From Methanococcus voltae (GTDB lineage Archaea > AGJL01 > Methanococci > Methanococcales > Methanococcaceae), in assembly GCF_024807655.1 (NCBI RefSeq), contig NZ_JANUCR010000007.1:1-50806 (forward strand): a stretch of 50,806 nucleotides of DNA, in the 5' to 3' direction. Below the pieces are notes generated by a model. That model made no database searches. It was not told where the DNA came from and saw only the letters and a program-made list of their open reading frames with translations. Positions 1 through 50,806 of this stretch are shown in pieces. The position numbers and the translations under genes were made by a program. Within the stretch, counting starts at the first letter, position 1. Every line of letters starts with the position of its first letter.

Positions 1-1
1 T

Positions 2-34
2 GAAAAATCAGCTGAAAGATTTAAAATTGAATAA
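2..34 (+). CDS. 3' end of an unidentified gene (partial)
   Basis: An open frame enters from the left edge and reads E-K-S-A-E-R-F-K-I-E before a TAA at 32-34. The charged ending looks like a protein C-terminus, and T-rich DNA follows, as after other plus-strand genes here. Ten residues cannot identify the product, and a chance open frame cannot be excluded. Confidence 0.35.
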   Translation, partial: EKSAERFKIE

Positions 35-151
35 TTAATTAAAATTATTAATTTTAAATCATTATTTTTTATTTTTAGATTATAGTTTTATTTTAGTTTT
101 AAATATATCAGTTTTTAAACTAATTATATCAATTTATTTTAATTATTTATT

Positions 152-2953
152 TTAATTAGTTATTTTTTTAGAAATTTTATACATCACCTGAGCGTGGAAT
201 AATTTTAAGAGATTATTTTTATCCTCTGCAAGTACCGCATCGCTTGCTGTAAGCGTAGCAAGTCCAAAACTCATTGGAGTTGGTATAGACACGTCAATAT
301 GCTCTAATCTAATGTGTCCAGACTGTATTTTACCTAAAATTTCTTGTAAATGCTCAACCTCTAAACTATCCTCGATAATTTCACGGTAAGTTTCTTCTAG
401 AGGTGCAAATCTATCTAACTTTTTAGCGTAATGTATGAGCAAATCCGCACTTACTTGCTGACGTTTAGCCGATTTTTTACGTCCTGCATAGTTTCTAAGT
501 ATCATAAGGCTTCTTGTGGCGTTTATTCTAAAAATTCTCTTCATAAGATTCGTATTTTCAAGAGCAAGTTTTAAAGTAGCATATATATTTTCAGGAGTTA
601 ATTCTTTAATGATTTTAACTATTTCAATATGCTTTTTCTTCGGTATTTCCAACGAAAAACCTGTATCTGATACGCTAACCAATACTCCAACGCCAAAATA
701 CTCGCTAATTTTATAAGCTATCGCTCTACTAAATCCATCGTTGAATTTTCGCCCGTAATTACTATGGATGTAGAGATACTTATGTTCCGATTTTCCTTTT
801 TTATCCTTTTTGTATCCGTCGTATCCTTCACCGTTGTATTCTTCTATTACAAGCCTATTCGGTAAACTAATGCTATTATTACCAGTATACTGAATTTGTT
901 GACCAAATAATCCACAAAGACTTTCTACACTATTGCTATCTATTGGCATTTTAGAAAGCCAATCTTTCAATATTTCGTTATTATATTTTTCTATGGCAGT
1001 TTTTTTGAATTCTAAAACGTTTTTACCTAAATCATAGCTAAGAGGAAGCCTTTCAGAGTACCAATTTGGAATATTTGGTTTTTCAGAGGTTTTATCCACA
1101 TAAACTTTACTACCTCGACGATATACAAATTTCAAGTGTTCACCACCTAACGCAAATACATCGCCTTTTTCAAGTTTATCAAGATATTGCTCGTCTAATT
1201 TACCAATCCAATCTTTATTGGCTCTTACATATACATCACAACTGAAATCATCCGGAATAGTTCCTATATTTGTATAATAAATCATTCTTGCAGTTTTACC
1301 AGATTTTCCAATTTTTTTAGTTTCTTCATCATACCAAATTTTAGAATAAATATTCCTATCTTCCATACCTGCATAACTTGCCGTCATATAGTTTAAAACT
1401 ATTTTAAAGTCTTCATCAGTCATCATATTGTAATTGTAGCTCCTTCGTACAATATTTTTAACTTGTTCATATTCAATTATTCCATTTATTGCAATTCCAT
1501 ATATCTGCTGAATGAGTACGTCTAAAGGCTTTTTAGGAATCTGAACCTTATCTATAAAGCCCTCTTCTGCTTTTTTGAGCATAACTGTACATTCTACAAG
1601 TTCATCCCTATCTAAAGCTATCAACCTACCTTTAGCAATCCTTTCGATACCGTGACCTGCCCTACCAATACGTTGAAGCAGTACTTTAACACTTTTTGGA
1701 CTACCAATTTGTATTACTAAATCCACGTAAGGCATATCGATACCAAGCTCAAGACTGCTACTCGTAGTTACTACTTTTAACTCGCCCTTTTTAAGCTTAG
1801 ATTCTATTTCTAATCGTTTATCTCGTGATAAACTACCGTGATGGCTACCGCTATTTTCTTCAGTATATTCTGGGAATTTTCTACGTAAATTGTAAAGTAT
1901 ACGTTCAGCTCCCCCTCTTGTATTTGTAAATATGAGTGTATTTTCGTGTTCTTCAATTAATTTGTGCAATTCGCCGTATAATTTCTTTGAAATTTCTTCA
2001 GGGGTACTCATAATTAAATCAGGAACTGGACAAATTAGTTTCATATCGTAATTACGTACAAATCTCGTATCTACGATTTCAACAGGTCGAGGTATTTCAG
2101 TATCGTAAAAACCACCCAAATAACTTGCTACTTCGTCAAGAGGTTCAACTGTTGCACTGCATCCAATTCTCACAAATTCGTGTTTTGTAAGCTCTCTTAA
2201 TCGTTCAAGGCTTAAACTAAGGTGTACGCCTCTTTTATTATCTGCAAGAGAGTGTATTTCATCAATAACAACCCATCTCACAGTTCTTAATTTTTCCTTA
2301 AATTTTGGGGAATTTAGTATAATTGCTAAGCTTTCCGGGGTTGTATTTAATATATGCGGGGTTTGCTTTAACATTTTGCTTTTTTGATAGCTTGTAGTAT
2401 CGCCGTGTCTTATGGCGTGTCTAATATCTCCGATATCTTCTTTTCCATACTTTTCCGTTAATATTTCTTTAATTTCTACGAGGGGCTCTTCAAGATTTAC
2501 GTGAATATCATTTGCTAAACTTTTTAAAGGACTAATGTATATACAATATACACTATTTTCAAGACCTTCTTCTTTTTCAATTCTAAAAAGCTCGTTTATA
2601 ATGCTCATAAAACTACTAAGAGTTTTACCACTACCCGTAGGGCTACAAATAAGCGTATTTCTTCCGTAATGGATACGGGGAATCGCTTGACGTTGAGGGG
2701 GTGTAAAATATCCGTCGTTGAATTCTTTATATTTTTCAAATTTATTTACCCACCAATCTCTAACACCATCTTCAAATAAATCCAGTATTTTTTCATCCGA
2801 ATCTATATCAAACGCATACTTCCCGTTGCTATAAGATATACTTTTTGAAATAAGATTTTCCGCCTTTTTAGACGATATTTCGTTTCTTATTTCCTCTTCT
2901 AAGGTATTTGATTTTGAAATTTGATTATTTGTGATATTTTTTGTGATATTCAT
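152..2953 (-). CDS. lhr: Lhr-type superfamily 2 ATP-dependent helicase
   Basis: Large helicase-related protein of 933 residues. Members of this family are 3'-5' DNA translocases linked to DNA repair in archaea. Visible motifs are Walker A SPTGSGKT (about residues 104-111), DEIH (231-234), SAT (266-268), TSSSLELGID (397-406) and QRIGRAGH (427-434), in the order of an SF2 core. About 500 further residues fit the Lhr winged-helix and C-terminal parts. The length matches archaeal Lhr rather than the longer bacterial form. The ATG at 2953 has a G-rich but weak RBS (GGGGGA). The gene stands alone, with an 894-base gap upstream. The family assignment is firm; the choice among archaeal Lhr subtypes is not made. 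Confidence 0.92.
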   Translation of the reverse strand: MNITKNITNNQISKSNTLEEEIRNEISSKKAENLISKSISYSNGKYAFDIDSDEKILDLFEDGVRDWWVNKFEKYKEFNDGYFTPPQRQAIPRIHYGRNTLICSPTGSGKTLSSFMSIINELFRIEKEEGLENSVYCIYISPLKSLANDIHVNLEEPLVEIKEILTEKYGKEDIGDIRHAIRHGDTTSYQKSKMLKQTPHILNTTPESLAIILNSPKFKEKLRTVRWVVIDEIHSLADNKRGVHLSLSLERLRELTKHEFVRIGCSATVEPLDEVASYLGGFYDTEIPRPVEIVDTRFVRNYDMKLICPVPDLIMSTPEEISKKLYGELHKLIEEHENTLIFTNTRGGAERILYNLRRKFPEYTEENSGSHHGSLSRDKRLEIESKLKKGELKVVTTSSSLELGIDMPYVDLVIQIGSPKSVKVLLQRIGRAGHGIERIAKGRLIALDRDELVECTVMLKKAEEGFIDKVQIPKKPLDVLIQQIYGIAINGIIEYEQVKNIVRRSYNYNMMTDEDFKIVLNYMTASYAGMEDRNIYSKIWYDEETKKIGKSGKTARMIYYTNIGTIPDDFSCDVYVRANKDWIGKLDEQYLDKLEKGDVFALGGEHLKFVYRRGSKVYVDKTSEKPNIPNWYSERLPLSYDLGKNVLEFKKTAIEKYNNEILKDWLSKMPIDSNSVESLCGLFGQQIQYTGNNSISLPNRLVIEEYNGEGYDGYKKDKKGKSEHKYLYIHSNYGRKFNDGFSRAIAYKISEYFGVGVLVSVSDTGFSLEIPKKKHIEIVKIIKELTPENIYATLKLALENTNLMKRIFRINATRSLMILRNYAGRKKSAKRQQVSADLLIHYAKKLDRFAPLEETYREIIEDSLEVEHLQEILGKIQSGHIRLEHIDVSIPTPMSFGLATLTASDAVLAEDKNNLLKLFHAQVMYKISKKITN

Positions 2954-3847
2954 AATAGTCCCCCATTAAATTTTTAAATTAGTTATGTGGTGATTTATAT
3001 CAATATTTAGATATATTATTATGTGATTGAATTTTGAATTAAGTATAAAGTAATTAGTAAAATTGATAATAAATATGATTATAAATATGATAATTAATAG
3101 TGTACATATATTTAGTATCATATAAATAGTTTTTCGAAGATTTTGGTTCGAATATCGTCAATTATAAACTAATAAATACAAATATATCAATTAAGATTGA
3201 ATAAAAAAATTCGTTATAAGTTTATAAAAATGTTTTAAAAATAAAAAAGAAAGTTTTGGTATGATTAATTAATAATAACAATAGAATAATAATATTTACA
3301 AATAGGTAAACTTGGCAATTATCCTAAATTTTGAGGATAAATCCCTTTATCAAATTTTTCGAGTTTTAAATTATAATTAAATTATAAAATCATTAGATTT
3401 ACATAATTAAATAGTTAAATAATAATAATAAATCGTGAGATTGATTTTTCAAAACTATGTATTTACATACTGTATGAACATAATAATGAGAATATATCAA
3501 CTATAATTACTATTTATTTCGTGTATTATTTATTCTATGAGTCTTAAGTTAAACTGTTTTAGACTAATTATGCCATCTAAAGGTCATAATGTCCGATTAA
3601 ATATATGTATTATCCGTATATATAGATTCGGGTTAATAAAATGTAGTTAAATAATTCGCTATAGTAAATTAACCTTTTAATTAATTAAACGCCTTAACAA
3701 CATTAAATTTATAATTTTCTTAAAAATAACTATTTTTAACAATATTGAAACATATTTCTCAATTATTTTATATATACATCATATAAAAAAAGTATATCAA
3801 ATTATATTATTTATTAATATTTTATATTAATAAATTTTAATTGATAT
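2954..3847. other. 894-base gap without a convincing gene
   Basis: AT-rich spacer between the lhr start and the upp stop. No open frame of useful size with an RBS was seen. It holds an inverted repeat TTATCCT-8-AGGATAA (3319-3340) and two adjacent imperfect inverted repeats (3541-3564, with GTCT/AGAC ends, and 3567-3590, ATTATG/CATAAT). A T-loop-like GGTTCGAAT near 3144 has no matching stems. Part of the gap presumably holds the lhr promoter. Confidence 0.5.
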
Positions 3848-4546
3848 TTATTCAAGGTTGTGCATTTGAGGTAATAATGATACTTTTACAGGTTCGCCAA
3901 ATGCCCTGTCTCCTGCATCTCCAAGACCTGGTAAAATATAACCTTTTTTGTTTAATTCCCTATCCATTTGAGTTATGTATATTTCTACATTAGGGTATTC
4001 TTTTTTAATTGCTTCAATACCTTCTGGGGCTCCGATTACACCAACAATTATAATTCTTTTAGGCATACCACAACTTTCAAGTTCTTTCATTACACTGATT
4101 AATGTTGAACCTGTAGCAATCATTGGGTCACAAATAATTAATGTGTCTTCTTCTTTTAATTTTGGCACTTTTATGTAATCCATTTTGATATCGAAGTCTG
4201 GAGCTGGTCCTCTTGAAGCTGAAACAATACCTACTCTTGCAGATTCTAGTGTTTTAATTAAACCTTCCATCAATGGAATTGCAACTCTTAAAACTGAGAT
4301 AATTAATATATTTTTTCTGTCTTTTCCTGCTAATCCAATTGTAGTTTCGAGAGGTGTTTCTATTTCTAACTCGTCAAAATCCATTGTTTTAGTTAATTCG
4401 TATCCCATATATCGACCAAGTCTTACGAGACCTTTTCTAAATGCGATATTGTCAGTGTTTTGCTCTCTTAATTCCGAAAGTGTTTCAATTAAAAAAGGTG
4501 AGTCTTCAAATGAGTATACGCCTTCCCATCTTGTATCTTTTTTCAT
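3848..4546 (-). CDS. upp: Uracil phosphoribosyltransferase
   Basis: Makes UMP from uracil and PRPP in pyrimidine salvage. The 232-residue protein carries the PRPP loop [13 protein letters not shown] (about 137-149) and the uracil-binding stretch [15 protein letters not shown] (203-217), both diagnostic of Upp. The ATG at 4546 has a GAGGCGAT site just upstream. It lies 242 bases downstream of a uracil/xanthine-type permease on the same strand, so uptake and salvage are probably linked functionally and perhaps co-transcribed. The spacer is A-rich on the coding strand and shows no U-tract terminator. Confidence 0.96.
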
Positions 4547-4788
4547 TATATCGCCTCATTATATCTTTAAAAGTATTATAATTAGAATATTGAAATTTTT
4601 TATTATTATTTATTATTATTTATTATTATTTTTTATTATTTTTTATTTTATTCTATGAATAAGTTTTAATTGTCATCATATTTTTATTTGAAATATGTAC
4701 TATTTTAACTTTTTGATAACATATACTTAAATTTATCAATTAATATGCTATATTAAACCTTATTTTAAAAATTAATGGGTAGAAAGTA

Positions 4789-6036
4789 TTAATTTTTAAT
4801 TTTAAACAATTGGTCAAGTACTATGGCAGTTATTGCACCGATTGCCATTCCTGATTCCAATATACTTGATATTATCGGATGAAAATGTGATAAAAATTCC
4901 GCAGGCAATTGTGGAGAACCCAATCCTACAATTAGGGAACTTGCAAGTACTAATGTGTTTTTATCGTTTAATTCTACCTTATCTTTAATTAATTTAAGAC
5001 CTGTTAAACCAATCATACCGTATAAAGCAATTGTAAGACCTCCTAAAACAGGTCCTGGGATAGATGCCAATACGCCGGCAAATTTAGGTATCAACGAGAA
5101 TAAAATCAATATTACTGCACCGATTTGTACAACTTGGAGACTCGAAACTCTTGTAAGTGCTACAAGGCCTATATTTTCAGAATAACTTGTCGTACCACAA
5201 CCACCGAGTAAACCTGCAATAGTACAGGACAAACCTTCTGATGCAATACCTTTGTTTATTTTTTTGTTATCGATACTTTCATCGGCTATTGTTGAAATAG
5301 CGTGATAATCCCCTACGCTTTCAATTATACTTACAAGGAATGCAAATAAAATAATAAATATTGCGCTAACGTCAAATACTGGCATACCCCAAGGCATTAC
5401 TTGCGGTAAATTGAAATATGGCATACTTGAAACTAATGAAAAATCTACGAGACCTAACGCAATACTTGCAATATAGCCAACTGTGGCACCTATGATTACA
5501 GGCATAGTTTTTAAAGTTCCTTTTGATTTTAAAGTAATTGCAACGGTTGTAAAAAAGGTTAACAATGCAACAAAAGCAGCTTGTGGGATGGATGTACCAG
5601 TAGGGTCTCCAAAATAGTTAAATGTATATTGCATAGCAGTATTTGCCAAACTGAAACCCACTAACATAATAGTAATACCTGTAACAACAGGGGTAAATAA
5701 TTTTTTTAATTTTCCGATTAAACCAAAAGCACCAGTAAACGCTTCAAGAAGACCGCCAACGATTAAAGCACCTTCAACAGCAGCTAAACTTATTGTGGTA
5801 CCAATGGTCGTTAATGCAGGAATAAATGCAAAACTTGAGCCTTGAACAATAGGGAACTTTGAACCGATTGTGGTTTGTAATAATGTAGCAATACCCATAG
5901 TTAAAAGAACAGCTTGAATTAAAACCGCTATTTGTTCGAGTGGAAGTCCTATGGCATTACCTACTACTAACGGTACAGTGACAGTAGCTCCAAACATCGC
6001 TAAAACGTGCTGGAATCCCAATACAATTTTTTTCAT
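4789..6036 (-). CDS. uraA: NCS2-family uracil/xanthine permease
   Basis: Nucleobase:cation symporter of 415 residues, with the many hydrophobic segments of the 14-helix NCS2 fold. FQHVLAMFGATVTVPLVV (about 8-25), VQGSSFAFIPAL in the first half and ESVGDYHAIS plus GGCGTTSYSENIGL in the second half are NCS2 signatures. The last two correspond to the substrate-binding helix 8 and half-helix 10 region. The upp gene next door makes uracil the likely substrate, though sequence alone cannot exclude xanthine. Start ATG at 6036 with GGAGG six bases upstream. A 9-bp inverted repeat lies at the promoter (separate entry). Confidence 0.92.
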   Translation of the reverse strand: MKKIVLGFQHVLAMFGATVTVPLVVGNAIGLPLEQIAVLIQAVLLTMGIATLLQTTIGSKFPIVQGSSFAFIPALTTIGTTISLAAVEGALIVGGLLEAFTGAFGLIGKLKKLFTPVVTGITIMLVGFSLANTAMQYTFNYFGDPTGTSIPQAAFVALLTFFTTVAITLKSKGTLKTMPVIIGATVGYIASIALGLVDFSLVSSMPYFNLPQVMPWGMPVFDVSAIFIILFAFLVSIIESVGDYHAISTIADESIDNKKINKGIASEGLSCTIAGLLGGCGTTSYSENIGLVALTRVSSLQVVQIGAVILILFSLIPKFAGVLASIPGPVLGGLTIALYGMIGLTGLKLIKDKVELNDKNTLVLASSLIVGLGSPQLPAEFLSHFHPIISSILESGMAIGAITAIVLDQLFKIKN

Positions 6037-6417
6037 TTTTTTCCTCCAAACAATATAATATAATATAATAATTAGGTAAATATATTAATACTTTATTTTA
6101 TTTTTTATTTTATTTTTTATTTTTTATTTTATACATAGTTCGTACAATATCCCATATTACCATTTTTGTGGATTACCTATCCTCAATATTGTACTATTTT
6201 TTCATATATATAATTTATTAACTAACATCTATAAAATTATAATTATTTATAAAAATGGGTTTTAAAGACAAATTTAATTATAAAATACGAATTCATAAAA
6301 AAATATATAAAAATGTAGAACGATAAATAATAAATTAAGAATAATAAATTAAGAATAATAAAATAATGATACAAAACAAAATTTATCAAAGAGAATTTTA
6401 AAATAAAAGGGTGCGTT
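6037..6417. other. Divergent intergenic region uraA / trxB
   Basis: This 381-base gap carries the uraA promoter element (6142-6215) and, toward trxB, a TATA-like AAATATATAAAAA near 6297-6309. The rest is short A/T-only repeats, including tandem AATAATAAATTAAG units at about 6325-6360. No gene was seen. Confidence 0.5.
6142..6215 (-). promoter_or_regulatory. uraA promoter with 9-bp inverted repeat
   Basis: On the minus strand a TATA-like stretch (6203-6215) is followed by GTACAATAT (6194-6186) and, 35 bases later, its perfect complement ATATTGTAC (6150-6142). Between the arms is GGAT-AGGTA-AUCC, which could form a small hairpin. The expected transcription start, about 25 bases from the TATA centre, falls near 6184. 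The repeat could therefore be operator DNA straddling the start site, or part of a structured leader. It resembles no riboswitch I recognise. Confidence 0.5.
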
Positions 6418-7401
6418 ATGGAAATTGGTAATCTTAAAGATATGGTAATTATAGGTGGAGGTCCTGCAGGTCTTGTAGCAGGTATTTACGCAATGCGTGG
6501 TGGAGTCAATGCAATTTGTATTGAAAAAGAAAATGCTGGTGGTAAAATAGCAGAAGCGGGTATCGTTGAGAATTATTTGGGATATTCTCAAATAAAAGGT
6601 TTTGAACTTGCCAATAATTTTGCAGAACACGCTAATAGTTTAAATTTACCGATTATACACGAAGAAGTCATTAGTGTAGTGCCTAATGCGGTTATAATCC
6701 ATGATGAAAATGGGGATAATAAAATAAATTACCACAAGGTTATTACGAAAAATAACGAATACATTACAAAAACCATTGTAATAGCTTCAGGTAGCAAATA
6801 TAAATCTCTGGGAATAAATGAGGACGATTATGTCGGTAAAGGCGTTGGATACTGTGTAATGTGTGATGCTTTCTTTTTTAAAGATAGGCACGTACTTGTA
6901 ATCGGTAGAAATACGCCTGCAGCTATGGCGGCTTACAATTTAAGAGATATTGCTAAAAAAATTACAATAATTACGGATAAAAATGAAATTAAAGTCGTAG
7001 AAAAAATTATGATGGACAGGCTCAAAAAAATTGAGAATTTGGAAATAATATATAATGCAAAACCAATTGAATTTAAAGGAACTAATAAATTTGAAGGTAT
7101 AGAAGTCGAATTAACCGAAAAAGACAGTACTAAAGAAATTAAAGAGATTAAAAAAATTATAAATGGTGATGGAGCTTTCATAATGCTTGGATATACCCCA
7201 AATAGCGAATTTTTACAAGAAAGTGGTATAAATCTAAAAAAAGGATTTGTAATAACTAATAAAGAATGTGAAACTAATATCGAAGGTATCTACGCTTGTG
7301 GCGATATTACTGGAGGAATTTTGCAGGTTTCTAAGGCAGTCGGTGAAGGAGTTTATGCTTTTTCAAGTGCTTCCAAATATTTGCAAAAATTTGATAAATA
7401 A
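6418..7401 (+). CDS. trxB: Thioredoxin reductase, probably F420-dependent type
   Basis: Flavoprotein of 327 residues that reduces thioredoxin. It has the N-terminal FAD site IIGGGPAG (11-18), the redox-active CVMC pair (Cys146, Cys149) in GYCVMCDAFFF, and the C-terminal FAD motif YACGDITGG. The second dinucleotide domain reads VLVIGRNTPAAMAAYNL where NADPH enzymes have GGGDSAxEEA. The HRRxxxR motif that binds the NADPH 2'-phosphate is replaced by ITDKNEIK. A Methanocaldococcus jannaschii homolog with a changed NADPH site is known to use F420H2, so F420 is the likely donor; this is an inference. RBS GGGTGCG precedes the ATG. The metallophosphoesterase gene starts 88 bases downstream. Confidence 0.88.
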   Translation: MEIGNLKDMVIIGGGPAGLVAGIYAMRGGVNAICIEKENAGGKIAEAGIVENYLGYSQIKGFELANNFAEHANSLNLPIIHEEVISVVPNAVIIHDENGDNKINYHKVITKNNEYITKTIVIASGSKYKSLGINEDDYVGKGVGYCVMCDAFFFKDRHVLVIGRNTPAAMAAYNLRDIAKKITIITDKNEIKVVEKIMMDRLKKIENLEIIYNAKPIEFKGTNKFEGIEVELTEKDSTKEIKEIKKIINGDGAFIMLGYTPNSEFLQESGINLKKGFVITNKECETNIEGIYACGDITGGILQVSKAVGEGVYAFSSASKYLQKFDK

Positions 7402-7433
7402 TTAATCTCATTACAAAAATACAAAAATACAAA

Positions 7434-7483
7434 AAAATTTAAGAGATTTAAAAATTTAAGAGATTTAAAAATTTAAGAGATTT
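7434..7483. repeat. Three tandem 17-bp repeats before the phosphoesterase start
   Basis: The unit AAATTTAAGAGATTTAA occurs about three times head to tail, ending just before the ATG at 7490. The last copy supplies the weak purine-rich RBS region (AAGAGATTTG). It looks like replication slippage in a short spacer. Confidence 0.8.
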
Positions 7484-7489
7484 GATACT

Positions 7490-8443
7490 ATGCAAGAAAT
7501 AGCCAATTTTTATAGGAATTTAAATTTACATTTTGATAGAAATGCTTTAATCGATTCTAAAAATAAAACTGTGGCGGTTTCTGATTTACACATTGGATTA
7601 GAAGAACAATTTAAAAGAAGAGGCGTATTATTTCCATTACACGAAAAAACAGTTCTAATAAACAGAATTGTTTATTTGTTGGATAAATACAATCCTAAAA
7701 AGTTTATAATGGTCGGGGATATTTTACATCACTTTAATAAAATACCCTATAAGACTTATGACGTGATGTATGAAATCTTAAAATTAATATATGAAAATTA
7801 CAAAAACACTAAATTAATACTTATTCGAGGAAATCACGACATAATGATTGATTATGTATTGGCAGAATGTGTAAATAGATTTAATGACGAAATAAATGAG
7901 AAAAATGCAGAATTAAGAAAGAAATACGACATTGAACTCAAAAAACGTGAAATAACTGAAAAAAGTGAAATAAATGAAAATAAAGAAGAATTGATATATG
8001 TTGAATTTCCAAAAGTTGATGATAGTGATTTGTATGAAATATATGAATACTATAAAATAAATAATTTGTTGTATTATCACGGCCATAAAATTTTAAATCA
8101 AGAAAATGTGCATTTTAAATCTGAAATAGATTTAATGATAATGGGGCACGAACACCCAGTTTTAGAATTAAATAATCATAGATTTTCAAGTTATTTGCAT
8201 ATTGCAGATTATTATACATTTTTTAACGATAAAAATTATAATATGAAGAATATTTTAATATTGCCCTCATTTTCAAATATACCCTCGGGTGTGAAAATAA
8301 ATGAATTATTTGGTAATTTTTTATCGCCCTATTTAAAAGATATAAAATCAGAAAGTTTTAAAGAAAAAATTTATCCAATAATAAAAGAAAAGGAAATTAT
8401 GTATTTTCCTAATTTAAAAGAAATAGAAGATTATTTGCAATAA
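7490..8443 (+). CDS. ICC-like metallophosphoesterase
   Basis: Calcineurin-like phosphoesterase of 317 residues with the full set of metal-binding motifs: DLH (32-34), GD (76-77), GNHD (114-117), HGH (197-199) and GHEH (219-222). It resembles the archaeal ICC-like phosphoesterase group (COG1407), whose substrate is not established. Residues about 130-180 form a Lys/Glu-rich charged insertion between the second and third motif blocks, probably a surface helix. It follows trxB by 88 bases on the same strand and may share its transcript. A T-rich run after the stop fits a U-tract terminator. Confidence 0.85.
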   Translation: MQEIANFYRNLNLHFDRNALIDSKNKTVAVSDLHIGLEEQFKRRGVLFPLHEKTVLINRIVYLLDKYNPKKFIMVGDILHHFNKIPYKTYDVMYEILKLIYENYKNTKLILIRGNHDIMIDYVLAECVNRFNDEINEKNAELRKKYDIELKKREITEKSEINENKEELIYVEFPKVDDSDLYEIYEYYKINNLLYYHGHKILNQENVHFKSEIDLMIMGHEHPVLELNNHRFSSYLHIADYYTFFNDKNYNMKNILILPSFSNIPSGVKINELFGNFLSPYLKDIKSESFKEKIYPIIKEKEIMYFPNLKEIEDYLQ

Positions 8444-8522
8444 TCAATAATCACTAATATATTACCAATATTGATAATTATCAATTATCAATTATTGCTT
8501 TTTTATATACTTTAATTTATTA

Positions 8523-8611
8523 ATGGAATTTATTTATTTTTATTATTATTATTTTATTATTATTTTATTATTATTTTATTATTTTATTATTTTATTATTA
8601 TTTTATTATTT
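8523..8611 (+). terminator. T-rich 3' tract after the metallophosphoesterase gene
   Basis: Nearly 90 bases of TTTTATTATTATT-type sequence lie between the convergent phosphoesterase and chemoreceptor genes. U-rich 3' ends are the termination signal cut by FttA/aCPSF1 in Methanococcus. The tract is T-rich only on the plus strand, so it should serve the plus-strand gene. Confidence 0.45.
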
Positions 8612-10822
8612 TTATTTAATTTTAAATCCAGACGTTTTTTCGTTTACGTGGTTTGAAATCTTTGACAATTCCTCAGAAGCAGTTCTTATTTCTTCAATAA
8701 TACTATTTAATTCTTCTGTGGAGGCAGTAACTTCCTCAGCGGTTGCAGCAAATTCCTCTGCAATAGCAGTAACTTCCTGTGCGTTTTTCAATGCTGAATC
8801 CGTATTATTTGTAGCATCTTCTGAACCTTGATAAATATTGTCAATTTTTTCACTGGCCTTAATTACACTGTTTTTTATTCCATCAAAGGCTGAATTAACG
8901 TCATCAATTGCTAAAACACCTTGTTTTACTTGAAGTTTACCATTATCTCCTAGTTTTATGGTTTCTTCAATTTTTGAATTAACTCCTTTGACTGTTATAT
9001 TTATATCCTCTACGGATTTCTTAATTTCTTCTGCAAGGTCTTTAATTTCACTTGCTACAACTGCGAAACCTTTACCTGCTTCTCCTGCCCTCGCTGCTTC
9101 AATACTCGCATTAAGTGCTAATAAACCGGTTTGGTCTGCAATATCCTTAATTAATGTAGTTACTTCATTTATTTTCTTACTTTCTGTTCCAAGTTCGCCA
9201 ATCGATTTACTGAGGTTATCAATTACATTTGCAATGTTTTGCATAGTTTCGATTGCATTATTTACTTTATTAATTCCATTGTTCGAATTGTCATTTATTT
9301 CTTCAGCAACTTCGACAGTTTCTTCTGCTGTTTTATTAACCATTTTAGCTTCTTCATAAGTTTCCATAAGTTGGTCAGTAGTACTTTGTAATTTTACAGA
9401 CTGTTCTGATGCTGCATTAGCTACTTGCGAAGCTGCATCTGTTAATTGTTCGGCACTTTCTTCTGCATTTACCAATTGACTTTCAACCAATTCTATTTCA
9501 TTATTTAATACTTCAATATCCTTTCGTAAGTCTGCAATTAATTCACTGATGTTTTTAGTTGCATTATTGAGTGCTTTTTGTAATCCGTTAATATCTTTAC
9601 TTTCGTCGGCATAAACTGTGAAATCGCCTTCTGAAAGTTTTTTAAGAACTTCAGATACTTCCATCACTACATCGGCTAATTTTTCTTTGTCCGTTTCCAT
9701 TAAATTTTTCATTGCACCTACGTTTTCGGCCATTAAATTAAATGAATTGCTCAACTGTTCTAATTCATCACCAGTTTTAACATTTGAACGAATTGAATAG
9801 TCTCCTGCTCCAAATTTCTCGGCAACTTCTTTTAATTTATTTATTGGTCTTGTAATTACCCTACTTGAGTATAGCGATATACCAATACCAAATAATAAAC
9901 CCAAGATTATTATGATGATTATTTCTGTTTTAGTATCATTTAATACTGTTGTTATTTCATCTGTAGGTACTCCAATTCCTAAAGTACCAACTAAATTACC
10001 ATCAACGTCGTATAACGCTTTGTAAGCACAGTAATAACTTTTACCGTCGATATTTAATTCACCAGTATATTTTTCATTTGTTTTTAAATGATTATAAACT
10101 TCAGAGTATATGGTATTACCTAAATTCTGTTTAGTATCCGGTGTAGTGGCAACTCTCGTATCATAAAGTGTTAAAGATGAAGTACTGCCCGTTTCTTGCT
10201 GTAATTTTGAAAGGTAATCTACATCATTGTTTAAAATATCTACCATTACAAAATAACCAATTGTACTTTTGCCATTTTCAGATGTACTAATAATTGGATT
10301 AACTGAAATAATTGCTAAAGCTCCATCAACACTTTGAACTTTGTAATTGCTAAATTTTTCAGCAATATTTCCAGGAACTGCTTCAAAAGCTACTGTTTTT
10401 GAAGATTTTGAGAATTTAGATGTAATACTGTTTATGTTAAAGTCGCTGTTCTGAGCATTCGATACAATTATATTTCCATTTGCATCTGTAATTGCTATTA
10501 ATTCGGCATTTTGAACGTTTCTTATAACATCAATTCTATTTTCTAAACTTTTAGTATCTTTTTCAAGTATTTCTTTCTTTAACCCTGTTGTACTTGATAC
10601 ATATTCTGAAAAATCACCATACTGGGTTAATTCATCATTTAATGATACAACGCCAGAATTTAAAGATAATTCTGCGGATTTATCTAAGCTTTTCGATGCT
10701 AATCCATCAAGTCCATTGATTGAAAACCCACTTATTAAGATTAATGGAATTAATAAGGATATCATCGAAAGAACCAACATTTTATGGCCTAATTTTTTAA
10801 ATAAATTAGTATTTTTTTTCAT
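8612..10822 (-). CDS. Methyl-accepting chemotaxis protein
   Basis: Membrane chemoreceptor of 736 residues that would signal to CheA/CheW and the archaellum. Order: cytoplasmic start and TM1 (about 13-33), an extracellular Cache-like sensor domain (about 40-298) containing [18 protein letters not shown]2 (300-320), HAMP (about 320-372), a second HAMP-like stretch (about 392-425) and a long coiled coil. The signalling tip is [19 protein letters not shown] (about 563-581). Gln/Glu pairs suited to methylation flank it. Start ATG with GAGGT upstream. Chemotaxis partners are outside the window, and the ligand cannot be read from the sequence. Confidence 0.95.
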
Positions 10823-11420
10823 TATTTACCTCAAATACTGTAATTAAGTAGCTAATTAATAAATAAACATAGATATATTCTTTAAAACTTTTAAAAACTT
10901 TTAAAATAATTTAAATAATTTAAATAATTTAAATAATTTTCAATATTTTAGATGTGGGGGGTAATTATATAATTATATTTTTAGACTTTGATTTGTAATC
11001 CAGTTATATATAATGTGATAATTAATTTCATAATTAATTTTAAAACAATGTTTTATTTCCTATTACAATAAAATTTTGTCTAAATGTTATGTATTATGTC
11101 ATATTATGGGAACAATATTATCTATTATTAATTTAATATATTTAAGTTATTATCCTAAACAAATAGTTAAATTTATATATCCAAGATTTAAACATTTAAT
11201 GTTTTAAATTTTACAATATTGATTAATTAGTTAAGTCAAGCACATTTTTAACTTAAAAAATAATAAATTATTGTGAAAATACGGGCAAAAAATCTATTAA
11301 AAATCATATTTAACTAATATATAAAAATTAACACCTAAAACTTAACAATTAATAATAAAAAAAATAAAAAAATAAAATTATGGAGTTTGAAATAATCATT
11401 TTAATTATTAATTATTTCAA
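10823..11420. other. 598-base gap upstream of the chemoreceptor
   Basis: This gap holds the chemoreceptor promoter side and the 3' flank of rpl14e. It contains four 10-bp tandem units (ATAATTTAAA type) at about 10906-10940 and a short GGGGGG run near 10955. No convincing reading frame or RNA gene was seen. Confidence 0.45.
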
Positions 11421-11654
11421 TTATAATAAACCTGCAGCATCTAAAGCTAATTTAACTTCTTCTGTTGATGCTCCTTTTTCTAACTCAACGGTTTTTTCGG
11501 TAGGTTCAATGTGTTTTAAGTTGCATCTTCTTCTTTTAACGTTTCCGTCAATTACTGCAAAGTTTGCATCTAATACTTCTACAACAACACATGTGTTTCC
11601 TGCTTCTCTACCTAATGTTTTTATACAAATTCTACCTACTTCTATAGCTGACAT
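11421..11654 (-). CDS. rpl14e: Ribosomal protein eL14 (L14e)
   Basis: Large-subunit protein of 77 residues with the KOW-like start AIEVGRICIKTLGREAGNTCVVVEV and KRRRCNLKHIEPTE, typical of short archaeal L14e. GAGGTAAT lies a few bases before the ATG at 11654. It is the last gene of the eL34-cmk-eL14 unit, an order also found in other Methanococcales. A GC-richer structured spacer of about 145 bases separates it from cmk (see the leader entry). Confidence 0.95.
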   Translation of the reverse strand: MSAIEVGRICIKTLGREAGNTCVVVEVLDANFAVIDGNVKRRRCNLKHIEPTEKTVELEKGASTEEVKLALDAAGLL

Positions 11655-11684
11655 AAGTATTACCTCGCCTTATTTTTTGTTAAT

Positions 11685-11746
11685 GTGAACGTCGCCGTTG
11701 CGCACTTCATTCTTGAAATAGGGAAGTATTTAACTTCATTCCGAAG
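11685..11746 (-). promoter_or_regulatory. Structured leader or attenuator-like element before rpl14e
   Basis: On the minus strand, GTG-CGC-AACG-GCGA-CGTT-CAC (11705-11685) can fold into a 3+4 bp stem with a three-base bulge and a GCGA (GNRA) tetraloop, ending about 30 bases before the rpl14e ATG. Upstream, GAAGT-TAAAT-ACTTC (11737-11723) forms a 5-bp stem. Its GAAGT arm could pair instead with CTTC at 11746-11743. The block is markedly more GC-rich than its surroundings. A leader role is inferred. Confidence 0.4.
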
Positions 11747-11799
11747 GGTAATAATGATAACTAATTGTATACATAATAAATCTTAGTATTAACTCTTAG

Positions 11800-12336
11800 T
11801 TATTGAATTTTATTACCGATTGCATAATCAATGAGATTAAATACCCCGTCGATATCCCATTTGGATGATTCGATAATTATATCATAAATTGATAAATCAT
11901 CAATATTTATATCGTATATTTCATTATATCGTTTTTTCTCAGAGTTTTCCCTAAGAATCATCTCGTCCATCGCTTTTTCGATGCCTTCGTTTTCTCGCAA
12001 ACTTATTCTTTTGCATCTAACCATTGGGTCTGCTTTCAACCAGATGCTTAAATCCGCTTTGATATTATTCTTTTCAAGCATCCAACCTGCCAATCTTCCT
12101 TCGAGGACTATACTACCTTTTTTAGCACATTCAATTTGCCTACGGTCAATTTCGTAATCTACTTTATCATTAGCTTCAGCATATTCGCTGAACTCTTTTA
12201 AAGTCATATTATTTTCTTTGGCCATATCTCTGAATATAAAACCTGCACAAACGTGGTTTAGGCCGTATTTTTCAGAGATTAATCTGGCAATTGTAGTTGT
12301 TCCAGTTCCAGGTAGTCCTCCAATGGTTATAATCAT
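11800..12336 (-). CDS. cmk: Cytidylate kinase
   Basis: Phosphorylates CMP and dCMP. The protein (178 residues from the preferred start) opens with the P-loop [17 protein letters not shown] and has RxAGW (EGRLAGWML) and an Arg-rich lid ([11 protein letters not shown]), as in archaeal Cmk. Two ATGs are adjacent at 12339 and 12336. The second gives better spacing from AGGTG and matches the usual MIITIGG start. The gene sits 12 bases after rpl34e in a translation operon, a common placement in methanococci. Confidence 0.93.
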
Positions 12337-12348
12337 CATAGCACCTAA

Positions 12349-12615
12349 TTAAAAGTTTCTTGCTTTTTCGACCATCATTTTCTTAACACACGCTGGGCAT
12401 AAGTGTCCACCGAATGCTCTTTCAGGTCTTTTTTCGGTTTTTGCTAATTTTGATAGTTCTGCAATTCTGCCGTTTGGCACACCGTTTAAAACAGCACCGC
12501 AAGCACCACACTTAGCTACACCTTGTTTTTTTCTTCTGTAGTGAGCTGTGTTTCCTTTGGTTACTCTTTTACAGGTTTTTTTCATTGAGCCAGATTTATA
12601 TCTTGGGGCAGGCAT
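12349..12615 (-). CDS. rpl34e: Ribosomal protein eL34 (L34e)
   Basis: Large-subunit protein of 88 residues, starting MPAPRYKSGSMKK and carrying two CxxC pairs (CGAC near residues 36-39 and CPAC near 73-76) that form a zinc site. GGAGGTAATAAT precedes the ATG at 12615. It is the first gene of the operon with cmk and rpl14e. A clear TATA box lies about 115 bases upstream. Confidence 0.96.
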   Translation of the reverse strand: MPAPRYKSGSMKKTCKRVTKGNTAHYRRKKQGVAKCGACGAVLNGVPNGRIAELSKLAKTEKRPERAFGGHLCPACVKKMMVEKARNF

Positions 12616-12727
12616 ATTATTACCTCCACTTGTTTCTTATTCTTGTTTCTTATTCGTATTTATGTTGGGATATTCATCCATCGGTACAGGGTAATTGTAA
12701 TTTGTACCTATAACTCTTTAATTATAT

Positions 12728-12750
12728 ATTTCATATATAAAAAGGTTTCC
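12728..12750 (-). promoter_or_regulatory. TATA/BRE promoter of the rpl34e operon
   Basis: The minus strand reads GGAAACC-TTTTTATATATGA, a good BRE plus TATA arrangement. It predicts a transcription start near 12712 and a leader of about 95 bases. Confidence 0.5.
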
Positions 12751-12880
12751 ACGCATTTTTAATAATACGAATAATATTTGATTAATTATTTAAAAAAAGT
12801 AAGATATTATACAAAATGTACAAAATACTAAAAAATAAGTATTTATCAATTAGTTAATGGACATTTAATAATTATTTATT

Positions 12881-12924
12881 ATTCTTTAATAATTCTTTAA
12901 TAATTCTTTAATAATTCTTTAATA
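12881..12924. repeat. Four tandem 11-bp repeats
   Basis: The unit ATTCTTTAATA repeats four times, followed by TTATTATTATT runs, just past the ehbN stop. The surrounding 337-base gap (12616-12952) otherwise holds only the rpl34e promoter. On the minus strand the tract is A-rich, so it is not an obvious U-tract terminator for ehbN. Confidence 0.75.
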
Positions 12925-12952
12925 ATTAATTATTATTATTATTATTATTTAT

Positions 12953-14098
12953 TTAAATTTTTTTAGAATATGTATTGTAGTCTTCTTTTAATATTGATAA
13001 CCTATCGGTACACGTGAAACAAGGGTCGCAACTTGCAATAATAAGCTCTGCATCGCTAACGTGGTATCCCCTAACGATTTCTTCCATAGCACCTAAGTTT
13101 GTAGCCGTAGGAGTTCTTATTCTTGCGTGTCTTACCCTTCCGTCTGCATCTACACCATATGAATAGTATTGTTGACCTCTTTGAGCTTCCGTATAACATT
13201 CAATTGGTTTAAATTCTTCTAATTCATAGTTTGAATTGTAAATTTCAGGGCTTAAGCTTTTATCGGTTAAAAAGCCTATTGCTTGTCTTATTATTTTAAT
13301 ACTTTCGAGAATTTCGAATCCTCGAACTGCAATTCTTGATAATACGTCGCAACCATCGAATAATATTTCGTCAAATTCATATACGTCATACTCTGGAACC
13401 CATCCCATTTTACGCATATCTGATTTTACATTACTACCTCGTGCAGTTGGACCGACAGCGTGGAATTTAGCCGCAGTTTTTCGGTCAAGTACTCCCACGT
13501 CTTTCATTCTGGAAACTAATAACGGGTCGTTTAAAACTCTGTCTATTATGGCAGATATGTTTTCTTCGTATTCGTCTAATTTTGGGAGTATTTTCCTACA
13601 TTGTTCTTCAGTTATATCACAACGAGGTCTAATTCCCCCAATTATCGGGCAAGAGTAATGAACCCTACTACCAGATATTTCGAAGAATATTTGCATTACT
13701 GGTTCTCTTGTCATAAAACATCGCATAGACATTGTTTCGTGCCCCAATATTTCAAAAGCGTGACCGAACAATAATGTGTGCGAGTGTAAACGTTCTAATT
13801 CTTCAATAATGACCCTAATATGCTGTGCTCTTTCAGGTACGTATATTTTGCTTGCAATTTCTGTAAGTCTGACTGAACTCCAAAGGTGGATATGTGAGCA
13901 AATACCACATATTTTTTCAGTTAATATACAAGCTTTTTCCACAGGTAAACCTTCCATTAATCTTTCAATACCTCTGTGGTTAACACCAATTGTTAATTCA
14001 GCGTCTTTTATTATCTCATCATCTATAAAAAGCCTTAATCTGTGTGGTTCTAACATTGTAGAGTGCACTGGTCCGATTGCTATTTCTCCTTCATACAT
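12953..14098 (-). CDS. ehbN: Energy-converting [NiFe] hydrogenase large subunit (Ehb-like)
   Basis: Catalytic subunit of a membrane-bound group 4 hydrogenase coupling H2 and ferredoxin to ion flow. The 381-residue protein keeps both nickel-binding pairs: ICGIC (Cys64, Cys67) and DPCFTC (Cys360, Cys363). Only 18 residues follow the last Cys, and Arg takes the place of the His found in group 1 enzymes. Eha genes form one large cluster in methanococci, whereas ehb genes are scattered. This gene has no hydrogenase neighbours, so it is most likely EhbN. That symbol rests on context; the large-subunit call is firm. Confidence 0.85.
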
Positions 14099-14438
14099 AC
14101 GACTTCACGATTCCTTATTTTTAACTTATTTTAATATTAAATAATCTATATTTGATATAAATAACAACTAACATTATTAATCATTAAAATTTAACAAATA
14201 TGATGTTTCTATTAATATAAATAATAATTGTAAATCTATTTATTTGAATATATAATACATATTATCATTTATTTAATATAACTTTAAAAAATTTAAGATA
14301 ACTTTAATAAGTAGTAATTCCATAATTGATATTATTATAATTATTCCATAACGTTGTTGAAAAATATTGTTATCTTATCATATAAAATCATATTGCACGG
14401 AATTTAAAATTATATTTATAATTTAGAAAGGTTATAAA
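14099..14438. other. Divergent promoter region ehbN / ABC gene
   Basis: AT-rich 340-base gap. A TATA-like TTTATATC on the minus strand (about 14152-14160) could serve ehbN. ATATAAAAT on the plus strand (about 14379-14387) could serve the ABC gene. Nothing else was recognised. Confidence 0.4.
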
Positions 14439-15656
14439 ATGTTAAAAACGGAAAATTTAACTGTAGGATATGCTAATTCAGAAGTATTAACAAATGTTAA
14501 CTTAAATGTTCACAAAAATGAAATATTATGTATTATAGGACCTAACGGGGCAGGAAAATCCACTTTATTAAAAACTATTGCAACATATTTAACTCCTAAA
14601 AAAGGAGCAGTTTATATAAACAGTAATAAAATCCATAATTTAAAACCCGCTCAGCTTGCAAAGGAAATGGCGGTAGTCTTAACAGACAGAATTAACCCGG
14701 CAAATATGACAGGTTATGACGTAATTTCAATAGGTAGACACCCATACACTGGTTTATTGGGTAGATTAAGCAAAAAAGACAAAGAAATAATATTGCACAG
14801 TGCGGAATTAGTAAATGCAACAAAATTACTTGAAAAAAATTTCTTTGAAATGAGTGATGGAGAACGTCAAAAAATAATGATTGCAAGAGCACTTGCTCAA
14901 GAGCCTGAAATATTGATACTTGACGAACCTACAAGTTTTTTAGATGCAAACCATAAAATAGAACTTACATTATTGCTTAGAAAATTATCTAAAAAAGATA
15001 TTGCGATTATTGTCACATTGCACGACATAGAGCTTGCCTTAAGAATTGCTGATAAAATGGCACTCGTAAAAGATAATAAAATACTTGCTTATGGATATCC
15101 TGAAGATATTATGACCTCTGAGACGGTTAACTACCTTTATGGGTTAACTGAGGCAAACTATAACGAGCAAATCGGATATTTCGAGTTAAAAAATACAAAT
15201 AAAGTAAAATTAAATGCAGATTTTAATGCAGATTTGAATGTAAATTTAGATAAAGATATAAATTTAAATGACGATTTGGAATCACAAATAAGTGCCCCTA
15301 CGCCTAAAAAAGTGTTTATAACTTGTGGTGGAGGAACTGGTGCAAAAGCTTTGAGATATTTCAAGAAAAATGGTTATGACATTACTGTGGGCATATTACA
15401 CGAAAATGACATCGATTATGCAATTTCTAAGACTATGGAAATAAACATTATTTCTGAAAAATCATTCTCAAATATAGAAAATGAAACTTTTGAAAATGCG
15501 AAAAATGAATTATCAAAATGCGACATATTTGTATATTCTAATTTCCCCGTAGGCGAAATTAACCAAAAGAATAATGAATTAGTCGAATTTGCAAAATCTA
15601 ACGACATTAAACTTGTACAATTTGATGGTTCGATAGATTCATTACAAAATTTATAA
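14439..15656 (+). CDS. FecE/BtuD-type ABC ATPase with extra C-terminal domain
   Basis: ATPase of an iron-siderophore or cobalamin type importer, 405 residues. Walker [10 protein letters not shown] (34-42), signature MSDGERQ (138-144), Walker B ILILDEP (158-164) and switch His195 are present. The Q-loop glutamine position reads VLTDR, as in some FecE relatives. Residues about 243-290 are an Asn/Asp-rich repeated linker. Residues about 290-405 form a separate domain beginning KKVFITCGGGTGAKALRYF, which looks Rossmann-like and has no function I can name. Most FecE ATPases end near 250-260 residues. No permease or binding-protein gene is adjacent. Confidence 0.85.
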   Translation: MLKTENLTVGYANSEVLTNVNLNVHKNEILCIIGPNGAGKSTLLKTIATYLTPKKGAVYINSNKIHNLKPAQLAKEMAVVLTDRINPANMTGYDVISIGRHPYTGLLGRLSKKDKEIILHSAELVNATKLLEKNFFEMSDGERQKIMIARALAQEPEILILDEPTSFLDANHKIELTLLLRKLSKKDIAIIVTLHDIELALRIADKMALVKDNKILAYGYPEDIMTSETVNYLYGLTEANYNEQIGYFELKNTNKVKLNADFNADLNVNLDKDINLNDDLESQISAPTPKKVFITCGGGTGAKALRYFKKNGYDITVGILHENDIDYAISKTMEINIISEKSFSNIENETFENAKNELSKCDIFVYSNFPVGEINQKNNELVEFAKSNDIKLVQFDGSIDSLQNL

Positions 15657-15664
15657 AAATAGAA

Positions 15665-15722
15665 TTTTTATATTATTTTATTATTTTATTATTATATTAT
15701 ATTTTATTTTATTTTATTTTTA
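15665..15722 (+). terminator. T-rich 3' tract after the ABC gene
   Basis: TTTTATTATTTTATTATT-type sequence starts a few bases after the ABC stop codon and runs up to the end of the convergent membrane-protein gene. It fits a U-tract terminator on the plus strand. Confidence 0.4.
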
Positions 15723-15729
15723 GTTATAT

Positions 15730-16092
15730 CTATTTTAATGGCTTTTTTTGGAAATCTACTTCAATATAGTATTTTTTCATTCGATACGAGTAAATCCCAA
15801 TTAATAAGATAGTAATACCAACAGCAATGGCATAAATCACCCAATTATCTCGTATTAATTGTTCTCCATTATAACTATCTGGTAAAAAACCCGTAGGAAT
15901 GGTTACTCCAATTACAAACACTGCCATTAACAAATATATTACTTTATCTATCGTTTTTAGGTTTTTACTTTTAAATGCACAGTATAACCCATTTAAAATT
16001 AATGATATGATAATTAAATAACCAAGTGGCTTGTAAAATAGCCATACTATTATCCCAATTATCAATATTTTAGTGGTATTTGCCAAACCCAT
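15730..16092 (-). CDS. Small hypothetical membrane protein
   Basis: I do not recognise this 120-residue protein. It has four likely membrane segments (about 8-24, 24-40, 51-67 and 84-104) and a positively charged C-terminal tail (YRMKKYYIEVDFQKKPLK). The ATG at 16092 follows a GGGGGG run that can act as RBS. It is convergent with the ABC gene and downstream of dut on the same strand, separated by a U-rich spacer. Nothing in the context gives a function. Confidence 0.7.
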   Translation of the reverse strand: MGLANTTKILIIGIIVWLFYKPLGYLIIISLILNGLYCAFKSKNLKTIDKVIYLLMAVFVIGVTIPTGFLPDSYNGEQLIRDNWVIYAIAVGITILLIGIYSYRMKKYYIEVDFQKKPLK

Positions 16093-16189
16093 TGTAAAAC
16101 CCCCCGTTATTTTATATAAAACACTGTTTATAGATATAATAATTTTATCTATTTTATATAATATAAATTTAACAACATATTTTAAGAAT

Positions 16190-16309
16190 AGAAAATAAAA
16201 ATAATAATAAAATAATAATAAAATAATAATAAAATAATAATAAAATAATATAAAAATAATATAAAAATAATAAAAAACAAAAAATATATAAAATTATAAA
16301 ATAAAATAT
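16190..16309 (-). terminator. U-rich tract after dut
   Basis: On the minus strand this is TTATTATTTTATTATTATT-type sequence directly after the dut stop. On the plus strand it is a nearly perfect AATAATAAA microsatellite. It fits a U-tract terminator. Confidence 0.45.
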
Positions 16310-16777
16310 TTATTCTTTGTAAATTCCTTCATAAGTCCCGTTTGAGTCTTTTGTAGCGATAAATACAACTTGTGCAATTCTTGCATACTTTTTAATCCTT
16401 AATGGGTTTATTACGTGTAATGCGTAAGCTGGAAAACCCACATAACCAGGGTCGTGAACTGCTGTGTAGAGTGTTGCACCCATTCTAATTAATGTACTTC
16501 TCGGGTATGCAAAACCCGCCATATTTTCAGGTATACTCATTTTATCGGCTACCTTAACGATATAAATACCCGGTTCTAAATCTATGTATTCATCTTTTTC
16601 TGAATCGAATATTTTTATATATTCAGGCAATATTCTGTCTTTGTTTGAATAATCTATACATCCGGTGCCTTTTAATTTGGAAATAGAACCAACTTTTAAG
16701 TCAATACCACACTGTTGGATTTGTTTTTCATCTAATTCTTCAAAAAACTCTTTTGATATGTTTGCGCCCATTATCAT
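16310..16777 (-). CDS. dut: dUTP diphosphatase (dCTP deaminase/dUTPase superfamily)
   Basis: Hydrolyses dUTP to dUMP, keeping uracil out of DNA and feeding dTMP synthesis. The 155-residue protein shows QCGIDLKVG (22-30), YPRSTLIRMG (91-100), VHDPGYVGFPAYALHVINP (107-125), ARIAQVVFI (132-140) and the final YEGIYKE. These match dUTPase motifs and the short archaeal dUTPase group that looks like a trimmed dCTP deaminase. The length is too short for the roughly 200-residue bifunctional deaminase. Starts at 16777 and 16771 (M-I-M) are both possible; AAGGT lies upstream. Confidence 0.85.
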   Translation of the reverse strand: MIMGANISKEFFEELDEKQIQQCGIDLKVGSISKLKGTGCIDYSNKDRILPEYIKIFDSEKDEYIDLEPGIYIVKVADKMSIPENMAGFAYPRSTLIRMGATLYTAVHDPGYVGFPAYALHVINPLRIKKYARIAQVVFIATKDSNGTYEGIYKE

Positions 16778-17012
16778 AGTGTATACCTTGTTTTTATTTT
16801 TAATTTAGTTTTTATTAACTTAATTTTATTAATTTTAGTAATTCTATTTAAATTTAATTATTTAATTTATCGTTTATTTTTACTATTATCTTATATTTAT
16901 TTTACATTTAGTTTACATTTATTTTACATTTATTTTTTAGTTATTATTAAACTATTTATTAACCAAATTATAAAATAATATACATAGTATTTAATATTAA
17001 AAGGGTGGTTTT

Positions 17013-17615
17013 TTGAAGATTTTAGGCATTAGTGGAAGTCCAAGACTGGAAAGTACTGATTTTGCGGTTAATTATGCGCTAAATTACCTTTCTGAAAAAT
17101 GTAAATCTGACGGAATAGATTGCGAAACTAAATATATTACTGTAGCAAGGAAAGAATTAAAGTTTTGTATACATTGCGACCATTGCATAAGAAAAAAACA
17201 GGGGTGTGTACATAAAGATAGTATGCAAGAAGTCTATGAAGCTTTACAATGGGCAGATGGCATAATTATGGGTACGCCGTGTTATAATGGCAACGTTTCA
17301 GGGCAGTTAAAAACAGTTATGGACAGATGTAGGGCTTTATTTGCTATGGAACTTAACGCAATACGTGATAAATATGGAATGGGCATTTCAGTAGGTGGCG
17401 ATAGGAATGGAGGTCAAGAAGTGGCTTTAAAAACAATTCACGATTTTTATATACTAAATGGGGCTTTACCCGTTAGTGGCGGTTCTTTTGGCTCTAATTT
17501 AGGCGCTACGTTTTGGTCTCGTGATTTAGGAAGGGAAGGCGTTGAAAATGACACCGAGGGCATAAGAGTTTTAAAGAGAACACTTAATAAATTTTATAAA
17601 GAATTAAATAAATAA
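17013..17615 (+). CDS. isf: Iron-sulfur flavoprotein (Isf family)
   Basis: FMN and [4Fe-4S] electron carrier of 200 residues. The flavodoxin-like start KILGISGSPR binds FMN, and Cys52, Cys55, Cys58 and Cys65 give the compact CX2CX2CX6C cluster motif of Isf. GTPCYNGNVSGQLKTVMDR is the second FMN-contact region. The start codon is TTG with GGGTGG five bases upstream. An AfpA-type flavoprotein follows 113 bases downstream, so the two may form one redox unit. A 30-bp tandem duplication covers the last codons and the stop. Confidence 0.88.
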   Translation: MKILGISGSPRLESTDFAVNYALNYLSEKCKSDGIDCETKYITVARKELKFCIHCDHCIRKKQGCVHKDSMQEVYEALQWADGIIMGTPCYNGNVSGQLKTVMDRCRALFAMELNAIRDKYGMGISVGGDRNGGQEVALKTIHDFYILNGALPVSGGSFGSNLGATFWSRDLGREGVENDTEGIRVLKRTLNKFYKELNK

Positions 17616-17660
17616 GAAGTATATAAATAGGAATTAAATAAATAAGAAGTATGTAAATAG
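17601..17660. repeat. 30-bp tandem duplication across the isf stop codon
   Basis: Positions 17601-17630 and 17631-17660 match at 29 of 30 bases (one A/G change). The first copy contains the last codons and TAA of the isf gene. The second copy is untranslated. Confidence 0.92.
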
Positions 17661-17728
17661 AGATAAAATATGATATATACTAAATATAATAGATAAACAT
17701 ACAAAAATAATGTTGTAAAAGTGATATG

Positions 17729-18310
17729 ATGGTTAGAATTGCATGGGGCATTACAGGCTGTGGAGACAAGATTGAAGAAATTGTGAGAACTATGATTGAA
17801 TTAAAAGACGAATATCCAAGTCTTGAAGTACACGTATACTATTCTCAAAATGCAAGAATGGTTTTGAACCTTTATAATTTGATTGATTTGTTAAAAGAAA
17901 ACTTTGAAAAAGTATTGCCTGAAGCAAATTCAAATGCTCCATTTTTACCAGGTAAATTACAAACTGGCAAGTATGATGCTTTTTTAGTAGCTCCGGTAAC
18001 CGCAAATTCTACTGCAAAAATAGCATACGGTATTGCAGATACATTAATCACCAATTCGGTTGCCCAGGGTGCTAAAGCAAGAGTTCCTATATATATGTAC
18101 CCACCAGACAATAGATTAGGGGAAATAGACACAATAATCCCTGATGGGAGGGCCATAACATTACATCTCCGGGATGTGGATTATAAAAATGTAGAAACCA
18201 TCAAAAAGATGGAAGAAATAGAAGTTTTGGATTCTGTGGGCGAAATAAAACCTGCTTTAAAAGAATTATTTGATAAATTAGAATCTAATAATAACGAAAC
18301 CAATGAATAA
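17729..18310 (+). CDS. afpA: Archaeoflavoprotein AfpA
   Basis: FMN-binding protein of the Cys-decarboxylase-like flavoprotein fold, 193 residues from the preferred start. WGITGCGDKI near the N-terminus and APVTANSTAKIAYGIADTLITN (about 89-110) are typical of archaeal AfpA, a ferredoxin-linked flavoprotein. Two ATGs occur at 17726 and 17729. The second is better spaced from GTGAT. It sits behind the Isf gene and ahead of sufCB, so the context is electron transfer and Fe-S metabolism. Its physiological partner is not shown by the sequence. Confidence 0.85.
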   Translation: MVRIAWGITGCGDKIEEIVRTMIELKDEYPSLEVHVYYSQNARMVLNLYNLIDLLKENFEKVLPEANSNAPFLPGKLQTGKYDAFLVAPVTANSTAKIAYGIADTLITNSVAQGAKARVPIYMYPPDNRLGEIDTIIPDGRAITLHLRDVDYKNVETIKKMEEIEVLDSVGEIKPALKELFDKLESNNNETNE

Positions 18311-18573
18311 AATAGAATAAACTAAAATAAACTAAAATTAAAAATAATAATTGATAATGACCATATATTTAAGAATATTTATCCAAATTTTTATATGTTT
18401 TTATGAAATCAAATATAAAATAATATATACTATTAACGATTATTTTTTTAATTACATAATCATTATATAATTATTATCTAATTATTATATACTCATATAC
18501 GCATATGTTGTTAATTCAAAGCCACTACCAAATTTAAAAATTTAACTAATACCGAATTTAAAAAGGTGTTTAT

Positions 18574-19326
18574 ATGCTACAAATTGAAGATTTATCGGTT
18601 AAAACAGGGGATAAGGTAATATTAAAAGATATACACTTGTATATCGATAAAGGCGAAAGCCACGTTTTATTTGGCCCTAACGGTGCGGGTAAGTCCACAC
18701 TTTTAAATACAATACTTGGAAATCCAAAATATGAAGTAGTACGTGGTAATATCTACTTTAAAGGTCATGATATAACAGATATGCCAATGTATGAAAGAGC
18801 AAAACTTGGTATAGGTATTTCTTACCAATCACCACCTGCATTATCTGGTGTACGGTTAAATACGTTGCTCGAGTCAATAACCACAAAGGAAATGAACAGA
18901 ATAAACGAAATGGCGGAAAAATTGAACATTAAACACTTTTATGAAAGAGATGTAAATGTTGGTTTTTCTGGCGGTGAAGTTAAAAGGTCTGAATTATTGC
19001 AAATCTATGCTCAAAATCCTGATTTAATTATGTTTGATGAACCAGACAGCGGTGTAGATGTTGAAAACGTTGAATTATTGGGTGGAATTATCAACCATCT
19101 TTTAGATAAAGACAAAAAACCAAGTGAAAGGCATAAATCAGGATTAATCATTACACACTTGGGTTATATCCTAAACTTTATGGATGTAGATAAAGCACAC
19201 GTATTATATGATGGAGTAATAGCTTGCTCTGGCTCACCTAACGAAATCCTTCCCGAAATCATTAAAAATGGATATGAAAGATGTGTTGCTTGCTCAAGAA
19301 ATAAAAAATGTGTGGTGGGAAAATGA
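18574..19326 (+). CDS. sufC: SufC, Fe-S assembly ATPase
   Basis: ABC-type ATPase of the minimal archaeal SUF system, 250 residues. It has GPNGAGKST (34-42), [11 protein letters not shown] for the Q-loop, [14 protein letters not shown] as signature, [15 protein letters not shown] as Walker B and IITHLG as the switch His. FSGGExKRxE and DEPDSGxD distinguish SufC from transporters. The C-terminus has three cysteines ([10 protein letters not shown]), which are unusual and might touch metal. RBS AGGTG precedes the ATG. The stop overlaps the next start as ATGA, indicating tight coupling with the scaffold gene. Confidence 0.95.
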
Positions 19327-20573
19327 ATTTAAATTCTAACCTTAGCGAAAAAATGCAGGAAAAAATAAAAGAAGCTAAAATTATAGCCGAGAAATTTAAA
19401 GACGTTCCAGCACCATTTGGAGACGATATAAACTTAGATGATTACCCAACACCAAAAAATACAAATAGGGCGGTTGAATCACTCACTGATATTGAAGAAG
19501 ATGAAAAAGAAGCACTTTCAAAAGTCGGAATCGATATAAACGAGAAAAACACATCTGGTTCATATTTGCAAGTTAATAATGAACCGATATATTCAAAAAT
19601 GTATAAAAACATTGAAATAATGCCAATCACAGAAGCGTTGGAAAAACACGATTTAAGCGAATATTATTGGAATGTAGTGGAAATTAAAGATAAATATTCT
19701 GCGAGAGTTGAAAATGAGCTTTCTCAAGGTTATTTTATCTACGCACCTAAAGGTGTGAAGGAATCAATCCCATTACAAACTTGTCTTTTAATTGGTAAAG
19801 AAGATGTTTCTCAAAACGTACATAATATTATAGTAGTGGATGAAGGAGCTGAGCTAAACGTTATTACTGGCTGTACAACATCACCACACGTAAAATCCGG
19901 TCTTCACTTAGGGGTTTCTGAATTTTACGTTAAAAAAGGCGGAAAATTAACATATACGATGGTACATAATTGGGGTGAAAACGTACACGTTAGACCTCGA
20001 ACAGGCATCAGATTAGATGAAGATGCAGTATTTATTAACAATTATGTTACTACAATGCCAGTTAAATCGATGCAAAGCTACCCTACAGCATACTGTGATG
20101 GGGACAACAGTAAAGCAACTTTCCAGACTATTGTGTACGGTACGGGTAAATCCAAGTATGATATGGGTTCAAGAGTTGTTCTTAACGGAAAAGGTTCAAG
20201 TGCGGATATGATTTCAAGAGTTATTGCAGTTGACGAGTCCGAAGTAATTTCAAGAGGTCATCTGGTAGGTGCTGAAAAAGGAGTTAAAGGACATCTCGAA
20301 TGTAGGGGTTTAATCCTTTCAAAAGATGCTAGAATATTGGCAGTTCCCGAATTGGAAGCTACTGAGACTGATTTAGATTTATCTCACGAGGCAGCAGTTG
20401 GTAAAATTGCAGAAGACCAGCTTATTTATTTAATGTCAAGAGGGCTTACGGAAGATGAGGCTACTTCTTTAATTATTAAAGGATTCCTTAGCGTAGACAT
20501 TAATGGTTTACCTGAAGAACTTGCTAAAAACGTTAAAGAAATGATGGATATGACACTTGAAAATGCGATGTAA
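19323..20573 (+). CDS. sufB: SufB/SufD-family Fe-S scaffold protein
   Basis: Scaffold partner of SufC, on which Fe-S clusters are built. It is 416 residues from the chosen start. The right-handed beta-helix core and the C-terminal part with [31 protein letters not shown] and [18 protein letters not shown] are hallmark SufB/D sequences. I chose ATG at 19323 because GGTGGG lies just before it and it overlaps the sufC stop. An upstream ATG at 19308 would sit on the RBS. Archaeal two-gene SUF systems use one SufB-like protein, so the B/D label is loose. Confidence 0.94.
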
Positions 20574-20584
20574 ATTTAATTACT

Positions 20585-20680
20585 GTATATTTTTATTTTT
20601 TCCATTATAATTTTAATTTTAATTTTATTATTTTTATATTATTCTTATATTATTTTTATATTATTTTTATTTTAAAAAAT
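20585..20680 (+). terminator. T-rich 3' tract after sufB
   Basis: TATATTTTTATTTTTTCC followed by several TTATATTATTTTTA units starts about ten bases after the sufB stop. It resembles the U-rich ends of other genes here. Confidence 0.4.
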
Positions 20681-20748
20681 TAGCAAATAATTTATAGTTT
20701 ATTAGAATATGTATTATTACAGACTAAAATTAGGATAAAGATGAAAAA

Positions 20749-22017
20749 ATGCCAAATTTAAAAATTAATAATCAAAATGAACAATATGATGTTATAATCG
20801 TAGGTGGAGGTCCTGCTGGTTTTATAACTGCGGAAAACATCCAAAAAGATTTAAATGTACTCGTTGTTGAAGAACATCAATCGATAGGTGTTCCAATCCA
20901 GTGTGCTGGTTTATTAAGTAAAAAAGGCTTTAATGAGTTAGGAAATCCCAAAGGAATAGTTAATAAAGTTAGGGGGGCAAATATATTCTGTGAAAAGCAA
21001 AATTTAACAGTGGGTGATGATAATAAAATAAGGGCAATGGTCTTTGAAAGGAAAGAAATGGACAAAGACATTGCAAAAAGAGCTTTAAAAAATAAAAATG
21101 TAAATTTAATGTTAAAATCTCACGGAAAAATTTTAAATGAAACAACCACTAATAAAAATAATAAAAATAGTAAAAATAGTAAAAATAATAGTTTAAACAA
21201 AAAACACATAATAGAAGTTAAAAATAATTTAAAAGATGAAAAATACATATTTTCTCCAAAAATAATTGTAGGGGCTGACGGAGTAAGGTCAGGAATTGGA
21301 AAGTCATTAAAAATGCACCAAAAAAGAGAAATAATCACCGGGGTACAAATAGAGTATGTAAACGTTTCTAATATTGATAGCGACTTTGTAAACGTTTTTT
21401 ATGACAAGCGATACAGCAGTAATTTTTTTACGTGGATTATTCCAACTGGCAAAGATAGAGTGCGAGTAGGGATGTGTGATACTAAAGACGCACTAAATAA
21501 GCTCAATAATTTTATAGCTACAAATGAGAATGCAAAAGAAATATTAAAAGGTGCCACACCTATAGAATATAGTATCGGTGCTATTCCACTCGGATATAAT
21601 AGTAAAAGCGTTTTAAACAACGTAATGCTCGTAGGTGATGCAGTAAATCAGGTAAAACCACTTAGCGGAGGTGGTTTGTACTTTGGTGCAAAATGTGCAA
21701 AGTTATGTGCAAATACTATTAACGAGTACTATACAAAATATCATACAAAATTTTTAAATGAAGAAAATGCCAATTTAGATTATTTAAAGACCTATGAAGA
21801 GCTTTGGAAATCAGAAATAGGTAAAGAAATTAACTATGGTTTAAAAATGAGCTATTTGATGAATAAATTGAATAATAAGAAAATTGATAAAATATTAAAA
21901 TATGTAATTGATAAAAATTTAATTGATTATATAAATAACAATGGAGAAATGGACAAACCTTCTGAAATCTTAAAAAAAGTCGTAGAAGCTTCCTTATTTG
22001 GTAAAAAAATAAAATAA
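20749..22017 (+). CDS. Geranylgeranyl-reductase-family FAD protein
   Basis: FAD-dependent oxidoreductase of 422 residues. It has the N-terminal VIIVGGGPAGF site, IGVPIQCAGLL (the GGR-type substrate/FAD region), VGADGVRS and VMLVGDAVNQVKPLSGGGLYFG. Archaeal relatives saturate the isoprenoid chains of membrane lipids, so a role in ether lipid reduction is likely but not proven; methanogens usually carry several paralogs. Residues about 134-150 are an Asn/Lys/Ser insertion coded by AAAAATAGT repeats. The RBS is weak. It follows sufB by 175 bases, with a T-rich tract between. Confidence 0.82.
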   Translation: MPNLKINNQNEQYDVIIVGGGPAGFITAENIQKDLNVLVVEEHQSIGVPIQCAGLLSKKGFNELGNPKGIVNKVRGANIFCEKQNLTVGDDNKIRAMVFERKEMDKDIAKRALKNKNVNLMLKSHGKILNETTTNKNNKNSKNSKNNSLNKKHIIEVKNNLKDEKYIFSPKIIVGADGVRSGIGKSLKMHQKREIITGVQIEYVNVSNIDSDFVNVFYDKRYSSNFFTWIIPTGKDRVRVGMCDTKDALNKLNNFIATNENAKEILKGATPIEYSIGAIPLGYNSKSVLNNVMLVGDAVNQVKPLSGGGLYFGAKCAKLCANTINEYYTKYHTKFLNEENANLDYLKTYEELWKSEIGKEINYGLKMSYLMNKLNNKKIDKILKYVIDKNLIDYINNNGEMDKPSEILKKVVEASLFGKKIK

Positions 22018-22037
22018 AATAAAAAATAAAAAATATG

Positions 22038-23237
22038 TTAATTTAAATTATTCTCTTTTCTTCCGTTTTCAATAATTTCTTTGAAGCTATCAACTACATA
22101 TTTAGTTTGCTCGTCAGTTAATCCGAAAGCACTCATTTTAAACTCTTTGGTAGCTCCTCGTCTTATACCGCCGATGCCTCTTTTTTTGAGCTCTTCGTAG
22201 AAGAAATAACCTTTTCTTTTATCGTGCTCCGCAATTTCATCTAAAATTGGAGTTTCAAATTTGGTTAAATCGTGGTTTTTAGGTTTTTCACCAATATGTT
22301 TAAACCCTACGGCTTCTAATTCGTCAATAATCCATCTTACACGTTTAACTTCCTTATCCCAGTTATTAACACGTTCAATAACGTGAGCAAAGCTCGTCAT
22401 AAGTGTTAATATTGGAATTCCTCTACTCGTGCAACCTAACATTTCAAGTTCTTTTACAATATTTTTCTTAGACGTTTTCAAGATTTGCTTACTGTATTCT
22501 TCATTTTTATTACTAATTGCTAATAAACCGCAAGGTCCAGAGCCGGACATACTTTTATGACCTGAAATAGCTAAAAAATCAGCATTTAAAGCTTCTGCGT
22601 TGACGGGCATTCTACCTGCTGAGTAAGCACAGTTTAATAAAAATGGATAACCTTTATCTTTTGCAATCTTCCCAACTTTTTTAGCGTCTGCTACGTTCCC
22701 GTAATTACCATCAACGTGCGTAAGCAATAATAAACCGATTGGTTTACCTTCATCTTCCAATGTTTCGATTCTTTCTTTGTATTTTTCAGGTATTACTCGA
22801 TATGTAGGGTAATCTTCCACCAGTGCAATATCAATGTTTAATTTTGCACGTTCAGCAGCTACAAAGGACGTATAGTGTGCATTGCCATCCATAATTACAT
22901 AATCGCCAGGTTTACACACTGAATTCATTATTACGTACTTACTTTCCCTTGCACCGTGCGTAGGTCTCGTAATATCTGCACCAAAGAATTTTGAAGCATC
23001 TTCCAAATATTCGTGAATAGGTGGCGTCTCAACTTGGTCTAATCTACCGGCACAGTAATCACAAACGCTATAACCGTCCCAATATTCATAAATAACCTTT
23101 TTTGATTCAGTAGGTAAAATTCCGCCTCTTTGAATCGGATTTAAGTTAATCATCTCTCTTTCAAGATGTCGTTTAATGTTTTTATACTTATCTGTGTTTA
23201 TATCGGTTCCAATCGTGGTTTTTTCCGTATTTTCCAT
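22038..23237 (-). CDS. pscS: O-phospho-L-seryl-tRNA:Cys-tRNA synthase (SepCysS)
   Basis: PLP enzyme that converts Sep-tRNA(Cys) to Cys-tRNA(Cys), the second step of the methanogen cysteine route after SepRS. The 399-residue protein carries the PLP lysine in SGHKSMSGSG (Lys228) and all three conserved cysteines of the family: Cys59 and Cys62 in VCDYCAG, and Cys269 in LGCTSRG. The N-terminal tail of about 20 residues is Thr/Asp/Lys-rich. The upstream spacer has a weak GGGG RBS and a 13-bp tandem repeat. U-rich sequence follows the stop on the coding strand. Confidence 0.95.
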   Translation of the reverse strand: MENTEKTTIGTDINTDKYKNIKRHLEREMINLNPIQRGGILPTESKKVIYEYWDGYSVCDYCAGRLDQVETPPIHEYLEDASKFFGADITRPTHGARESKYVIMNSVCKPGDYVIMDGNAHYTSFVAAERAKLNIDIALVEDYPTYRVIPEKYKERIETLEDEGKPIGLLLLTHVDGNYGNVADAKKVGKIAKDKGYPFLLNCAYSAGRMPVNAEALNADFLAISGHKSMSGSGPCGLLAISNKNEEYSKQILKTSKKNIVKELEMLGCTSRGIPILTLMTSFAHVIERVNNWDKEVKRVRWIIDELEAVGFKHIGEKPKNHDLTKFETPILDEIAEHDKRKGYFFYEELKKRGIGGIRRGATKEFKMSAFGLTDEQTKYVVDSFKEIIENGRKENNLN

Positions 23238-23282
23238 TATAAACCCCGTAAAATTTGATTTAAATCATATGATTTACTTAAC

Positions 23283-23331
23283 TTACTTAAATTAATTACT
23301 TAAATTAATTACTTAAATTAATTACTTAAAA
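23283..23331. repeat. Four tandem 13-bp repeats upstream of pscS
   Basis: TTACTTAAATTAA repeats with exact 13-base spacing from 23283, the last unit degenerate. It lies between the pheT stop and the pscS start, within the likely pscS promoter or leader. Confidence 0.8.
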
Positions 23332-23452
23332 TAATTTTATTAAAATGTGTATGGTTGTTTAAAAATAATAAAATTAGATAGTATATTTATTATTAATTGT
23401 TAATTATTTAATATTAGTTATCAATTATATCAATTATATCAATTATCTTTTA

Positions 23453-25174
23453 TTAATCATTAGTTATTTGAATTTCAAACGCTGTAATCGGATGTTCTAA
23501 TTCAAAATTAACGATAACTTGAGGATTAATTTCTCCAAATAATCCTTTGTATTCCTCATTTACTAAAATTTTGGCACATCTACCTTTAATAAATGACGGA
23601 TGAGCGTAATTTTCAATAACATAGTTATCGTATTGTTCTCTTAAAAGTGCATCAATTACACTTCTAATTTCGTTAAAATTGCCGTTTGGTTGAATTATCG
23701 CACCTGAAACTTTTCTAACGTCTTTACATTTGGTATCAAAGTATTTATCGGTTTCTTTTGCGTTTTCGTCAATGATTACACAATCTCCAATTTCGAAGAT
23801 TTTTTGAGGCAATTCGTTATGTTTGTTTATTTTAAGGGTTTCCAATAATTGAGGGATTATTGTAGTTCTAATGACATTATGCTCAATTGATGCAGGTTTT
23901 AAAACTTCGATGTAGTCTTTACAGCCGTCTTCCACTGAACCAACTTCCATATTCATATTTTCAAATAAAATTGTCTTATTTGTAAGAGTTAAGTTCATTA
24001 CTTCTTGGAATCCTAAACCAATCATAGTATTTTTAATTTCAGAAGATTTAACCTCTGATTCATTCTTTTGCCCGATTGTATGGACATTTATTTTAGCGCC
24101 TTTAAATTTCTCATAGCCGTAATTAATAGCTATTTCTTCAACAATATCCACTTTACCTAACATATCGTTTCTGTATGCCGGAATGTAAACGTTAAGTAAG
24201 TTTTCACCGTTTTTATTGATTAATTCAGCGTCTAAACCTGCCTTTCTCAATGCTGAAATAACCTGACCGAAATTCAATTCTAAGCCTAATTTTTTATTAA
24301 TAAACTCCAAATCGATTTCTATTTGTTCAGGAGTTAATTTTGGATAGGTTTCTTCATTAATAACTTTTCCATCTTCTTCGTAAATTACTTTTACGCTGAA
24401 AATAGTTCCTCTTCTCTCAGCAAGTGCAGTAGCTACAATGTTTAAGGTATTTTCAACAGCACCTTTTTCAGTTCCTGTAATATCAATTAAAAGGTTTTTT
24501 GTATTCGTACTAACTTTAGTTAATTCTCCATTGATTATTGGGGGCATTGACAACACATTGCCGTTTTTATCAGTAATTAATGGGAATTTATCTTTTATGA
24601 GGTGTGCGTATTTTTGACCTTTTTCGTGTTTTTCGATTATTTCTTTAGGTGTCATTTCACCAGCTTCAGCCATTGCCAAAGGTACAAATTTAACCGCATC
24701 TCCTTCTACTTCATCATATATGAATGGAGCCTCTATTTTATCGTAATCGTGGACACCTATAGCTAATTTTTTCCTATCCCTACCGATTGCCCAGTGCAAT
24801 TTTTCCTGAAGATTTATGATACTTTCAAGTATTAAATCATCGACAATTACGTTTTTAACGAGTGCAAAAGCTATATATGGTCTTTCTTTGCTACATTTTA
24901 CAATTACTTCGATATCACTATCTTTAATATCGTAGTTTGCCAAACCGGTTTGAATACCCATAAAGCCTCTGAAACCTCTTGCAAGACCTTCTACACTTAA
25001 ATAATCTGGTCTATTTGGGTTAATAGAAAATTGAACCATTTCTCTATCGTTTTCTTCGAAAAGTTCCTCTACTTCTACGCCCATCATTGGAAATTTATCT
25101 TCGATTAATTTATCAGAAAGTGATAAATTTGCCAAATATTCTAAATCTTTTTTATCAACATTGATTGTAGGCAT
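23453..25174 (-). CDS. pheT: Phenylalanine-tRNA ligase beta subunit
   Basis: Beta subunit of the heterotetrameric PheRS, archaeal short form, 573 residues. The start MPTINVDKKDLEYL, the block FSINPNRPDYLSVEGLARG (about 47-65), the B5-type stretch NDMLGKVDIVEEIAINYGYEKF and the ending HPITAFEIQI match archaeal PheT. It lacks the N-terminal tRNA-binding extension of bacterial forms. GGTGA precedes the ATG. The alpha-subunit gene is not in the window. PurM lies 113 bases upstream on the same strand, with T-rich sequence between. Confidence 0.95.
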   Translation of the reverse strand: MPTINVDKKDLEYLANLSLSDKLIEDKFPMMGVEVEELFEENDREMVQFSINPNRPDYLSVEGLARGFRGFMGIQTGLANYDIKDSDIEVIVKCSKERPYIAFALVKNVIVDDLILESIINLQEKLHWAIGRDRKKLAIGVHDYDKIEAPFIYDEVEGDAVKFVPLAMAEAGEMTPKEIIEKHEKGQKYAHLIKDKFPLITDKNGNVLSMPPIINGELTKVSTNTKNLLIDITGTEKGAVENTLNIVATALAERRGTIFSVKVIYEEDGKVINEETYPKLTPEQIEIDLEFINKKLGLELNFGQVISALRKAGLDAELINKNGENLLNVYIPAYRNDMLGKVDIVEEIAINYGYEKFKGAKINVHTIGQKNESEVKSSEIKNTMIGLGFQEVMNLTLTNKTILFENMNMEVGSVEDGCKDYIEVLKPASIEHNVIRTTIIPQLLETLKINKHNELPQKIFEIGDCVIIDENAKETDKYFDTKCKDVRKVSGAIIQPNGNFNEIRSVIDALLREQYDNYVIENYAHPSFIKGRCAKILVNEEYKGLFGEINPQVIVNFELEHPITAFEIQITND

Positions 25175-25287
25175 TTTTATTCACCGAATTTTCCTTTTGT
25201 TTTATTTTTATTTATTATTTTATTATTTTATTATTATTTTTATATTATTTTTTATTTTTATTTTTATATTATTTTTTATTTTTTAAA

Positions 25288-26346
25288 TTATTCCATTATA
25301 AATTCATTTCTTCCGTATTTAACAACAACAGTATTCTTAACGGTTTCTCCGTCTTTTAAAGTGTACTCATCGTCAATTTTACCGATAATTTGAGCAGGAA
25401 TTAAGTACTGGTTTGCTACTTCGATTACTTTTTCAGCATCCTCTTTTGAAACAACTACGCAGAAGCCAATACCCATATTAAATGTTTTAAACATTTCGTG
25501 AGTGTCAACATTTCCAAGCTCTTTTATTTCCTTAAATACTGGCAAAGGTTCTGGTAAATCATTTATTACATATGTAATATTCTTGTTTAACCTTTTAATC
25601 TTTCTAAATCCGCCACCTGTGATATGTGCGAGACCTTTAACGTTTATATCTGATTTTTTAATCATATCCATTACAGGCTTAACATATATCTTTGTAGGGG
25701 TTAATAATTCTTCTGCAACTGTTTTTCCGTGTTTTAATTTTGAATTGATGTCTAAATTTGCGATATCAAAGAATACTTTTCTTGCGAGTGATAATCCATT
25801 GCTGTGAACACCGCTACTTCTTAAACCAACGATTACATCGCCTTTTTTAACTTCTTTACCTGTGATTATTTCGTCTTTTTTAACAACTGCCAATACGGTG
25901 CCTGCAAGGTCAACACCATTTATCATACTTGGTAATGAAGCAGTTTCTCCACCGATTAAGTTTATATTGGATTGTTCTAATCCTTCGTTCAATCCTTTAC
26001 CGATTTGTTTTGCGATATCTTCGGTAATAGTTTCAACAGCCATATAATCGACTAATGCAACCGGTTCAGCACCAATGCAAATAGCATCATTCACGTTCAT
26101 AGCAATCATGTCGATAGGAACGGTATCAAACTTATTAGCCATTTCTGCAACTACCATTTTACTACCTACTCCATCAGTACAGAGTACTAAATAGTAATCG
26201 CCAAATTCAATAGCTCCAGCATAGTGTCCGTCTAAATCAGCGGGTTTTATTGCGTCGGTCCTTTTAAAGTTGATTTGTGAAACTAATGCTTTTATTATTT
26301 TGTCTTCGCCGTAAATATCTACGCCTGCGTCTTTATAAGTAACCAA
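25288..26346 (-). CDS. purM: Phosphoribosylformylglycinamidine cyclo-ligase (AIR synthetase)
   Basis: Closes the imidazole ring (FGAM to AIR) in purine synthesis. The 352-residue protein has TYKDAGVDIYG at the start, CTDGVGSKMVVA (about 56-67), MIAMNVNDAICIGAEP, IGGETASLPSM, GLRSSGVHSNG and LAHITGGGF, the classic PurM set. The start codon is TTG at 26346 with GAGGTG six bases upstream; no ATG lies near the conserved N-terminus. It is divergent from tfuA. Confidence 0.96.
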   Translation of the reverse strand: MVTYKDAGVDIYGEDKIIKALVSQINFKRTDAIKPADLDGHYAGAIEFGDYYLVLCTDGVGSKMVVAEMANKFDTVPIDMIAMNVNDAICIGAEPVALVDYMAVETITEDIAKQIGKGLNEGLEQSNINLIGGETASLPSMINGVDLAGTVLAVVKKDEIITGKEVKKGDVIVGLRSSGVHSNGLSLARKVFFDIANLDINSKLKHGKTVAEELLTPTKIYVKPVMDMIKKSDINVKGLAHITGGGFRKIKRLNKNITYVINDLPEPLPVFKEIKELGNVDTHEMFKTFNMGIGFCVVVSKEDAEKVIEVANQYLIPAQIIGKIDDEYTLKDGETVKNTVVVKYGRNEFIME

Positions 26347-26611
26347 AATTACACCTCAAACATACATAATTTTTATACGTAATCTTTTACTAATAACTAT
26401 GATTAGCTATTACTTAATTATTAGTTGATTATTACATAAATATTAATTAAATTAATTTTTGACAATCTTTAATATAGAATTATCTATTATCTATTTAAAC
26501 ATAGTATTTATAATTTATTTAAATTTAAAGGAAATTGCAAATATTTGGATAGTAATAAATATAATAACTAAAATAAAAACTAAAATAAAAACTAAAAACG
26601 ATAGTGATTTT

Positions 26612-27295
26612 ATGGAAAATTTAAAAATAGCGATATTTTCCAAGCTAACTTTAAAAGAAAAGGAAATTAAAAATTTATTTGAAGAATCCAACCTTAATAA
26701 TTATGAATTAACAATTTACGACCCCATAAAACGAGGCGACTTGCAAAAACCTGAAATGCTTAATTATGACGTAATAGGCATAATAGACGGTTGTTTTTTA
26801 CAAAATACGGCTGTAGGTCATAGGGAAATATTAAATATCTTGAAAAACAATGTTAAAGTTTACGGTGCAGGCTCTATGGGTGCGTTGAGGGCTTCAGAAT
26901 TGGATACTTTAGGTATGATGGGCGTAGGCAAAGTTTACGAACTTTATAAATCTGGAAAATTATGTGATGATGATGAGGTTGCAGTCACATTTGATAAGAA
27001 AACAGAAAATGGGGAAATCGTACAAATAACTTTTTCGATGGTTAGTTTTAGGGAAATTATGAAAAATGCGTTAGCTGAAAATATAATTAACCAAAAGGAT
27101 TATAAATTAATAATAAACAGTGCAAAGGAACTTTATTATCCCCTTAGGACATATGAAACCGTTTTTGACAAATCAAAACTTGATAAAGAAATACAAATTA
27201 AAATAATGGATTACATAAACACTCAACGGGATATAAAGCATATCGACGGATGCAATATGATAAAAAAAATAATTTCTGATAATTCAACATTTTAA
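26612..27295 (+). CDS. tfuA: TfuA-like protein, partner of YcaO thioamidation
   Basis: TfuA proteins help YcaO enzymes turn peptide amides into thioamides. In methanogens this pair makes thioglycine in the McrA subunit of methyl-coenzyme M reductase. The 227-residue protein shows the family core GAGSMGALRASELD (85-98) and YELYKSGKLCDDDEVAV. ATG at 26612 with GTGAT four bases upstream is the likely start. A longer frame begins at a TTG at 26459, but its extra 51 residues look like untranslated AT-rich spacer. No ycaO gene is adjacent; it must lie elsewhere if the modification occurs. Confidence 0.88.
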   Translation: MENLKIAIFSKLTLKEKEIKNLFEESNLNNYELTIYDPIKRGDLQKPEMLNYDVIGIIDGCFLQNTAVGHREILNILKNNVKVYGAGSMGALRASELDTLGMMGVGKVYELYKSGKLCDDDEVAVTFDKKTENGEIVQITFSMVSFREIMKNALAENIINQKDYKLIINSAKELYYPLRTYETVFDKSKLDKEIQIKIMDYINTQRDIKHIDGCNMIKKIISDNSTF

Positions 27296-27629
27296 TAAAA
27301 TACTTAAATTTTTGGTATATCTTTTATATATTATTGATATTCTTTTTATTATTCTTTTTATTATTCTTTTTAGTATTTTTTTATTTTTAAATTTAACGAA
27401 GATTTTGATGTTATTTAATTTTAAATACCCTAATTAAGAGATAATATTTATAATTTATTTATATGTCACTATTTATTAATTTTAAATTGAATTGTTTAAA
27501 TACTATAGTTTAACATATAATATATAGTTAGATATCCCATTAAACAACTATATTATCTTTCTAATAATATCAATATAATAATAGTAATAATAAACAAATA
27601 ATAACTAATTAATAGAATTGAGGTACATT
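27296..27629. other. 334-base spacer tfuA / surface protein 1
   Basis: It starts with T-rich tandem units (TTATTATTCTTTT type, about 27335-27385) that fit a terminator for tfuA. Near 27512-27525 is a TATA-like ACATATAATATATAG, the probable promoter of the following surface-protein gene. No gene was seen. Confidence 0.4.
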
Positions 27630-29783
27630 ATGAAATTAAAATATGTTATAATACTTAGTCTCGTATTAATGTGTAGTTTAAACGTTATTTCTGCATATAA
27701 TGAAGATTGTCTCGTATGGGGTCAAAAATACGATTATATGGGAGACAATGATTATCCCGTATCATTAATTGTAAGTGATAATAATTCATATATCTTAGCT
27801 CATAATTCATATACGACACTAAATACATTACTCGTAAAATATGATAAAGACGGCAATTTACTATGGAATACTACTTATATGTCAAATCCGTCTCACGATA
27901 TCCCCAGGGGTATGTTAAAATATGGCGATTATATTTATGTTTCTGGAGATACATACAACAGTGTCAATAATTCAAAAGGTATAATGCTTTTAAAATATGA
28001 TTTAGACGGCAATTTAGTTTGGAATAGGTCATATAACAAATTTGAAAAAAATCAAGGTTTCTCAGGTTTCTCAACGTATGGCGATTATATTTATGTTATA
28101 GGTCAAAATGATAATGCCAGAGCAGATGGATTATTATTTCTTAAATATGATTTAGACGGCAATTTAGTTTTTAACAAGACTTATGATAACGAATCAAAAA
28201 GCGAAGGACTGGTTTCCTGTGGCGAATATAACAATGCATTTTATATCGTATATAATGAACAGGGGGATTCAAGTTCTAATTTTGGATTGGTAAAATATGA
28301 TTTAGACGGCAATTTACTTTGGAATAGGACGTACAATTATTCAAAGTATGACTGTGCAAAATGTCTTAAATTTTATGACAATGGTATTTATCTTATCGGG
28401 GAAGGTTATGCTACAAACTATGATACTGTAATCTTAAGATACGACATAGACGGCAATTTACTTTGGAATAAAACATATGATTATAAATCCATAGATAATG
28501 AACCTTTGCATACTGTAATGAGTAATGGTAAACTCTATATTTTGGGTTATGAGGATATTACCTCTCAAAATATACTAATATCCACTTTTGACTCAGATGG
28601 AAATTTACTATGGAATACAACCTACGATTATAGTGGTAGGTATGATGCAATAACCTCTGTATCGGCATATAATGATACGTTATATGTATTAGGTATCGGA
28701 ATCAATGAAAGTCAAGATATTATACTTTTAAAATATGATTCAAACGGAAATTTACTATGGGATAGGGCCTATGACTACCATGGAGAATATGATAGGGCAG
28801 TATCTATGGGCGTATACAATAATAATATTAACATAATAGGTTATGGGTATAATAGTTCTCAGAATACGATATTATTAAAATATGACGCAGACGGCAATTT
28901 ACTAAGTCATAATTCATATATGGTTGATTCATTAGATAATGAACCGAAAAGAATGGTAATACAAAACAATAATATATACGTATTGGGTCATATATGGAAC
29001 AATGACAATTATGATTTATATTTATTAAACTATATAAAAGATGAAATTGCACCAAATATTACAATAAACACGCCAAACGGAACTTTAAAAACAAACAATA
29101 TTGTAATAAACGTTAGTACAGATGATGGATTAGTCACATCTGGAATAAAAGAAGTAATTGCAAATGTAAACAATGAAAATATTACATTAAATAAAACAGG
29201 TAATTACTACACAGCATCTAAAACATTGAATGATGGAAATTATTTATTAAACATTACTGCAATAGACAATGCTAACAACAGTAATTCAACAAGTACAACA
29301 TTTACAATCGATACATACGTACCTTCATCAAATAGTCATCATAAAACGTTAGATGCTTCAGATTCAATTGAATCATCAAATATGAAGAGAACAGTTTCAG
29401 AATCAACAGTCGTTTACGGAAGTAATTTCGATAAACAGTTAGCTGAAGGTTTAAAAGAAAATATTTACCCAGATGACTATGAAATAACTGGGGATACTAT
29501 TATTGTAGGTGGACCAGTATCAAATAAAATAGCTGAGCAATATAATGATAGATTTGTAAAACCAGTTTCAAATAACTACCCTGGTGAAAATAGAGGTATT
29601 ATACAAATACTTAAAATACAAGATAATAGTGCTTCAGTAGTTCAAAGTTATAATGTAGTTTATATCGCTGGTTCCGATAGATTAGGAACTGAAGCTGCTT
29701 TGAAATACTTTGAAACACTTAAAGAATTACCTACAGAACCTATTATCGTAGAATGGACTTCCGAAGGGCCAGTTTTAGTTTAA
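27630..29783 (+). CDS. Secreted beta-propeller-repeat surface protein 1
   Basis: 717 residues from the ATG at 27630 (GAGGT upstream; the in-frame TTG at 27618 overlaps the RBS). A signal peptide (about 1-22) leads to roughly ten repeats of 40-50 residues with the theme LLKYDxDGNLLWNxTYDY, like SBBP beta-propeller repeats. One Ig-like domain follows (about 467-560), with IKEVIANVNNENITLNK. The C-terminal domain (about 567-717) has VVYGSN, IIVGGPVSNKIAEQYND, GENRGIIQIL and VVYIAGSDRLGTEAAL, resembling methanococcal S-layer C-terminal or CWB2-like domains. There is no C-terminal membrane segment. Many NxT/NxS sites suggest glycosylation. Likely S-layer associated; ligand unknown. Confidence 0.85.
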   Translation: MKLKYVIILSLVLMCSLNVISAYNEDCLVWGQKYDYMGDNDYPVSLIVSDNNSYILAHNSYTTLNTLLVKYDKDGNLLWNTTYMSNPSHDIPRGMLKYGDYIYVSGDTYNSVNNSKGIMLLKYDLDGNLVWNRSYNKFEKNQGFSGFSTYGDYIYVIGQNDNARADGLLFLKYDLDGNLVFNKTYDNESKSEGLVSCGEYNNAFYIVYNEQGDSSSNFGLVKYDLDGNLLWNRTYNYSKYDCAKCLKFYDNGIYLIGEGYATNYDTVILRYDIDGNLLWNKTYDYKSIDNEPLHTVMSNGKLYILGYEDITSQNILISTFDSDGNLLWNTTYDYSGRYDAITSVSAYNDTLYVLGIGINESQDIILLKYDSNGNLLWDRAYDYHGEYDRAVSMGVYNNNINIIGYGYNSSQNTILLKYDADGNLLSHNSYMVDSLDNEPKRMVIQNNNIYVLGHIWNNDNYDLYLLNYIKDEIAPNITINTPNGTLKTNNIVINVSTDDGLVTSGIKEVIANVNNENITLNKTGNYYTASKTLNDGNYLLNITAIDNANNSNSTSTTFTIDTYVPSSNSHHKTLDASDSIESSNMKRTVSESTVVYGSNFDKQLAEGLKENIYPDDYEITGDTIIVGGPVSNKIAEQYNDRFVKPVSNNYPGENRGIIQILKIQDNSASVVQSYNVVYIAGSDRLGTEAALKYFETLKELPTEPIIVEWTSEGPVLV
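27993..28316 (+). repeat. Exact 24-bp repeats at 150-bp spacing inside surface protein 1
   Basis: The same 24 bases, coding for KYDLDGNL, begin at 27993, 28143 and 28293, exactly 150 bases apart. Further diverged copies follow. The protein grew by duplication of 50-codon propeller units. Confidence 0.85.
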
Positions 29784-29840
29784 TACTCCCTTCCCTTTTT
29801 TGATGAAACCTTTCAGGTTTCATTTACTCTTTTGTTTATT
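29142..29840 (+). repeat. Inverted repeat arm A (Ig-like module, C-terminal domain, terminator)
   Basis: About 699 bases nearly identical to the reverse complement of 30212-30910. By eye I count about eight mismatches. The arm covers the last Ig-like module and C-terminal domain of surface protein 1, the stop codon and the hairpin/T-tract. The part from 29337, extended to 29851, also matches 48824-49338. Confidence 0.93.
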
Positions 29841-29850
29841 TGTTTATTTT
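29803..29850 (+). terminator. Hairpin plus T-tract terminator, cassette copy A
   Basis: ATGAAACCT-TTC-AGGTTTCAT (29803-29823) is a perfect 9-bp stem with a three-base loop, followed by TTACTCTTTTGTTTATTTG. It sits 20 bases after the stop codon. The form is like a bacterial intrinsic terminator, which is unusual beside the plain U-tracts elsewhere here. Confidence 0.7.
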
Positions 29851-30211
29851 ACAGTGAAATAGAATTTAACCTATATTTTTTAAATATTCATCTTTTTTTT
29901 TGAAAATACTAATTTTTATCGATAAATTTGCCGTATTTTTTGTTTTTTAAGAGTTCATAAATTTTAAGTACTGCTTTTTTATAATTTTTCTTAAATTCCA
30001 ATAGTGTTATTTATTCTAAAATTTCGATTAAAAATAAAGACAGGTATATTTAAAAAAATAATTTACAAATATTTAATTATAATTTGAGGTTATTATATGA
30101 TGTAAAAATATGTTTAGGGTACATCTACTAAAATTTTTAAATAATCTATGCCTTCTTTTTATATATTACGTAATTCCGAGTAAACATCGTTTTAAACTAT
30201 ATTAAAAAAGT

Positions 30212-30910
30212 AATAAACAAAAGAGTAAATGAAACCTGAAAGGTTTCATCAAAAAAGGGAAGGGAGTATTAAACTAAAACTGGCCCTTCGGAAGTCCATT
30301 CTACGATAATAGGTTCTGTAGGTAATTCTTCAAGTGTTTCAAAGTATTTCAAAGCAGCTTCAGTTCCTAATCTATCGGAACCAGCGATATAAACTACATT
30401 ATAACTTTGAACTACTGAAGCACTATTATCTTGTATTTTAAGTATTTGTATAATACCTCTATTTTCACCAGGATTCTCATTTGAAACTGGTTTTACAAAT
30501 CTATCATTATATTGCTCAGCTATTTTATTTGATACTGGTCCACCTACAATAATAGTATCCCCAGTTACTTCATAGTCATCTGGGTAAATATTTTCTTTTA
30601 AACCTTCAGCTAACTGTTTATCGAAATTACTTCCGTAAACGACTGTTGATTCTGAAACTGTTCTCTTCATATCTGATGATTCAATTGAATCTGAAGCATC
30701 TAACGTTTTATGATGACTATTTGATGAAGGTACGTATGTATCGATTGTAAATGTTGTACTTGTTGAATTACTGTTGTTAGCATTGTCTATTGCAGTAATG
30801 TTTAATAAATAATTTCCATCATTCAATGTTTTAGATGCTGTGTAGTAATTACCTGTTTTATTTAATGTAATATTTTCATTGTTTACATTTGCAATAACTT
30901 CTTTTATTCC
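30212..30910 (-). repeat. Inverted repeat arm B
   Basis: Minus-strand partner of 29142-29840. It encodes the last Ig-like module and C-terminal domain of surface protein 2, with stop and terminator. Differences from arm A are few. At one block of four changes it reads SNENP like the third copy, whereas arm A reads SNNYP. Confidence 0.93.
30229..30249 (-). terminator. Hairpin terminator, cassette copy B
   Basis: The same 9-bp stem and three-base loop as copy A, here on the minus strand, about 20 bases after the stop of surface protein 2. It is followed on that strand by TTACTCTTTTGTTTATT. Confidence 0.7.
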
Positions 30911-33745
30911 ACTTATGTTATCTGAAGCCATAACATTTATTGTAAAATCATTATTTCGTATGGTGCCTTGTGGGGTATTTATTAGAACTTGATAAGGTTT
31001 ATTCGTATCCACAGTAAATGTCTTAATACTCGAAACCTCTTTATTCCCTAATGTATCATTTGCGTATACTTTTAAAGTGTAGTTTCCGTCATTCAATGTT
31101 TTAGATGCTGTGTAGTAATTACCTGCTTTATTTAATGTAATATTTTCATTGTTTATATTTACAATTACTTTATCAACCATTGTTGAATCAATAACCGTTG
31201 CATTTATTGTTATATTACTAATATTGTAGATTTTAGATGACGGCGTAGTTATGTTGATACTTGGAGCAGTTGTATCCACTTTAAAGTTTACAGTACTTAT
31301 TTTGTAATTTCCAGCTAAATCGTATGCTTTTATTGCATAACTATAATTTCCAGTTGACAATGTTATAGGTGAGGTACTGTATGTGTTTCCACTTATATTT
31401 GTCATTGCGTAGTTAGTTCCGTTTAATTTAACGCTTACGTTTTTAATACCTAAATTATCATTAATTGTTGCATTTATTGTAAATCCGGTGTTTACTGTTG
31501 AATTATTAACTGGTTTTAAGTTTGTAATTGTTGGTTTAGTCGTATCTATTGTAATTGTAGTAGGTTTTGTAATTTGAGTATTCCCTAATGTATTAACTGC
31601 ATATACTGTTATATTATATTTATTTTCACCTAAAATTCCCGTAGTTCCTACATATTCATTATTATCTTTTATTAATGTAATGTTTTTATCTACAGAGTCT
31701 GATTTAATGTTTGCTATTGCTGAAGTGACATTTGAATCTGCTGTAACATTTAATGAAATATTGGATATGTTGAATATTGAATTATTTGTGGGTTTTACAA
31801 TTTCAATAGCAGGTTTGGTATCATCTACTGTGAAAGTAGATTCATTCGTATAGCTATTATTGTATAAATCAGTTGCAGTTATTTTTAATGTATAATTCCC
31901 CTTAGATAAATCCTTAAGCAATTTAGTGTATAAATTTTCATTATTTAAATCTTCAGTTAAATTAAATCTTTGTGTATTTGTTTCATTCGATAATGAAACG
32001 TTTATGATTGATTTTTCATTAACTAATACTTGTAAATTTGTTGAAACACCTATGGTTGAATTTTTCGCAGGTGTTATTGTTATTATTTTTGGAGCAGTTG
32101 TATCAACTTTAAATGTAGTTTCAGTTGTATTTACATTTGAAAGATTGTCTTTTGAATATATTTTTAAAGTATATGTTCCATCTGATAATGCTGTAGCATT
32201 ATATGTATAATAACTGTTATTTTTATTCATTGAATGGTTAGTATCATTTATAGTAGCAATTACTTCTTTTACCCCACTCATATCTGTGGTAGTGACGTTT
32301 ATTAAGATATTACTGATATTGTATGTTTTGTCTTTTATAGGACTGTTTATTATTATATTAGGTCCTTTTGTATCGAGTGCTTTTGGTAAATAATCGATAT
32401 TGTTTAAGCTCATTTGATATGGACTATCACAGAAACCGTCCTCATTATCGTCAGTAGCAGTTTCAGACCATCCTGTCCCGGTTGGAGTAAACCAGAAGTT
32501 ACCTCCACCGTTTTCCTTAGATGTATTCCAATAGCCTTTAGAATTATCCGGGAATACATTATTAGTATTGTTAAATATATTGTTGTATAGACTGTTATTG
32601 TATGAATCCGATATATACATACCTCTATCATTATTTATGAATGTAGAGTTTATAATTGTGTTATTATATGACATATACATATTAATGCCGTATAACCTAT
32701 TTGAATTTGCGGTGATATTTGAAATTATGTTATTGAATGAATGACCAATTTGTAATCCTATACCTATATTTGATAAGTTTAGGTTTTCTACATTCATATT
32801 CGTACAATTTCCAATAATAACCTGTCCTGCATCAGTTGGTACAGTTCCTGTATTGGCATTTGCGTAATAGTAAATTGGTTTACCATTTATAGTATTGTCT
32901 TTTATTAGTTGTGAACTCCAATATTGTATTAAAGAATTACCAGATACTAAAATACCTGTCGAAGTTAAGACGTTATTTTCAACAGTGTTATTTTTAGAGT
33001 TAGATACATAGATACCTGCAACACTTGTTGAATTTACAGTATTATCAAATATCCTGTTATCATCTGAGTCAAATGACATAATACCTGCATAACTGTTTGA
33101 ATTTACAGTATTGTTATATATTGAGTTATTATCTGAACGTTCTACATAGATACCATCACTGGCTAAATTTACAGTATTATTTAGTATTTTGATATTATCC
33201 GAATATTTCACGTAAATATTATATTGATTATTATTTGATGCATTATTGGTTACAATATTGTTATCGTCTGAATAATATGCGCAAATCCCCAAATTTTTAT
33301 TTGAATTTACAGTATTATTTGTAATATTGTTATTATTTGAATAATATACGTAAATCCCATAATTTTTATTTGAAGTTATATAACAATTTTTTATTAAACT
33401 GTTGCTAACGCCATTTAAATAAATACCATTATCAGTGAAATTTTTTATATGGATGTCTTTTATAACAACGTTAGAGTAACCATTATTAACAACGATACCT
33501 GTTGTACCTTGATTACTTCCATCTATTGTATATCCGTTTCCCTCGATTATTACATCGATAGAATCAATCTTTATAGCGTTTCCTGATGTAATAGTTAAAT
33601 TATCTGATAAATAATAAGTTCCCGGAGTTGTAATATTTATGGGACCTGTTATTTGTGTGTCAGCGTAAGCTGAATTAATTGCCAACAGAGAAATTAATAA
33701 CATTAAAAATGTTAAAATCCCTGTTTTATTATTTATAGTTCTCAT
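30269..33745 (-). CDS. Secreted NosD-like beta-helix protein with Ig-like repeats, surface protein 2
   Basis: 1158 residues from the ATG at 33745; GAGG lies upstream and overlaps the codon after an alternative ATG at 33757. A signal peptide ends near AYA-DTQ. A parallel beta-helix of NosD type (about 30-400) has many NNxITNNTVNSN rungs and ends with GGGNFWFTPTGTGW and DYLPKALDTKGP. About seven or eight Ig-like repeats follow, with TIDTTKPTI-type joints and NENITLNKxGNYYTASKTLNDGNY. The C-terminal domain is nearly identical to that of surface proteins 1 and 3. There is no terminal membrane segment. Probably a glycosylated S-layer-associated stalk; ligand unknown. It converges on surface protein 1. 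Confidence 0.86.
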   Translation of the reverse strand: MRTINNKTGILTFLMLLISLLAINSAYADTQITGPINITTPGTYYLSDNLTITSGNAIKIDSIDVIIEGNGYTIDGSNQGTTGIVVNNGYSNVVIKDIHIKNFTDNGIYLNGVSNSLIKNCYITSNKNYGIYVYYSNNNNITNNTVNSNKNLGICAYYSDDNNIVTNNASNNNQYNIYVKYSDNIKILNNTVNLASDGIYVERSDNNSIYNNTVNSNSYAGIMSFDSDDNRIFDNTVNSTSVAGIYVSNSKNNTVENNVLTSTGILVSGNSLIQYWSSQLIKDNTINGKPIYYYANANTGTVPTDAGQVIIGNCTNMNVENLNLSNIGIGLQIGHSFNNIISNITANSNRLYGINMYMSYNNTIINSTFINNDRGMYISDSYNNSLYNNIFNNTNNVFPDNSKGYWNTSKENGGGNFWFTPTGTGWSETATDDNEDGFCDSPYQMSLNNIDYLPKALDTKGPNIIINSPIKDKTYNISNILINVTTTDMSGVKEVIATINDTNHSMNKNNSYYTYNATALSDGTYTLKIYSKDNLSNVNTTETTFKVDTTAPKIITITPAKNSTIGVSTNLQVLVNEKSIINVSLSNETNTQRFNLTEDLNNENLYTKLLKDLSKGNYTLKITATDLYNNSYTNESTFTVDDTKPAIEIVKPTNNSIFNISNISLNVTADSNVTSAIANIKSDSVDKNITLIKDNNEYVGTTGILGENKYNITVYAVNTLGNTQITKPTTITIDTTKPTITNLKPVNNSTVNTGFTINATINDNLGIKNVSVKLNGTNYAMTNISGNTYSTSPITLSTGNYSYAIKAYDLAGNYKISTVNFKVDTTAPSINITTPSSKIYNISNITINATVIDSTMVDKVIVNINNENITLNKAGNYYTASKTLNDGNYTLKVYANDTLGNKEVSSIKTFTVDTNKPYQVLINTPQGTIRNNDFTINVMASDNISGIKEVIANVNNENITLNKTGNYYTASKTLNDGNYLLNITAIDNANNSNSTSTTFTIDTYVPSSNSHHKTLDASDSIESSDMKRTVSESTVVYGSNFDKQLAEGLKENIYPDDYEVTGDTIIVGGPVSNKIAEQYNDRFVKPVSNENPGENRGIIQILKIQDNSASVVQSYNVVYIAGSDRLGTEAALKYFETLEELPTEPIIVEWTSEGPVLV

Positions 33746-34194
33746 AATTTGCCTCATTTAATTATTAGTTTAAGAGTATTATTTGTTCAATTTATTTAGA
33801 ACATATTGTACTATATAATTATAAAATATTATATATTTTATAATTTAAAAAGATAATTTATGATTATGCGATAAATTTGAGTATAATTAAGCATATAAAA
33901 AGAAATATTTTAGACAATCATATAATGTCCTATACTACAATGAATATATACTTAGGGAGTATATAAACTTTTTTATATGGTTGGATACCTAATTAATAAA
34001 CTTATTACCTAATAATAAAACTTATAACTTATTTTTAATCATTTTTTGATAAATTATAATTTTTATTTTAGTATTATTTTAGTATATTTTGGTTTGTTAA
34101 TTGCGTACTTCACAGTCAAATTTTATTATTTTTTGCAATAATTATATAAATTAAGAATTCATATATGTAATTATAATTTACGATGTGAATACTC
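33746..34194. other. 449-base spacer, divergent promoters
   Basis: It holds the promoter side of surface protein 2. An inverted repeat ATATAC-TTAGGGA-GTATAT lies at 33946-33964, next to a TATA-like run. ATTATATAAATT near 34141-34152 is a likely TATA box for the small membrane-protein gene at 34195. No further gene was seen. Confidence 0.4.
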
Positions 34195-34368
34195 ATGTTA
34201 AAAAGGAAAAAATATTATGGCAATGACCCTATAAAAAAACTTATGAATGACCCGGAAAAAGCTGAAAAATATTACAAACTCGTGTTTTTCTTAAATATTT
34301 GGATGTGGTTTTCAGTATTTTTAGGTTCTTTAATATTTATATACTGGGCATATACGTCATTATCTTAA
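34195..34368 (+). CDS. Small single-span membrane protein (57 residues)
   Basis: ATG at 34195 opens a 57-residue frame. A charged N-terminal half (MLKRKKYYGNDPIKKLMNDP, then EKAEKYYK) precedes one strong membrane segment (about 31-53, rich in Phe and Trp). The composition is protein-like, a TATA box lies about 50 bases upstream, and a GTGAA-type RBS is weak. It lies 155 bases before an MrpF/Ehb-like gene on the same strand. Because adjacent small ehb genes occur in methanococci, it could be a hydrogenase subunit, but I do not recognise it. Confidence 0.55.
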   Translation: MLKRKKYYGNDPIKKLMNDPEKAEKYYKLVFFLNIWMWFSVFLGSLIFIYWAYTSLS

Positions 34369-34523
34369 ACATTAATAAAAAAGTTAATAAAAAAGTTAAT
34401 AATTTAGATAATATTGAAAAATTGAATATTTAATTATAAAAGTTCAAGTATATGTAATTTGTACAATAATAAATATAATTAAAGTTAGTAATAAAATTAC
34501 AGAACCTTAAAGAGTTGATTTAA

Positions 34524-34805
34524 ATGAATGAATATGTAATATACTTTACATTGTTTACTTTAATTATAGGGGCATTTTCCTCATTAAAGTTGTGCTTTCA
34601 TAAAAATACGTCAAATGTATTGATTGGCGAGGGATTACTAGCAATTATAGTGGCTACATTTTTAATAGTTGTCAATGAAATATATTACATAGGTTTTGCT
34701 CACTCTGTAGCGTTATTTTTGTTAATTTGTGGACCTGTGGGTACTTTAGCATTCTCAAAAACTATGATTAAAAATAATTCGAAAGTTGCATCAAAAGAAA
34801 ATTAA
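34524..34805 (+). CDS. MrpF/MnhF-like small membrane protein, possible Ehb subunit
   Basis: 93 residues with three membrane segments (about 5-25, 33-53 and 58-80) and the ending HSVALFLLICGPVGTLAFSKTM. This resembles the GxxGTxAFxK end of MrpF/MnhF cation antiporter subunits. Such small antiporter-like proteins are also built into energy-converting hydrogenases, whose ehb genes are scattered in methanococci. EhbB is a reasonable guess, since no Mrp cluster is visible. The RBS is weak (GTTGAT). Function by analogy only. Confidence 0.55.
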   Translation: MNEYVIYFTLFTLIIGAFSSLKLCFHKNTSNVLIGEGLLAIIVATFLIVVNEIYYIGFAHSVALFLLICGPVGTLAFSKTMIKNNSKVASKEN

Positions 34806-34887
34806 TATTATATATAAATACTCTATTTATTATTTAAATGAACTAAAATTAAAATGAATTAAGATACCATAGAATAATTTAAAATTA

Positions 34888-34931
34888 ATAAATATAAAAA
34901 TAAAATAAAATAAAATAATACGAAAATAGTA
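34888..34931 (-). terminator. U-rich tract after the SUMT gene
   Basis: The minus strand reads TATTATTTTATTTTATTTTATTTT right after the stop of the methyltransferase gene, fitting a U-tract terminator. Confidence 0.4.
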
Positions 34932-35675
34932 TTAGATATCCAAAACGTTGACAACATCGCCCACTACGATAATACCCGGAGCTTTTACATCACTTTTTTG
35001 AGCAATTTCAACAATTGTTCCAAGCGTTCCTTTAACCATTCTTTGATTATCTCGTGTACCATCCATTAAGATTGCAATAGGCGTATTTTCGTTTCTTCGA
35101 GGATTTTTTAACAATTTTTTAACGTGATTTTCCAAGTTTGATATTCCCATTAAAATAACAATTGTTTGAGCGTTTAAATCTTCCAATTTAACTTGCTTTT
35201 CGTTTTCGCTTTTATCTCCTGCTTCGTGTCCCGTTACAACAGTGAATGACGTTGCCACTTTGCGATGTGTTACAGGTATGTCAAATATTTCAGGTACTGA
35301 AATAGATGAAGTAATCCCCGGTATTATTTCATAGTTTATACCTTCTTTTTTTATTGCAAGGACTTCCTCACCGCCTCGACCAAATACAAAAGAGTCTCCA
35401 CCTTTTAACCTAACTACGAGCTTATTTTCTTTTGCTTTATCGATTATTATTTGATTAATTTCTTCCTGTTTGTGCGAATGTTTACCTTTTCTTTTTCCCA
35501 CATATATAAGTTCTGCATCTTTTGAGGCATTATTTTTTAAGATATTTTCGCCCACTAAATCATCGTAAACAATCACTTCTGCGTTTTTTATTGCATTAAT
35601 TCCTTTTAATGTTATTAATTCTTCATCTCCAGGTCCTGCACCGACCAATATTACTTTTGAATTGTTTTTTTCCAT
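34932..35675 (-). CDS. cobA: Uroporphyrinogen-III C-methyltransferase (SUMT)
   Basis: Uses SAM to methylate uroporphyrinogen III at C2 and C7, giving precorrin-2 for cobamide, siroheme and F430. The protein has VILVGAGPGDEELITLKG at the N-terminus, VVRLKGGDSFVFGRGGEE (about 87-104), IIPGITSSISVP and PVTHR, all SUMT signatures. A GTG at 35681 and ATGs at 35678 and 35675 are in frame. The ATG at 35675 has the best spacing from AGGTG (247 residues). It lies downstream of cofG on the same strand, 132 bases away, so a cofactor-synthesis unit is plausible. Confidence 0.95.
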   Translation of the reverse strand: MEKNNSKVILVGAGPGDEELITLKGINAIKNAEVIVYDDLVGENILKNNASKDAELIYVGKRKGKHSHKQEEINQIIIDKAKENKLVVRLKGGDSFVFGRGGEEVLAIKKEGINYEIIPGITSSISVPEIFDIPVTHRKVATSFTVVTGHEAGDKSENEKQVKLEDLNAQTIVILMGISNLENHVKKLLKNPRRNENTPIAILMDGTRDNQRMVKGTLGTIVEIAQKSDVKAPGIIVVGDVVNVLDI

Positions 35676-35807
35676 CATCACACCTTGACCCTATAATAAA
35701 AATATGAAATAATTTAGTATTAAATTATTTTTAATTTATCGTATTTTATTCTATTTATCATATATTAATTTTTACTTTTATTTTTATTTTTATCTTTATT
35801 TTTATCT

Positions 35808-36914
35808 TTATTTTTTACGTTTTATATCTTGAATTTTTTTAAATAACCTATCATCTAACCATTCATTATTAATGTATTTTTCATACACGGGCAACCTTTC
35901 AACTAATTTATAACCCAATTCTCTGCTAAACATTTCTAATTCTTCAATTTCTGGCCAAGGGGCTTCTGGATTAACAAAATCTTTAGTAATCGGTGAAACA
36001 CCGCCCCAATCGTCAATACCTGCGAGTAATAACAACTGTCCAGTTTCTTTGTTTAAATTTGGAGGGACTTGAACAGATATATCCTTTAAAATCATTCGAG
36101 ATAATATTATGGTCTTTAAAATTTCTATAGGGGTAGGTTCAGGGTAATTTTCCATAGGAATTCCTTTTTTAGCCCTAAAGTTTTGAATTATTACCTCTTG
36201 AATGTTTCCATATTTTTCATTTATCCGGTTAATCTCAAAAATTGAATTAATCAATTCTTCTTTAGTTTCTCCGATACCAATTAAAATGCCTGTTGTAAAT
36301 GGTATTTTTAATTTTCCTGCGTTTTCCATCATTTCGATACGTGTTTTAGGCAACTTTCCGATACTATCTTTATGTGCAATTGTTTTGCAAAGTCTACTAC
36401 TTGAATTTTCCAACATTAAACCCATAGAAGCGTTAACTTCCCTTAATGTTTTTAATTCTTCGTATGTAAGTATTCCACAGTTTGTGTGGGGTAATAAATC
36501 TGTATTATTTAAACACCATTCTTCAATATCGTATAAATACTCAATAATGTTGTTATAACCCATTTTATTTAATTCTTCCATTATTTTGGGGTTTTCGTCT
36601 ACATTTTCCCCAAAAGTGAAGAGAGCTTCGTGGCAGTTATATTTATCGGCTTCCCTAAGGGTTTCTTTCATCTGTTCTTTAGTTAAAAGGGTGTAATTCT
36701 CTTCTCTAAAGGTACAGTATCCGCAAATGTTCCTACACCAGGTACAAACAGGTATAAAAGCATTTTTTGAGTATGTAATTGTTTTACTATTACCCTTATT
36801 ACCCTTATTACCATTATTAGTATCATCTAATTTTGATAAATTTAATAAATTTTCTAAAATTTCGGTTGTAGATGTGGAATTTAGCAAATTTAAAGCATTT
36901 TCGTGGTTTATCAC
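35808..36914 (-). CDS. cofG: FO synthase subunit CofG (F420 biosynthesis)
   Basis: Radical SAM enzyme that with CofH makes the deazaflavin FO, chromophore of F420. The 368-residue protein has the cluster motif CRNICGYC (Cys60, Cys64, Cys67) and the CofG blocks [27 protein letters not shown] and [22 protein letters not shown]. The start codon is GTG at 36914 with GGTGAT four bases upstream. Residues about 32-44 ([13 protein letters not shown]) are a low-complexity insert coded by 9-base repeats. CofH is not in the window. Confidence 0.95.
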
Positions 36915-37045
36915 AAAATCACCATAGTTTATTTTTAATTTATTAATTTTTTAATCTTTTATCTTTTTATCTTTTTATCTTTTAATTATTTTTAATAGAG
37001 GTTATATAAAGTAGTTTAATTTAATTCATTATTACTTAAAAAAGA

Positions 37046-37276
37046 TTATCCTCCGGAAACTACGGGCAATACTCGTAATTTGTCGTTTTCTTGTACTATA
37101 TCATCGTTAGATAGTATTTCACCATTTTTAATTATCAATACATCTTCTAATTGCATTAATTTAATGATATCGCCCACAGTACTATTTTTTTTAAGTTCTA
37201 TCGTTTTATTTGCATTGTTGTGATTTATTATGATTTTAATTATATTGTTTTTATCCAGATTGTTTAAATTATCCAA
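37046..37276 (-). CDS. MoaD/ThiS-like ubiquitin-fold sulfur carrier
   Basis: 76 residues with a beta-grasp pattern (TIELKKNSTVGDIIKLMQL, then a VxxNGE-type turn IIKNGEI, then ENDKLRVLPVVSGG). It ends in the di-glycine that is adenylated and thiocarboxylated in MoaD, ThiS and archaeal SAMP proteins. The start is TTG at 37276 with GGTGA a few bases upstream; no ATG fits. The Asn/Lys-rich first 20 residues are probably disordered. It precedes cofG by 131 bases. Whether it serves thiamine, molybdopterin, tRNA thiolation or protein tagging cannot be told. Confidence 0.82.
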   Translation of the reverse strand: MDNLNNLDKNNIIKIIINHNNANKTIELKKNSTVGDIIKLMQLEDVLIIKNGEILSNDDIVQENDKLRVLPVVSGG

Positions 37277-37538
37277 AAAATCACCTTATTATTGTAATTT
37301 TGGCCTAATGATTAATTATCCTTTGTATTTTTTATTTTATATATCTTCTTAATTAATCTTTTATTACTATTTATCGGATTAATTTGATATATTTATATAT
37401 AATAAAAATATATGGTATTTTGATTTATAATGATTAATCATTATAATTAAAAAGATACTTAAATATGGGAATTATGCAATTTAACTATTTGAATAGCTTT
37501 GTTATCAGCTTTTATCAGCTTTGTTGTTGGGTGATTTT

Positions 37539-38573
37539 ATGTACCAAATATTAACCGTCTTTTCAGACATATTTGAAAATATAAAAAGACTTGCGGAAAA
37601 TTATTTTGCATTATGGGTTATATTGGGCTCAATAATTGGATTTTTTAACGCAGATGTTTTTTCGTGGGCTTTACCACATATATCATTGTTTTTAGGAATT
37701 ATAATGTTTGGTATGGGGATGAGTCTTAATTTTAATGATTTTAAGATAGTTTTCCAAAGACCGAAAGATGTTTTATTAGGTATGGGCTTACAATTTACGT
37801 TAATGCCCCTTTTAGCATATATTATTGCAGTAGCTTTGCAATTGCCTCCTGAATTGGCTGTGGGTGTAATCTTATTAGGTTGTTGTCCTGGAGGAACAGC
37901 TTCAAACGTAATTACGTACCTTGCAAGGGGAGATGTGGCTCTCTCTGTAGCAATTACAACAGTTTCTACGATTATAGCACCATTAATAACTCCAATATTG
38001 ACTTTAATACTTGCTCATCAATGGGTGGGTATTCCAGCTTCTTCAATGATACAGTCAATATTTTTAATTGTACTTTTACCTGTAACATTGGGTTTAGTCC
38101 TAAATGGATTAATGGGCGAAAAATTAGAACCTTTTAGGTCATCAATGCCGTTAGTATCCGTAATAGCTATTGTTTTAATTGTTGGGGCAATCATTGGTGT
38201 AAATGCGGATAAAATAATTACTTCTGGACTTTTGGTACTACTTGCAGTTATTTTGCACAATGGGCTCGGTTTATTAATTAGCTATGGAATTACAAAAAAA
38301 TTAGGCGTCTCAGAAGCTAAAAGAAGGGCGATAGTGGTTGAAGTAGGTGTTCAAAACTCTGGTTTATCCGTAGCACTGGCAACACAGTATTTTTCACCGT
38401 TTTCAGCAGTTCCAGGTGCAATATTCAGTGTTTGGCACAATATAACAGGGCCAATATTGGCTAATTATTGGACTAAAAAAGACAGGGAAATGGAAGGTAG
38501 GTTATCAAAAAAACAAAGTTTGATAGATGTAGGCATAAAAAATTATGAAAATAAACCTAAAGCTAAAAAATAA
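37539..38573 (+). CDS. BASS-family sodium-dependent transporter
   Basis: Membrane protein of 344 residues with about ten helices, related to bile acid:Na+ symporters. GMGMSLNFNDF (about 61-71), GCCPGGTASNVITYLARGDVALSV (about 111-134) and VEVGVQNSGLSVALA are diagnostic; the discontinuous-helix PGGTASN region binds sodium. The substrate in archaea is unknown. Prokaryotic relatives move small organic acids such as pantoate or keto acids. ATG at 37539 with GGGTGAT is preferred over an in-frame TTG at 37521. It converges with the mutase gene. Confidence 0.88.
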   Translation: MYQILTVFSDIFENIKRLAENYFALWVILGSIIGFFNADVFSWALPHISLFLGIIMFGMGMSLNFNDFKIVFQRPKDVLLGMGLQFTLMPLLAYIIAVALQLPPELAVGVILLGCCPGGTASNVITYLARGDVALSVAITTVSTIIAPLITPILTLILAHQWVGIPASSMIQSIFLIVLLPVTLGLVLNGLMGEKLEPFRSSMPLVSVIAIVLIVGAIIGVNADKIITSGLLVLLAVILHNGLGLLISYGITKKLGVSEAKRRAIVVEVGVQNSGLSVALATQYFSPFSAVPGAIFSVWHNITGPILANYWTKKDREMEGRLSKKQSLIDVGIKNYENKPKAKK

Positions 38574-38631
38574 GATATAAAATAGTAAAATAGTAAAATA
38601 ATAAAATAATAAAATAATTTAATAATATTAA

Positions 38632-40197
38632 TTAAATAATTAAACTTTTTAAATAATTTACTTTATCATTCATTTGTTTTTTAGATTTTGCTTCTAAATT
38701 AAGTCTTAGTAAAGGCTCCGTATTTGAAGCACGTAAGTTAAACCACCAATCATTACAATATATCGAAATTCCATCAATTGTTTCTATTTTACAGTCTTTA
38801 AAGTGGTCTTTGATAGTTTCGATAGTTTTTTCTTGTGCAATTTTATCTATCAATTTAAAGTTTATTTCCCCACTATGGTAATAAACTTCATACTGTTTTG
38901 CCAATTCTGATAATTTCATATTATTATCTGTCATTGCCTCAACAACGTATTTTAAAGCCAATAATGGGCTTTCAAAGTATCCTATCTCTTTAAAGTAAAA
39001 GTGATTACTAAATTCACCTGCAAAATCCGCATCAATTTCGTGCATCAATTTTTTGATGAAATAATGACCTACACGTGTTTTAATAGCTTCAGCATCGTGT
39101 TTTTTAACTAATTCGGGCACAATATTACTACATCTTAAATCATAAACTATTTTAGGGGTGTTAATACAAGGTTTACCGTCTTTTGTAAGTTTGGTTGTAT
39201 AACATACAATTTTTTTCGCCATATCATCAGTATTATTAATATTATTAATATTATTAGTATCTTTAGTATCTTTAGTATCGTTAATATCTTTAGTATCCTC
39301 GGACTTATTTATTGGATGACAAGTGCATTCACATTCGTATTCACATTCTGGGTAATCTATCTTTTTTAAATTTATGTCTTTAATAATTTGTTCAGCAATT
39401 ATGGCTGTGATAATGTCTCCTTTTAGCGTATTACCTTCTTCGTCGATTAAACCTAACCTATCGCCATCACCATCAAAAATAAGCCCAATATTAGAACCTG
39501 TAATTTCTGTAGTGTCTTTTATCTGCTCTAAACACTCCTCTTTTAACGTATCTGGCTCGTGTGCTGGGAAATTTCCATCTGGACATTCATTTATAAAATT
39601 ATAATTTCCAAATAATCGTGTAATTATGTTTTTTTCTGCCAAAGTAGTTGCACCATTTGCAAAATCAACAGCTATTGATAAATTATTCAATTCTTCACCT
39701 GAAAAGCTATTTTTAAACTTTTTAACGTGATAATCTTCATAATCCTCAATCGGGTCAAAATTAATATCTGGAATATCTAAAATTTTTGTATTTTTAATTT
39801 CTTCGATTTTTGTGTGTTGCATTTCTAACCTTGAGAAATTCGGTTTAATATCCTCAATCGGTGAAAGTGGCACAACGTTATTGTCGCATACTTTGAAACC
39901 AGTGTATTCTTTCGGGTTATGTGAAGCTGTTAAAATTACGCCTAAATCATAGCCACCCCCCTTAGTTCCGTAGTACATCTTAGGTGTAGATATAGTTCCT
40001 GCATAATAAACCTTACTTCCCATATCCAAAAGTCCCCATATGAATGGTTTAACAAGTTCTTTAGAACCTATTCTTACGTCATTTCCTACAAGCACATTTT
40101 TATATTTTTCACCCAAAGAAACGCCTAAAGAATATGCAAATTCATAATCAATTTGTTCTTTATATTTTCCCCTAATATCGTAAGCTTTAAAAACCAA
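38632..40197 (-). CDS. Phosphomannomutase/phosphoglucomutase family enzyme with Cys-rich insertion
   Basis: Alpha-D-phosphohexomutase of 521 residues for sugar-phosphate conversion, likely feeding surface glycans. TASHNP with catalytic Ser92 (90-95), metal loop DGDGDR (242-247), sugar loop GEFSNH (394-399) and phosphate loop RASNTEP (489-495) are all intact. Residues about 283-330 are an insertion: a cysteine cluster CEYECECTCH (285-294) followed by an Asp/Asn/Thr/Lys low-complexity run coded by 9-base repeats. Family members are usually 430-460 residues. The start is TTG at 40197 with GGTGAT. U-rich sequence follows the stop. Confidence 0.9.
   Translation of the reverse strand: MVFKAYDIRGKYKEQIDYEFAYSLGVSLGEKYKNVLVGNDVRIGSKELVKPFIWGLLDMGSKVYYAGTISTPKMYYGTKGGGYDLGVILTASHNPKEYTGFKVCDNNVVPLSPIEDIKPNFSRLEMQHTKIEEIKNTKILDIPDINFDPIEDYEDYHVKKFKNSFSGEELNNLSIAVDFANGATTLAEKNIITRLFGNYNFINECPDGNFPAHEPDTLKEECLEQIKDTTEITGSNIGLIFDGDGDRLGLIDEEGNTLKGDIITAIIAEQIIKDINLKKIDYPECEYECECTCHPINKSEDTKDINDTKDTKDTNNINNINNTDDMAKKIVCYTTKLTKDGKPCINTPKIVYDLRCSNIVPELVKKHDAEAIKTRVGHYFIKKLMHEIDADFAGEFSNHFYFKEIGYFESPLLALKYVVEAMTDNNMKLSELAKQYEVYYHSGEINFKLIDKIAQEKTIETIKDHFKDCKIETIDGISIYCNDWWFNLRASNTEPLLRLNLEAKSKKQMNDKVNYLKSLII
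39228..39300. repeat. In-frame 9-bp tandem repeats within the mutase gene
   Basis: TATTATTAA- and TATCTTTAG-type units of nine bases repeat about seven times and code for the Asp/Asn/Thr/Lys run in the mutase insertion. The unit length keeps the frame. Confidence 0.8.
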
Positions 40198-40399
40198 ATT
40201 ATCACCAAATTTAATTATAACATCATTTTACTAAATTATATTTCCATATTCCTTTATTTCGTATGTTTAATTAATTTTTAGGTATTATATTATAATATAT
40301 ATAATAATCTATGATTTAAGAAATATAAATGATATGTATAAAAAATGTAAAATCATATTATAAAAAAAGTAAATAATTTTATTAATTATAATTTTATTA

Positions 40400-40452
40400 A
40401 ATATCAATTATTCAATATCAATTATTCAATATCAATTATTCAATATCAATTC
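40400..40452. repeat. Tandem 14-bp repeats across the hsp20 stop codon
   Basis: AATATCAATTATTC occurs three times head to tail, followed by a partial copy. The innermost units contain the last codons and stop of hsp20, and the outer ones lie in the 3' flank. The arrangement parallels the isf stop duplication at 17601-17660. Confidence 0.85.
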
Positions 40453-40900
40453 CTTTTTTAATTGAAACTTCCGATTTAGGGAGCACCAACGTTAACATTC
40501 CGTTTTCAAATTTAGCTTTTGAATCGCTCTCTTTTACAGGTGATTGTAAAGTAATCATTCTGTAAGCATCTTCTTCTGAAGACATTTCATTATATACGAC
40601 GTTTTCTGATTCCGTAATTGCTAAAGGTTCTCTTTTAGCTCTTAATTCAATTGAATTTCCAACTGCGTTTATTATAATGTTGTTTTTTTCAACCCCTGGT
40701 AAAAATGCCATAATTTTTATTGACTCATCACCGTCAATAACTGTAATCGGCATAAATCCTTCACCCTGAATTTCCAAATTACCTATTTTTACATGTTTTT
40801 TTGAACCAAAAGAACCAAATGAGGAGCTAATATCTCCCATTCCAGTCATAAATCCCATAGATTTTATAATATCGAAAGGGTCCGTATCTCTTCCAAACAT
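40436..40900 (-). CDS. Hsp20/alpha-crystallin small heat shock protein
   Basis: ATP-independent chaperone of 154 residues. The alpha-crystallin domain (about 50-150) includes IKIMAFLPGVEKNNIIINAVGNSIEL and the closing AKFENGMLTLVLPKS. The N-terminus (FGRDTDPFDIIKSMGF, then a Gly/Ser/Phe stretch) is typical of oligomer-forming sHSPs. A short C-terminal tail ends IDIE without a clear IXI motif. ATG at 40900 has GAGGTGG five bases upstream; an in-frame GTG at 40909 overlaps that site. Confidence 0.92.
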   Translation of the reverse strand: MFGRDTDPFDIIKSMGFMTGMGDISSSFGSFGSKKHVKIGNLEIQGEGFMPITVIDGDESIKIMAFLPGVEKNNIIINAVGNSIELRAKREPLAITESENVVYNEMSSEEDAYRMITLQSPVKESDSKAKFENGMLTLVLPKSEVSIKKGIDIE

Positions 40901-42135
40901 GTATACCACCTCTATTATAGCATATTTTAACTTATTTGTTATTATGTTATTACTTTGAAGTTCTATATATACCTTTTGGTTGTGGTTTGTTAAATTAAAT
41001 GTTATTAAATAGATATTATTTTATATAGTATAATATTATCTTTATTTTATTATTTTATGGATAGTATATTTTATATTCAAAAATATATTTATATTTTTAA
41101 GTATATTTTTATTGTTATTAATACCATAACAATATTATGGAATAACCCACAAATCAATAAATAATTACAATACATTTTAAAATAGCACAATGGGGTAATA
41201 TACAACCCATAAACCAAAAAATATAAAAAGGAGATGGAGAATAGTATAATATATTATGAAATAATATATTTGAGATATATTAAAAATATGTTTATGGCAT
41301 AGATTTTAGCATAGATTTCATAATGTGATAACCATTAAAATAGATAATATTAAATATATGATTAGCATAATTATATTCAAGTATACAATTGATTAAAATA
41401 ATGTTTTTTATTATGATTATTATTATGATTACTTATTATAGATGTGAACATATTGGTGTTCTTTTTTAATAATACACAATTAAATTGCGTATATACTCCA
41501 TATTTATTTAACACACGTATATAATACGTATATATGTATAATAGGTATATAATTTTAACAACTACGAGTTGAATAAAGATAAAAACCTTAAAATCTGTAG
41601 ATAACTAAAAAATAAGAGATTCTTTTTTAGCAATATATAATTCAAAGTAATATATCAAGAATATAATTTTAAGTTAGTTTTAAAATAATATTTTTATTAA
41701 GAATTAGGTATATCGCTTATAAAATAATTAAAAAATTAAACGATTAACGATTAAGGATTAACGATTAAACGATTAGAAATAAATCTAATAAATCTAATAA
41801 ATCTAATAAATTTAAGATAAATCGTAAAGATAAAATTTAATTTTATTTAAATTTAAACGCAAATTACAATTAACGTAAACAATATCTGAACAAAAAGGGG
41901 CAAATTATGCAAATATTTGCTTAAGGTCTGGTATTAATATATCCATTATTTTAAGCTCAGATTTTAATTAGTTATTATTTTAAAAATTTTAGGTTGTTAT
42001 TAATAATATACAAATTGTCAATATTGTCAATATTGTCAATATTTTACATTTAATTAAACATATTTAATTTAAACTTAATTACGAATTATGAATTAGGAAT
42101 TATGAATCCTGTTTATAATAATAGGAGGGACTATT
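40901..42135. other. 1.2-kb gap hsp20 / fttA
   Basis: No protein gene was seen. Elements noted are the hsp20 promoter; a TATA-like AAAAAATATAAAAAG at about 41216-41230; a 5-bp hairpin CAACT-ACG-AGTTG (41559-41571) and a small stem plus T-run (41614-41628) that might bound a short RNA; CGATTAA iterations at about 41739-41775; the perfect palindrome GCAAATATTTGC (41909-41920); and three tandem GTCAATATT units (about 42017-42043). Part of it is probably a long fttA leader. Confidence 0.4.
40960..40980 (-). promoter_or_regulatory. TATA box of hsp20
   Basis: The minus strand reads ACCAAAAGGTATATATAGAA, a strong TATA box (about 40963-40973) with a purine-rich BRE. It gives a start near 40943 and a short leader before the ATG at 40900. 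Confidence 0.5.
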
Positions 42136-44043
42136 TTGTCAGCCGAAGAAATACTTAACGATTTAAAGGAAAATGTAATAAAAAGAGCTCCAGGAAACGC
42201 TGTAATTACTGACGTGGAATTTGAAGGTTCCGAAGTAGTAATTTATGCTAAAAACCCCGAACTATTTTCAAATAACTTCATAAAGGAGCTTGCTAAAGAT
42301 TTTAGAAAACGTATAGCCATAAGGCCAGACCCTTCAGTATTACTTGAACCCGATATCGCAAAAGAAAGAATTTTGAGAATCGTTCCAGACGATGCAGAAG
42401 TTGTAAATTGCATATTTGATGCTAATACTGGTGAGGTTATCATCGAATCAAAAAAACCTGGTTTGGTAATTGGTAAAGAAGGTAGTACATTGGAAGATAT
42501 TAAAAAAGAAATCCAATGGGCACCTAAACCTGTAAGAGCACCGCCTATTCCATCAGATACAATAAAGGCAATAAGGTCAACAATGTATCGGGAAAGAGCG
42601 GATGTAAAAGATATCCTTAGAAGAATCGGAAGAAGAATACACAGAGATGTTAAATTAAGAGATGATTGTTGGATTAGAACTTCATTTTTAGGCGGTAGCC
42701 GTGAAGTTGGTAGAACTTGTTTATACCACCAAACCCCTGAAAGCCGTATTATGATTGATTGCGGTATTAACGTAGGTATGGACGACGAAAAAGCATTCCC
42801 TCATTTTGATGCTCCAGAGTTTTCAATTGAGGAAATCGATGCTGTAGTAGTCACGCACGCTCACCTTGACCACTGTGGTTTTATCCCTGGTTTATTTAGA
42901 TACGGTTATGATGGTCCTGTTTACTGTACAAAACCTACAAGAGACTTAATGACCTTATTACAAAAGGATTATATAGATATTGCGGAAAAAGAAGGTAAAC
43001 CAGTACCTTATACATCAAGAGATGTAAAAAATGCAATAAAACATACAATACCATTGGATTATGGTGTTACAACAGATATTGCACCAGCTGTAAAACTTAC
43101 ATTGCATAACGCAGGGCATATTTTAGGTTCTGCAATTGCACACTGCCACATTGGTGATGGATTATATAACGTAGCATACACCGGCGATATTAAATTTGAA
43201 GCTTCAAGATTATTAGAACCGGCTGTTTGTCAATTCCCAAGACTTGAAACCCTTATTATGGAATCTACATATGGTGGATACGATGATGTACTGCCTGAAA
43301 GAGACGAAACAGAAAAAGAGCTATTAAAAGTTATTTCTGAAACTATTGCAAAAGGCGGTAAAGTAATTCTTCCAGTATTTGGTATTGGTAGGGCTCAGGA
43401 GTTAATGCTTGTACTTGAAGAAGGATATAATCAAGGAATTTTCAATGCGCCGGTATTCTTAGATGGTATGATTTGGGAAGCTACTGCAATACACACAGCT
43501 TACCCAGAATACTTATCAAAGAATATGAGAAACAGAATTTTCCACGAAGGAGACAATCCATTCTTATCAGAAGTATTTAAGAAAGTTAAAGACACCAAAG
43601 ACAGAAGAAACGTAATCGGTAGAGACGAACCTTGTATTATCTTAGCTACATCAGGTATGCTTACAGGTGGTCCGAGTGTTGAATACTTTAAAACACTTGC
43701 AGACGATGAGAAAAACGCCATCGTGTTTGTGGGATACCAGAGTGAAGGTACATTGGGTAGAAAAATCCAAAAAGGTTGGAAAGAAATACCTTTAATGGGT
43801 AAAAACGGAAAAACAAGAGCTATAAAAGTTAAATTATCTGTTCACACGCTTGAAGGATTTTCAGGACACTGCGATAGAAAGCAACTTATAAAATACCTTA
43901 GAAAATTAAAACCAATCCCAGATAAGATATTAACAATACACGGTGAAGCTTCCAAATGTATAGATTTAGCAAGCACTGCGTATAAATTATTTAAAAAAGA
44001 GACTAAAGCACCTATGAATTTAGATTCTATTAGATTAAGATAA
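42136..44043 (+). CDS. fttA: FttA/aCPSF1, KH-domain beta-CASP ribonuclease and termination factor
   Basis: Archaeal CPSF73 homolog that cuts nascent RNA at U-rich sites and terminates transcription. The 635-residue protein has two N-terminal KH domains (about 1-140; VIGKEG at 111-116), then a metallo-beta-lactamase domain with HAHLDHCG (241-248), HNAGHILGS and YTGDIKFE. The beta-CASP insert and the closing SVHTLEGFSGHCDRKQL and LTIHGEASKC follow. All metal ligands appear intact. The start is TTG at 42136 with GGAGGG six bases upstream. It stands alone after a long AT-rich gap. Confidence 0.96.
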   Translation: MSAEEILNDLKENVIKRAPGNAVITDVEFEGSEVVIYAKNPELFSNNFIKELAKDFRKRIAIRPDPSVLLEPDIAKERILRIVPDDAEVVNCIFDANTGEVIIESKKPGLVIGKEGSTLEDIKKEIQWAPKPVRAPPIPSDTIKAIRSTMYRERADVKDILRRIGRRIHRDVKLRDDCWIRTSFLGGSREVGRTCLYHQTPESRIMIDCGINVGMDDEKAFPHFDAPEFSIEEIDAVVVTHAHLDHCGFIPGLFRYGYDGPVYCTKPTRDLMTLLQKDYIDIAEKEGKPVPYTSRDVKNAIKHTIPLDYGVTTDIAPAVKLTLHNAGHILGSAIAHCHIGDGLYNVAYTGDIKFEASRLLEPAVCQFPRLETLIMESTYGGYDDVLPERDETEKELLKVISETIAKGGKVILPVFGIGRAQELMLVLEEGYNQGIFNAPVFLDGMIWEATAIHTAYPEYLSKNMRNRIFHEGDNPFLSEVFKKVKDTKDRRNVIGRDEPCIILATSGMLTGGPSVEYFKTLADDEKNAIVFVGYQSEGTLGRKIQKGWKEIPLMGKNGKTRAIKVKLSVHTLEGFSGHCDRKQLIKYLRKLKPIPDKILTIHGEASKCIDLASTAYKLFKKETKAPMNLDSIRLR

Positions 44044-44537
44044 ATTTATATTTATCTTTGTATTATTTTATTATATATTTTAGTTTAATTTGTTCTATAA
44101 CAAACGTCATTTTAAAAAATAATTTTATATATATCTTTTTATCCATTTTTGAACTATATTACAAAGGTGTTCAGTATGTTTTAAATTAATTGTACATATT
44201 ATTTATATGATAACTAATTATATAGTATTGTTGTTATGATATACATTAAAAGGTATATGTACATAACGGCATTAAATGAAATATTTATAAGGGTAAACTA
44301 AAATATCATATTAATTAAATAGCTAAATAACTAAATAACTAAATAATTAAATAATCAACGATATTGTAAAAAATTATTCAACTATTTTTACACTATCACT
44401 CTAACATATTTTTCTACTTTATTTTTTAATAGTCATAATAACAAAGTAGCAAAAACACACACAACAATTTAAATATTAACACCACAAATATTGAAAAAAT
44501 GAGTACATAACGTATATTTACACATAATAGGGGTAAT
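44044..44537. other. 494-base spacer fttA / coiled-coil gene
   Basis: T-rich sequence follows the fttA stop. Further on, GTACATAT (44192-44199) and ATATGTAC (44255-44262) form a perfect 8-bp inverted repeat, and GTACATAACG occurs twice (44259 and 44503). A TATA-like ATTTATAAGG is near 44281. No gene was seen. Confidence 0.4.
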
Positions 44538-45071
44538 ATGGGATTAGATATTAACCTGATATCCATAATTATTATGGCAATAATTGGAATAGTTGTAATC
44601 TATGCTATGTTTTTTGAAAGTTCTATGGAGTATTTTGGCAATTTGTTTTTTATTTTGTCAAAAAATGAAAATAGACAATATTTAAAAAATAGGGAGATTA
44701 CATTTCAATCAACAAATTATAACGATTTAAATAATGTTAATGAAAATTGCGAAAATAAAATTCATAAACAAAGTTATTTACTTTGTGAAAAGAAACTATT
44801 AGATGGTTTAGTTTCTGAAATAGAATATTGTAAAGAAAATGTAAATTATTATACTGTAAAAATTAATGAATGCGAAAATTCATTAAATGATATACTTGGT
44901 ACATATACAGAACTCCAAAAATCCGATTCTTTTGAAAATTCAACAAATGGTGAAAAAGAATTGAAAGAATTGATTAACATAAAAAAGCAAGAATTAAAAT
45001 CCATGAAAAATGGATTAGATAATGAACTAAAAACACTTAACGATTTAAATAATAAAATACTAAATAATTAA
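44538..45071 (+). CDS. Hypothetical membrane-anchored coiled-coil protein
   Basis: 177 residues with no family I recognise. One membrane segment lies at about 8-28 (LISIIIMAIIGIVVIYAMFF). A soluble, Asn/Glu/Lys-rich region from about 45 follows; residues 80-175 show heptad-like spacing of Leu/Ile typical of coiled coils. Several cysteines (near 70, 83, 98 and 112) are spread through it. GGGGTAAT precedes the ATG. It lies upstream of fic on the same strand, 315 bases away, but fic has its own promoter. Confidence 0.65.
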   Translation: MGLDINLISIIIMAIIGIVVIYAMFFESSMEYFGNLFFILSKNENRQYLKNREITFQSTNYNDLNNVNENCENKIHKQSYLLCEKKLLDGLVSEIEYCKENVNYYTVKINECENSLNDILGTYTELQKSDSFENSTNGEKELKELINIKKQELKSMKNGLDNELKTLNDLNNKILNN

Positions 45072-45231
45072 CCCCCAATATAATTATTTATTTTATTTTA
45101 TATTATTTTTTACAAATTAGCAAATATTGTATAATTTTATACGATAAATTTTAAATATTACAGATTTTTTTTAAATATGTTTAGAGATTTTTGTTTTTTC
45201 AATGTTTTTCAATGTATTATTTGCTATCATT

Positions 45232-45264
45232 TACCAATATCTACCAAAAACTACCAAATTGGTA
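45232..45264 (+). promoter_or_regulatory. fic operator copy 1 (upstream of TATA)
   Basis: A 33-bp element with three TACCAA boxes and a final TTGGTA; TACCAAATTGGTA is an inverted repeat. It is identical to 45299-45331. It ends seven bases before the TATA box at 45271-45280, where it could block the general factors TFB/TBP. Confidence 0.8.
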
Positions 45265-45270
45265 GATAAG

Positions 45271-45280
45271 TATATACATA
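45271..45280 (+). promoter_or_regulatory. TATA box of fic
   Basis: TATATACATA lies between the two 33-bp operators. Archaeal spacing puts the transcription start near 45300, the first bases of operator copy 2. Confidence 0.6.
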
Positions 45281-45298
45281 ATAAACTTCATAACTTAC

Positions 45299-45331
45299 TA
45301 CCAATATCTACCAAAAACTACCAAATTGGTA
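45299..45331 (+). promoter_or_regulatory. fic operator copy 2 (over the start site)
   Basis: Perfect second copy of the 33-bp element, 67 bases from the first (start to start). It would cover the transcription start and block polymerase if bound. Confidence 0.8.
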
Positions 45332-45386
45332 ATTCGTAAGTTGTAATCAATAATGATACAAATATGTAATTTATTATGGTGAAATT

Positions 45387-46790
45387 ATGAAAATTCCCGA
45401 AAAACCTCCTAAAATATTAGATATATTGAATAATTTAAATTCTAATTCGGACAGTAATTCAAATTTTAACCTGCCACCCATACCAAATTTGTATAAAATG
45501 GGACACTATCTAAAATTAGTACTATCTGTAATCAATGGCGAAGATATAGATATTCCAAAAAAAGAAAAGGATATATTATTAAATGTAGATTATGTGCATT
45601 GGGAAGATTTAAAATATAAAAATATAAGCCTTGATAAAGAAGAACTTTGGCTTATATTACAAGCATTAAGAGCTTTTAAATTTCAGAATTTTAAAATAAA
45701 AGATTATGATTTTAAATATTGTTTAACAAACACCATACTAAAGAGAATACATAAAATAGATAAAGCAACTTTCGGAGAGATGAATGAAGGTCTTAAGAGT
45801 CTTAGTGAAAAATATAAACGAAAATATCTAATTAATTCATTACTTGAGGAGGCCATTGCGTCAAGTCAAATTGAAGGGGCGACAACCACTCGGAAAAAAG
45901 CTAAAGAAATGATACTCCAACAAAAAAAGCCGACAAACAACTCGGAAAAAATGATATACAACGGATATAATACGATGGAGTATATTTATAAGGAACTCTT
46001 AGAAGAAAAATTAACACCGGAACTTATATTAAAGCTCCATATGTTAATAACTGATGATACTCTGGAAAAAAAAGAAGATGAATTAAATTATCGAGACAAT
46101 GACGATATAATCGTGGGTGATAGCTTCGATACGAGTATAACTTATCATACGCCTCCGAAACACAATCAAGTGCCTGAATTAATGGAAGAATTTTGCAAAT
46201 TTGCAAATTCTGACGAAGACGGGTATTTTATACCGCCAATTATTAAAGGGATAATTTTACACTTTTTAATTGGGTACATACACCCATTTAACGATGGTAA
46301 TGGACGTACTGCAAGAGCCATATTTTATTGGTACGTACTTTCAAGAGGTTATTATGGATTTAGGTACACTGCAATTTCACGAATATTAAAGAATGCTAAA
46401 AAGAAATATGCAAAAGCTTATTTATATTCTGAAACTGACGAAAATGATTTAACATACTTTATAAATTATAATTTAGATGCTATTGAAAAATCAATCGATG
46501 AAATGAATAATTACATTTCAAAAAAAGAAATAGAACTTTTAGATTTTGAAAAACAATATTCAGAAAGTTCAGAAAATTTAAATTTGGATTTAAATTCAAG
46601 ACAATTAGAAATTTTAAAATATTTTTATAATAATCCTAAAAAGTACATTACAATTAAAGAAATTCAAAATATATTTGTCGTTGCTTACGATACTGCCAGA
46701 AATGATTTAGAGTTGCTCGTGAAAAATAACAAAATTATCAAACGTAAAAGCGGGAAGAGATTTGAATATACCGCACTGATGAATGATTAA
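45387..46790 (+). CDS. fic: Fic-domain protein (AMPylase family) with C-terminal winged helix
   Basis: Fic enzymes usually move AMP from ATP to a target hydroxyl. The 467-residue protein has the intact active site HPFNDGNGRTAR (299-310) and an inhibitory helix motif SSQIEG (159-164) placed N-terminally (class II), so activity is probably self-restrained. ITYHTPPKHNQVPELMEEF is the usual flap region. Residues about 415-467, with LNSRQLEILKYFY and VAYDTARNDLELLVKNNKI, form a winged helix-turn-helix likely to bind DNA. GGTGA precedes the ATG. Twin operators at its promoter suggest autoregulation. The target is unknown, and no obvious antitoxin gene is adjacent. Confidence 0.93.
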   Translation: MKIPEKPPKILDILNNLNSNSDSNSNFNLPPIPNLYKMGHYLKLVLSVINGEDIDIPKKEKDILLNVDYVHWEDLKYKNISLDKEELWLILQALRAFKFQNFKIKDYDFKYCLTNTILKRIHKIDKATFGEMNEGLKSLSEKYKRKYLINSLLEEAIASSQIEGATTTRKKAKEMILQQKKPTNNSEKMIYNGYNTMEYIYKELLEEKLTPELILKLHMLITDDTLEKKEDELNYRDNDDIIVGDSFDTSITYHTPPKHNQVPELMEEFCKFANSDEDGYFIPPIIKGIILHFLIGYIHPFNDGNGRTARAIFYWYVLSRGYYGFRYTAISRILKNAKKKYAKAYLYSETDENDLTYFINYNLDAIEKSIDEMNNYISKKEIELLDFEKQYSESSENLNLDLNSRQLEILKYFYNNPKKYITIKEIQNIFVVAYDTARNDLELLVKNNKIIKRKSGKRFEYTALMND

Positions 46791-46794
46791 TTTT

Positions 46795-46925
46795 TAAATA
46801 TCTTATTCTTATTATTTTATTATTTTATTAGTATTCTATTTTATTAGTATTCTATTTTTTCTTTATATATTATTTTTTTATTTTATTATTATTATTATTA
46901 TTTTATTTTTAATTTTTTTATATTG
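46795..46925 (+). terminator. T-rich 3' tract after fic
   Basis: About 130 bases of TTATTATTTTATTAGTATTC- and TTATTATTATT-type sequence follow the fic stop. It fits a U-tract terminator and separates fic from the next surface-protein gene. Confidence 0.45.
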
Positions 46926-47044
46926 TTATTTTATTATTTTGTATTAATATTATCATTTAATAGTCTCAATGAAAGATTTAAATCAATAGTTATATAATAA
47001 CTAATTAAAATATTACATCATATAATAAAAGAGGTGCGTGTTAA

Positions 47045-49270
47045 ATGAAAATAAAATATGTAATTTTTACAATTCTTCTCTTGTTAGGTGGTATGTCTTG
47101 TGTTAATTCGGCCATATTGACACAGGATAGTCTTTTAGGGATAGAAAATTATAATTTTTCATTGTATTCCCTTATGGATAATTCAATGGTATTCGAAAAT
47201 GATACAATATATCTCGCCGGTGAAATAGATTCTGGGACGAGTGATGATATTATAATATATAAATGTTATAAAAATGGTTCCGTAATTTGGAATGTTTCTT
47301 ATGACTATATGGGTTATGATGATGCCCCTACCCATTTAATCGTACAAAACGATGAAATATATGTCATAGGAAATGGACGAAAAAGTGGCGGCCAAGATGT
47401 AATCGTAGTGAAATATGATACAGACGGTAATAAATTATGGAATAACTCTTATAGTTATGGTACGGCCTATGATTCAGCCCAAAAAGCTGTTTTAAAAGAT
47501 GGAAATTTATATGTAGGCGCATATGGTGCAGGTTCAACTTTTGACGTAGTTCTGTTAAACTATTATGCAAATGGTACTTTAATGTGGTCAAATTCTTATG
47601 ATTATAAATCTGACAAAGATTACCTAAAAGAGGTATTTGTAGATGACAATAAAAACTCATATGTAATCAGTAATTCAATTAATAAATCGGGATTCTCTGG
47701 AACTTACGATATTGTTTTGTTAAAATATAACGAAACAGGTAGTTTATTGTGGGAAAAAACTTACGATTATAATTTAGAAAGAGAATCAGTTACTTCCGCT
47801 AAGATGGTAAATAACAATATTTACATTTTGGGAGGTATAAAAAATTCAAAAGACTTATTACTTTTAAAATATGATTTAGATGGTAATAGATTATGGAATG
47901 CAAGTTATGATTACCTTATAGGTCAAGATTATCCAATATCTATGCATATAGACAGTGATGAAAATACATATGTATTAGGGCGTGGAACAAATACTACAAG
48001 AGATACATTACTTTTAAAATACAATAGTACTGGAAGTTTATTATGGAGTACATCTTATTTCACAAATATGTCCGATGATGGTTTAAAAACATCTATGATG
48101 GTATTGGGCGATAATATTTACATATTGGACGCTATTAAAAATAGTACCGCAAATAATAATATGTTATATTTATCCAATTATGATACGGAAACTGGAGCTA
48201 ATGATTGGAATACAACCTATACATTTAGTTCAAAAAACAATAAACCAGTGGCATTATGTTATAATCCTGGTAAAGTATGTGTACTTGCCCAATGTGCTGA
48301 TGAAAGTAATTATTATAAAATGGTATTTTTAGAATATACTACATCAGGTAATTTGATGTATAATAATTCTTATCCTTCTGAGACTATTTCAACAGGTAAT
48401 CCTAAAGAATTACATAATTATCAAAATGTAAAATATGTATTAGGGACTTCTTATTCCGCATTAGGTAGTAGTGTAAATTTACTAAGATATGGTGAAGATA
48501 AAATTGCCCCAACAATTAGCATTAATCATCCAACAAATGGGACTATTAACACTACAAGCGATAATACGAACGTTATAATAAATGCAACTGTGGAAGATGG
48601 CAGTACAATCTCTGAAGTTAAAGCTGAACTAAACGGAGTAAATGAATCGATGAATTTATTAAATGATTATTATATATTAAATAAAACATTAACTGAAGGA
48701 ACTTATTCTTTAAAGGTCTATGCAAAGGATGTATCAAGAAATATGGGAACTTCAGAATCTGTGGAATTCATTATAAAACGTAGTTCAAACAATGATAATG
48801 GCGGTACTACAACCACAACTACACATCATAAAACGTTAGATGCTTCAGATTCAATTGAATCATCAAATATGAAGAGAACAGTTTCAGAATCAACAGTCGT
48901 TTACGGAAGTAATTTCGATAAACAGTTAGCTGAATGTTTAAAAGAAAATATTTACCCAGATGACTATGAAATAACTGGGGATACTATTATTGTAGGTGGG
49001 CCAGTATCAAATAAAATAGCTGAGCAATATAATGATAGATTTGTAAAACCAGTTTCAAATGAGAATCCTGGTGAAAATAGAGGTATTATACAAATACTTA
49101 AAATACAAGATAATAGTGCTTCAGTAGTTCAAAGTTATAATGTAGTTTATATCGCTGGTTCCGATAGATTAGGAACTGAAGCTGCTTTGAAATACTTTGA
49201 AACACTTAAAGAATTACCTACAGAACCTATTATCGTAGAATGGACTTCCGAAGGACCAGTTTTAGTTTAA
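47045..49270 (+). CDS. Secreted beta-propeller-repeat surface protein 3
   Basis: 741 residues; GAGGTG lies nine bases before the ATG. A signal peptide (about 1-22) leads to about ten propeller-type repeats (LLKYDLDGNRLWNASYDY theme) related to surface protein 1 but clearly diverged. One Ig-like module (TISINHPTNGTINTTSDN onward), a Thr-rich hinge (TTTTTT near 594-599) and the shared C-terminal domain follow. In this copy a Gly in QLAEGLKEN has become Cys (QLAECLKEN). There is no C-terminal membrane anchor. Many Asn-X-Ser/Thr sites occur. It is followed 194 bases later by a NosD-like gene, as protein 1 is paired with protein 2. Confidence 0.85.
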   Translation: MKIKYVIFTILLLLGGMSCVNSAILTQDSLLGIENYNFSLYSLMDNSMVFENDTIYLAGEIDSGTSDDIIIYKCYKNGSVIWNVSYDYMGYDDAPTHLIVQNDEIYVIGNGRKSGGQDVIVVKYDTDGNKLWNNSYSYGTAYDSAQKAVLKDGNLYVGAYGAGSTFDVVLLNYYANGTLMWSNSYDYKSDKDYLKEVFVDDNKNSYVISNSINKSGFSGTYDIVLLKYNETGSLLWEKTYDYNLERESVTSAKMVNNNIYILGGIKNSKDLLLLKYDLDGNRLWNASYDYLIGQDYPISMHIDSDENTYVLGRGTNTTRDTLLLKYNSTGSLLWSTSYFTNMSDDGLKTSMMVLGDNIYILDAIKNSTANNNMLYLSNYDTETGANDWNTTYTFSSKNNKPVALCYNPGKVCVLAQCADESNYYKMVFLEYTTSGNLMYNNSYPSETISTGNPKELHNYQNVKYVLGTSYSALGSSVNLLRYGEDKIAPTISINHPTNGTINTTSDNTNVIINATVEDGSTISEVKAELNGVNESMNLLNDYYILNKTLTEGTYSLKVYAKDVSRNMGTSESVEFIIKRSSNNDNGGTTTTTTHHKTLDASDSIESSNMKRTVSESTVVYGSNFDKQLAECLKENIYPDDYEITGDTIIVGGPVSNKIAEQYNDRFVKPVSNENPGENRGIIQILKIQDNSASVVQSYNVVYIAGSDRLGTEAALKYFETLKELPTEPIIVEWTSEGPVLV

Positions 49271-49338
49271 TACTCCCTTCCCTTTTTTGATGAAACCTTT
49301 CAGGTTTCATTTACTCTTTTGTTTATTTGTTTATTTTA
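48824..49338 (+). repeat. C-terminal-domain/terminator cassette, copy C
   Basis: 515 bases nearly identical to 29337-29851 (about seven mismatches by eye), beginning at the HHKTLD codons and ending in the T-rich tract after the hairpin. Sequence outside these borders diverges at once. Confidence 0.93.
49290..49310 (+). terminator. Hairpin terminator, cassette copy C
   Basis: The same perfect 9-bp stem and TTC loop as copies A and B, 20 bases after the stop and followed by TTACTCTTTTGTTTATTTG. Confidence 0.7.
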
Positions 49339-49464
49339 TTGGTTTTATCTATTATTCAGTTATTAGATTATCTTTTAATTTTAATGGTCAAAACTATGTT
49401 TATATAAAAAATTATATATTTAATTAAGTAAATAATTAACTTTATATAATTTAAGGAGGAGAAC

Positions 49465-50806
49465 ATGAGCAAAAATTATAAAATAATATTTTTTATATTA
49501 TTAACAATAACAATGTTGGCAGTTAATACGGCGTATGCGGATAATGCAATAACTACGCCCACCACAATTAATATGCCAGGTAAATATTATTTAGATAATA
49601 ATATAACGGTTTCCGGCGGTCATATTATTAATATCGTATGTGATAATGTGTCAATCGATGGAAAAGGCTTTACCATTAAAGATAGTGATAGTGTTAGTGT
49701 TTTAGATTATGGTATTTATGTATCCAATGTGAAAAATACGACAATAAAAAACTTTAATATATCTAATATTGGTTATGGTGTTAGAATCGAAGGTTCTGAG
49801 GATACTACACTTATTAATAATACTATAAGTTCAAATTACCGTAATGTCCGTATAGTGTCTTCAAAAAATTCAACCCTTATCAACAATACGGTAAATTTAG
49901 GTACTAATGGAGGTATATCAATAGAAGATTCACCTAATACCAGTATTATAGATAATAACGTAATTTCAAACAGCGATTGGGGTATATCCATATCTGGAAC
50001 TTCTGATGATTTGAATATCTTAAATAATAATGTAAGTTCAAATGGATATGGTATTAAATTGCAAAACCTACATAATGCAAATATTACGAATAATACTATA
50101 CTTTTAAATCAAAATCCAGGTATTGACTTATATCGAGTGTATAATTTAAATATTACAGACAATACTATAAATTTAAATAAAGATAGTGGTATTGTTATTG
50201 CTGAAATAACGAATATATCCATTATAAAAAATACTATAAATTCAAATACAGTCGATGGTATTCATATGTACCAGGTAATCGACACAATTATTATTGCAGA
50301 CAATACTATAAATTTAAATAAAGATAATGGTATTTACTTACAAAGTTTGGATAGGTCAAATATTAGTAATAATATTTTAAATTCAAATACTGATTATGGT
50401 ATTCATTTACTAGGCTCCCATAATAATTCATTATTAAACAATACCCTGAATTTGAACAAATTTGGTATGTATTTATCTGATTCGGATAATTCAAATATTC
50501 GTAATAATAATATGAATTCAAATACTGATTATGGTATTCAGTTGTTAAATTCCGAAAATAATTCGATTATAAAAAATATATTTAATAATACGAATAATAT
50601 ACATATAGTTTCGAGTATTTTAAATAACTTAAATACAACAAAAGCAAACGGTGGGGGAAACTTATGGTTTAAACCTGATGGTACCGGTTGGTCTGAAACT
50701 CATAACGATATAAACGGCGATGGTTTTTGTGATGAAATATATAACATCTCATTAGGAAATGTAGATTACTTACCATTAGTATTTGATACTCAAGGTCCTA
50801 TATTAA
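49465..50806 (+). CDS. Secreted NosD-like beta-helix protein, surface protein 4 (3' end outside window)
   Basis: The frame opens at ATG 49465 with AAGGAGGAG upstream and stays open to the window edge (447 codons). A signal peptide (MSKNYKIIFFILLTITMLAV, cleavage after NTAYA) is followed by PGKYYLDNNITVSGG and many NNTINLNKDNGI-type beta-helix rungs. The close, GGGNLWFKPDGTGWSE, then DGFCDEIYNISLGNVDYLP, matches the helix end of surface protein 2 step for step. Ig-like repeats and the shared C-terminal domain probably follow beyond the edge. Confidence 0.85.
   Translation, partial: MSKNYKIIFFILLTITMLAVNTAYADNAITTPTTINMPGKYYLDNNITVSGGHIINIVCDNVSIDGKGFTIKDSDSVSVLDYGIYVSNVKNTTIKNFNISNIGYGVRIEGSEDTTLINNTISSNYRNVRIVSSKNSTLINNTVNLGTNGGISIEDSPNTSIIDNNVISNSDWGISISGTSDDLNILNNNVSSNGYGIKLQNLHNANITNNTILLNQNPGIDLYRVYNLNITDNTINLNKDSGIVIAEITNISIIKNTINSNTVDGIHMYQVIDTIIIADNTINLNKDNGIYLQSLDRSNISNNILNSNTDYGIHLLGSHNNSLLNNTLNLNKFGMYLSDSDNSNIRNNNMNSNTDYGIQLLNSENNSIIKNIFNNTNNIHIVSSILNNLNTTKANGGGNLWFKPDGTGWSETHNDINGDGFCDEIYNISLGNVDYLPLVFDTQGPIL

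What the first reader, a model, noticed from the sequence alone, without database searches (positions are those of the whole stretch)
48824..49338. A C-terminal domain and its terminator travel together as a cassette
Three surface genes share about 515 bases at 98-99% identity that cover the C-terminal domain, the stop, a hairpin and a T-tract, while their N-terminal parts are unrelated or strongly diverged. Sequence identity stops sharply at both borders. This suggests a system in which different exposed domains are joined to one common S-layer-binding end by recombination, a possible route to surface variation.
Basis: partly seen in the sequence, partly recalled or inferred. Interest (0 to 1): 0.75.

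Follow-up and report, generated by a model that had tools for sequence, protein, structure and literature searches.

The report
Shared anchor end of archaeal surface proteins
In a methane-making archaeon, several otherwise different surface proteins carry a nearly identical tail that looks like the cell-anchoring part of the S-layer protein, and comparison with related species indicates that the cell keeps copying this tail (with its stop signal and a hairpin) from gene to gene while the exposed parts differ.

Summary
Three genes (ends at 29783 +, 30269 -, 49270 +) share 504-515 bp at 98.6-98.8% identity (two share 700 bp at 98.9%), covering the last 148 codons, stop, hairpin and T-rich tract. 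Both borders are sharp. Two more copies sit at the broken ends of contig C10. Synonymous divergence is 0.01-0.04 inside and 1.1-2.0 outside. The same pattern occurs independently in other Methanococcus genomes, including two single-contig ones (100% and 99.3% identical C-domains behind 78% and 32% N-parts). Other members of the same domain family diverge normally along the whole gene. One pair of loci has been homogenised separately in two species, and one gene has exchanged its C-terminal third for that of a paralogue. The best explanation is segmental gene conversion (concerted evolution) of a shared C-terminal module, with occasional module swaps. The domain resembles the anchoring domain of the M. 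voltae S-layer protein (PDB 9FSA). Programmed surface variation has no support: no silent cassettes and no shared promoter were found. A new observation in two related genomes is stacked stop-plus-hairpin tails with truncated old gene ends downstream, always joined exactly at the hairpin's end.

The parts
27630..29783 (+). Gene A: signal peptide, repeats of the KYDxDGNxLWN type (beta-propeller-like), Ig-like repeat, C-terminal S_layer_C-type domain
29337..29851 (+). Cassette copy A: C-terminal domain, stop, hairpin, T-rich tract
30269..33757 (-). Gene B: NosD-like beta-helix, several Ig-like repeats, same C-terminal domain
30212..30715 (-). Cassette copy B
29141..29840 (+). Left arm of the 700-bp inverted repeat between the 3' ends of A and B (98.9%); includes the last Ig-like repeat
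30212..30911 (-). Right arm of the 700-bp inverted repeat
47045..49270 (+). Gene C: N-part homologous to A at 31% amino-acid identity, Ig-like domain, same C-terminal domain
48824..49338 (+). Cassette copy C
49289..49311 (+). 10-bp-stem hairpin followed by a T-rich tract; in seven Methanococcus genomes its TTGATGAARCYTTT core is otherwise almost confined to the 3' ends of this gene family
49465..50806 (+). Gene D: NosD-like beta-helix surface protein cut by the contig end; its N-part is 61% identical to a G002 gene that carries the cassette, so D probably carries it too (inferred, its 3' end is not in the assembly)

Best explanation
The repeat is a shared C-terminal anchor module (about 148 codons plus stop, hairpin and T-rich 3' tract) of a family of Methanococcus surface proteins. 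Homologous recombination between the copies, mainly non-reciprocal (gene conversion), keeps overwriting the module in one gene with that of another. The left border lies where the genes stop being similar enough to recombine (the Ser/Thr/Asn/His-rich linker or an upstream Ig-like repeat), the right border just past the hairpin and T-tract. When tract or crossover ends fall further upstream, or flanks are exchanged, an N-part becomes joined to another C-part. Shown: species-specific homogenisation, sharp borders, mosaic copies, a C-part exchange at a fixed locus. Inferred: conversion rather than crossover for A, B and C themselves; that the domain anchors the proteins in or under the S-layer; that the pattern has a benefit.
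For: (1) dS inside the domain 0.01-0.04 among A, B, C, against 1.13-1.96 in the N-parts; housekeeping dS to the next species is 0.72-0.87. (2) Independent repeats: G004 pair 99.3% C-domain against 32% amino-acid identity N; G005 pair 100% against 78%; G002 pair 99.8% against 62%. G004 and G005 are single contigs. (3) The loci neighbouring G000:C1:31981 / G002:C5:168266 and G000:C2:1340 / G002:C3:166214 are syntenic; C-domains are 95.5% identical within G000 and 95.1% within G002 (99.75% over 405 bp), but 77-80% between the species. (4) G006:C1:504870-508958 is the syntenic orthologue of G000:C1:31978-35241 over its N-part (59%), but its last 520 residues are 85% identical to a gene at another locus in G002. 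(5) Paralogue versus orthologue: G002 C9_5974 has C-domain dS 0.27 to a G002 paralogue and 0.59 to its G006 orthologue, while the N-part dS is 1.17 and 0.45. (6) PHI-type test for mosaicism in 11 G002 copies: p = 0.001, the floor of 1000 permutations. (7) Left borders mostly cluster at 430-460 bp before the stop. (8) Domain: Pfam S_layer_C above cut-off; AlphaFold2 model pLDDT 92.8; best PDB match by sequence and by fold is 9FSA.
Against: Only one genome per species is available, so conversion is inferred from paralogues and not seen between strains. The AU test does not reject the G002-G006 orthologue pair as a clade on the short C-domain (p 0.12). A, B and C have no clear orthologues with known C-ends at the same positions, so for them duplication of the module onto new N-parts cannot be separated from conversion. 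The fold match to 9FSA is moderate (TM 0.49-0.53, 19% identity).
Confidence: 0.78

Rival explanations
1. Mobile 3' cassette: the module moves as a unit, with the palindromic hairpin as recombination site or element end, and is inserted behind new N-parts.
For: The hairpin core is almost confined to these gene ends. In G002 and G006 the old gene ends lie directly behind the hairpin, joined at one exact donor base but at several recipient positions. B combines the module with an N-part of a different fold.
Against: Left borders vary (-126 to -2229 bp, mostly -430 to -460) and follow homology; two loci are fixed and homogenised in parallel; G004 and G005 show the same homogenisation without the hairpin; no integrase or transposase was seen bound to the module; no relative in plasmids or viral contigs.
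Confidence: 0.12
2. Programmed surface variation: N-parts are switched onto the common end to change what is displayed.
For: Formally the mirror image of Campylobacter fetus sap genes; a C-part exchange exists in G006.
Against: No silent or promoterless cassette in this genome; each readable gene is complete, and 150-bp upstream regions of A to D are 43-50% alike, no more than AT-rich DNA gives. One truncated 75-codon ORF in G003 is the only candidate remnant.
Confidence: 0.06
3. Recent duplication of whole genes followed by fast divergence of the exposed parts.
For: A and C have homologous N-parts.
Against: N-part dS is 1.1-2.0 while C-domain dS is 0.01-0.04; B has another fold.
Confidence: 0.01
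4. RNA-templated spread: reverse-transcribed 3' ends of transcripts recombine into other genes, which would explain why the right border is the end of the terminator.
For: The right border follows the T-tract or hairpin in the genomes examined.
Against: No reverse transcriptase (PF00078) in any of seven Methanococcus genomes; the control genome Methanosarcina acetivorans is positive.
Confidence: 0.01
5. Assembly artefact or strong purifying selection.
For: The draft genome breaks at these repeats.
Against: Copies differ by several SNPs; the same pattern in single-contig genomes G004 and G005; synonymous sites and the 3' untranslated part are equally identical.
Confidence: 0.02

Closest known systems
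Concerted evolution of mtrA-1/mtrA-2 in Methanococcales and Methanomicrobiales (PMC4632066)
   Same: Same order of archaea; one domain of two paralogues is homogenised by long-lasting gene conversion while another part of the protein, gained by domain shuffling, stays different.
   Different: Two copies of a methyltransferase subunit in one operon, not a dispersed surface family; the abstract does not report the 3' non-coding part as part of the tract.
Campylobacter fetus sap S-layer genes (PMC3887049; the conserved 5' part from general knowledge)
   Same: A family of S-layer-related genes shares one nearly identical anchor-coding part and differs in the exposed part; recombination acts between them.
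   Different: There the shared part is the 5' end and a single promoter expresses one gene; here the shared part is the 3' end and each gene has its own upstream region.
Methanococcus voltae S-layer protein anchor domain, PDB 9FSA (PMC11410804)
   Same: Best sequence-profile and fold match of the cassette domain; same Pfam family S_layer_C.
   Different: In the S-layer protein the anchor is split (residues 24-75 and 484-576) around the lattice part; here it is one uninterrupted C-terminal domain behind varied N-parts.
Gene conversion between genome copies in polyploid archaea (PMC11276520, Haloferax)
   Same: Shows that archaea carry out efficient gene conversion.
   Different: Acts between copies of one locus on different chromosomes, not between paralogous loci.

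Membership tests
Pfam S_layer_C (PF05124) | Profile match above the curated cut-off | tested here: met
   28.2 and 29.7 bits against 23.9 for proteins C and A, profile positions 98/110-171 only
Pfam S_layer_C (PF05124) | Split domain wrapped around S_layer_N as in the main S-layer protein | tested here: not met
   The genome's S-layer protein has S_layer_N inside S_layer_C; cassette proteins have no S_layer_N
Concerted evolution by gene conversion | Paralogues within a genome more alike than orthologues between genomes, restricted to part of the gene | tested here: met
Concerted evolution by gene conversion | Mosaic copies | tested here: met
   PHI-type test p 0.001 in G002, 94 informative sites
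Concerted evolution by gene conversion | Non-reciprocal transfer observed directly between strains | not testable with these tools
   One genome per species held
Antigenic-variation system (sap, vls, pilE type) | Silent donor cassettes or a single expression site | tested here: not met
   All readable copies are full genes with unrelated upstream regions; copies at contig ends could not be read
Antigenic-variation system (sap, vls, pilE type) | Switching in a clonal population | not testable with these tools
   needs culture and long reads
Mobile gene cassette or insertion element | Defined ends and empty-site evidence at both ends | tested here: inconclusive
   Right end is fixed at the hairpin in G002 and G006, left end is not

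The most novel reading that the evidence does not exclude
The palindromic hairpin behind the stop codon sets the right end of the transfer: new 3' ends (tail, stop, hairpin) are copied in front of the old one, which is left behind truncated. Repeated rounds give the stacks seen in G002 and G006, a one-sided 3'-end replacement process for which I found no description.
Probability: 0.2. Interest if true: 0.72.

Novelty: new variant of a known kind. Interest (0 to 1): 0.52.

Why it matters
It gives a dispersed family of archaeal surface proteins in which one anchor module is kept uniform within each species while the exposed parts differ, so conversion, module exchange and selection can be separated at synonymous sites. 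It also explains why draft Methanococcus and Methanothermococcus genomes break at these genes. The stacked 3' ends are countable footprints of past transfers and offer a way to study how conversion tracts end in archaea.

Tried and rejected
Plasmid search with the cassette: no match. Single-protein scan of genome contigs: none; with an alignment, 20 loci in Methanothermococcus. Viral contigs: none. Reverse transcriptase: absent in the genus. Hairpin as a general mobile element: rejected, because nearly all exact hits of its core in the genus lie behind these genes (the three exceptions read TTGATGAAGCTTTT, two in G004 and one in G006, and were not examined). AU test of one orthologue pair on the C-domain: not decisive (p 0.12). 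The reverse test on the N-parts could not be run because G006 has one row only. No paper on this family was found in eight literature searches, which cover open-access papers only.

Full report
The window is the whole of contig C7 (50,806 bp) of an 18-contig draft genome of 1.86 Mb. The genus is most likely Methanococcus: relative G004 has the length known for M. vannielii SB (1,720,048 bp; the length of SB is from general knowledge), and this genome's S-layer protein is almost identical to the M. voltae S-layer chain 9FSA in the region aligned. The species name itself was not available.

Observation. Copies A (29337-29851 +), B (30212-30715 -) and C (48824-49338 +) are 98.6-98.8% identical over 504-515 bp; A and B share 700 bp at 98.9% as an inverted repeat with 371 bp between its arms. 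The identity begins at codons HHKTLDASDS and ends behind a 10-bp-stem hairpin and T-rich tract. In 40-bp steps identity jumps from 35% to 100% on the left and falls to 20-42% within 80 bp of the stop on the right. Both ends of contig C10 consist of pieces of the same cassette, so at least five copies exist and the assembly breaks at them. Gene D (49465 to the contig end) is probably a further member, but its 3' end is missing.

What the proteins are. N-parts: A and C carry KYDxDGNxLWN repeats (delta-60 or beta-propeller-like) and are 31% identical; B carries a NosD-like beta-helix and Ig-like repeats. The C-terminal domain matches Pfam S_layer_C above its cut-off. An AlphaFold2 model (15 sequences, pLDDT 92.8) finds as its only strong PDB match 9FSA (E 1.8e-4, probability 1.00, TM 0.49-0.53), also the best sequence-profile hit (E 0.006). 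9FSA is the dimerising anchor domain of the M. voltae S-layer protein, residues 24-75 and 484-576 (PMC11410804). In the S-layer protein that domain is split around the lattice part; in the cassette proteins it is continuous. So 'S-layer-binding end' should read 'S-layer-anchor-like end'; binding is not shown.

Is it recombination? Synonymous divergence in the C-domain is 0.01-0.04 among A, B and C, against 1.13-1.96 in the alignable N-parts; orthologous housekeeping genes of the nearest relatives G002 and G006 are at 0.72-0.87. Purifying selection or recent whole-gene duplication cannot give this. The same pattern recurs in G002 (99.8% C, 62% N), G004 (99.3% C, 32% N) and G005 (100% C, 78% N); G004 and G005 are single contigs, so it is not an assembly effect. 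As control, five other S_layer_C genes of G000 with orthologues in G002 (and, for four of them, in G006) have C-domain and N-part dS in the same range, with no peak, and come out as orthologue groups with full support.

Conversion at fixed places. Loci around G000:C1:31981 / G002:C5:168266 and G000:C2:1340 / G002:C3:166214 are syntenic. Their C-domains are 95.5% identical within G000 and 95.1% within G002 (99.75% over 405 bp), yet 77-80% between species: the same pair of loci was homogenised twice independently. At the first locus G006 keeps an orthologous N-part (59% to G000), but its last 520 residues are 85% identical to the gene at the other locus in G002, a C-part exchange with conserved flanks. 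The eleven G002 copies are mosaic (PHI-type test p 0.001). An orthologue pair (G002 C9_5974, G006 C7_4365) is closer in the N-part (dS 0.45) than G002 C9_5974 is to a paralogue (1.17), and the reverse in the C-domain (0.59 against 0.27). The AU test on that short domain does not reject the orthologue clade (p 0.12), so this last point rests on distances.

Synteny between the window and G002 is collinear for 26 kb (about 25 genes) and ends exactly at gene A, so these genes also mark rearrangement points.

Borders. Left borders lie mostly 430-460 bp before the stop, some 640-830, one 2229; they follow where homology ends. Right borders lie 20-80 bp behind the stop in most pairs, at the T-tract or hairpin. 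No reverse transcriptase exists in the seven Methanococcus genomes, which argues against an RNA intermediate.

Stacked tails (new). In G002 and G006 the core TTGATGAAACTTTT occurs only at 3' ends of this family, as far as the hits were examined. Behind the hairpin many genes have a second, sometimes third, truncated gene end: in G002 C6_118064, C8_6032, C8_9040, C8_13900 and C11_6322 it starts at position -78 of the coding end, in others at -40, -33 or -31. The donor side of the junction is always the same base, the end of the hairpin. The G002 gene C4_148840, syntenic with G006 C2_172683, has no hairpin and no duplication. I read these as traces of repeated one-sided 3'-end replacement. Template switching or breakage at the palindrome would explain the fixed end, but neither is shown. 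In this window's genome the hairpin is present in all five copies, without stacks.

Function. The best guess is that the module anchors varied surface proteins in the S-layer region, that recombination keeps it uniform within each species, and that new N-part/C-part combinations arise as by-products. Programmed variation has no support: full genes throughout the readable copies, unrelated upstream regions, no silent copies.

Novelty. Segmental gene conversion is known, also in this order (mtrA, PMC4632066), and the C. fetus sap genes are a mirror-image surface example (PMC3887049). No description of this family was found in the open-access literature.

Noticed in passing
G002 C6:117858-118056, C8:6038-6300, C8:9048-9190, C8:13757-13893, C11:6176-6317; G006 C2:172686-172760, C7:4320-4359: Stacked stop-plus-hairpin tails with truncated old gene ends downstream; the junction is always at the last base of the hairpin.
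   Followed up: partly
G002 C9:17327-17476 and C9:5820-5969, also C8:6139-6290: An element of about 120 bp sits inside the hairpin loop of some copies; related sequence lies elsewhere in the same intergenic regions. Possibly a miniature mobile element.
   Followed up: no
window 42136-44043 (+): Gene for FttA, the archaeal transcription termination factor (KH_TffA, Beta-Casp, RMMBL); it lies near gene C, probably by chance.
   Followed up: partly
window 45387-46790 (+): Fic-domain protein with a DeoR-like helix-turn-helix, next to gene C; an orthologue in G002 also lies beside a cassette gene.
   Followed up: no
window 45180-45345 (+): Repeated CTACCAATATCTACCAAAAACTACCAAATTGGTA motif upstream of the Fic gene, perhaps an operator.
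   Followed up: no
window 27.6-35 kb against G002 C8 and C9: Gene-order collinearity with G002 ends exactly at the cassette genes; they look like rearrangement points.
   Followed up: partly
L150 and L151 (Methanothermococcus sp. S013_52), first 327 bp: Two contigs begin in a 98.5% identical piece of the same domain, so the homogenisation probably extends to Methanothermococcus.
   Followed up: partly
G000 C10:58-95, C10:37163-37200, C7:29854-29891: A 38-bp sequence behind the cassette is shared exactly by three of five copies and found nowhere else in the genome; the flank itself has been exchanged in part.
   Followed up: yes
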